A stretch of DNA of 34,470 bases from a virus, in IMG/VR virus record IMGVR_UViG_3300032073_000103, positions 1 to 34,470 of that record. The stretch is one strand, 5' to 3'. The notes beneath the pieces are model-generated. The model ran no database searches, was not told where the DNA came from, and was given only the letters and a program-made list of their open reading frames with translations. How positions within the stretch are numbered: position 1 is the stretch's first letter; each line of letters starts with the position of its first letter. A program made the translations under genes and the position numbers. Below, piece after piece: positions 1-34,470 of this stretch.

Positions 1-127
1 TTCTGTCAGGAAACTGAGGAAAAATGGGGTAAGGGAACATGGTTAGCCAGTATCAAACTCAATATGTATGTCGAGGGCATGACAGTGTATAATCCCAAAG
101 TCATATCATGTCTAAAGTATCTAAACA
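1..127. repeat. Terminal direct repeat (left copy), join of a circular molecule
   Basis: These 127 bases are identical to the last 127 bases of the window (34344-34470). The reading frame of the ATPase gene continues in phase through the join. An exact overlap of this length is typical of a circular molecule linearised by a k=127 assembler, so it is most likely an assembly overlap and not a biological terminal repeat. The unique circle is 34,343 bp. Confidence 0.93.
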
Positions 128-240
128 AGTGCAGAGAAAAGAAACTGATTACACTGGAAGCCATAGCCTCACATTATGACTTGGTTCCAAAAAAGACTAG
201 ACTAAGAAAGAAACTGTCAGGGGTGGTTAATGATGAGTAG
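1..240 (+). CDS. Viral P-loop ATPase, C-terminal part (starts at 33516)
   Basis: Codon 1 here is codon 277 of the ATPase that begins at 33516; positions 1-127 duplicate the end of the window. The segment adds a mixed alpha-rich tail ending in a basic stretch (KKTRLRKK) and stops with TAG at 238-240. The tail has no recognised domain. The next gene begins inside it, at 230, in another frame, so translation is probably coupled. Confidence 0.85.
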   Translation, partial: FCQETEEKWGKGTWLASIKLNMYVEGMTVYNPKVISCLKYLNKCREKKLITLEAIASHYDLVPKKTRLRKKLSGVVNDE

Positions 241-340
241 TTTGGACGAATTTATTTCAACTAGGTGTAAAAGTGTATTACATTCTTTTTGTTCAGAAAA
301 GACCTGTATATGCTGGTGTCACCTAAAGGGGAATCACTAA
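230..340 (+). CDS. 36-aa Cys-rich mini-protein
   Basis: ATG at 230 overlaps the last 11 bases of the ATPase gene, and the stop lies one base before the next ATG (342). The product has Cys at regular intervals (CKSV, FCSEKTCICWCH), enough Cys/His to bind one zinc or metal ion. No family is recognised. Evidence that it is real: the tight overlaps on both sides and the Cys pattern shared with the rest of this operon. It may be a small regulator or structural metal-binding peptide. Confidence 0.6.
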   Translation: MMSSLDEFISTRCKSVLHSFCSEKTCICWCHLKGNH

Positions 341-341
341 G

Positions 342-524
342 ATGAAAATCTGTTATGACTGTATGGAAGTTGCAAAGTATCTAGTACATGACAAGGGCAC
401 TCATGTATGTCAGGTATGCTTTCACAAAAGATATTCCAAAAGAAAGTATGTCAATAACAACTATCAGTATAAGAAATACACAATGAAAGACGTAAAGAAA
501 CATCTAGAGAAGGACTGGGATTGA
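342..524 (+). CDS. 60-aa zinc-ribbon-like basic protein
   Basis: The product starts MKICYDCMEV and has a second pair at CQVCFHKRYSK, giving a CxxC(x17)CxxC zinc knuckle near the N-terminus. A Lys/Tyr-rich tail follows. It lies one base after the preceding mini-gene and overlaps the next one by 4 bases. A nucleic-acid-binding role is inferred from the zinc site plus basic tail; the target is unknown. Confidence 0.75.
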   Translation: MKICYDCMEVAKYLVHDKGTHVCQVCFHKRYSKRKYVNNNYQYKKYTMKDVKKHLEKDWD

Positions 525-616
525 CAGTCTATCGTTGTGCAAAATGTGGCTTTAACAGTGAGAATGTTGAAGTTGTTTCAGAACACATTGCAGTAGTACA
601 TAGAGATGAAGTTTAG
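521..616 (+). CDS. 31-aa single C2H2 zinc-finger protein
   Basis: TTG start at 521 overlaps the upstream stop (TTGA). The whole product is one C2H2-like finger: CAKC, then a spacer, then HIAVVH. The length is almost exactly one zinc-finger module. The gene is part of an overlapping chain with its neighbours. Single-finger proteins of this kind are common in archaeal viruses and usually act as DNA-binding regulators; its target here is unknown. Confidence 0.65.
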   Translation: MTVYRCAKCGFNSENVEVVSEHIAVVHRDEV

Positions 617-713
617 CAGACCCGAACCAATGTATTCGTACTGTCCATGCTGTAACAAGCCGTTAAAGCCTACTCAAAAACAAGTTATCGTTCATTCATC
701 TTGTCTGATATAA
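606..713 (+). CDS. 35-aa CPCC-containing mini-protein
   Basis: ATG at 606 lies inside the end of the preceding gene in another frame. The product has CPCCNKPLKP followed by a C-terminal HSSC, which could make one zinc site. It ends convergently with, and overlaps, the minus-strand C2H2 gene at 692-799. No family is recognised; it is probably the last gene of the ATPase operon. Confidence 0.55.
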   Translation: MKFSRPEPMYSYCPCCNKPLKPTQKQVIVHSSCLI

Positions 714-799
714 TGTTCTTTCATGTGTTCAGATAAATCATAGGTTGTTTCCTTACACACCTTACACCAGTTACCTTCTGACTGTTTGCTGTAATTCAT
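692..799 (-). CDS. 35-aa single C2H2 zinc-finger protein
   Basis: The start overlaps the stop of the upstream 157-aa gene by one base (TAATG on the minus strand). The core is WCKVC followed after 11 residues by HMKEH, a C2H2 finger, with an acidic end. It overlaps tail to tail with the plus-strand gene ending at 713. It is probably a small DNA-binding regulator co-transcribed with the 157-aa protein. Confidence 0.65.
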   Translation of the reverse strand: MNYSKQSEGNWCKVCKETTYDLSEHMKEHYIRQDE

Positions 800-1272
800 T
801 AGTCATTATCCATATCTTCTTCTTTGTCCTTACCCATCATAGCGTCAAGGAATGAACGTCTTTTCTCGCCCTTGACTTGGTAGGAACGTTCAATCTTGTT
901 TCTAGCAATCTTGTCAATCAAGGTACTTTGTGCAGAACCGTTTTCTCTGATGGACTCTGAGGATTTGGAATCTATTGAATACTGATAAGCGATAACTAAT
1001 TCTTTGATTTGTTCTGACAATGCTACTGCCTTTTGTCTTGACATAAAGTTGTACACTTGTGTTGAAAGGTTTTGAAAGTTTTCTAATTCTAAGACAAACC
1101 TTGCAAGGTGAGGCGAGGCTACGATAAGTGTCTTGTAGTATAATGACTTTGGGTCAATAACTAAACTTTTCTCAAAGGTTCCGTCCTCTTGTGGAACTTG
1201 CTCTATGCGTTGAACGGACTGAACCAGTACGTCAACTAAGTCCTTGTGTTCAGGTTCGCTTTGTGGTATCAT
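799..1272 (-). CDS. Hypothetical 157-aa protein
   Basis: I do not recognise the family. The protein is mostly alpha-helical, with a central amphipathic region and a highly charged, acidic C-terminus (KDKEEDMDND). It has no Cys and no membrane segment. A TATA-like element lies about 30 bp before the start, back to back with a promoter for the small basic gene at 1331. It is followed by a translationally coupled C2H2 mini-gene. Confidence 0.8.
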   Translation of the reverse strand: MIPQSEPEHKDLVDVLVQSVQRIEQVPQEDGTFEKSLVIDPKSLYYKTLIVASPHLARFVLELENFQNLSTQVYNFMSRQKAVALSEQIKELVIAYQYSIDSKSSESIRENGSAQSTLIDKIARNKIERSYQVKGEKRRSFLDAMMGKDKEEDMDND

Positions 1273-1330
1273 AGCCCTGAATTTTGTAGTTACTATAACC
1301 TTAAAAGGATAATGGTTTTTGAATTAATTG

Positions 1331-1483
1331 GTGGCAAAATCAAAGAAATACCATAGGGAATACTCTAAAAAGTATAGGGAAGCTGATAAGGAAATCTCTA
1401 AAAAGTATAGGGCATTGGGTGTCACTGGTAGTTTTTCAGCGTTTAGAAAGCAAGAGAAAAAGAATAAAAAGTCATTGATATAA
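1331..1483 (+). CDS. 50-aa highly basic mini-protein with an internal repeat
   Basis: GTG at 1331 (or TTG at 1328) opens a frame for a Lys/Arg/Tyr-rich protein. It contains an 11-residue repeat, YSKKYREADKE then ISKKYRALGV. The DNA repeat is 16 bases (1364-1379 and 1397-1412). An AT-rich element at 1302-1311 is correctly placed for a promoter. The composition suggests nucleic-acid binding. No family is recognised, and the short length keeps confidence moderate. Confidence 0.5.
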   Translation: MAKSKKYHREYSKKYREADKEISKKYRALGVTGSFSAFRKQEKKNKKSLI

Positions 1484-1515
1484 TTAAAAATGAATAGTGT
1501 CGCCCTCACTGTTCC

Positions 1516-1537
1516 CCCTATCCTTTACGGGATAGGG
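1516..1537 (+). terminator. Perfect 8-bp hairpin upstream of the virion operon
   Basis: CCCTATCC (1516-1523) and GGATAGGG (1530-1537) pair around a 6-base loop. It lies after the small basic gene and just before the TATA box at 1546. It could end the upstream transcript or be an operator for the downstream promoter; no long T run follows. Confidence 0.5.
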
Positions 1538-1545
1538 CGATAATA

Positions 1546-1553
1546 TTATATAG
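1546..1553 (+). promoter_or_regulatory. TATA box for the 339-aa membrane protein gene
   Basis: TTATATAG is centred 28 bp before ATG 1577, the spacing for an archaeal promoter giving a leaderless transcript that starts at this ATG. This favours ATG 1577 over the in-frame TTG at 1562. Confidence 0.65.
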
Positions 1554-1576
1554 ATAATTTATTGATACAAGTTAAG

Positions 1577-2596
1577 ATGGGCGTTTTACATGGTAGAGAT
1601 TTACTGTCACCAAAGTGGATAACTGCAATTATTTCTGACGCTTCACACCGAGTACATTTTGTTCCAATCAAACACACTATCGGTGATTACTTTATCACAG
1701 ACATTGACGGTGATGTTTATGCCTTCAAGATTGACGGCAGAAGAATATTACAATACAGAGAATCAATGGTCAAGACATTTAGAATATTACAGTATGACAT
1801 TACACATCACTTGCCGTTAAGTTCCGAGTCAAAGGAACTGGAAATTATTTTAGAGTTAAACAAGCTTCCAAAGGTTGACGGTATGTTGGCAAACATATTC
1901 AAGATACTTGGTTCAAAGGAACGTGACGACTTTGTATCACACAAGTTGTCTGAACTGATTGACAAGATTCAAGGCTATGAGAAAGTTCAAGCACAGACTG
2001 AACTTAACGAAAGATACTCAAAGGAAGCCATGAACATGATTAACTATCTAGACCACTTGGACGTAAGGGAAATCGTTACACCGTTAAAGAAGGTGTCAGA
2101 ATTTATCCAAGAAGACCTTATTGCAACAGATCCAAAGTTCATGGGTACAGTTGTGTCTTCATATCAAAGAACCGACATGGAACACAAGAAGGTAACCAAT
2201 ACCCCTATCGCTTCCAAACAAGCATGGATTAAGTTTGTGGCTATCTTTATGGCAATAGGAATGGTAGGTGCGATAGGTTACATTGTATATGACGGTGGAC
2301 ATTTGGACTCTATGATGGGTATGTCCATGCCAACTCTAGGTCAGGTTAGTGATGATGTTATAATGAAACAGTACCCTGACGCTGAAAGTCTTAGACTCGC
2401 AGTAGATTCAGGCAAAGTTGACTATACCAAACTGTCCTCAGTTGCACAGTCAGTAGTTGACGAGCATAGAGAAAGTTATCCCATAATGTTACAGCCTGAA
2501 GAACCAGTCGTGATTGAAGAACCAGTCGTGATTGAAGAAATGGTACAACCTGACGAGGGTGAGGAACCAGTTCCAATAGTAATAGAACAACCTTAA
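1577..2596 (+). CDS. 339-aa membrane-anchored protein with acidic Pro/Val tail
   Basis: No family is recognised. Roughly residues 1-210 form a soluble, mixed alpha/beta then helical domain. One membrane helix follows (WIKFVAIFMAIGMVGAIGYIVY). The C-terminal region ends in an acidic tail with tandem EEPVVI units. The lack of a signal peptide suggests a cytoplasmic N-terminus with the tail outside or inside a virion membrane. ATG 1577 is chosen from the TATA spacing. It is the first gene of the presumed virion operon, 18 bases before the next membrane protein. A structural or egress role is inferred. Confidence 0.8.
   Translation: MGVLHGRDLLSPKWITAIISDASHRVHFVPIKHTIGDYFITDIDGDVYAFKIDGRRILQYRESMVKTFRILQYDITHHLPLSSESKELEIILELNKLPKVDGMLANIFKILGSKERDDFVSHKLSELIDKIQGYEKVQAQTELNERYSKEAMNMINYLDHLDVREIVTPLKKVSEFIQEDLIATDPKFMGTVVSSYQRTDMEHKKVTNTPIASKQAWIKFVAIFMAIGMVGAIGYIVYDGGHLDSMMGMSMPTLGQVSDDVIMKQYPDAESLRLAVDSGKVDYTKLSSVAQSVVDEHRESYPIMLQPEEPVVIEEPVVIEEMVQPDEGEEPVPIVIEQP
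2501..2536 (+). repeat. Tandem duplication of an 18-bp unit
   Basis: An exact 18-base unit occurs at 2501-2518 and 2519-2536 and encodes two EEPVVI copies in the acidic tail. Such short tandem units can expand or contract by slippage. Confidence 0.9.
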
Positions 2597-2614
2597 TACT
2601 AGAATGGCTGATGT

Positions 2615-3040
2615 TTGAATGTGTACTGGTATATAATATTGGCAATACTGGCAGTATCTTTTGTATCTAATGAAGCCTATGCACAGAATACCGTAACTAT
2701 TATTGGTGACGAATCACTTCAGCCATGCTTTATGAATATGACGGCTGGTGCTTCCATGTGGTCTAACTGTGGTGCTGATGAAGATTATTTGGACTTTGCA
2801 CTAATGCCGTTTGAATATATCACTGGTGGTTATTTCTCTATGATACTTGTTACTATCTTTATTATTATGGCTTACATAAAATATCATACCGTACTATATC
2901 CAATGCTTATCGGATTGTTATTCCTTCCAATAAGTTATACTTTCTTCCCAGACACTTTCTTGGTATATGCAATAACATTGTTCGCAGTTGGTGTGGGTGG
3001 AACTTTGACATACCTTCTACTTTGGCGTGGAAGAAACTGA
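2615..3040 (+). CDS. 141-aa secreted/membrane protein with signal peptide
   Basis: The TTG start gives MNVYWYIILAILAVSFVSNEAYAQ, a signal peptide with a cleavage site after AYA; GTG 2621 is an alternative start. A short ectodomain with two Cys (QPCFMN, SNCGAD) is followed by about three hydrophobic helices from residue 65 to 135 and a basic end (WRGRN). It lies 18 bases after the 339-aa membrane protein gene. A virion membrane protein is inferred from its neighbours; no family is recognised. Confidence 0.8.
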   Translation: MNVYWYIILAILAVSFVSNEAYAQNTVTIIGDESLQPCFMNMTAGASMWSNCGADEDYLDFALMPFEYITGGYFSMILVTIFIIMAYIKYHTVLYPMLIGLLFLPISYTFFPDTFLVYAITLFAVGVGGTLTYLLLWRGRN

Positions 3041-3068
3041 TAAATAATAATATGCACCAATAAAACAC

Positions 3069-3710
3069 ATGGGGCGTAGTTGTACTAAATGTGATAAAAA
3101 ACATTATGCCAAAGACCTATGTAAAAATCATTATGAAAAAACTGATGAAGCAAAGGCGAAAAGGAATAAAATAAATCAAAGACCTAAAAATAAAACACGA
3201 AAAAATAATTATAATTTAAAATACCATAAAAAAAATAGAGATACTTTATTATTAAAAATGAGAGAAAGGTATCAAAACCTCACACCTGAACAAATAGAAT
3301 CAGAAAGACTTCGTGGTAAACAAAGAACTGCTAATGGTGAATATAGTAACTATCATAAAAACAATAAAGATAAACGTAATGCTGAGTCTAAACAATGGCA
3401 TTTAGATAACCCAACATATCGTTCTGAATGGGCTAAAGCAAATCCGATAAAGCGTTTAAGAATTGAACAAAGATATGATAAAAAACATTCAAAGTTCTAT
3501 AATAAAATACAATTAAAATCATGGGGTGACTTTATCAAATATATCTTTCCAAGATGTATCAACTGTGGTTCAACCAAACAACTTGAATCTCATCACATAT
3601 TACCTAGAGCTCAGTTTCCTGAACTTGCACTTGCACCTGACAACGGTGTAACCCTATGCAAGAAATGTCATAATGAGATAACACAGTTGTTAAAGAAGTT
3701 TTACGCCTAG
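3069..3710 (+). CDS. HNH endonuclease, probably free-standing homing nuclease
   Basis: The 213-aa protein has an N-terminal zinc motif (CTKCDKKHYAKDLCKNHY) and a long Lys/Asn-rich basic middle. The C-terminal HNH domain reads CINC, ESHHILPRA, DNGVTLCKKCHNEI, with the catalytic His pair and both zinc-binding CxxC pairs. HNH nucleases cut DNA with a metal ion. The gene sits alone between membrane-protein genes and is visibly richer in A and AAA codons than its neighbours. This suggests a mobile homing endonuclease that arrived by transfer. A role in virus packaging is possible but less likely here. Confidence 0.85.
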   Translation: MGRSCTKCDKKHYAKDLCKNHYEKTDEAKAKRNKINQRPKNKTRKNNYNLKYHKKNRDTLLLKMRERYQNLTPEQIESERLRGKQRTANGEYSNYHKNNKDKRNAESKQWHLDNPTYRSEWAKANPIKRLRIEQRYDKKHSKFYNKIQLKSWGDFIKYIFPRCINCGSTKQLESHHILPRAQFPELALAPDNGVTLCKKCHNEITQLLKKFYA

Positions 3711-3723
3711 AGTTTACTTTAAC

Positions 3724-3732
3724 ATTATATAC
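3724..3732 (+). promoter_or_regulatory. TATA box of the candidate coat-protein gene
   Basis: ATTATATAC is centred 29 bp before ATG 3757, consistent with leaderless transcription from that ATG. The next gene has its own TATA-like element, so this gene probably has its own, perhaps strong, transcript. Confidence 0.65.
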
Positions 3733-3756
3733 TAGAATTATTTGAGAGTAAGCATA

Positions 3757-4023
3757 ATGGTCGAGAATAACATTATGGCTTTAGTTGGTGCTTTTATAGG
3801 CATTGCCATACTATTAGGAATCGGTACACAAATCTTAGGCAATTCAGTCCAAGACTGTACTAACCTCTCTGATTATGACAGCACAAGTGGTGCAACCCAA
3901 ACAGGTTGGGCAGCCCAATGTGAAGCAAACAATGAACAAACTCAAAATGCATACGCATTATTGATTATTGTATTAATTGTAATTGCAGCAGTCGTAATTT
4001 TGACAGTAGTCAAGATGTTATAA
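3757..4023 (+). CDS. Candidate major coat protein, 88 aa, two membrane helices
   Basis: The protein has two strongly hydrophobic helices, about residues 7-28 (ALVGAFIGIAILLGIGTQIL) and 66-87 (ALLIIVLIVIAAVVILTVV). A polar loop between them has two Cys (VQDC, AAQC) that may form a disulfide. Short alpha-helical hairpin proteins of this layout are the coat proteins of archaeal spindle-shaped viruses (fuselloviruses, His1, Nitrosopumilus spindle viruses). ATG 3757 is preferred to the upstream TTG because of TATA spacing. It has its own promoter and a T-rich terminator-like end. The coat role is an inference from topology and context. Confidence 0.65.
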   Translation: MVENNIMALVGAFIGIAILLGIGTQILGNSVQDCTNLSDYDSTSGATQTGWAAQCEANNEQTQNAYALLIIVLIVIAAVVILTVVKML

Positions 4024-4039
4024 GCCTAAAAAACTTATA

Positions 4040-4056
4040 CTCTTTACTTTTTTAAA
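4040..4056 (+). terminator. T-rich terminator after the candidate coat gene
   Basis: A T-rich tract (CTCTTTACTTTTTT) begins 17 bases after the stop of the 88-aa protein. Archaeal termination typically uses such T tracts. The end of it overlaps the AT-rich promoter region of the next gene. Confidence 0.5.
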
Positions 4057-4092
4057 TAACTTTAATAACCACACCCCACACTTTTAGTTAGC

Positions 4093-4362
4093 ATGAGTAG
4101 CCTTATCTTTCTAGGATTTTCGGTTATACTTTTTATAATTTCCTATGGTATCATGTTCACTATTGCACCAATGATACTTGGTTCTGTATTTACTGTCATG
4201 GAAAACAATCTGACTAACGGTTCAATGACACAGGAATGGATTGATATGTATAATCAGACCAAAGAAACTACACAGTATTTGATTCCATTGATTCCAAGTA
4301 TAGGAATATTCATTCTAGTAATCAAAGTCTTAATGGTTGCAAGTGCTAGAGGACGAGACTAA
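4093..4362 (+). CDS. 89-aa membrane protein with two helices
   Basis: Hydrophobic helices occupy about residues 3-33 and 62-84 with a polar loop holding N-x-T/S sites (NNLTNGS, NQT). Size and topology match the preceding candidate coat protein, but sequence identity is not evident. It could be a second or minor virion protein. An AT-rich TTAAATAAC lies about 37 bp upstream, implying a short leader. The following adhesin gene starts 2 bases after its stop. Confidence 0.75.
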   Translation: MSSLIFLGFSVILFIISYGIMFTIAPMILGSVFTVMENNLTNGSMTQEWIDMYNQTKETTQYLIPLIPSIGIFILVIKVLMVASARGRD

Positions 4363-4363
4363 A

Positions 4364-7300
4364 ATGTCTAAGACATTACTTGTCATACCTGTACTGCTAG
4401 TGTTACTTTTAGTTCCTACAAATGTATTTGCACAAACTGATTTCGGTGTAACAAGCGATCTGACAGTTGAGGGACTTGAATCATTTCCTAATATTGTAAT
4501 GACACCACCACAAGAAATTGAGATAACCACACCGATAACAGGATTAATGACATTACCCGAAGAACGAATCGAATCATTCACTTTTGAGAAATTCCAAGAC
4601 GGTTTCACATGGGAATTAGATGAGGATGGATTTTTGTATCAACAATGGGATGAACTAGGAACAAACCCTGAACCAAAACCTGAATATCCACAAGTCACAG
4701 AAAACTACACCATTGTACAAAATGAAGATGGCACATACACTTTTGCAACACATAGTCCGTATATCTCAGATGGATATGATTGGAAGCCATACATTCTAGG
4801 TGAGGATGAAAACGTAGTTCAGATACAAATTGCTGGTGGAACTATTGTCTTTGACAAAGTATCTGGTGCAGTTACAATATTCAATGAATATGAAACTGTA
4901 ATTGATTCTGACAGTTACAGTGTAAGAACTGCATTGATTGGTTCTGATGTTTGGACTAACCTTAATGTGAACAATACTGATGTTGAAACTACCGTTGTAG
5001 AGGATGGCGACAAAGTAACAGTTTCATTTATTCGTGAAAATGACGAGGGTAAGTTTACAACTGAATATGTAATATACAGTGGAAAGATAAAGACAACTGC
5101 TTACTTTACAAATTATATTTATGAAAATAACAAGTTTGCATTTACACAAACTTTGGACTTGCCTGACAATATAGTTTCTGTAAACAACATGGATGATATT
5201 GATCTAACTGATTATGTTGGAGTATCTTTTGACCGAACAACACTTGAAGAAAATGAGGATTTAATTTTAGAGATAAAGGACATCTACTATAACTCAGGAC
5301 TAGGATTTGATAACCTATGGAGTGTCAATGTTATAACTCCAACTAAAGTGGCACTTGATTATGCCAACGTAGAACAAACACAAACTGTGATAGGCGATAC
5401 AGTAGAATTAGATCCAATATATACTGTAAATCATATAGGTACTATGTCCCCAGCTCAAAGCACTTCATCATACGGTAACTCACAGGGCGATAGTCTAGGA
5501 TGTGGTGGTCGAATTGCTTCGGGTGATCAGGGGTACAACATTACATGGAACTTGAGAAACTATGTAGGTTCTTGGTACACTTGGAACGGATGTAGAACAG
5601 CTATGGTCGGATTTGATTTGGCTGGAATACCTGACACAGCAGTAATATCTGACACCAAATTAGTATATGATATTACATCATCTAGTAATGCTGGAACTTT
5701 TGACCTCAATCAAATGACACAATCAGGACAAGATGGATGGGGTTTGCATAATTATGATACAAGTCAGGCAGTTGGTACAAATCCATACTCAGTTTACGAC
5801 ACAGCAAACTATGATAAAACATGGGAAATGTACTTAGACGCTAACAACTTGGGTACACAGCCTAACGGTGCTGGAAGTAATTACGCTTCCAATTTATCAT
5901 CTGCTGTGGGTACTTATGTAACGGACTTGGGGTCTGCTGGTAATGCAGATGTTCAGGCACAACTAAATGACTCGACTTCTGTTAATGGTGTTGGGGAGTG
6001 GTTTGGAATTGGTATGCCATATTCAGCCATGAAAACTGGTGCAACTGCTTCTAATAACTGGACAAGTCAAACCGTTCAAACTGTTTCCACACAGGACATG
6101 AACTTTGACAATGTAAATTTATTGATAACATTTTCTTCACCACCAACAGAACCAACTAATGTCACTACAACTGCTAACGGTTCAAACGTTGATTTATCTT
6201 GGAGTGCAAGTGAAACTCTTTCAGATTACATAGAATCATCTTCCGCAAAAACATACGTTGTACCCGTAGCACTTCCTGCAACTTGGTCACTTTGGCAGGG
6301 TGGTGCTAGTCCAACAACTCCAACAATGGGTGTGGGTGGCGTACTTGGAACTGCCTTTGACTTTAACGGTTCTACGGATATGGTCGGTGAAAATTTTGTT
6401 ACAAGTGATTTCGCTTCAAACTCACAGGGTTCAATATCAATATGGATAAAACCTGAAGCAAGTGGGTCTAGTGTAGGCAATCCGTTTGGTGGCACAGGAT
6501 TTCAATCATACTGGATAACCAATACCCCATTGTGGTCAGCATATCCATCAAACTCCTTTAACATGGGATCCCTTTATTCTAATGCCAATGCATTTACAAT
6601 GAACGCATGGAATCATGTTGTAGTTACGATTGATTCAACAACGTCAAACAATACAACCGTTGTTTACGTTAATGGTTCGCCAGTTCAAATGTATAATTAT
6701 CCAAGTGGTACGGGTGGTGGTTCTGCAAGTAGTTCCAACTCAAAGACAGCAAGTAACTTGTTGGCAAATACAATACTAGGCGGACAATACCATCCAAGTC
6801 CGCAATTCAAATATCCGTTTGACGGAAAGATAGACGAAGTTTCCTCATGGGATAAAGTGTTATCACAAACTGAGGTTACAACTTTGTATAACTCAGGTAA
6901 TGGTAATACCCCTGACAGTATCAACTCAAACAACAATCTGATTACTTACTTCCCTTTAGATAATACTTCTACACCTCTGCCAAACATGGCAGTAACATCT
7001 GATCCTGTAACTGTAACGTATGATGTAAAGCGTGACGGTACAAGTGTAGGAACCACGACCAATACTTCATTTACAGATACTACTACTGCTTACGGTACAC
7101 CTTATCTTTTTAGTTTGACAGCTTCCACAAGTAATGGAAGTACATCAACAACAAATTTCCCAATTACACTTACAATTCCAGCACCAACTGGATTGACCGC
7201 AACATTGAACATACCTAACGTTGATCTGTCATGGACTGGTGTAAGTAGTGCAACAGGTTACAAGATTGAACATAGTACGGATGGCACAACTTGGAGTACC

Positions 7301-10300
7301 TTAGTTGCAAATACTGGAAATACAAACACAACTTATTCTGATACTGTACCGACACCAAACACAGTAAATTATTATCAGGTCAGGACATTGATAGGTTCTG
7401 CTGAATCAAATGCTATTTATGATTCAACTACAATCACGCCAGTTAATTACAGAACATATACTGCAACTGCAAGTGCAACAACTTGTGATACTGGAACATT
7501 GTATGCTGATGGTACACATGAAACAGGTATGCCAGCTCAAAATGGTGGAAACAGGTATTGTCTTGTAACTTCAATGGAATACGACATATCTGCAATTCCT
7601 GATACTTCAACAATTACAAGTGCAGTTATTGAAGAAACCCATTCTATTTGGACTTCTGGATTTTCCCCATCTTGTGATTACAAATCCAATATGTCACAAC
7701 AGCCATCAACATCAACCACACAACAAAAATGGGATTCTGTAATAGCTGGTACAGTATATGCAAATGATCCAAACTGTATTTCAGGTTATACAAGTGGAAC
7801 TGCGTATGATGTGCCATTAAGTTCACAGGCTATAACAGATATAGAAACGCAGTTATCAGGGGATTGGTTTGGAATTAATTGGGCTATTGATAATTTCCCA
7901 AGCCTTGCCAACGCTGGAACTGGGGGCACACCAGCTAGTGTTACAGGTGGAACATCATTACTAAAATTAGAATATTCCTATATACCACCATCAGCCAATG
8001 CCACAGTTGGTGGCGTACCATCTGCACCAACTGGATTGACAGCAACTTTCAATACAACTACTGCTGACATTGACTTGGCTTTCACAGCACCAGCAAATAA
8101 TAACGGAAGTGCAGTTATTGGTTACAAAGTTGAAGTCTCAACTGACAATGCAACTTGGAGTACGGTCACTGCTGACACTGGAAACACAAACACAACTTAC
8201 ACAGATCTAAATCCTACAATGGGAAGTTTGAATTACTACAAAGTTTCTGCAATTAACGCATACGGAACTGGTGCAGTTTCAAACATAGACAATGACATGG
8301 CTGGGGTTCCACCTGACGCACCGACAATTACCTCAACCTCAACAGACAATCCAAACACAACACCTTTGGAAATTACAGTTAACTGGACAGCACCAACAAA
8401 TACTGGAACGGCTGGAATTACAAACTATGAGGTCTATCGTGACGGTACATTGGTAACGACAGTTGGTAATGTTACAAGTTATACTGATACAGTTCCAACT
8501 GGCGGTGGCACGTTTGTTTATTCATTAAAATCTGTAACACCACATGGAACTTCTGTATTGTCTGCAACTGCTTCACATACTACACCAACAGTACCACCAG
8601 CACCAACTTCAGCACCTACACTTGCAATAGCAAACCCTGACTCAAATCCGTTTGACGTAACATTGTCATGGTCTTTGCCAAGTTCAGGGGGATCGGCAAT
8701 CACATCATTTGAGGTCTTTAGAAGTACAGATGATATAACCTACTCAAGCGTAGGCAATACTTCACAGTTAATCTTCTATGACACTGTACCAAATGTCGGT
8801 ACATTCTATTACAAGTTTTCAAGCATTAACTTGGTAGGCAATTCAGTTCAGTCGCCTTCAAGTAATATCGCAACACCTACCGAACCAGTTGCAGACTCTA
8901 GTGTCACACTGGCAATCAACAGTCCTGATCCAAGTCCTTTGGATATTACAATAAGCATTGTAGCACCAAGTGGTAACGGTGGTTCTGCAATTACTGGATA
9001 TAACTTGCACTCATCAAATGACGATATAACTTACACACAGATCGCTACCAATGTCACAACAGATCAGACAGTGACAGTATCTTCGGCTGGAACTTGGTAC
9101 ATTAAATCACAGGCAATCAATAACGCTGGAACTGCTGGACTTGGAAGTGCAACAAGTATAACCACACCTTCAGTGCCAACTGGTGACGCAAGTGTTACTT
9201 TGGCAATTCCTGACCCTGACAACTTCCCATTTGATTCAACTGCAACTTTTGTAGCACCAAGTGGTAATGGTGGTTCTGCTGTAACTGGTTACAACTTGTA
9301 TTATTCTGATGATGATATAACCTACTCACAGATAGCAACTGCAAGCAACTCTGTTATCAGTCAGACTTTGACTGGTGCTGGAACTCATTACTTTAAAGTT
9401 GAAAGCATAAACAATGTAGGAACTTCAGCACTCAGTTCGGCAATAACCATTGACACACCAACTGTACCTTCATCTGACGCAAGTGCAACATTGGCAATCA
9501 ACAATCCTAACCCAAGTCCTTTGACAATAACTGCGACACTGGTTGCACCTTCATCTGACGGTGGCAGTGCAGTAACAAACTATAACTTGTGGATTTCAAA
9601 TGACGATATAACTTACACTCAAATCGCAACTGCAATCAACGGAACCTTTGATCAGACAGTAAGTCAGTCTGGAACTTATTACTTTAAGGTAGAATCCACT
9701 AACCTAGTTGGCACTGGTGGTCTTGGAAGTGCAACAAGCATAGCCACGCCAACTGTACCAACTGCACCTCAGAACGCAGGCAGTACAATAGCTGACATTG
9801 ACAACGCACCTTATGACGTAACTGTAACATGGGAAACACCTTCATCAACTGGCGGTTCTGACTTGACACAGTATAACGTTTACAGAAAACAAGGCAGTAG
9901 TGCATACTCTTTGTTGACAACAACCACTGGTCTAAGTATAACTGACACGGTTCCGACTTCACTAACAACCAACTTTACTTACAAGATTCATTCAGTAAAC
10001 AATGTTGGCGAGTCAACTGCATTTGACGATACGACTATTACAACATTCAATGTGCCTTCAGCACCAACACTTTCAGTTACAACTGGAACTACCGTACTGT
10101 CTTGGAACGTTCCAAGCAGTGACGCAACTGTAAGCAGTTATAAAATTTACAGGGACAACGTTTTGCTTACAACAGTCGGTACTGTTACAACATACTCTGA
10201 CTTTAGCACAATCGTGTTTGGAAACTCTTATGACTTTAAGATAGTCGCAGTATCATCTTTGGGTGACAGTGCTGATTCAAACACTGTAACTACAACGCCT

Positions 10301-11269
10301 GAAACTGAAATTACTGGAATGGTGGCAAGAGGTGTAACTGGAACTGGTGCAGTAATTGACTGGGACGAACCAGCATACTATCAAGGTCAGGTAACTTCGT
10401 ATAACGTGTACTATGGAAACAGTGGAACACCAGCCACAAGTGCTGGAACCACAACCAACACATTTTCTAACTTTGCACCTCAGTTGGACTATGACACAAC
10501 ATACGTCTTTGGTGTAAGTATCAACTCACCTTTAGGCAACTCTGGACTCAGTAACATTGTTGCAATAACAACTAACGTTGATACCAGCATAGTTTCAGCC
10601 GATCCTACAACTGGTGGTGCTGGTTGGTTTGACATTGACTCAGTTAACAATCAGTCAGTTAATGTCATAGAGTTCCAAAGAGAAACTCAGATGATTAGTG
10701 GAAACCTTACTGACACATTACAAGTTGCATACCCTACATGGTGGGACGATATGACTTGTGACGTAGATTACAAGTTCGCACAAAAGACAGAGCAATATGT
10801 CGAGGGTGATGATATGACAGCACAGGTAAACTCAGCTAATGCAGACCAGCAAGTAATAGGATTCCAATTCCAAGAAGTTGACAACGAAGTAATTGAAGTT
10901 CAATGTGCACCTCAGCAAAGTACACAAGATGATGGTGTGTCAGCCAAGTATGTTATGACACAGAACAATCTTGGTGCAGTAGGTGAAGTTGGTACGCCAA
11001 ACATTCCAATAGTTACACAGATTACCAACTTTTCAAACGGAACTTACGGAACTGACGGTGACTTTGGTGCATTAAACATTGTAGGACTGTTTGCAATATT
11101 GATTTCAATGGTAGGATTTAACAGGCTAAACCCAATAGTAGGTGTACTTTTATCAGCCAGTATGATATTTGTATTGTCATGGTTCGGAATTATAACAATA
11201 CCAACTGCCATAATAGGTGCAATAGCATTGGTTATATTCCTAGCATGGGGAGCTACGAGGAATAGATAA
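4364..11269 (+). CDS. Giant 2301-aa surface adhesin (FN3, LamG and DNRLRE-like domains)
   Basis: ATG 4364 gives a signal peptide (MSKTLLVIPVLLVLLLVP...VFAQ). Then come an N-terminal beta domain (about 25-360) and a DNRLRE-like domain (365-590; VGFDLAGIPDTAVISDTKLVYD). An FN3 domain follows with a LamG/concanavalin domain inserted in it (about 650-860; WIKPEAS, KIDEVSSWDKVLS). After another FN3 comes a second DNRLRE-like domain (about 1030-1190). At least nine tandem FN3 repeats follow (about 1215-2075), then a Cys-bearing stalk and two or three C-terminal membrane helices. It is probably the virion spike that recognises glycans of the host surface layer. The next gene overlaps its stop (TAATG). 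Confidence 0.88.
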   Translation: MSKTLLVIPVLLVLLLVPTNVFAQTDFGVTSDLTVEGLESFPNIVMTPPQEIEITTPITGLMTLPEERIESFTFEKFQDGFTWELDEDGFLYQQWDELGTNPEPKPEYPQVTENYTIVQNEDGTYTFATHSPYISDGYDWKPYILGEDENVVQIQIAGGTIVFDKVSGAVTIFNEYETVIDSDSYSVRTALIGSDVWTNLNVNNTDVETTVVEDGDKVTVSFIRENDEGKFTTEYVIYSGKIKTTAYFTNYIYENNKFAFTQTLDLPDNIVSVNNMDDIDLTDYVGVSFDRTTLEENEDLILEIKDIYYNSGLGFDNLWSVNVITPTKVALDYANVEQTQTVIGDTVELDPIYTVNHIGTMSPAQSTSSYGNSQGDSLGCGGRIASGDQGYNITWNLRNYVGSWYTWNGCRTAMVGFDLAGIPDTAVISDTKLVYDITSSSNAGTFDLNQMTQSGQDGWGLHNYDTSQAVGTNPYSVYDTANYDKTWEMYLDANNLGTQPNGAGSNYASNLSSAVGTYVTDLGSAGNADVQAQLNDSTSVNGVGEWFGIGMPYSAMKTGATASNNWTSQTVQTVSTQDMNFDNVNLLITFSSPPTEPTNVTTTANGSNVDLSWSASETLSDYIESSSAKTYVVPVALPATWSLWQGGASPTTPTMGVGGVLGTAFDFNGSTDMVGENFVTSDFASNSQGSISIWIKPEASGSSVGNPFGGTGFQSYWITNTPLWSAYPSNSFNMGSLYSNANAFTMNAWNHVVVTIDSTTSNNTTVVYVNGSPVQMYNYPSGTGGGSASSSNSKTASNLLANTILGGQYHPSPQFKYPFDGKIDEVSSWDKVLSQTEVTTLYNSGNGNTPDSINSNNNLITYFPLDNTSTPLPNMAVTSDPVTVTYDVKRDGTSVGTTTNTSFTDTTTAYGTPYLFSLTASTSNGSTSTTNFPITLTIPAPTGLTATLNIPNVDLSWTGVSSATGYKIEHSTDGTTWSTLVANTGNTNTTYSDTVPTPNTVNYYQVRTLIGSAESNAIYDSTTITPVNYRTYTATASATTCDTGTLYADGTHETGMPAQNGGNRYCLVTSMEYDISAIPDTSTITSAVIEETHSIWTSGFSPSCDYKSNMSQQPSTSTTQQKWDSVIAGTVYANDPNCISGYTSGTAYDVPLSSQAITDIETQLSGDWFGINWAIDNFPSLANAGTGGTPASVTGGTSLLKLEYSYIPPSANATVGGVPSAPTGLTATFNTTTADIDLAFTAPANNNGSAVIGYKVEVSTDNATWSTVTADTGNTNTTYTDLNPTMGSLNYYKVSAINAYGTGAVSNIDNDMAGVPPDAPTITSTSTDNPNTTPLEITVNWTAPTNTGTAGITNYEVYRDGTLVTTVGNVTSYTDTVPTGGGTFVYSLKSVTPHGTSVLSATASHTTPTVPPAPTSAPTLAIANPDSNPFDVTLSWSLPSSGGSAITSFEVFRSTDDITYSSVGNTSQLIFYDTVPNVGTFYYKFSSINLVGNSVQSPSSNIATPTEPVADSSVTLAINSPDPSPLDITISIVAPSGNGGSAITGYNLHSSNDDITYTQIATNVTTDQTVTVSSAGTWYIKSQAINNAGTAGLGSATSITTPSVPTGDASVTLAIPDPDNFPFDSTATFVAPSGNGGSAVTGYNLYYSDDDITYSQIATASNSVISQTLTGAGTHYFKVESINNVGTSALSSAITIDTPTVPSSDASATLAINNPNPSPLTITATLVAPSSDGGSAVTNYNLWISNDDITYTQIATAINGTFDQTVSQSGTYYFKVESTNLVGTGGLGSATSIATPTVPTAPQNAGSTIADIDNAPYDVTVTWETPSSTGGSDLTQYNVYRKQGSSAYSLLTTTTGLSITDTVPTSLTTNFTYKIHSVNNVGESTAFDDTTITTFNVPSAPTLSVTTGTTVLSWNVPSSDATVSSYKIYRDNVLLTTVGTVTTYSDFSTIVFGNSYDFKIVAVSSLGDSADSNTVTTTPETEITGMVARGVTGTGAVIDWDEPAYYQGQVTSYNVYYGNSGTPATSAGTTTNTFSNFAPQLDYDTTYVFGVSINSPLGNSGLSNIVAITTNVDTSIVSADPTTGGAGWFDIDSVNNQSVNVIEFQRETQMISGNLTDTLQVAYPTWWDDMTCDVDYKFAQKTEQYVEGDDMTAQVNSANADQQVIGFQFQEVDNEVIEVQCAPQQSTQDDGVSAKYVMTQNNLGAVGEVGTPNIPIVTQITNFSNGTYGTDGDFGALNIVGLFAILISMVGFNRLNPIVGVLLSASMIFVLSWFGIITIPTAIIGAIALVIFLAWGATRNR
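8880..9760 (+). repeat. Near-identical FN3 repeat units inside the adhesin gene
   Basis: Three successive units of about 290 bp start near 8880, 9175 and 9465. They share long DNA stretches, for example GTAGCACCAAGTGGTAA at about 8960 and 9250, and the peptide pattern SNDDITYTQIAT. DNA-level similarity higher than in the flanking FN3 units points to recent duplication or recombination. Confidence 0.75.
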
Positions 11270-11823
11270 TGGTCAATCTTAATGAAATAGCCATGTTTAC
11301 AATCATCTTTGCATACGTTACGTCTTTTGCATTTTTAGGTGTACAGGATTCAGTAGGTGATCTTGTCGGTGTGGACATGAAAGCATTTGATGTTACTACT
11401 GGTGGGTTCACAGGCGAAACAATAAAAACAGAGATACAGACAATGACAGATACCTTTGCTGGTTGTTATGACAATCAGACACCACCTGTATTAATTGGTG
11501 GTTTTAACAATCCAACTTACCCTGACGAAGCCAGTTGCAATACGGCTCAATATAACTGGGAAGTGGGTACGGGTTCATCTTTCTCACAAATGTCTGCTCA
11601 AACTGCTCGTATGCAGTTGACAATGGCTGACGAACCATCTATCACAAACAATCCAATCACAAGTGCAACGACAATGATATTTCAACTGTTCCAAATTGTA
11701 ACTGGAACCTACGCATTTAACCTGTTAATATTCATGGGTATTCCTCACATATTTGTAGTCGGCATTACGGCTGTATATGTCATATTATTAGCAATCTATG
11801 TCTTTGAGAAACTACACCCATGA
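11269..11823 (+). CDS. 184-aa membrane protein, partner of the adhesin
   Basis: The start overlaps the adhesin stop by one base. The protein has an N-terminal hydrophobic helix (about residues 8-26). A polar middle with Cys (AGCYDN, ASCNTA) follows, and then two C-terminal membrane helices (about 138-178). The paired helices resemble the C-terminus of the adhesin in layout. It probably anchors or chaperones the spike in the membrane. No family is recognised. A tiny ORF overlaps its stop by ATGA. Confidence 0.8.
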   Translation: MVNLNEIAMFTIIFAYVTSFAFLGVQDSVGDLVGVDMKAFDVTTGGFTGETIKTEIQTMTDTFAGCYDNQTPPVLIGGFNNPTYPDEASCNTAQYNWEVGTGSSFSQMSAQTARMQLTMADEPSITNNPITSATTMIFQLFQIVTGTYAFNLLIFMGIPHIFVVGITAVYVILLAIYVFEKLHP

Positions 11824-11876
11824 CAGACAAAGAGTACGAAGAAAGACCCGAATGGGCTTGGCTTGTTGAAGATTAA
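11820..11876 (+). CDS. Possible 18-aa acidic peptide (ATGA-coupled)
   Basis: ATG overlaps the upstream TGA. The product is only MTDKEYEERPEWAWLVED. The 4-base overlap is the same arrangement used by many clear genes here. Length alone makes it uncertain. It ends 2 bases before the convergent minus-strand gene. Confidence 0.3.
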   Translation: MTDKEYEERPEWAWLVED

Positions 11877-11878
11877 TT

Positions 11879-12241
11879 TTATTCTCTAAACAATAACAAC
11901 TGTAAAGTCTGCATGATAAAGTGGAACGTCATTAGAATACCAAACATAAAGTTGACAGTTATCCAAATTGGATTGACTAGGTTTATTGTAAATACCTGAT
12001 TAAGACTGGTGGCTGTGCCTTGTTCGACACCTGATGATACCACTTCGTATAACCCTACACTTTCCCCCATACCAGCCAGTAAAAATGCACAGACTATTGA
12101 AGGAATGAGATACATGGCACGGGTAAACGACTGTGATTTGGTCTGAGGTGCTTCACGAATAGTAGAAATGATCAACATAAGCATACCTGAGTAGGCAATA
12201 AAGGCGTAAACTGCAAACTCGATAATACTAATATCAGCCAT
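11879..12241 (-). CDS. 120-aa membrane protein with three helices
   Basis: It has three predicted helices: about residues 9-27, 43-60 and 92-118. There are no Cys pairs and no signal peptide. It is the only minus-strand gene inside the 1.3-17 kb virion region. It diverges from the giant basic protein gene through one shared TATA element about 25 bp before its ATG. It may regulate membrane insertion, lysis or superinfection; the function is unknown. Confidence 0.75.
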   Translation of the reverse strand: MADISIIEFAVYAFIAYSGMLMLIISTIREAPQTKSQSFTRAMYLIPSIVCAFLLAGMGESVGLYEVVSSGVEQGTATSLNQVFTINLVNPIWITVNFMFGILMTFHFIMQTLQLLLFRE

Positions 12242-12262
12242 TCAAACTTTCAATGCTGTTCT

Positions 12263-12271
12263 GCTATATAA
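12263..12271. promoter_or_regulatory. Symmetric TATA element serving both strands
   Basis: CTATATAAA lies 25 bp before the minus-strand start (12241) and about 30-42 bp before the plus-strand starts (TTG 12297, ATG 12309). TATATA is self-complementary, so one site could fire in both directions. Confidence 0.5.
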
Positions 12272-12308
12272 ACAACATTAATTAACTTAGTAAGCTTTGA
12301 TTATATCA

Positions 12309-15300
12309 ATGGTAAAATCTGCACAGGAAAAAGTATTAGAGAAAAAATATGCAGAAGCAGTATCAGGTAAAGACAAAGAAATACATGACGCACAGATTGA
12401 AGTTTATGAAGGACAAGTCACTGAAGCTAGGGACGCATATTATGAAGCAACTGAAAAACGATCTAAGGCTAGATCAAAACTTCCTAAAGACATTCCTGAA
12501 GAAAGTGAAATAAAAGAAAAATTACTTGAAGCACAATATATCAAAAGAAATATTTCCAGTCCGACTGAACGTGAACAAATAAGTGAATATGAAAAATCTA
12601 TATCTGATTACAGAGTTCATAAAAAGACTGTCAGTGTTTTAGACAAAGAGATACCACAGTTAAAAATACAAGCTGAAGAAGAAGTTAAAACAGTCAACCG
12701 TAAAATACAAAAGGCAAAGGAAACAGAAACAGTAAAACAGGATTCGCTTATAGAGGGGTATTCAAGTCAGATAAGTGCAATAAGAAAAGCAGAATATGTT
12801 TCACAAAAGAAGCAACAGTCATTGATAGTTTCTGAAGCAACTGCGTTGGTCAAGAAAGAGGACGCAAGACTTGAACAAAAACGTATTGCCGAAGAAGCAA
12901 AGGCATTAAAATTAAAACAAGAAGCTGATGTAAGACAAAAAGCATTTGATGAGATGAAAGGTGGTGGTAAAACAGCAGGGAAACAAATACATTACGGAAG
13001 ATACCCTAACATACCTTACGGACATGGTGAGATTTCACCAGCACCGCCAAGTAGAGGAACCAAAGGTGGTAAAATATACTGGATTATTGAAGATAGTTAT
13101 TATCAAAGAGCTGGTTCAATATTGGGTATCTCAGCAGAACAAGCCCGTAGCGTAGCAAGACATGGCATGGTTACTGGTTCAGGAAAATCAAGAGATAAAG
13201 CATTACGATCAGTTCAGGATTCTATTGACGGTGGCAATAGGGCAGAACAATACGCACAGCACAGGGCACTGGCAAAAAAGACAACTGCGTCTGCTTATGG
13301 AAATATGTCAGCACAGGAAAAGCTTACCAGTTCTGCAACGGCTACAATGTTTGCAACCAATCACAATATGTCTGCTTCAGAAATATCACAAAAGAAAGAA
13401 GCAAAGAAGGTAGTTCTACTTGAAGCAGTTTATGACGCAACCAATGGACGGTTAGGTAGCAAAAAAGGAGAAACAACAAAACAGGGTGAAGGAACATTTC
13501 AAGTGTTTGAGAAAGACGGAACCAATGTCACTGACAAAGTTATACCAATTATTAACAAACAGAGGGAAACAGAACTTGCCAATGCAAGGCAACAGCAATA
13601 CATTTCTGAACTTCGTGCTGGTAATATCGGACTTGCAAGGGCTTTATTAGATCCACAGACAAAGCAGACCTACACAAATTCTACAATGAACACTGACAAG
13701 TTTTTGACAGAACGGGGATATGATACTTCAAAACCTGATACGATTCCTAACAATCTTTTTAGTCCTGACTATAATGAAAAACTTACAGAAGCAAGGCAGA
13801 CCACTCAGGGTGATCTTAGAACTGCGACTTCAGGTTATACTGGAAAAACAAACCAGCCTTATACAATGCCAAAGGCTTCAATGAAAGTCCAGACAAAAAG
13901 AAAGGAAGCACAGGCAGTAATAGCAAAGTTTGATCCTAAGCCAATGGATCAGTTCAAGGCAAAAGATTCGTCATACGTTCCTTCAGTCGGAACTGTCACG
14001 TTAAAAAAGAATGAATTGTTGTCAAAGAAAGAAACTGATGTTTGGGGATTTGACCCTATCGCAAATCAAGTCAACAAAGATATGCAGACTTCTTGGACTG
14101 TGACGGTACAGAAAAAAGGTGCTGAATATACTTCTGACTTTAAGACTAGGGAAGAAGCAGTTTTGTTTAAGAAAAGTCAAGAGAAAGTATTCTCTGGAAC
14201 TGATAATGAATGGTGGAATAAATACAACTATGCACCAGCAGTTGACTCAGGCGAAGTTATACACCCAAGTAAAACTGAAACATGGTCTGATGATATAAGA
14301 CTAGGTGCTGGATATGTTATCACACCGTCTTACAATATTCTTAAAACTGTTTACAACCTGACACAGCCTGAAGATAAACAAGTCCCAATGTTGGCAACTG
14401 CCGAAGACAAGTTAATCGGTGGTACTATCACTGATGTTATGGACGGTACACCGTTAAAAGGTACAGGGGTAACTGGATTTGCTGACTATGTTGTAGAAAA
14501 CCCGTTCAGGGCTGTGGCTGAAGTTCCAAGTGCCGTTGTCACAGGTGTCATGGGTGGCAAGGCAATAACTTATGGAATTAAAGGTGCAAGTATTGGCGTA
14601 AGTGCAACTGCAAAACTTGGAAATAAGATAATTCAAAATAACGCACCTACAATAGTCAAGGTTCCGACTATGGCTGTGATGGGTGCTGGTCAAACAGTTC
14701 AGCGTGTCGGTACAAAAGTATCTTCAATTCCAAGTGTAATTGGAAGTTCTATTATCAGTTATGGTACAATTCCTAAAGCAACAAAATATGGTATGCCATC
14801 ATTTACAATTCCACAACAGGTAGTACGTCAAGGAATTGTAAAACCGTATGACAGTGCGACAATGTTTCAGGGAAGTCGTGTCGGGTTTGGTGCTAAGGCT
14901 AATTTTATTTTGACACCTTCAGGCAGAATGTTTGTAAGACAGTCAACTGATATTGCTGGTGAGATAGGTGCAAAGCCACAGTTCCTAAGCAAACAAGTTG
15001 CCATGTTTGAAAATGAAAACGTTGTAGGGTTTGCAACGAGAGGCAAAATGAAAACAACAAAATATGATATGCCAAAAGAAACCCCGTTCAAGTCTGACGT
15101 ATTTGCACCAACTGACAAAACGAAACTAATTCCAAAAGAAGGACTTCCAAAAGAAAAAAAACCGTTCCCTGAGTTATATGACAGTAAGGCAACTACAAGT
15201 GGAAAGCCGTTCCCTGAGTTAGTCAAAGTTGAGGACATTGGTAAAACCAGTATTCCAAAACTTCAGACACCGACAGTTCTTGACAGAATTAAGTCAACTG

Positions 15301-17018
15301 CATTGTACAAAACAAAAGTCAGTGCAAAGCAGTACAAGACAAACATTGACGAGGTTACGTTTTACTCAGATACAACTGGCGATTTGGTCAAGGGTGTCAA
15401 AAGACCCAAAGCCGAATTGCAAGGCGAGGGTGTCAATTACAGGGGATTTAAAAAGCCTGAGATAACTGGAACTAGAACAAGACTTCAGGACTACAAGACT
15501 TCAACAAGTCAGTCAACAATCAAAGGTCAGCTAAAGTATTCTGAAGTGGCTGGTGGCAAGATAAAATTCAAGGGAAGTCCAGTAAGACAAGTTGATACGA
15601 TAGTCACTGGTGCAAAACTTACTGGCAAAAAGAACTTGAAACTGATTGACGACATGGCAAAAGAAGGACAGATTGAAGAAATTGGAAAGAAGACTGTAAT
15701 GAAGGGGACTGATTATTTCGGGGGTGGCAAGAAGGCTGGTCAGTTAAAACAGTCATTGGAAAGCAGAAACCCTACAACGTATGAAGCCAAAAGTGGAAAG
15801 ATAAAACCAAAAGATGAAACAATACTTTACGGTGTAAGCAATAGAAATATTCCAGTTGACAAAAAGGCTTTCGCACAGACCATGAAAGAGTCAAACCTTC
15901 TTAGAGAAATGGCAGACAAAGCACCATTAAACAAAAAACCTACCGTACCAAAAGGTGTTGACGAACCACCAAAAGAAAAGTATCATGCATTTATCGGTGA
16001 GTCAAAGTCAACTGGTAAGACTTTTCAGGGAACTAGAATTGAACTTGGTTCAGGCATTGGTACAACGGGTGTCGGCAGTAGTTTCACCAAAACAAATGTT
16101 GATTTGGGTAAAGGTGGTGGTATCTCTAACATAAAAGATGTTAAAGGAATGTCTAGCAAACCTGATGTTGTTGGTGTTACAACCAATAGAATAAACGTAA
16201 AAAAGTTTGAAGAACCTAAAATACAAAAAGGTGATAAGATAGTTGACAGTAAAGAGGGGTCAACTGTTACAAGAACAAAACTTGATACATTCCAAGAAAC
16301 CAAAATCAAACTGGGTCAAAGTGCAGTATCAAAACCAGTACAGATACAAGTGCCAAAAGTTAAGGCTAGTGTTAAACCACCAAAGGTTTCGCCAAAAGTT
16401 AAACAGGTTGTCACACCTACTGTAAGTCAGAAAACTGGAACTGGTTTGGTACAAGAAACTGCACAGTTGACCAAACAGCAAACCAAACAAAAACCTAAGA
16501 TTAAACAAGCACAAAGACTTAGAGCAGTTCAAAGTCAAGTCGCTATAACAGCCGTAGTTGCAAAGACAGCACAGGTTCAGGCAGTTGCACAAATGAAACC
16601 ACCTACAATACAAAGAACAGTTACAAGAAAACCAGCAATAGTCATTGACATTAATTTACCTGTACCTGAAAGAAAGCCAAGAAAAAGAAAGCGTGGTAAG
16701 AAGGCTGGGTTCATTGGTAATGTAAGACTTGACAACATCATGGGAATGTACAAGAGAAAAGAAATCACATACGGTCAAAAGAAAGTTACAAAGTTGGAAA
16801 GACAGGACATGAGATTGACGGCTGGAACTAAAAATAGAATTGCACTTCCGTCTTCAGGTCTGCTAAAGACCAAGAAGAAAAAGAAAGGCAAGACAGAAAG
16901 TGTGTTTGGTAGAAGTGTAACAAAAACTAAAGACGAGTTTGTTGGATTTGAATCCAAGCCTAAAAAGAAAACAGTCAAGCGTAAAAAATCCAAATCCACA
17001 AAAGTCAGATTAATGTAG
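12309..17018 (+). CDS. Giant 1569-aa lysine-rich coiled-coil protein, probable virion component
   Basis: I do not recognise a family. Residues 1-225 are charged coiled coil (many E, K, A, Q heptads). A Gly/Tyr-rich segment follows (HYGRYPNIPYGHG). Around residues 715-830 is a region of weak hydrophobic, Gly/Ala-rich helices that could contact membrane. The last 500 residues are Lys/Thr/Gly/Pro-rich and low complexity. The C-terminal 110 residues carry dense basic clusters (RKPRKRKRGKK, KTKKKKKGK, KPKKKTVKRKKSK). A genome-condensing or internal virion protein is inferred. ATG 12309 is used; TTG 12297 in frame is possible. The gene takes 14 percent of the circle. Confidence 0.8.
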   Translation: MVKSAQEKVLEKKYAEAVSGKDKEIHDAQIEVYEGQVTEARDAYYEATEKRSKARSKLPKDIPEESEIKEKLLEAQYIKRNISSPTEREQISEYEKSISDYRVHKKTVSVLDKEIPQLKIQAEEEVKTVNRKIQKAKETETVKQDSLIEGYSSQISAIRKAEYVSQKKQQSLIVSEATALVKKEDARLEQKRIAEEAKALKLKQEADVRQKAFDEMKGGGKTAGKQIHYGRYPNIPYGHGEISPAPPSRGTKGGKIYWIIEDSYYQRAGSILGISAEQARSVARHGMVTGSGKSRDKALRSVQDSIDGGNRAEQYAQHRALAKKTTASAYGNMSAQEKLTSSATATMFATNHNMSASEISQKKEAKKVVLLEAVYDATNGRLGSKKGETTKQGEGTFQVFEKDGTNVTDKVIPIINKQRETELANARQQQYISELRAGNIGLARALLDPQTKQTYTNSTMNTDKFLTERGYDTSKPDTIPNNLFSPDYNEKLTEARQTTQGDLRTATSGYTGKTNQPYTMPKASMKVQTKRKEAQAVIAKFDPKPMDQFKAKDSSYVPSVGTVTLKKNELLSKKETDVWGFDPIANQVNKDMQTSWTVTVQKKGAEYTSDFKTREEAVLFKKSQEKVFSGTDNEWWNKYNYAPAVDSGEVIHPSKTETWSDDIRLGAGYVITPSYNILKTVYNLTQPEDKQVPMLATAEDKLIGGTITDVMDGTPLKGTGVTGFADYVVENPFRAVAEVPSAVVTGVMGGKAITYGIKGASIGVSATAKLGNKIIQNNAPTIVKVPTMAVMGAGQTVQRVGTKVSSIPSVIGSSIISYGTIPKATKYGMPSFTIPQQVVRQGIVKPYDSATMFQGSRVGFGAKANFILTPSGRMFVRQSTDIAGEIGAKPQFLSKQVAMFENENVVGFATRGKMKTTKYDMPKETPFKSDVFAPTDKTKLIPKEGLPKEKKPFPELYDSKATTSGKPFPELVKVEDIGKTSIPKLQTPTVLDRIKSTALYKTKVSAKQYKTNIDEVTFYSDTTGDLVKGVKRPKAELQGEGVNYRGFKKPEITGTRTRLQDYKTSTSQSTIKGQLKYSEVAGGKIKFKGSPVRQVDTIVTGAKLTGKKNLKLIDDMAKEGQIEEIGKKTVMKGTDYFGGGKKAGQLKQSLESRNPTTYEAKSGKIKPKDETILYGVSNRNIPVDKKAFAQTMKESNLLREMADKAPLNKKPTVPKGVDEPPKEKYHAFIGESKSTGKTFQGTRIELGSGIGTTGVGSSFTKTNVDLGKGGGISNIKDVKGMSSKPDVVGVTTNRINVKKFEEPKIQKGDKIVDSKEGSTVTRTKLDTFQETKIKLGQSAVSKPVQIQVPKVKASVKPPKVSPKVKQVVTPTVSQKTGTGLVQETAQLTKQQTKQKPKIKQAQRLRAVQSQVAITAVVAKTAQVQAVAQMKPPTIQRTVTRKPAIVIDINLPVPERKPRKRKRGKKAGFIGNVRLDNIMGMYKRKEITYGQKKVTKLERQDMRLTAGTKNRIALPSSGLLKTKKKKKGKTESVFGRSVTKTKDEFVGFESKPKKKTVKRKKSKSTKVRLM

Positions 17019-17051
17019 AAAGATATATTAAAGCAAAATATTCTATACTAC

Positions 17052-17198
17052 TTGTTGTCAAGTAAAACTGATGGTTCAACTGTTGCTGTAAGCAACGAGG
17101 TACTCGCAGAAATTCACAGACTATGTAAGCGAGATGATCTCAAAGTCAAGGCAGTAGTGAACATAGCTTTGAAAGAGTATCTAAAGGGCAGGGTATAA
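17052..17198 (+). CDS. 48-aa ribbon-helix-helix-type regulator
   Basis: The TTG start is 27 bp after a TATA-like AGATATATTA (17021-17030), so the mRNA is probably leaderless. The product has a short beta segment (GSTVAVSNE) followed by two helices (VLAEIHRLCKRDD, VKAVVNIALKEYLKG), the plan of CopG/MetJ-type RHH DNA-binding proteins. It overlaps the next ATG by one base (TAATG). It probably autoregulates the 17.0-17.7 kb unit. The short length and the non-ATG start lower confidence. Confidence 0.6.
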   Translation: MLSSKTDGSTVAVSNEVLAEIHRLCKRDDLKVKAVVNIALKEYLKGRV

Positions 17199-17677
17199 TG
17201 ACTTTAAAGCATACATTAGAAAACTATCTGGGAAATTTAGTGAACTCTGATGAAAGAGTCAAAGAAAATCTCGATAAGATATTTCCTAATGACTCGACCT
17301 TGAAGGAAATATTGGACAGCACTAACAGCGAGGTACAAACAGACTCGCAGGAAGGTGAAATAAGAAAAATGGCAAAATTTGAAAAACAAGAAAACGAATA
17401 CATAAGTGGAAACGACTTGGTAAATGTTGAAGGTGTAAGATTTGAAATCCTTACAGAAGTGAAAGAAGAATCTTCTAACTTCGGTATGAAGCCTAAATGT
17501 TCCGTAAAGGTATTAAAAAATGGTGTAACATCTGAGCAAAAATGGACTCTGAACTTACAGAATATCAATTTCTTAATTGATAGTTTCGGTGACGAATCTA
17601 ATACTTGGATTGGAAAATCCGTAGGTGTTTTCGTAGAGAACATCAAGGGCAATAATGCAATAAGGATAAAGGCATAA
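17198..17677 (+). CDS. 159-aa protein with C-terminal OB-fold-like domain
   Basis: The N-terminal 70 residues are acidic and helical. From about residue 75 the protein is beta-rich and ends with FLIDSFGDESNTWIGKSVGVF. This matches the pattern of small phage OB-fold/SSB-like proteins in which a GDxxxxWIGK segment precedes the last strands. A single-strand DNA-binding or replication accessory role is therefore inferred. The gene is coupled to the RHH regulator upstream and closed by a hairpin plus T tract at 17699-17740. Confidence 0.75.
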   Translation: MTLKHTLENYLGNLVNSDERVKENLDKIFPNDSTLKEILDSTNSEVQTDSQEGEIRKMAKFEKQENEYISGNDLVNVEGVRFEILTEVKEESSNFGMKPKCSVKVLKNGVTSEQKWTLNLQNINFLIDSFGDESNTWIGKSVGVFVENIKGNNAIRIKA

Positions 17678-17698
17678 TGTGTTACACCCAATTTAGAA

Positions 17699-17740
17699 TG
17701 TCACAAATTTTAAGTGACACTTCTATTTCTTTTTCTTTTG
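17699..17740 (+). terminator. Hairpin and T-rich terminator
   Basis: TGTCAC (17699-17704) and GTGACA (17714-17719) form a 6-bp stem, followed by a T-rich tract from 17721. It lies 22 bases after the OB-like gene. Confidence 0.65.
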
Positions 17741-17776
17741 ATAAAAAATCAGACCAGCAAGACGAGGACGAAGAAG

Positions 17777-17980
17777 ATGGGTGACTTGTGGAAATACAAG
17801 GCAATCGCAGAAATCAAAGCCCGTCAGGAAGAAGCACGAAATAAAATGAAAAACAAAGACAATGATTATGAATGTCGTTCATGTGGTACTTTGATTAAAG
17901 ATTATGTTTTACTTCTTATCCATATAAACAATGGACATGAACACGAAATAAGATATTTGAATAAAGATGAAACCAGTTAA
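17777..17980 (+). CDS. 67-aa C2H2 zinc-finger protein
   Basis: ATG 17777 is chosen over the upstream in-frame ATG because a TATA-like GATAAAAAA lies about 30 bp before it and the upstream residues come from the terminator T tract. A charged helix (IKARQEEARNKMKNKD) precedes CRSC and HINNGHEH, a C2H2-type finger. It overlaps the next membrane-protein gene by 14 bases. It is probably a DNA-binding regulator. Confidence 0.7.
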   Translation: MGDLWKYKAIAEIKARQEEARNKMKNKDNDYECRSCGTLIKDYVLLLIHINNGHEHEIRYLNKDETS

Positions 17981-18245
17981 TCTTAGCACCCAGTTTTTAT
18001 TATTCTTCATACCAGTCGCAGGGTATTACGCATGGTATAGGATAGGCAAACTATGGTCTGGATTCTTTTTGAATCTTGCACTTGGACTTACGGTGATTCC
18101 GTTGTTTGTTTTTCCAAATATGTTTTTGTATCAAAACTTTTTATTCCTAAGCATATCGATAGTCGGCTTTACAATAAAGATATACTTTTTAGTCAAGTGG
18201 TCAAAACAACATAACGAGAGGTGCGAAAATGACAAAGAGAATTAA
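17967..18245 (+). CDS. 92-aa membrane protein with three helices
   Basis: Hydrophobic helices lie at about residues 9-24, 30-55 and 59-78, with aromatic boundaries and a charged C-terminus (WSKQHNERCENDKEN). The start lies within the end of the zinc-finger gene; the end overlaps the next zinc-ribbon gene by 17 bases. The family is unknown. It may act at the host membrane. Confidence 0.75.
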   Translation: MKPVNLSTQFLLFFIPVAGYYAWYRIGKLWSGFFLNLALGLTVIPLFVFPNMFLYQNFLFLSISIVGFTIKIYFLVKWSKQHNERCENDKEN

Positions 18246-18318
18246 ATGCAGAATGTGTGGTTCTGACAACCATTTTGGAAACATGAAGTGCAAAGAGTGT
18301 GAGAGTATATTTGGCTAA
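18229..18318 (+). CDS. 29-aa zinc-ribbon mini-protein
   Basis: ATG 18229 is preceded by a good ribosome-binding motif (GAGAGGTG, 4-11 bases upstream). The core is CRMC and CKEC separated by ten residues, a complete four-Cys zinc ribbon in a protein that is little more than that. It overlaps genes on both sides. The strong RBS supports it despite its size. Confidence 0.7.
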   Translation: MTKRIKCRMCGSDNHFGNMKCKECESIFG

Positions 18319-18568
18319 GTGTGAATGTGGTTCGCCACCTTGCAAGTGCAAGTCTTTTCAAAGAGATACCAAATGTGAACACAGAATGAAAGGCGAGTTT
18401 GGAAAAGAGTTACACGAATGTGGAAAGACTGGAATTTTAAGAGAGGACTGTCACACTTTTTTTCAAAGTAAGAAAGTTCTTTGTGAGGAACATTACGGTC
18501 AACATTACAGATACGCCCATACCAAGTGTGGGATATGTGGTACGACATACGCTGAATGTTGTTGTTAA
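18311..18568 (+). CDS. 85-aa Cys/His-rich protein
   Basis: TTG 18311 gives MAKCECGSPPCKCKS; a GTG at 18299 is an alternative. The 85 residues hold about 15 Cys and several His: CECG, CKCK, CEH, CGICG and a terminal CCC. This is enough for three or more metal sites. No family is recognised. It closes the 17.8-18.6 kb overlapping unit. It could be a multi-zinc scaffold or metal-binding protein. Confidence 0.75.
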   Translation: MAKCECGSPPCKCKSFQRDTKCEHRMKGEFGKELHECGKTGILREDCHTFFQSKKVLCEEHYGQHYRYAHTKCGICGTTYAECCC

Positions 18569-18625
18569 TGCTTGTTGGTTTAACTTAGCTGACAAGGTGG
18601 TTGGCTACCGATTAGTTAATTAGAT

Positions 18626-18643
18626 GGGGGGAATAACCCCCCC
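18626..18643 (+). repeat. G6/C7 inverted repeat
   Basis: Six G, a 5-base AATAA loop and seven C form a very GC-rich hairpin in AT-rich DNA, between a TATA-like AGTTAATTAG and the TTG start at 18646. It could be the end of the preceding transcript, a pause site or an operator. Confidence 0.6.
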
Positions 18644-18645
18644 TA

Positions 18646-18747
18646 TTGACTGGACTTTGTAACAAGTGTTATACTTCTAACGTGGAATTGTTTGATGTTG
18701 ATGAGGGACTATACCAGTGTGAGATATGCATAATAGGCAACGAATGA
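18646..18747 (+). CDS. 33-aa zinc-ribbon mini-protein
   Basis: TTG start. The product reads MTGLCNKCYTSN...YQCEIC, two CxxC pairs separated by about 16 residues, a classic zinc ribbon. The nuclease-like gene starts inside it at 18726 in another frame. A TATA-like element at 18612-18621 is about 29 bp upstream. The Cys spacing and the overlap support it as a gene. Confidence 0.6.
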   Translation: MTGLCNKCYTSNVELFDVDEGLYQCEICIIGNE

Positions 18748-19067
18748 GAATCAGTAACGGTCATGCAACAAAGTATTTACTTAAACATGGATATAATCAC
18801 ATTTGGCTTAAAGCCCACACAAAGTTTAAAGACAAAGTACAATGTCAAGATACTAGATACTATGCTCTTGACTTATGGAATTTATATGATGGCTTGTGCT
18901 TTGATACCAAAGGCATACTATGGGCTATCCAAATTAAGACAAACGCATGGGCGAAAGCCAGTGACATTATAGAGTTTCAAAAAGACCACAAGATAAAGTG
19001 TATCGTTTTGAACGTAAAGAAAGAAAAGTCAAGATGGTATGTACACGAAAGAAAGTATGCATACTAA
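18726..19067 (+). CDS. 113-aa PD-(D/E)XK-like nuclease
   Basis: The core reads LDLWNLYDGLCFD, then ILWAIQIKTNAW. The beta strand with D, followed by a hairpin and QxK, is the arrangement of the PD-(D/E)XK nuclease fold, with Gln in place of the usual Glu, as seen in some resolvase and VRR/Vsr-like members. A helix with KDHKIKCIVLNV follows. It probably cuts or resolves DNA. A Holliday-junction-type or recombination role is inferred and not shown. It overlaps the upstream zinc-ribbon gene by 22 bases. Confidence 0.65.
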   Translation: MHNRQRMRISNGHATKYLLKHGYNHIWLKAHTKFKDKVQCQDTRYYALDLWNLYDGLCFDTKGILWAIQIKTNAWAKASDIIEFQKDHKIKCIVLNVKKEKSRWYVHERKYAY

Positions 19068-19214
19068 CCATACCAAAAAACATATATTATTATATATTAT
19101 TATTATAATCCTAGAGGCTAGAACCGTATTATAAGGGACACTCAGTCGGGTCTTATCCCCTCAGTCTAAAAGTACGGCAAGGTATATTGTACCTCATTGA
19201 TTGCCTCACAAACA

Positions 19215-19225
19215 TTTTAATATAG
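19215..19225 (+). promoter_or_regulatory. TATA box of the PP-loop enzyme gene
   Basis: TTTTAATATAG is centred about 28 bp before ATG 19247. The spacing favours this ATG over ATG 19235. The 150 bp before it are AT-rich and I see no gene there. Confidence 0.55.
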
Positions 19226-19246
19226 AAAATTATAATGATAGTAATT

Positions 19247-20071
19247 ATGAATGAACGTGATGAAAAAAGAGTAGAAAAGGTATGGGGTAGCATGGTCAGA
19301 TTGGAAACTGCAAAGTACCATGTCGATAATACCGAACCGTCATACCACATACTCTCATTTGGTGGTGGTCGTCAAACAGTGGCACTGTTGTTAAGTATGA
19401 AAAAACTTCTTAGCAATAACAAAAAAGCATGGGTTGTTTTTGCCGATACTGGGGGTGAACACCAAGAAACTTATGATTATATCAACGAGTATATCATACC
19501 GTTTTGTAATATTAATAAAATTCAGTTTGTCAGGGTTCATAACAAATATGGAAAAACCTTGTATGATTACTGCTGGGATAAAAAAATAGTTCCGTCAATA
19601 AAATTTAGGGATTGTACTTCCAAGTTCAAGATAGCACCAATTAGAAAATTCATAAGAGAAGAATTGAATGTTACAAGAAAACACCCATGCTATGTTCATA
19701 TTGGAATATCTTATGACGAGGCAACTAGAATGAACGCCTCTAATGTTTTGTATGCCAAGTCAGTATATCCGTTTGTTGACGGATATAGGGACATTGAGGG
19801 CAAAAAGACAGTTGAGGACTGTGCAAGAATTGTATCTGATGAGGGATTTCCACCAGTTCCTAAATCGGGTTGCTGGTTCTGTCCATTTGCTCAGACATTG
19901 GACTTGTTAGACCCACGTTACAAAGAAAAGACACAGGCATTGGAAGAAAATAATAGCAGATACCCAGAAATTAAACTGAGAGGTATGGGTAAAAACACCA
20001 AATCAGTCAATGAGTTGACAATAAATGACGTAGGAAAAGATTCTTGTAAGTCTGGGTACTGTATGGTATGA
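19247..20071 (+). CDS. PAPS-reductase/DndC-like PP-loop protein, 274 aa
   Basis: The protein belongs to the adenine-nucleotide alpha-hydrolase superfamily. The PP-loop is SFGGGRQT (about residues 37-44), followed by VVFADTGGEHQETYDYI, RDCTSKFKIAPIRKFI and a C-terminal GCWFCPFAQ. The Cys set (RDC, GCWFC) could hold an FeS cluster or zinc. Relatives activate a substrate by adenylation in sulfate reduction, tRNA thiolation or DNA phosphorothioation (DndC), and stand-alone copies are common in phages with unknown roles. No other sulfur-modification genes are visible, so true PAPS reduction is unlikely. Two Cys mini-genes follow by ATGA overlaps. Confidence 0.82.
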   Translation: MNERDEKRVEKVWGSMVRLETAKYHVDNTEPSYHILSFGGGRQTVALLLSMKKLLSNNKKAWVVFADTGGEHQETYDYINEYIIPFCNINKIQFVRVHNKYGKTLYDYCWDKKIVPSIKFRDCTSKFKIAPIRKFIREELNVTRKHPCYVHIGISYDEATRMNASNVLYAKSVYPFVDGYRDIEGKKTVEDCARIVSDEGFPPVPKSGCWFCPFAQTLDLLDPRYKEKTQALEENNSRYPEIKLRGMGKNTKSVNELTINDVGKDSCKSGYCMV

Positions 20072-20163
20072 AGTGTAACTGCCTACCCTGCCAAAACGGC
20101 ACACATCAAGACAGACAATGTATCTATCGTTGCAACTGTACCCATGAGGCACATGAGAAATGA
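20068..20163 (+). CDS. 31-aa Cys-rich mini-protein
   Basis: ATG overlaps the PP-loop gene stop (ATGA). The product holds CNC, LPC, QCIYRCNC and two His in 31 residues, so it can bind at least one metal ion. It is coupled at both ends. It could be an accessory metal carrier for the upstream enzyme, but this rests on context only. Confidence 0.6.
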   Translation: MKCNCLPCQNGTHQDRQCIYRCNCTHEAHEK

Positions 20164-20261
20164 GTTGGTTTAACCTATCTGTAAACGCCAAGACCTGTAA
20201 AAGATGTAAGCAAAGAATTATGAATTATCCATGCATTGAATGTGGATTTAGGCATGATTAG
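20160..20261 (+). CDS. 33-aa zinc-ribbon mini-protein
   Basis: ATG overlaps the previous stop (ATGA). CKRC and CIEC are separated by nine residues, followed by GFRHD: a minimal zinc ribbon. It is the last gene of the PP-loop unit before the control region. Confidence 0.6.
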   Translation: MSWFNLSVNAKTCKRCKQRIMNYPCIECGFRHD

Positions 20262-20642
20262 TCACAAAAAATAGAATCTATTTTCAGATAATATCAAACC
20301 CCTAGAGGGCTTCATTCTAGGGGTACAAGGAATATTAACGCAATCTTAATACTCGAATTTAATTATTATATAACAAATTTAAACCTTGAAAGGTTTGGTT
20401 CGTGACGAATTTAATCTAATCAGCGAACTTGAATTGAATTTCAGTATATTGTATTTAAAATTAAAGTAAACTTACTTAGGTGTCCCATGATAATTACGGG
20501 ACACTTTTTCTCTATTAACTTTCTTAGAACTGATTTCCAACAAAGTTAATGATGAAATTGTGTCCCGTAAACTCATTATACTTTAAATAAAACACTGACT
20601 TACTTAGGTAAGTTTATTAAATCAATAAAATATAGATAAATA
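20262..20642. promoter_or_regulatory. Repeat-rich control region before the replication operon (candidate origin)
   Basis: No gene is seen in these 381 bases. Exact elements are: a 9-bp inverted repeat ACCCCTAGA/TCTAGGGGT (20298-20324); direct repeats CGAATTTAAT (20354, 20406); a palindrome AAACCTT-GA-AAGGTTT (20381-20396); direct repeats ACTTACTTAGGT (20470, 20598); and an 11-bp inverted pair TTACGGGACAC/GTGTCCCGTAA (20494-20504, 20560-20570). GTGTCCC at 20480 also pairs with GGGACAC at 20498. The second ACTTACTTAGGTAAGT lies just before the TATA-like TTTATTAAAT of the RHH gene, as expected for an operator. Confidence 0.65.
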
Positions 20643-20837
20643 TTGAAAGTAGTTAAGAATTATTCACTAAATGTTGAAGTGGTAAAGGCATTTGACGAAG
20701 AAGTTTCAGACCAAACAAGGTCAAGACTTATTGAAGCACTTATGATAAAATTCTTGGTTGAATATACTAGGGGTAATGAGGAAACCCCTAGTATTGACGA
20801 TTCCAGTCTTACCACAGAAAAGGAAGCGATACAATGA
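20643..20837 (+). CDS. 64-aa ribbon-helix-helix repressor of the replication operon
   Basis: The TTG start is about 26 bp after a TATA-like element, so the transcript is probably leaderless. The product has an N-terminal strand (VVKNYSLNVEV) and two helices (VKAFDEEVSD, RSRLIEALMIKFLVEYTRG), the RHH plan of CopG/Arc-type repressors, and then a disordered acidic tail. It overlaps the helicase gene by 4 bases (ATGA). Known parallel: plasmids and archaeal viruses place a CopG-like copy-number repressor before the replication gene. It probably binds the palindromes upstream. Confidence 0.75.
   Translation: MKVVKNYSLNVEVVKAFDEEVSDQTRSRLIEALMIKFLVEYTRGNEETPSIDDSSLTTEKEAIQ
20764..20794 (+). repeat. 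10-bp inverted repeat inside the RHH gene
   Basis: ATACTAGGGG (20764-20773) and CCCCTAGTAT (20785-20794) are exact complements with an 11-base loop. The CCCCTAG core is the same as in the inverted repeat at 20298-20324, suggesting one binding protein for both. Confidence 0.7.
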
Positions 20838-22498
20838 CTTTAATCCCAGATGATAAAACTATTACGAATTGTGATTTTTGTCTTAAAGATGATTATGAAA
20901 ACTGTACCAAAGGGGGTCTGTGTCCAGCAAATCCTAACAAGCCACAGTTAAAGAAACTGATTTTATGTGACCATTGTAAAAATGGGGGTGACTGGAAGGC
21001 ACATGAGGAATGTGAGAAAAACTATATCGCCAATGGATTAAAGACATTTTGTCAATGCCCTAGTCTATCTCATGGAAGAAATGCCACGACTTCTATGGAA
21101 CCAGTTTCTTTTATGGACAAGATAAAGTTTGATTCTCAGACTTTGGAAACCGTAAAACATGAGCATAAGGACAGAATTGATATTATTGCAACAAGACTTA
21201 TTGACAAATATAATTTTGTAACTGCTAGAGAAACAGACACTATCTACTACTTTAATGGTAAGATATATGATTCCAAAAACTGTGAGTCAGTAATCAAACA
21301 GGAAACCGAAATACAGATTGTTGAATGTACCAAGTCAGACAAGGCTGAAGTCATTGACAAGATAAAGTCAAGAACCTATGAAAGCCTAGACCATTTTGAC
21401 AAGGACATTGAAAGCCTAGTAGTGCAAAACGGTGTATTGAGTTTACAGACAATGGAATTAAGCCCACATACCCCCCTTAATTTGGCAAAAGTTTTGTTGC
21501 CTTTGAATTACGTCAAGCCTGAGTTTGAAATTGATATAGACGATTTGTTTAATTCCTTAAAGTCAAATCTCAAAGATACTTTGTTTTGGAAATTTTTGGA
21601 AACTTCTTTTACGCATGAGTACAAAGCTGATGAGGAATCAATGCTTTCAGTTTTGGAAATGATGGCTTCGACAATTATTAGAAAACAAATTGACGAAAGA
21701 AGTTTTATTATGCTAGGCAACGGTGCTAACGGAAAGTCAGTATGTCTTGACTATCTTTCTGCCATACTTGGCAGGGACAATGTTTCTCATATTCCGTTAC
21801 AGGTTTTGGCTGAAGATAAATTTGCCAGTGCAAGACTTGACGGAAAACACGCAAATATATTTTCTGACTTGGAAAGAAATGAGCTGTACCATACTGGTAT
21901 CATCAAGGACTTGTCTTCAGGCGAACCAGTTCATGCACAACAAAAAAACAAGAACGGTTTTGACCTGTACCCTTTTGCCACTTTGGTATTTTCATGTAAC
22001 AAGTTTCCCAGAGTCTTTGACCAGTCACAGGGATTTTTCAGACGTTGGATTTTGGTAAAGTGGGAAAGAAATTTTGAGAAAGACCCACAGAAAAATGACA
22101 ACTTGAAAAAGGAACTGCTGGAAAAGACAGAAGAAATGGACTTGGTTTTCTCATGTCTTTGTCATGTTGCAAAGAAACTTTATGACTCAAACAGATTTAC
22201 AAATCCTAAAGACTGGAAGACAGTTCAGAAATTATGGAATGAAAATTCTGACCCTTTGAACTGGTTTGTCGAGAACCATATCATTGATTCAAACGGAAGC
22301 CGTTCAAAGCGTGACACATATCAGTTTTACAAAAAAATAATGTTTGAAAAGGGCGAAGTCCCTTTGGGTATGGGTAAATTTAGCAAGGCATTTTCAGAAT
22401 ACTATGAGGATTCAAAGTCAGATCACGAAAGAATTTGGCTTAACATTGAGTTTAGGGAACCACAACAAACAACGTTAGAGGAAAGTGACAAAACATGA
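20834..22498 (+). CDS. Superfamily 3 (D5-like) replicative helicase, 554 aa
   Basis: The N-terminal 85 residues hold two Cys clusters (CDFC...C...C and CDHC...C...CQC), probably zinc-binding. A D5_N-like region follows. The SF3 core has Walker A GNGANGKS (about 295-302), Walker B ANIFSDLE, motif C LVFSCNKFP (about 386-394) and the arginine pair FFRRW (about 401). SF3 helicases unwind origins of viruses and plasmids as hexamers. I see no AEP primase domain, which is usually fused in P4-type proteins. Priming probably comes from the host or an unseen partner. The gene is coupled to the RHH repressor upstream and a zinc mini-gene downstream (ATGA both sides). Confidence 0.9.
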   Translation: MTLIPDDKTITNCDFCLKDDYENCTKGGLCPANPNKPQLKKLILCDHCKNGGDWKAHEECEKNYIANGLKTFCQCPSLSHGRNATTSMEPVSFMDKIKFDSQTLETVKHEHKDRIDIIATRLIDKYNFVTARETDTIYYFNGKIYDSKNCESVIKQETEIQIVECTKSDKAEVIDKIKSRTYESLDHFDKDIESLVVQNGVLSLQTMELSPHTPLNLAKVLLPLNYVKPEFEIDIDDLFNSLKSNLKDTLFWKFLETSFTHEYKADEESMLSVLEMMASTIIRKQIDERSFIMLGNGANGKSVCLDYLSAILGRDNVSHIPLQVLAEDKFASARLDGKHANIFSDLERNELYHTGIIKDLSSGEPVHAQQKNKNGFDLYPFATLVFSCNKFPRVFDQSQGFFRRWILVKWERNFEKDPQKNDNLKKELLEKTEEMDLVFSCLCHVAKKLYDSNRFTNPKDWKTVQKLWNENSDPLNWFVENHIIDSNGSRSKRDTYQFYKKIMFEKGEVPLGMGKFSKAFSEYYEDSKSDHERIWLNIEFREPQQTTLEESDKT

Positions 22499-22611
22499 GG
22501 TGCAAGTTATGTGGCAAGGTTGTAAAGGTTGTAAACGAATATCATTGTTGGGTTGCGTCACAGCATTGTGGTGCGTGTCACTACTTTGGGGGTAAAAAAA
22601 GTGTCAGGTAG
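22495..22611 (+). CDS. 38-aa zinc-binding mini-protein
   Basis: ATG overlaps the helicase stop (ATGA), with GAGG 14 bases upstream. CKLC, then HCW, HCGACH give a four-Cys site with extra His. The next zinc-ribbon gene starts inside it. It may assist the helicase, by context only. Confidence 0.65.
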   Translation: MRCKLCGKVVKVVNEYHCWVASQHCGACHYFGGKKSVR

Positions 22612-22774
22612 AAATTATGAAATGTATTCGTATTGCAACGGCTGTTCAGAACGAACCATGAAAAAATATCCTAAAGATATGTTGAGGTGTCCAGACTGTA
22701 ATCAGAAACTAAGACATAAACCGAAATCAACTTCAGCAAAAAGACGGGCAAACATGAACTTACCTCGTATTTAA
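22601..22774 (+). CDS. 57-aa zinc-ribbon protein with basic tail
   Basis: GTG 22601 is chosen because it overlaps the upstream stop; a longer frame from 22553 would bury the upstream gene. CNGC and CPDC are separated by 14 residues and followed by NQKLRHKPKSTSAKRRAN. A CPxC zinc ribbon followed by L-R-x-K-P-R/K-like basic residues is, from memory, a family abundant in Nitrososphaerota. It is probably a nucleic-acid-binding protein. Confidence 0.7.
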   Translation: MSGRNYEMYSYCNGCSERTMKKYPKDMLRCPDCNQKLRHKPKSTSAKRRANMNLPRI

Positions 22775-22778
22775 ATAT
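22770..22778 (+). promoter_or_regulatory. TATA box for the 22.8 kb gene, with a tandem GGTATAGTTA
   Basis: TTTAAATAT is centred about 30 bp before ATG 22804. Between it and the ATG the 10-mer GGTATAGTTA occurs twice in tandem (22780-22799), a possible regulator site. Confidence 0.55.
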
Positions 22779-22803
22779 GGGTATAGTTAGGTATAGTTAG
22801 GGC

Positions 22804-22986
22804 ATGGCTAGACCACGAATAGATTACAATACTCAGTCAATCTGTATGGAATGTAACCAACTTTATCCAAAGGAATTAAAATTGACAATGTGTCCTAATC
22901 CAAACTGTTTCAACTCTCATTTGAGATTCCAGTCAAGAAGTAAGACGGCTAGACATAGACGAGAGGTTGCAAGGTATGAGGTTTAA
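22804..22986 (+). CDS. 60-aa zinc-ribbon protein with basic tail
   Basis: CMEC and CPNPNC form the zinc ribbon (YPKEL between), followed by LRFQSRSKTARHRREVAR. The same layout, ribbon plus R/K tail, occurs at 22601 and at 28103, so these look like diverged paralogues. The C-terminal end overlaps the next C2H2 gene by 11 bases. DNA or RNA binding is inferred. Confidence 0.75.
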   Translation: MARPRIDYNTQSICMECNQLYPKELKLTMCPNPNCFNSHLRFQSRSKTARHRREVARYEV

Positions 22987-23092
22987 TTGGAAGAAATGCA
23001 AATTATGTGGGGAAATGTTTGATGAAGATGAAAGATATAAACACCAAAGTCAGAAACACTTTTGGTATTTGGGTGATATAACAGATGATTGA
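22976..23092 (+). CDS. 38-aa single C2H2 zinc-finger protein
   Basis: ATG 22976 lies inside the end of the previous gene. The finger reads KCKLCGEMFDEDERYKHQSQKHF, with CxxC and H-x5-H in nearly canonical spacing. It overlaps the next gene start by 8 bases. It is probably a DNA-binding regulator. Confidence 0.7.
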   Translation: MRFNWKKCKLCGEMFDEDERYKHQSQKHFWYLGDITDD

Positions 23093-24104
23093 AATAATAA
23101 TGCTGTTAATGCTTGGCGGTGAAATGGATCTGTCAACTGAACTGGCTGTCAATGTTAAAGAACAAACTGGCAAAGTAGATGAATTACAATTAGAGTATGA
23201 CTCATTACAAGATGGGTTGCTTAAAGTTAAAACTGATATGAATGGTATCTATGCTGATTATATCAAATGGGAAATCAAGTCCAATGTTAATGACGAAAGC
23301 AAAGCCATGAAGGACTATTACCACGATAAAGCACTTGAAGTAAAAAATGAATGGCGTGTGCTAAACAGTGAGATGAAAAAACTTGAAAAGGAATCTGATG
23401 AAGTCATGTTTGACTTGGAAACTGCCAAAGTGTTGCTTGAAAAAATGGAAAAGGATTTGGAAAATCTGTTAAAGGCTAACGAACCCATAGAATCAAGATA
23501 CAAAAATATCAGCATATCACTTTCAAAGAACTGTCAAACCATGATCAACTACGGGTTATACACCAACTGCCCTACCTATGCCGAACTGTTTGAACTGTAT
23601 GACAATACAAACCCTACCGTGTCAGGCACAATGGTTGACACAAAGTATGACATTGAACGTGTTGACACAATGAAAAAGCACTGGAAATTCTATGAACAAT
23701 ATGATAATTTTGAACTTGTAATGGTTCAGCCTGACTCAGACTTTCAGCACAAAAGTGTAAACGTAGAGATACAGGCTGGAAACTTTACGACACTTGCACT
23801 TGTCGGCAACGACAATTCCAGAAACTTTAAGAACGGAAGTTATACCACATGGGAAAACTTTAAGATAAATGATAGTTGTACCAAAATTATTGTCGCACCT
23901 GACATGGAACTGATTGACCAAGCCGTTGAGTTTGCAAAGAATAACTGTGACGGTGACATTGATATTTTAGAAAACACTGTAATCAAACAGGAACCTACAC
24001 CTCATAACGATAGGAACTGGCGTGACTCACCAGCCTTAGTTTATCAGGACTGGTTAAGGAACGCCATTGAAAATAACAAGGGATTGATGTTAGGTCGTGG
24101 TTAA
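23085..24104 (+). CDS. 339-aa coiled-coil protein of unknown function
   Basis: Residues 15-135 are strongly charged coiled coil. The rest is a mixed domain with NCQTMINYGLYTNCPTYAEL and a late KNNCDGDIDI, so four Cys may pair. From memory, similar 'NC-x-T-x-I ... NCPTY' domains occur in uncharacterised Nitrosopumilus proteins; I cannot verify this. ATG 23124 (MDLSTELAV) is a plausible alternative start, with GGCGGTGA just before it. It overlaps both neighbours, so it belongs to the 22.8-24.4 kb unit. Confidence 0.78.
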   Translation: MIEIIMLLMLGGEMDLSTELAVNVKEQTGKVDELQLEYDSLQDGLLKVKTDMNGIYADYIKWEIKSNVNDESKAMKDYYHDKALEVKNEWRVLNSEMKKLEKESDEVMFDLETAKVLLEKMEKDLENLLKANEPIESRYKNISISLSKNCQTMINYGLYTNCPTYAELFELYDNTNPTVSGTMVDTKYDIERVDTMKKHWKFYEQYDNFELVMVQPDSDFQHKSVNVEIQAGNFTTLALVGNDNSRNFKNGSYTTWENFKINDSCTKIIVAPDMELIDQAVEFAKNNCDGDIDILENTVIKQEPTPHNDRNWRDSPALVYQDWLRNAIENNKGLMLGRG

Positions 24105-24435
24105 GAAAAAGTATAACGGAAGATATGATAATCTTCCCACATGGAAAAGATTTTTACATAAAAATACTGGATTCATTGTGATGAGTGCAGTTGGAATTTT
24201 AATTCTTACGGCTTGGACAATTAACGAACAAGAGTCTGAATTTTTTCATTCATGGAACTGTGGCAAATTGTTATACTATATGATGAGTGTAGAGGATTAT
24301 GGCTATCCTACTCATAATGATTTGACCGAAGAACAGCATTTGAAACTTCACAAGTTATACGCTGACGATTGCAGTAATGACAAATTCCAAGCACCTGACA
24401 CACTTGAGGTTGATCATGGATTTCAAGAACCTTAA
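24097..24435 (+). CDS. 112-aa single-pass membrane protein
   Basis: GTG 24097 overlaps the upstream gene by 8 bases. A basic N-terminus is followed by one membrane helix (about residues 26-43). The outer or lumenal domain contains SWNCGKL, THNDLTEEQHLKLHKLYADDC. Small proteins with this 'SW-x-C ... LTEEQHxKxH' pattern are, from memory, common in Nitrosopumilus genomes, which would suggest capture from a host. The function is unknown. Confidence 0.72.
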   Translation: MVKKKYNGRYDNLPTWKRFLHKNTGFIVMSAVGILILTAWTINEQESEFFHSWNCGKLLYYMMSVEDYGYPTHNDLTEEQHLKLHKLYADDCSNDKFQAPDTLEVDHGFQEP

Positions 24436-24460
24436 ATACAAGTAATGTTATTTTTTCTAC

Positions 24461-24610
24461 ATGGGAAGATGGGAAGATGATATTAAACCAGCACAGGATT
24501 TAGTTCAGATTAAACGTAACAAATTAAAAAAACTACTGGTCTTATACGGTATCGCTGGTGCTTGTACAGGTATAGCATTTGGAATGTATTTTTCAGGGGG
24601 TATATGCTAA
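24461..24610 (+). CDS. 49-aa single-pass membrane peptide
   Basis: ATG 24461 lies about 26 bp after a TATA-like CTTAAATAC, so it begins its own leaderless unit. A charged N-terminal half (KRNKLKKL) is followed by one membrane helix (VLYGIAGACTGIAFGMYF). It overlaps the next ATG by one base (TAATG). Confidence 0.65.
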   Translation: MGRWEDDIKPAQDLVQIKRNKLKKLLVLYGIAGACTGIAFGMYFSGGIC

Positions 24611-24729
24611 TGCCTATCGGTGGCTATGGGTACGGTGTAACAAGTGATTACACAGTAAAGTCTGGGAAACGTTGCCCTGCTTGTGGCAAAACAAAATGTA
24701 AACATGGAAAAAAAGCTAGAGTTTTCTAA
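24610..24729 (+). CDS. 39-aa CPAC-containing mini-protein
   Basis: The Gly/Tyr-rich N-terminus is followed by CPACGKTKCKHGKK, three Cys and one His, able to make one zinc site. TAATG overlaps couple it to the membrane peptide before and the integrase after. Confidence 0.62.
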   Translation: MPIGGYGYGVTSDYTVKSGKRCPACGKTKCKHGKKARVF

Positions 24730-25307
24730 TGCAAGATAAAGTAAATTATATTTCCCCCGAAACTTTTGAGAGAATTGTTGAGTATGTTCCGATACTTGGT
24801 ATTCGCAAGTGGAAAGATGAGGACATTAAAATGCTCTATAAGACAATGTATTACTGTGCATTACGGGCTAACGAGGCGATTCATTTAAAGAAAGAAAGTT
24901 TCAACTTGGAAGATCGTGAAATTTATCTAGGCAAAACCAAAACAAAGAAACAAGATACTGCACATATTCCTCATATTTTTGTAGATGAACTAAAGACTTG
25001 GCTTATCTTCAAGGAAAAAGGCAGACTGTTTGAAGGGCTGACATATCCAAGACTGTATGTATGGTGCAAAAGAATAGGGTCTGACTTGGATATTTCAGCA
25101 TGGCAAAGTCTTGAAGCCGAAGTTGGTGAAAAGGTTGTGACTCACTTGTTTAGAAAGTCAATCGGCAAGGAAATGTTAAACGGAACTCATGGTGAAAAAG
25201 CCAGTTCGATTCCTGTAATATCAAAACACCTCAGACATTCAAAACCTTCCATGACAGTTGACCATTATCTAAAAGCCAGTCTTGAATCAGTCAAAGAGGC
25301 GTGGTAG
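24729..25307 (+). CDS. int: Tyrosine recombinase (integrase), short form
   Basis: 192 aa with the full catalytic set: Arg46 (ALRANEA), Lys69 or Lys71 in the beta hairpin (LGKTKTKK), His139-x-x-Arg142 (THLFRKS), His170 (LRHS) and Tyr180 (DHYLKA). The usual N-terminal core-binding domain is reduced to about 30 residues. Short tyrosine recombinases of this type exist in archaeal mobile elements. The enzyme would join the circle to the host chromosome or resolve multimers. I could not recognise a tRNA-derived attP site. It is coupled to the two upstream mini-genes. Confidence 0.88.
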   Translation: MQDKVNYISPETFERIVEYVPILGIRKWKDEDIKMLYKTMYYCALRANEAIHLKKESFNLEDREIYLGKTKTKKQDTAHIPHIFVDELKTWLIFKEKGRLFEGLTYPRLYVWCKRIGSDLDISAWQSLEAEVGEKVVTHLFRKSIGKEMLNGTHGEKASSIPVISKHLRHSKPSMTVDHYLKASLESVKEAW

Positions 25308-25340
25308 TATTTTTATACTACAATGTTTTGTACATAATTA

Positions 25341-25430
25341 ATGCCGTTTAAAAAAGGAAACAAACCTCACAACAAAGGGCACGTTAAAGTTGGGTCACAT
25401 TTTAAAGCAAAACCAAAACGTAAGAAATGA
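25341..25430 (+). CDS. 29-aa basic mini-protein
   Basis: ATG is about 27 bp after a TATA-like TTTTTATAC, implying a leaderless transcript. The product is Lys/His/Gly-rich (FKKGNKPHNKGH, KPKRKK). The next tiny basic gene overlaps it by ATGA. Possibly a nucleic-acid-binding peptide. Confidence 0.5.
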   Translation: MPFKKGNKPHNKGHVKVGSHFKAKPKRKK

Positions 25431-25513
25431 CGAGTGTAAAAGGTTCTTGCAGAACAAAATATAGTCGAAGTATTCCAAAGACTTACAAAAAAAAGTCAAA
25501 GAAAAAGAAATAG
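25427..25513 (+). CDS. 28-aa basic mini-protein
   Basis: It overlaps the previous stop (ATGA). The product ends with KTYKKKSKKKK. It is directly convergent with the minus-strand PIN-like gene, with no gap between the stops. Its extreme basicity resembles that of its partner gene. Confidence 0.48.
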   Translation: MTSVKGSCRTKYSRSIPKTYKKKSKKKK

Positions 25514-25798
25514 TTATTTTTTAAACTGACTCATAAAAGCGTCAATCAATATTACACAGCCGTTTACGGATTCACTTTCGTGTATTAGAAATGACTTGTT
25601 TTCTACAAACTTCAAATCAAATTCTATGTCCTTAGTAACCATAACTATGTCGTCCCTTGTTACAAGCCAGTCTTCCAAGTCATAGTCAGACACGCCCTGT
25701 GGTGTAAAGACCAGTTTGTAACCCAACTTTTGTAATTTTCGTACAAGCTTGGCATTTCTCATATTTTCATCAAGAAATATCTTTTTCATACCAGCCAT
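25514..25798 (-). CDS. PIN-like nuclease (DUF5615/Mut7-C type), 94 aa
   Basis: The start MAGMKKIFLDEN overlaps the upstream gene by 29 bases. The sequence follows the DUF5615 PIN-like pattern: IFLDENMRNAKLVRKLQKLGY, then SDYDLEDWLVT, then VTKDIEFD. The acidic residues of the PIN active site (DEN, SD, TKD) are present. Family members are usually small RNases, often as toxins with a short antitoxin. No classical antitoxin is evident beside it. It is the last gene of the minus-strand operon. Confidence 0.75.
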   Translation of the reverse strand: MAGMKKIFLDENMRNAKLVRKLQKLGYKLVFTPQGVSDYDLEDWLVTRDDIVMVTKDIEFDLKFVENKSFLIHESESVNGCVILIDAFMSQFKK

Positions 25799-26084
25799 AT
25801 CCCCTAAGTCCGTCACGTTTTTCGTACAAACTTTCAATCCATTCCTTGTCAGTCAGGATTTCATCACCTGTCATTTCATAATGTGTCAGAATTATGGAAG
25901 AACAGTCTAGGCATTTACCTACTAGATTTCCATAACCCCCGTCAAATCCTGAAGCATTACTTTTTGAATGGAAACTTACCATTCTATGATTACAGTCTTT
26001 AGGGTCTTGCAACTCACCAAGTATCGCATTGATTATTGTCTTTGCTTCAGACTCGGAAGCCTTACGGATTTGTGGTTCACTCAT
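25770..26084 (-). CDS. 104-aa protein with Cys/His zinc-like site
   Basis: ATG 26084 (MSEPQIRKASE) overlaps the upstream zinc-ribbon gene; the longer frame would run through it. DCNHRMVSFHSK and GKCLDCSS give a CxH...CxxC pattern with a hydrophobic TVILTHYE-like strand after it. The C-terminus overlaps the PIN-like gene. The family is unknown; the close coupling makes a functional link to the PIN-like protein possible. Confidence 0.68.
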   Translation of the reverse strand: MSEPQIRKASESEAKTIINAILGELQDPKDCNHRMVSFHSKSNASGFDGGYGNLVGKCLDCSSIILTHYEMTGDEILTDKEWIESLYEKRDGLRGYGWYEKDIS

Positions 26085-26235
26085 TGTGTACGTCCTCAAC
26101 AAAACAACCAGCACATAGATACACGTTACCATCAACAAAAGATATTTCTTTGTTTTTTGGCAACTTTGTAACTATGTATCTGTGACCTATCCCTATCGGA
26201 TTTTCACAGTTGTCGCAGTATAGTGAGGACTTCAT
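26077..26235 (-). CDS. 52-aa zinc-ribbon protein
   Basis: CDNC and CAGC are separated by about 30 residues with a beta-rich insert (YIVTKLPKNKEISFVDGNVYL). It starts by ATGA overlap with the 66-aa gene upstream, and GAGGAC precedes the next ATG. It is too short for usual gene-calling thresholds but well supported by Cys spacing and coupling. Confidence 0.7.
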   Translation of the reverse strand: MKSSLYCDNCENPIGIGHRYIVTKLPKNKEISFVDGNVYLCAGCFVEDVHNE

Positions 26236-26432
26236 GGGGTGTCAGTCCATTCAGCGTATTTTTCTACATAGTCAGGGTCTTTTACATTCCACTTTGAAAC
26301 ATATTGTTCGTTGGTGGAATTATCAATGTAGTAAATCCATTCACCCATTCTAATGTATGCTACTTCGTCATTACGAATGTCAAGATTTATTGACTGTTTG
26401 TTTACCTTGACTTCCATTTTTATTGGCTTCAT
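26232..26432 (-). CDS. Hypothetical 66-aa beta-rich protein
   Basis: The predicted strands MEVKVNKQSINLDI, EVAYIRMGEWIYYID are followed by an acidic, Tyr/Trp-rich end. It has no Cys. ATGA overlaps occur on both sides. No family is recognised. Confidence 0.7.
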   Translation of the reverse strand: MKPIKMEVKVNKQSINLDIRNDEVAYIRMGEWIYYIDNSTNEQYVSKWNVKDPDYVEKYAEWTDTP

Positions 26433-26743
26433 TGGTGTTCAATTCCTTTTGCTTCGTCTTTGTCTGAATACATTCTAGTGAATATGACTTCAAGTTTTGT
26501 AGGACTTCCGTCTTTGTCAAAGCTGACATAAACGGGATATTCCCCGTCACCCCAGTTGGTGAACGTTGCAACACCTGAAAACTTTTCACTAGGCAAGTTG
26601 TCAATGTTTGCACAAAAGTCACCCCACTTTGATTCGTCATACAGTTCAGGGTGGTGCTTGATGTAACAAGGGTCACCAACCCATACCAGTCCAGCGTCAA
26701 CTGAAACTGAACCTACACAGTATCTGCCTTTTTTGACAGTCAT
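26429..26743 (-). CDS. 104-aa phage-type conserved hypothetical (GDPCY motif)
   Basis: The sequence VSVDAGLVWVGDPCYI, then GVATFTNWGDGEYPVYVSFD and LEVIFTRMY, matches a beta-rich protein family seen in many phages and plasmids, in which a GDPCY motif is invariant. The function of the family is unknown to me. ATGA overlaps lie on both sides, and the start is preceded by TGAGGGCTT, the recurring coupling motif. Confidence 0.75.
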   Translation of the reverse strand: MTVKKGRYCVGSVSVDAGLVWVGDPCYIKHHPELYDESKWGDFCANIDNLPSEKFSGVATFTNWGDGEYPVYVSFDKDGSPTKLEVIFTRMYSDKDEAKGIEHQ

Positions 26744-26895
26744 TGTTTCAAGCCCTCAACTTTCAAACATTCTTCACAAAGTATCTCACCTTTTTTGTTT
26801 TCAAAATACACGAAAGAAAGTACATTACATACTTTACAAACATAGTTTTTTGCAAACATTTGTAGGCTATTTTCTTTTTTTATAAAGTCGTTCAT
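26740..26895 (-). CDS. 51-aa zinc-ribbon protein
   Basis: CKVC and CEEC are separated by 16 residues, with FVYFENKKGEIL between as the ribbon hairpin. It starts by ATGA overlap with the 73-aa gene. The C-terminus (VEGLKQ) is encoded by the coupling motif of the next gene. Confidence 0.7.
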   Translation of the reverse strand: MNDFIKKENSLQMFAKNYVCKVCNVLSFVYFENKKGEILCEECLKVEGLKQ

Positions 26896-27113
26896 AAGTC
26901 CTCAATCCTTAGACCGTCTTTCAATATCAAGTCGGGGTGAGGTCTTTCTATCCCATATTTTTCAACTTGTTCTTTCATTCGCCATAAAACCCCACTAAAT
27001 ATTTCATTAAACATTTGATAGCCGTTAGCTTGATTTTCAGCTACGTTGTCTAATCGGGCTTTAGCTTCTTGTAAGGTTTCCATATAGTCACGAATGTCGT
27101 ATATGTCTGTCAT
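26892..27113 (-). CDS. Hypothetical 73-aa helical protein
   Basis: Mostly alpha-helical and charged (YMETLQEAKARLDNVAENQANG, MKEQVEKYG), ending IEDL where the next ribosome-binding motif lies. No Cys and no family recognised. Confidence 0.7.
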   Translation of the reverse strand: MTDIYDIRDYMETLQEAKARLDNVAENQANGYQMFNEIFSGVLWRMKEQVEKYGIERPHPDLILKDGLRIEDL

Positions 27114-27316
27114 TGTTTCAAGCCCTCATCTTTTACTGCCTTTATTGCAGTATTGAATCTTTCAGACCCCATACTTTCTTCTAACATTTTACCGATTTCA
27201 TCAGCTTCATTGAATATTTCATCAAGTGAAACTGATTCACCTCTAGCCTGTCTTTCATCTATCTTTCTTTTGGACATTATTTTGTCCCCTTTTTCCATGA
27301 TTTCATCATAGGTCAT
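27110..27316 (-). CDS. Hypothetical 68-aa charged helical protein
   Basis: Acidic and basic residues alternate through two or three helices (YDEIMEKGDKIMSKRK, LDEIFNEADEIGKMLEES). It ends DEGLKQ, the same C-terminal pattern as the 51-aa zinc protein, because both encode the TGAGGGCTTGAAACAATGA coupling motif. No family is recognised. Confidence 0.68.
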   Translation of the reverse strand: MTYDEIMEKGDKIMSKRKIDERQARGESVSLDEIFNEADEIGKMLEESMGSERFNTAIKAVKDEGLKQ

Positions 27317-27645
27317 TGTCTAGCCTCAACTTTTTTCATATATGCAAGTATCTCTTCCAACTCATTTATTGAAAAATGTGTTGTGCTTACAATATGTTTT
27401 GGTTTTGCTTTAGACGTTAATTTTGTTGGTAGTTTTCCGTATGACTTGATTTGGAAGTTAAAGCTTGTACTTCCATTCATACCAGATTGACTACAATAGA
27501 TTCTAATCATTGAACCGTCTTGATTAGCGTATTCTAGCCAATTATCTACTGCGTCTTTATCTACTTCGATTGCTTTACAAAATGGTTTGTCTATTAATAA
27601 ATCACCCATTCTTGTATCGGCACTTTTTACGATATGAGTTTTCAT
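27313..27645 (-). CDS. Hypothetical 110-aa protein
   Basis: Predicted alpha/beta, with hydrophobic strands MIRIYCSQ, TSFNFQIKSYG and a C-terminal helix ELEEILAYMKKV. It has no metal motif and no membrane segment. ATGA overlaps lie on both sides. The family is unknown. Confidence 0.7.
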   Translation of the reverse strand: MKTHIVKSADTRMGDLLIDKPFCKAIEVDKDAVDNWLEYANQDGSMIRIYCSQSGMNGSTSFNFQIKSYGKLPTKLTSKAKPKHIVSTTHFSINELEEILAYMKKVEARQ

Positions 27646-27839
27646 TGTGTTCTGTCCTCACAATTCTCATGCCAAACTAACTGCATTGAAATTTTTTCCA
27701 ACACTTCTTTTGGTATGTCTTTGTCTTTGATAGGTTCCTTACAATAGCAACATGAATAACCTAGTCCATATTGTTCTGACATTTTTGCTTCGTTACTTTC
27801 ATCAGATTGAACGAATTGATTTTGGTTTTTGTTTTCCAT
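27642..27839 (-). CDS. 65-aa zinc-binding protein, first gene of the distal minus operon
   Basis: A polar Asn/Gln/Ser-rich N-terminus precedes SCCYCKEPIKDKD and a later VWHENCED, giving CxxC plus H-x2-C. A TATA-like ATTTAATAC lies about 27 bp before the ATG, so this gene opens the 27.8 to 25.5 kb transcription unit. The start context ACTAATCATG is shared with the first gene of the other minus operon. Confidence 0.72.
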   Translation of the reverse strand: MENKNQNQFVQSDESNEAKMSEQYGLGYSCCYCKEPIKDKDIPKEVLEKISMQLVWHENCEDRTQ

Positions 27840-27860
27840 GATTAGTAATTATTGTACTAG

Positions 27861-27871
27861 GTATTAAATGT
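27861..27871 (-). promoter_or_regulatory. TATA box of the distal minus-strand operon
   Basis: On the minus strand CATTTAATACC is centred about 27 bp before the start at 27839, consistent with leaderless transcription. The start is embedded in TTACTAATCATG. Confidence 0.6.
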
Positions 27872-27902
27872 ATAGTTTTCTATGGGAAATAGCATAAATA
27901 CT

Positions 27903-27962
27903 TTAGGGTTGATTTGGTTCTTTTGGCTTACATTTTGTACAAACATGATAGCGTTTTGTCAT
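27903..27962 (-). CDS. Possible 19-aa CxxC peptide
   Basis: MTKRYHVCTKCKPKEPNQP starts 3 bases after the stop of the Cys-rich gene upstream. It has a single HxCxxC half-site. Its very short length makes it uncertain. Confidence 0.3.
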   Translation of the reverse strand: MTKRYHVCTKCKPKEPNQP

Positions 27963-27965
27963 GTG

Positions 27966-28106
27966 TTAATATCGTGCAGAACGGATATAAGATTTTCCTG
28001 AAACACCAGCCATGCCGTAATGGCACAATGCACATTCATTATTTGAAGTCCAACAATGTCTAGGCTTACGACATTTCTGGGTCTTTTTACAAGTCTTACA
28101 CCTCAT
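27966..28106 (-). CDS. 46-aa Cys-rich mini-protein
   Basis: RCKTC, KCRKPRHC and CALCH give seven Cys/His ligands in the first 30 residues, followed by a Gly/Ser/Arg tail. It starts by ATGA overlap with the zinc-ribbon gene upstream and is probably near the end of the proximal minus operon. Confidence 0.62.
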   Translation of the reverse strand: MRCKTCKKTQKCRKPRHCWTSNNECALCHYGMAGVSGKSYIRSARY

Positions 28107-28309
28107 AATTCTAAACGCCTACGCCTTGCAATAGTATTCTTTGCACGTTTAGATAATTTTACACCACAGCAAGGACACCAAATCCCTTCATACTTTATGA
28201 ACAAACAACATTTTGCACATTTTTTATATGGTGTATTTGCCAAATTTCTCACGACTTTTTTATGTTCGTATTCAGGTTTTAGACAAACATTCTTGCAAAC
28301 TAAAGTCAT
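28103..28309 (-). CDS. 68-aa zinc-ribbon protein with basic tail
   Basis: An N-terminal Cys pair (VCKNVCLK) precedes KKCAKCCLFIKYEGIWCPCCGVKLSKRAKN and a basic end (ARRRR). The CxxC...G-x-x-CPCCG-x-x-L then basic arrangement is, from memory, typical of a widespread Nitrososphaerota zinc-ribbon family, and it is the best single host clue in the element. The paralogues at 22601 and 22804 share the layout. It is probably a nucleic-acid-binding protein. Confidence 0.78.
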   Translation of the reverse strand: MTLVCKNVCLKPEYEHKKVVRNLANTPYKKCAKCCLFIKYEGIWCPCCGVKLSKRAKNTIARRRRLEL

Positions 28310-28689
28310 TTCCTACGCTTCCTTTTTTTCTTAGGTGCTGGTTGTGAGCTGAAAGCTTGAATTAATGCAAGTGTTCCTACTGCTATTTCGCCCATTACAT
28401 GACCAGTTTTTTTAAGGATTTGAATCTTACGTTCTTTAGACTTTCTTTTTCTTTCGATTTCGATTTCTTCTTTTGTTTGAAAGTCTGTTAAAATTACGTT
28501 GTATTTTTTGCACATAACTTCTTGAATGTTTCTTATTTCCCATGTGAAATTATGATTCGTGCTGTCAAAATGGTCACAAATTTTATCTTTGTCACCTGTT
28601 TCAAAGTCACATTCTAAACAGACACCAAGAACTATATCAGTATTAAAATTAGACCATTCTTTCATAGTGTATTTGCGAATATATCTCAT
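28306..28689 (-). CDS. 127-aa C2H2-like zinc-finger protein with basic C-terminus
   Basis: ATG 28689 is chosen because it overlaps the upstream stop (ATGA). CLECDFETGDKDKICDHFDSTNH is a C2H2-like finger. Then come a charged helix (TKEEIEIERKRKSKERK), a weakly hydrophobic helix (MGEIAVGTLALIQAF) and a basic end (PKKKRKRRK). It is probably a DNA-binding regulator. Confidence 0.72.
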   Translation of the reverse strand: MRYIRKYTMKEWSNFNTDIVLGVCLECDFETGDKDKICDHFDSTNHNFTWEIRNIQEVMCKKYNVILTDFQTKEEIEIERKRKSKERKIQILKKTGHVMGEIAVGTLALIQAFSSQPAPKKKRKRRK

Positions 28690-28868
28690 ATTTTGCACCC
28701 ATTTTTCTTACTATGGTTTACCAATTCAATGTATAATTCATCTTGAATTTTTCTAATATGTTCTGTTAGTTCAGGACTTAACATATTTTCCAATTCCATT
28801 AAATCGTTTAAATGACCCCTTGCCAATTTTATACGATTAGTTACTGCATACTTGCCAATTTTTTTCAT
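28686..28868 (-). CDS. Hypothetical 60-aa helical protein
   Basis: Helical and amphipathic throughout (LARGHLNDLMELENML, LTEHIRKIQDELYIELV), with a basic end. ATGA overlaps occur at both ends. No family is recognised. Confidence 0.7.
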   Translation of the reverse strand: MKKIGKYAVTNRIKLARGHLNDLMELENMLSPELTEHIRKIQDELYIELVNHSKKNGCKI

Positions 28869-29449
28869 CTTAAAGTTTCCCTAAACATTTTGAATACAGT
28901 TTCATCTAATGGCTTAGATGTTTGGGTTAGTTCATCAAATATTTGATTATGTATTTGGTCATATTTTTGATTATACCTGTAAAGTCTTGTCCTCATTATA
29001 TCTTCATAAAACTCATGTACTCTATCACCCATATATTCACCATCATCATCTTTGACAATATCAAGTTCTATGTAATTTTTATGTCGTGGATCATGATAGT
29101 CAATTAAATGAACTTCTTTTGTGTCACCGAACTGGTCTCTTGCAACATCAAATATTGTACAGTTTCCAGTCCTAACCCACATATGCTGTCTTCCAGTCCC
29201 ATGTCCTGTAAGATGAATACCCTTAACTAAGCTCCAGCTTTCTTGCCAGCCACCTAATTTATTGTATAGTGATTCGTTACTTATTCCACAATGCCTCACA
29301 AATTTTCTTCCGTTGGACTTGAAGATTTGTGTTTTTTTATCATAAGTTCTATTTTTTATATTTTCAGAACTTAAAAATAATGAACCATGCATTATTTCAT
29401 CATAGTCTAAATAATATTCCTCATCTTGATAGACAATGCATTGAATCAT
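28865..29449 (-). CDS. 194-aa protein, possible papain/transglutaminase-like fold
   Basis: Three spaced motifs, HCGISNESLYNKL (about residue 54), RQHMWVRTG (about 89) and IFDVARDQFGD (about 98), fit the Cys-His-Asp order of papain-like or transglutaminase-like enzymes, where C-G-x-x-S, H-x-W and D-x-x-x-x-Q-F are typical. The rest is charged and Tyr-rich. If active it might modify or cleave a host protein. This is pattern reading without a profile search. ATGA overlaps on both sides. Confidence 0.72.
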   Translation of the reverse strand: MIQCIVYQDEEYYLDYDEIMHGSLFLSSENIKNRTYDKKTQIFKSNGRKFVRHCGISNESLYNKLGGWQESWSLVKGIHLTGHGTGRQHMWVRTGNCTIFDVARDQFGDTKEVHLIDYHDPRHKNYIELDIVKDDDGEYMGDRVHEFYEDIMRTRLYRYNQKYDQIHNQIFDELTQTSKPLDETVFKMFRETLR

Positions 29450-29643
29450 CTTAAAGTCCTCACGGTTTCGTCCTTGTATTCTAAGGTCTTTTCAACCCAG
29501 CCCAATATCAAGTCCATTGAATCAAGGTGTTTCTTCATGGCTTCTTTAGCTTCAAAATCTGTTTCTATATCGTACAGTTGAGACCATGAATCAAACAAGT
29601 CAAGGTTTAATTTGTACAAATTTTCCAAGTCTTTGTCGTTCAT
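29446..29643 (-). CDS. Hypothetical 65-aa acidic helical protein
   Basis: An acidic, Leu-rich helical protein (LENLYKLNLDLFDSW, MKKHLDSMDLILGWVEKTLEY). The start is preceded by TGAGGACTTGG, the recurring coupling motif. Its small acidic nature could suit a protein inhibitor, but nothing specific shows that. Confidence 0.7.
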   Translation of the reverse strand: MNDKDLENLYKLNLDLFDSWSQLYDIETDFEAKEAMKKHLDSMDLILGWVEKTLEYKDETVRTLR

Positions 29644-29750
29644 TTTTCCAAGTCCTCATGGCTTTTTTCATGGGTGTTTTTGTTTGTGGTTCGGGTAAAC
29701 TGTTTACCACAATACCAACATTTAGGACTGTCCGAATTATATAATGTCAT
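29640..29750 (-). CDS. 36-aa single C2H2 zinc-finger protein
   Basis: CWYCGKQFTRTTNKNTHEKSHE is a near-canonical C2H2 finger with the aromatic residue in the expected place, filling most of the protein. ATGA overlaps couple it on both sides. It ends EDLEK, encoded by the coupling motif. Confidence 0.7.
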   Translation of the reverse strand: MTLYNSDSPKCWYCGKQFTRTTNKNTHEKSHEDLEK

Positions 29751-29938
29751 TGGTTCAAGTCCTCACCAATCGCCTTTTTATGACATTGCCAACATTCCCA
29801 ATCAGAATATAAACCTACTTTATTTCCACAATCGCACCATAAATTATATTCTGGACAATCATCATTTGTCCATTCATCAATCTCTTTTTTTGTATATGGA
29901 ATTTTTGCATATTCTATCTGTTCTTTTTCAGTAATCAT
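29747..29938 (-). CDS. 63-aa zinc-ribbon protein
   Basis: An acidic helical N-terminus is followed by CDCGNKVGLYSDWECWQCHKK, a CxC...CxxCH zinc site. It ends GEDLNQ. ATGA overlaps occur on both sides. A regulatory role is inferred only from the fold. Confidence 0.72.
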   Translation of the reverse strand: MITEKEQIEYAKIPYTKKEIDEWTNDDCPEYNLWCDCGNKVGLYSDWECWQCHKKAIGEDLNQ

Positions 29939-30309
29939 TTTTCCAAGTCCTCATTTTGTGCAATTTCTTTTTCAGTAAATCCAAGTTGCAAAAGAACATC
30001 TTTTAATTGCTCTTTTTCTTCTTCAAATATTTCATCAAAGTATTCATCATTACTATCGGATTCAATACCCCATAAACCACCTGAACTAATTGTTTGACTT
30101 ATGCCATTTATTCGGATTTCAGCTACAGCTTGAATCCCTACAAAATGCCATTCATTGTTATAATATGCTTCAAGTCTTTTTTTATCTTGTTTGGCATTTT
30201 GACGTTCATCAGGGTTTTTTGAGTTTATATCACATTGTTGTAAATATGATATATCCCCAACATCATCATCAGTTTGTTGACAACTTATTGATTCGATTTT
30301 TTTAGTCAT
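29935..30309 (-). CDS. 124-aa phage-type conserved hypothetical (SGGLWGIESD motif)
   Basis: The central and C-terminal part, WHFVGIQAVAEIRING, TISSGGLWGIESDSNDEYFDEI and LKDVLLQLGF, matches a small protein family I recall from phages and integrated elements. The function is unknown. The N-terminal 50 residues are polar. ATGA overlaps on both sides. Confidence 0.75.
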   Translation of the reverse strand: MTKKIESISCQQTDDDVGDISYLQQCDINSKNPDERQNAKQDKKRLEAYYNNEWHFVGIQAVAEIRINGISQTISSGGLWGIESDSNDEYFDEIFEEEKEQLKDVLLQLGFTEKEIAQNEDLEK

Positions 30310-30599
30310 TGGTTCAAGTCCCCCATTAACCTAGATTTCATCTTTTTTGTGGCGATAGGTTTTGCCAATTTGTAGAAAACTAAAACATTATGACAGATAT
30401 CTTTTTTCTGTTTGTCTGTCAAGTGTTCGGTTTTCTGAACTGAAGAAATCTGACTTTCACAGCCTCTCAAAAAGTTGTCGATTTCTTCAAAGTCCAAACT
30501 GTTAAAGAGTTTTTTATACTCTTTTACAGTTGGCAGTTTGTCAATATTTCCTACTTCATACTGGCTTATCTGATTTAACAGATAAATGATTAAGGGCAT
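30306..30599 (-). CDS. Hypothetical 97-aa helical protein
   Basis: All-alpha and charged, with a basic end (KKMKSRLMGDLNQ). It has two scattered Cys and no motif. The start overlaps the upstream stop by one base (TAATG), and GAGGGCTTG precedes it. No family is recognised. Confidence 0.7.
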   Translation of the reverse strand: MPLIIYLLNQISQYEVGNIDKLPTVKEYKKLFNSLDFEEIDNFLRGCESQISSVQKTEHLTDKQKKDICHNVLVFYKLAKPIATKKMKSRLMGDLNQ

Positions 30600-30877
30600 T
30601 AGTTCAAGCCCTCACTTTTTGCACAAAAATTGTCTTCTTGCATGGTCTTTAGACCATTGTCCTCTTTTTCCATTCTGATAAAGTTTAACTTCATCAAAAG
30701 TCCTGATAAAGTTATTTTTCTATCAGCCATGAATCGCCCTTTATCATCTATATCAGGGGTTTCTTTAATCCATGTATCAACTATTTTTATCAGTTCGTTT
30801 AACTGACTTAGTGATAGATGAGAAGCATTATTTTTAATAATGCCTCTCAAAGTCTGGACGTTTTTTGTATAACTCAT
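30599..30877 (-). CDS. Hypothetical 92-aa helical protein
   Basis: ATG 30877 (MSYTKNVQTLRG) is chosen since it lies just after the upstream stop at 30879; the longer frame overlaps heavily. The helices HLSLSQLNELIKIVDTWI and ITLSGLLMKLNFIRM are amphipathic. No family is recognised. Confidence 0.68.
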   Translation of the reverse strand: MSYTKNVQTLRGIIKNNASHLSLSQLNELIKIVDTWIKETPDIDDKGRFMADRKITLSGLLMKLNFIRMEKEDNGLKTMQEDNFCAKSEGLN

Positions 30878-30878
30878 T

Positions 30879-31478
30879 TTATACAGTCCCCCTGATGAAA
30901 TGTTCTTCATCATCAAACAGTTTTTTCCCTAAACCATAGGTAAAATTATGGTAAGGATTAGCGTCCAATACACCATATTTGAAATCTAAGCATTTCAAGG
31001 CTATGTTGTAAGGCTTACCGTCAATTATTACAAAAAACGTGTAATAATTTTTGTTTTTGTTTTCGTGTGGAACTTCATAAAGTATAGTCCCTTTTGGCAG
31101 TTTCATTAAAACTGCTAAAGTTTCCAGTTCATTCCAAAATAAACCAGCTTCTTTCATTCTTTTCTCGTTTATGTCTGTGATTTCATTCCCTTGTTTTGAC
31201 AATGAACCCCATTCATAATGTGAGCAGATTAAATTATGCTCATCTTCACAGGCACTTTTTAAGATACTCAAAATATGATGGTGTCTTAAATTGTCCCCAT
31301 TAGCCAAGTCTGTTATCTTCTTAATTTTCAAGGCTTTTTTACAGGCTTTAATTCTGTCAGAAAATACAGTTGGTGCGATACCCTCATATTTTTTAGATAA
31401 TTCAGTATGCATTTTTGTTTTTTCTTTTGAATTATGTTCTAACCACACAGAATTTGAATTTGTTTCTATATGATTCAT
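30879..31478 (-). CDS. Hypothetical 199-aa protein
   Basis: Predicted alpha-rich N-terminal half with HHHILSILKSACEDEH, and a C-terminal beta sheet (GTILYEVPHE, YYTFFVIIDGKPYNIALKCLDF). There is no clear catalytic signature and no membrane segment. ATGA overlap at the start. It is among the larger proteins of this operon and a fair target for structure prediction. Confidence 0.72.
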   Translation of the reverse strand: MNHIETNSNSVWLEHNSKEKTKMHTELSKKYEGIAPTVFSDRIKACKKALKIKKITDLANGDNLRHHHILSILKSACEDEHNLICSHYEWGSLSKQGNEITDINEKRMKEAGLFWNELETLAVLMKLPKGTILYEVPHENKNKNYYTFFVIIDGKPYNIALKCLDFKYGVLDANPYHNFTYGLGKKLFDDEEHFIRGTV

Positions 31479-31816
31479 TTTAACAAGTCCCTCACTAAAC
31501 CAATTAATTTTTCTCTTTGTGCTTCGGTTATTGGTTCATCATTGTTCATTTTGTAAACTTTTGTTTTTTTGTCAAAACTAAACAATTTTTCCTTACTAGG
31601 ACATTGTTTGTTTAATACTGCCTTCCATACTGGACACGAAGCCCAATTATATCCTATTTTTGTAGGGTATAATTCCATCATTCTTTTTTGTATGTTGGGT
31701 TTAGAATCTTCAAAGTTTTCAGATTCACAAATTGCTCGTAAAAAGTGAGCTTGAAATTCTTCTTTCATTGTTGGTTTAACTGCTATTATGCAGTTTTCAA
31801 TTTCTTGGAGATTCAA
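31475..31816 (-). CDS. Hypothetical 113-aa protein
   Basis: Helical, with an internal YNWASCPVWKAVLNKQCPSKEKLF segment whose two Cys could pair. It ends GLVRDLLK over the next coupling motif. No family is recognised. Confidence 0.7.
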   Translation of the reverse strand: MNLQEIENCIIAVKPTMKEEFQAHFLRAICESENFEDSKPNIQKRMMELYPTKIGYNWASCPVWKAVLNKQCPSKEKLFSFDKKTKVYKMNNDEPITEAQREKLIGLVRDLLK

Positions 31817-32052
31817 TTTTCAATTCCCCATTCTTGTAGATTCTCTATTTCATCAAGCCATTCCTGTAAAATTTGGCATGGGTTTCTTCGTGCGTACATG
31901 ATGTTATCATGTCTAATATCTGAATTATCCCTAATTAACCAGTCAAGGTTTAACTCTAAAGATATACCTTGTTCGGCTTGTTCTATGTATTCTATCTGCT
32001 CTTTGAAATCATCTTTTAATTCCTTCAATGCTTGTTTTTGTTCAGGATTCAA
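31813..32052 (-). CDS. Hypothetical 79-aa acidic helical protein
   Basis: The TTG start falls directly after the upstream stop, with GAGGGG about 8 bases before it as ribosome-binding site. Long acidic helices (ALKELKDDFKEQIEYIEQAEQG) are present. No family is recognised. Confidence 0.65.
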   Translation of the reverse strand: MNPEQKQALKELKDDFKEQIEYIEQAEQGISLELNLDWLIRDNSDIRHDNIMYARRNPCQILQEWLDEIENLQEWGIEN

Positions 32053-32211
32053 TTAGAAACCCCTCACAAAATTGGTACTAATTCTTTCTATTTCTTTTGC
32101 TATTTTTGAGGCTGTGAAAAAATCGCCTGTAACAATAGCTATTCTAGCCTTATCGGCTAACCGTGTCAATGTTTCGGTATCTTGAAACATTTGTGTTTGT
32201 TGTGTTTTCAT
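32053..32211 (-). CDS. 52-aa helical protein, first gene of the proximal minus operon
   Basis: MKTQQTQMFQDTETLTRLADKARIAIVTGDFF: two helices with no metal site. The ATG stands in ACTAATCATG, about 25 bp after a TATA-like GTTAATTAAC. It opens the 32.2 to 27.9 kb chain of overlapping genes. Confidence 0.62.
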   Translation of the reverse strand: MKTQQTQMFQDTETLTRLADKARIAIVTGDFFTASKIAKEIERISTNFVRGF

Positions 32212-32783
32212 GATTAGTATAGAAACGTATAGTTAATTAACTTTTCAGTCGTTACTTATACCCCCCCTATTTCCAGTCCAGTCATAAAATTAGACTTTGT
32301 ATTTTCTAAAAATATCATGGTATTTTTTCGGAAGTACATCAATTTAATCAAATTACCATATCATTTTTTGATAAAGTCCATGTCAATATTATTTTAGTAA
32401 TTGGTTTAGATTTCTTAACTTCTAAATTATGTTTTACAGATAACCAAACTTTGAACCCCAAATAGTCACAAATCAATAAAATCAATCAATTTCATTTCTA
32501 TTGTCTAATATTGATAATAGCATGGGCTTCTCTATATATGGGCGTGGGTGTGCCTGATACATATTAGCCATAAGGTGCGATTTTCAAAATCCTGTATAGA
32601 TTAGTTATTTTTGAAAATAAAAAAAATTTAATCAACTTTCTTTAATCATTCTGTCAAGTATTATTATTTTGACTGGAAATATAGGTGCTATATAAAAAGC
32701 CTAGTGCACAGTCTGGACTGGAAATATAGGTGGCATGATTTCAATATTTCATAACTGGAGTGGAAACAAGGGGGGTTTATATT
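32212..32783. promoter_or_regulatory. Non-coding divergence region with repeats (candidate replication origin)
   Basis: I see no convincing gene in these 570 bases. They contain a TGGACTGGAAATA motif on the minus strand (32268-32280) and on the plus strand (32714-32726), with the longer 17-mer GACTGGAAATATAGGTG at 32671-32687 and 32716-32732. A related ACTGGAGTGGAAA followed by a G run starts at 32754 and 32799. An exact 10-bp inverted repeat ATTTTCAAAA/TTTTGAAAAT (32580-32618) and a very AT-rich stretch follow. A TATA-like TATATAAAAAG is at 32689. Direct repeats, a melting-prone tract and divergent transcription fit an origin. Confidence 0.55.
32231..32240 (-). promoter_or_regulatory. TATA-like element of the proximal minus operon
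   Basis: The palindromic AGTTAATTAACT core is about 25 bp before the start at 32211. Immediately upstream on the minus strand is the TGGACTGGAAATAGGGGGGG element that recurs across the intergenic region. Confidence 0.55.
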
Positions 32784-32951
32784 ATGACTAAGCCCACGAC
32801 TGGAGTGGAAATGGGGGTTTTTTTGGACTCACCAATTCTTATCGGGTCTAAGCCATGCAACGGACTTTTATGTACAAAATCTTATAACAGTCCATTTATG
32901 TACAAAGTTAGGGTGATATGCTATGCCACAGTCCAGACTTCCAGACATTAA
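32784..32951 (+). CDS. Possible 55-aa hypothetical protein
   Basis: ATG follows TTTATATT closely and overlaps the next gene by 29 bases. The frame runs through one of the ACTGGAGTGGAAA repeats, and the composition (MTKPTTGVEMGVF...) shows no domain. It may be chance coding in the regulatory region. Confidence 0.3.
   Translation: MTKPTTGVEMGVFLDSPILIGSKPCNGLLCTKSYNSPFMYKVRVICYATVQTSRH
32867..32906 (+). repeat. Two TTTATGTACAAA direct repeats before the zinc-ribbon/ATPase operon
   Basis: The 12-mer occurs at 32867-32878 and 32895-32906, 28 bp apart. The second is about 24 bp before ATG 32923 and may serve as or overlap the promoter; paired sites suggest a regulator. Confidence 0.6.
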
Positions 32952-33516
32952 TTCTGCGTTCATTAGGTATAGAAGCGAAGCCATTCACGCTTTACAGACT
33001 AAGAACTGGTCTGCCATGCATGGTGCATTAAACGGTATTAACTCATTGTTGCCAGTTGATTATCAGGTTATAATATCAAGCCAAGACTATGAGCAACTGG
33101 CAAAGACTGAGATAACTTATGCTTGTGGCAGTTGTAGTGAATCCATAGACAAGTCTAATGTTCAGGTTTTTGAGCTAATGCCTGACAGTATGCAATCGTT
33201 ACTACATGGTCGAACGTTTAATAAAGTATGGAATTGTATAAAATGTCACAGTACGAATATGTTGAACACTACTGCCATTTCACAGACAATGCTTCAGAAC
33301 CCTACATACTTGGGAATTGTACCTGACCCACCTGAAAGAAAAAATGGACTTATGGATAGAATGAAGTTTAACATAGAGATTGAAAGATGGGGTTGGCTTT
33401 TACTAAACGAAGAAGAATATAAGATGGCAAAGTTTAGAGATGATAACTGGAACAAGGGTGATGAAGAAATGGGTGATATTGACAATTCATTAGATGATAA
33501 AGAGGGCGATACATAA
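32923..33516 (+). CDS. 197-aa zinc-ribbon protein upstream of the ATPase
   Basis: The N-terminal helical part (FIRYRSEAIHALQTKNWSAMHGALN) is followed by a zinc ribbon with widely spaced pairs (CGSC about residue 68, CIKC about 105). The C-terminal part is helical and strongly acidic (GDEEMGDIDNSLDDKEGD). The stop overlaps the ATPase start. A partner or adaptor of the ATPase is inferred from the coupling. No named family is recognised. Confidence 0.75.
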   Translation: MPQSRLPDINSAFIRYRSEAIHALQTKNWSAMHGALNGINSLLPVDYQVIISSQDYEQLAKTEITYACGSCSESIDKSNVQVFELMPDSMQSLLHGRTFNKVWNCIKCHSTNMLNTTAISQTMLQNPTYLGIVPDPPERKNGLMDRMKFNIEIERWGWLLLNEEEYKMAKFRDDNWNKGDEEMGDIDNSLDDKEGDT

Positions 33517-34470
33517 TGCCAATAACCACAACCACAAAAAAGATAGTTGCTAAAGGTGAGAATAAAGCACCATTAACTACTCATTGGAAGGGGGTATCTA
33601 TGGTTAGAAATCATTCGTTTTTGGCAACTGTCAGGGAAATTATTAACTTCAGTGCAGAAATTGACGTATGCAGAATTGGTCTTATTGGTTCAATGCACTC
33701 AGGAAAATCTACGTTAAGTCAGTCCATAGCCCATGCCATACACAAACACGCAGACTTGCAATACAAGATTAAGGTTTTGTATAAAGAAGACTTGTTAAAC
33801 TTTGAAAAGACATTACTGGCATTGGAACCAGTCAACTATATTTTGATATTTGATGATGTATCGTTTATGGGTGCTAGTGCAAACAAGAAACAAATTGAGA
33901 TGGTAAAGTCAGCCGTAACCACAATCAGACATCTGGACGGGGGACGGGACGTTAAGGTTATCGTAATGATGAACTATCACTATTCTATGGGACTTGACAA
34001 ATATCTCAGGTCGGCTGATTTCAAGTATATCACAACGGTAGATTCTTCAGAAAATGAAAATTTGATTAATATGTTTGGTAAAAAATACCAGCAAAAGATT
34101 CTGGACTTTAAAAAGTACAGACACATGGCTATTACCAAAAAGTATTGGCTTATGAAAATATCAAAAGACGGTGGACTATTCAAATATGAATACAGAAACC
34201 CGTTCATTCCTGTGATGTTTTGGAACGAAAACTCGTTACGTTTTATTGTGTCACCTACTAGACAGTGGCAAGACCCGATTTGTTCAAAATGTTCTGAAGC
34301 TACAACTTCAGGCGAATTAGAGTCAGACGTTCCTATTGAACAGTTCTGTCAGGAAACTGAGGAAAAATGGGGTAAGGGAACATGGTTAGCCAGTATCAAA
34401 CTCAATATGTATGTCGAGGGCATGACAGTGTATAATCCCAAAGTCATATCATGTCTAAAGTATCTAAACA
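33516..34470 (+). CDS. Viral P-loop ATPase, N-terminal part (continues at 1-240)
   Basis: Read across the circular join this is a 355-aa protein. Walker A is GSMHSGKST at residues 58-66. Walker B is ILIFDDVS at about 109-116, and a sensor-like MMNYHYS follows near 150. The protein is soluble and has a CSKC pair near residue 258. The start ATG overlaps the stop of the upstream zinc-ribbon gene (TAATG), so the two are co-translated. Known context: most archaeal membrane-containing and spindle-shaped viruses carry one such NTPase for assembly or genome handling. A role in packaging or virion assembly is inferred, and a DnaA-like or regulatory ATPase is the alternative. Confidence 0.85.
   Translation, partial: MPITTTTKKIVAKGENKAPLTTHWKGVSMVRNHSFLATVREIINFSAEIDVCRIGLIGSMHSGKSTLSQSIAHAIHKHADLQYKIKVLYKEDLLNFEKTLLALEPVNYILIFDDVSFMGASANKKQIEMVKSAVTTIRHLDGGRDVKVIVMMNYHYSMGLDKYLRSADFKYITTVDSSENENLINMFGKKYQQKILDFKKYRHMAITKKYWLMKISKDGGLFKYEYRNPFIPVMFWNENSLRFIVSPTRQWQDPICSKCSEATTSGELESDVPIEQFCQETEEKWGKGTWLASIKLNMYVEGMTVYNPKVISCLKYLN
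34344..34470. repeat. Terminal direct repeat (right copy)
   Basis: Second copy of the 127-base exact overlap with 1-127. It lies inside the ATPase coding sequence, in the same frame as the left copy, which supports circular continuity and argues against true virus termini. Confidence 0.93.

Follow-up and report, generated by a model that had tools for sequence, protein, structure and literature searches.

Nested and apparently exchangeable domains in a probable attachment protein of a nipumfusivirus-like virus

INTRODUCTION

In bacterial RTX adhesins such as AhLap, ligand-binding domains bud from Ig-like domains that complete their fold beyond the insert (PMC12077191, PMC10865825), and a vWFA cargo domain that itself hosts an insert is known (PMC12077191). 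In siphophages, the 'evolved' Dit and Tal proteins, which act in virion adhesion, have carbohydrate-binding modules inserted in their loops (PMC7291167), and the spindle-shaped fusellovirus SSV19 degrades a host surface glycan, probably via its tailspike VP4 (PMC12042106). For viruses of ammonia-oxidising archaea, little is known on host recognition. The proposed Nipumfusiviridae (NYMAG-47 and relatives) are putative spindle-shaped viruses of Nitrosopumilaceae with complete genomes of 27-38 kb, a putative 89-aa two-helix major capsid protein (MCP), a zinc-binding protein and an ATPase; the proposed core genes also include three conserved unknown proteins (PMC10866085). Spindle morphology and host were inferred in that study for these related viruses, and no structural similarity was found between SSV19 tail proteins and NYMAG-47 proteins (PMC10866085).

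Here we analyse the whole IMG/VR virus record IMGVR_UViG_3300032073_000103 (34,470 bases; hereafter the window), in which a 2301-aa open frame, P0001, encodes an FN3/LamG protein. As in RTX adhesins, the sequence of a host domain resumes after an inserted one. RTX adhesins, however, are bacterial, type-I-secreted and made of other domain sequences, whereas P0001 is viral, has no RTX families among its Pfam matches (a general rather than RTX-specific search) and carries a C-terminal membrane anchor instead; its family also differs in having up to three inserts per LamG and in the evidence that near-identical viruses have swapped domains. Like Dit/Tal, P0001 is proposed to carry modules in the loops of an adhesion protein, but Dit/Tal belong to tailed phages and hold their inserts in galectin-domain loops of the baseplate hub, and Pfam and PHROG family searches gave no homology to them. 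SSV19 VP4, from a spindle-shaped archaeal virus, is also large and hydrophobic and is presumed to act on glycans of the host surface, but it has an endo-mannanase-like domain. These three systems appear to share only a working principle with P0001, homology not having been found. By this analogy, P0001 would represent split-domain adhesin display in an archaeal virus, more elaborate than in a preliminary description of the locus; the open-licence papers searched contained no such archaeal-virus adhesin.

RESULTS

Genome, gene set and relatives

The window begins and ends with an exact 127-nt direct terminal repeat (1-127 = 34344-34470), and its genome is thus complete, circularly closed or terminally redundant, at about 34.3 kb. 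By ORF reading and family searches, the gene set comprises small membrane proteins with two hydrophobic stretches, a Cys-rich protein adjoining an ATPase-like protein, an integrase, a D5-type primase/helicase and a PAPS-reductase-like protein. The putative MCP, of 89 aa with two hydrophobic helices (4093-4362, + strand), is 97-99% identical in four relatives, and its gene ends just ahead of the adhesin start codon at 4364. A second small membrane protein with two hydrophobic stretches, recognised by ORF reading (3742-4023, + strand; no PHROG match), is a possible capsid component. The Cys-rich, probably zinc-binding protein and the ATPase-like protein (32923-34470, + strand) were recognised by ORF reading and resemble proposed Nipumfusiviridae core genes (PMC10866085); the former has no Pfam match, and the latter, 89-95% identical in four relatives, has a weak Pfam match to DUF815. 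In gene content, this set resembles the proposed Nipumfusiviridae, with the 89-aa two-helix ORF and the Cys-rich and ATPase-like genes as candidate counterparts of the putative MCP, zinc-binding protein and ATPase. The adhesin sets the window apart: it is not described in PMC10866085, and the words fibronectin, LamG, laminin and concanavalin are absent from the main text of that paper. We regard the virus as nipumfusivirus-like, with marine ammonia-oxidising archaea as its probable host.

Beside the capsid genes, the stretch at 3042-3700 contains an HNH endonuclease gene (ORF 3069-3710; Pfam HNH E 1.9e-9) and is absent at the equivalent site in the L002, L005 and L008 viruses, where the flanks are nearly contiguous; it looks like an inserted free-standing endonuclease of the homing type. 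Downstream of the adhesin, a charged 1573-aa protein (12297-17018) is conserved in relatives and has no Pfam or PHROG match.

Scanning IMG/VR with the whole P0001, its C-terminal part and the LamG scaffold described below identified eight further records: L002, L003/L017 (one contig), L004, L005, L008, L010, L011 and L015. No relative was obtained from GTDB scans (one genome per species) that took the C-terminal anchor and the LamG scaffold as queries; these used short exact peptide patterns, which do not exclude distant relatives. Phage records gave at best weak FN3-level matches to Microbacterium and Streptococcus phages. Three candidates (L025, L030 and L031) were dropped as chance or generic FN3 matches from tailed phages.

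Layout of the adhesin

P0001 (4364-11269, + strand, as are all of its features given below) consists of a signal peptide, an FN3 stalk, a nested LamG and a C-terminal membrane anchor, and has homologues in all eight IMG/VR records. Pfam fn3 (PF00041) matches it in six stretches (E 2.4e-23), and a single Laminin_G_3 (PF13385) match covers residues 682-838 (nt 6407-6877, E 2.7e-14), scoring 54 bits against a Pfam cutoff of 27.6. Hydropathy indicates a hydrophobic N-terminus, likely a signal peptide, at residues 1-25 (4364-4438), and a hydrophobic anchor of about three membrane-spanning stretches, highly conserved in relatives, at residues 2232-2300 (11057-11263). Between them lie a variable N-terminal domain (residues 352-592), the split FN3 no. 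1 with its LamG, FN3 no. 2 (7181-7435), and a second non-FN3 domain that is conserved in L002 (residues 1026-1220, 7439-8023; 81% aa identity). These are followed by FN3 nos. 3-5 (8024-8887; unit comparison and FN3 HMM), nos. 6-8, nos. 9-11 (9761-10573), which are conserved in the relatives nearest to the window by FN3 HMM, alignment and tree, and a conserved non-FN3 region ahead of the anchor (10574-11056; 77-87% identical to the window in alignment A1). The two non-FN3 domains were labelled DNRLRE by eye; Pfam gave this label no backing, and we do not rely on it. The gene that overlaps the adhesin stop codon (11269-11823, + strand; comparison with relatives) encodes a membrane protein that varies together with the adhesin, being 93% identical in L002 and 52-55% in L005/L008.

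An FN3 domain split around a LamG domain

The first part of FN3 no. 1, corresponding to strands A-B, occupies residues 593-616 (6140-6211, with a linker to 6247), and the second part residues 874-939 (6983-7180), with the LamG cargo between them (residues 629-873, 6248-6982). Residues 596-616 share 11 of 21 positions with the beginning of FN3 no. 2, a match that was reached by one of 200,000 shuffles and is the best in the whole protein. The piece after the LamG aligns to positions 50-86 of an FN3 HMM derived from window units F3-F11, and with the LamG removed the two joined pieces match Pfam fn3 over positions 2-78 of 84 (E 0.0024, below Pfam's curated cutoff). The 24-residue N-half alone adds little to the HMM score, which 141 of 1000 shuffles equal; because of this weak score, its assignment to FN3 rests on the pairwise match to F2 and on its conservation in L002. 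AlphaFold2 models of the window's split FN3 (A6, mean pLDDT 45.8) and of the nested region in L008 (A7, 34.5) were built on six-row alignments that were too shallow, and both were discarded as evidence, neither supporting nor refuting nesting. Since both models are poor, the evidence for nesting is sequence-based: across the window family, the host-domain sequence resumes after the inserted domain. On these grounds, with the reading frame open and both Pfam families matched, the giant adhesin with a LamG inside its first FN3 proposed in the preliminary description was confirmed.

Exchanged cargo in a conserved frame

When comparing the window with its relative L002, we found that the two halves of FN3 no. 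1 are conserved (first part 81% aa and 76% nt identity, pS 0.42; second part 88% aa and 91% nt, pS 0.15), whereas the LamG between them shares 28% aa and 42% nt identity with its positional counterpart, at a pS of 0.77 that indicates saturated synonymous sites. Given conserved flanking halves around a LamG with saturated synonymous sites, the pattern is the one expected if the LamG cargo was replaced rather than drifted. The L002 domain scores 91 bits against the LamG at scaffold site 1 of L015 (see below), compared with 31 bits against its positional counterpart in the window; the tree places it among the site-1 domains with moderate support (SH-aLRT 94, UFBoot 74). One could instead suppose that the two LamG domains diverged fast under host pressure at a single position, and they are indeed detectably homologous (BLASTP E 3e-17). 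We consider this rather improbable, both in view of the jump in pS relative to the flanks and because the L002 LamG is closer to domains held in other sockets of other viruses.

The variable N-terminal domain upstream of FN3 no. 1 (5417-6139) forms a second exchanged block, with 35% aa and 50% nt identity to L002 and a pS of 0.69, next to adjoining segments with 76% nt identity.

FN3 no. 2, which is intact in the window, aligns with an L002 counterpart that is interrupted by 163 aa just behind the position equivalent to residue 983 (nt 7312). By this alignment, F2 of the two viruses is a direct pair of an empty and a filled site.

Deeper nesting in sister viruses

L005, L008, L015 and L017 each have a large insert that divides an FN3 in two. 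Both halves are detected separately by the FN3 HMM and match complementary parts of it on either side of the insert, and when joined they outscore all 1000 shuffles of either half. The insert in these FN3s contains a LamG scaffold, which other domains in turn interrupt at up to three sites; in L008, the joined scaffold pieces match Laminin_G_3 over positions 8-150 of 151 (E 8.5e-9). Site 1 holds cargo in L005, L008 and L015 but is empty in L017; at site 3, L005, L017, L010 and L011 hold cargo, and the site is empty in L008 and L015. In every record that covers site 2, this site is filled, with differing domains.

All-against-all comparison sorted the cargo into four families. Family A (LamG) includes the F1 cargo of the window and of L002, L005 site 3, L008 site 1 and a domain before the L008 scaffold, and L015 site 1. 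Family B is found at L005 site 1, L008 site 2, L011 site 3 and L015 site 2, and before the scaffold in L015 and L017; family C in L002 F2 and at L017 sites 2 and 3; and family D at L005 site 2 and before its scaffold, at L010 site 3 and, weakly, at L011 site 2. From this distribution, one family can occupy several sockets and one socket can take several families. The family A (LamG) cargo resembles lectin-like modules: among solved sequences it lies nearest to an S-layer-domain protein, an arabinanase domain, sialidase modules and a pentraxin. No significant Pfam or PDB match was obtained for families B, C and D, which may also be binding domains. A family C match to a lactophage receptor-binding head (E 0.013) fell below the cutoff and was not relied on.

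These domains could alternatively lie in series, with the short FN3-like pieces around the LamG acting as linkers rather than forming one split FN3, as might be argued from the failure of AlphaFold2 to assemble the FN3 and from the lack of a significant HMM score added by the window's N-half. Such an arrangement is improbable: it would have to explain why that N-half matches the F2 start, why both pieces are conserved together around unalignable cargo, why F2 occurs as a direct empty/filled pair, and why both halves are detected individually in four other viruses.

FN3 repeats of varying number

FN3 nos. 6-8 (8888-9760, 97 codons each; unit comparison, FN3 HMM and tree) are 61-65% identical in DNA, compared with 37-50% for the other listed FN3 pairs except F2/F3 (57%), so that the three units do stand out as more alike in DNA, as was earlier suggested. 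That their duplications were recent did not hold up: dS among F6-F8 within the window is 0.8-1.7, above the mostly 0.4-0.8 of orthologous segments between the window and L002, and in the tree they form no clade against units of other viruses, with F7 and F8 pairing with weak support. TRF found no tandem array at F6-F8. On identity, dS and the missing clade, the duplications are judged not recent but old, and only the copy number differs among relatives. Between F5 and F9, units of this subfamily number none in L008, L010 and L011, one in L003, two in L002, three in the window and five in L005. The suspected length variation is thus borne out, with 0-5 units across relatives, and the wider proposal of modular growth and of rapid change in the presumed surface-recognition part is strongly supported by cargo exchange, empty and filled sites, deeper nesting and repeat number together.

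A replaced adhesin front in a near-constant background

At the nucleotide level, identity to the window in the putative capsid and ATPase-like genes is 96% and 93% for the L008 virus and 95% and 90% for the L005 virus. In both, similarity of ~92% extends up to nt 4362-4366 (4362 in L008) and then disappears across the whole adhesin front, resuming at nt 8346-8384 (8346 in L008) at about 65-74% through the stalk and following genes and climbing to 85-89% further downstream. Neighbouring genes are thus 92-96% identical to the window, yet the front halves of the adhesins are unrelated, and by this comparison the adhesin block is replaced as a unit in L005/L008.

The 61.6-kb record G002 (IMGVR_UViG_3300024517_000020) carries both L003 and L017, whose adhesin tip segments (L003 1-2367 and L017 8452-10818) are 99.2% identical over 2.37 kb (2274 nt exact) while the stalks and anchors beyond differ. 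It has two ATPase-like genes, 90% and 32% identical to that of the window, and may be a chimera of two viruses or represent two viruses with a recently shared tip; we did not take it as proof of exchange. As G002 appears to join two viruses through this adhesin segment, the mosaic pattern as a whole might be ascribed to assembly chimeras. This is very improbable, given that the window is a closed record with a terminal repeat and that several independent contigs show the same pattern, with the reading frame kept each time.

DISCUSSION

Taken together, P0001 is probably the host-attachment protein, with nested cargo, of a nipumfusivirus-like and putatively spindle-shaped virus of ammonia-oxidising archaea. 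Its reading as an attachment protein draws on the analogy with RTX adhesins, Dit proteins and SSV19 VP4, and its context includes a gene position directly behind the putative capsid gene and a conserved anchor. In the mechanism that we propose, the signal peptide would export P0001, the C-terminal anchor would hold it in the virion membrane or tail, and an FN3 stalk of variable unit number would carry the N-terminal part. Lectin-type cargo, inserted into FN3 loops rather than placed in series, would bud sideways and could be exchanged by recombination without breaking the fibre, and in sister viruses the inserted LamG is itself a scaffold that offers three more sites for inserts. On this analogy, recognition of host surfaces is plausible: a location on the virion, binding to host surface glycans or glycoproteins, recombination as the mechanism and a change of host range as the benefit would be in keeping with it.

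A protein of this build might instead sit on the surface of an infected or lysogenised cell, acting in cell adhesion or superinfection exclusion rather than in virion attachment. The signal peptide and membrane anchor would fit that role equally well, and the window genome has an integrase. We nevertheless regard it as unlikely, because the gene is tightly linked to the putative capsid gene, all eight related records searched carry the adhesin, a variable front with a constant anchor is typical of attachment proteins, and the pattern search of GTDB species genomes gave no relative of the anchor.

For the attachment protein as a family, we lean slightly towards a plug-in platform, in which fixed FN3 and LamG sockets would display swappable cargo to three levels (FN3, LamG within FN3, and cargo within LamG), exchanged by recombination between archaeal viruses with near-identical capsid proteins. 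The comparison maps fixed frame residues, exchangeable cargo and socket positions, all of which are testable, and the natural pairs of empty and filled sites are useful for studying how a fold tolerates whole inserted domains. The comparison also suggests that split-domain display may have arisen independently in a virus, and the nested, swappable cargo suggests a plug-in way of changing the target of viral attachment.
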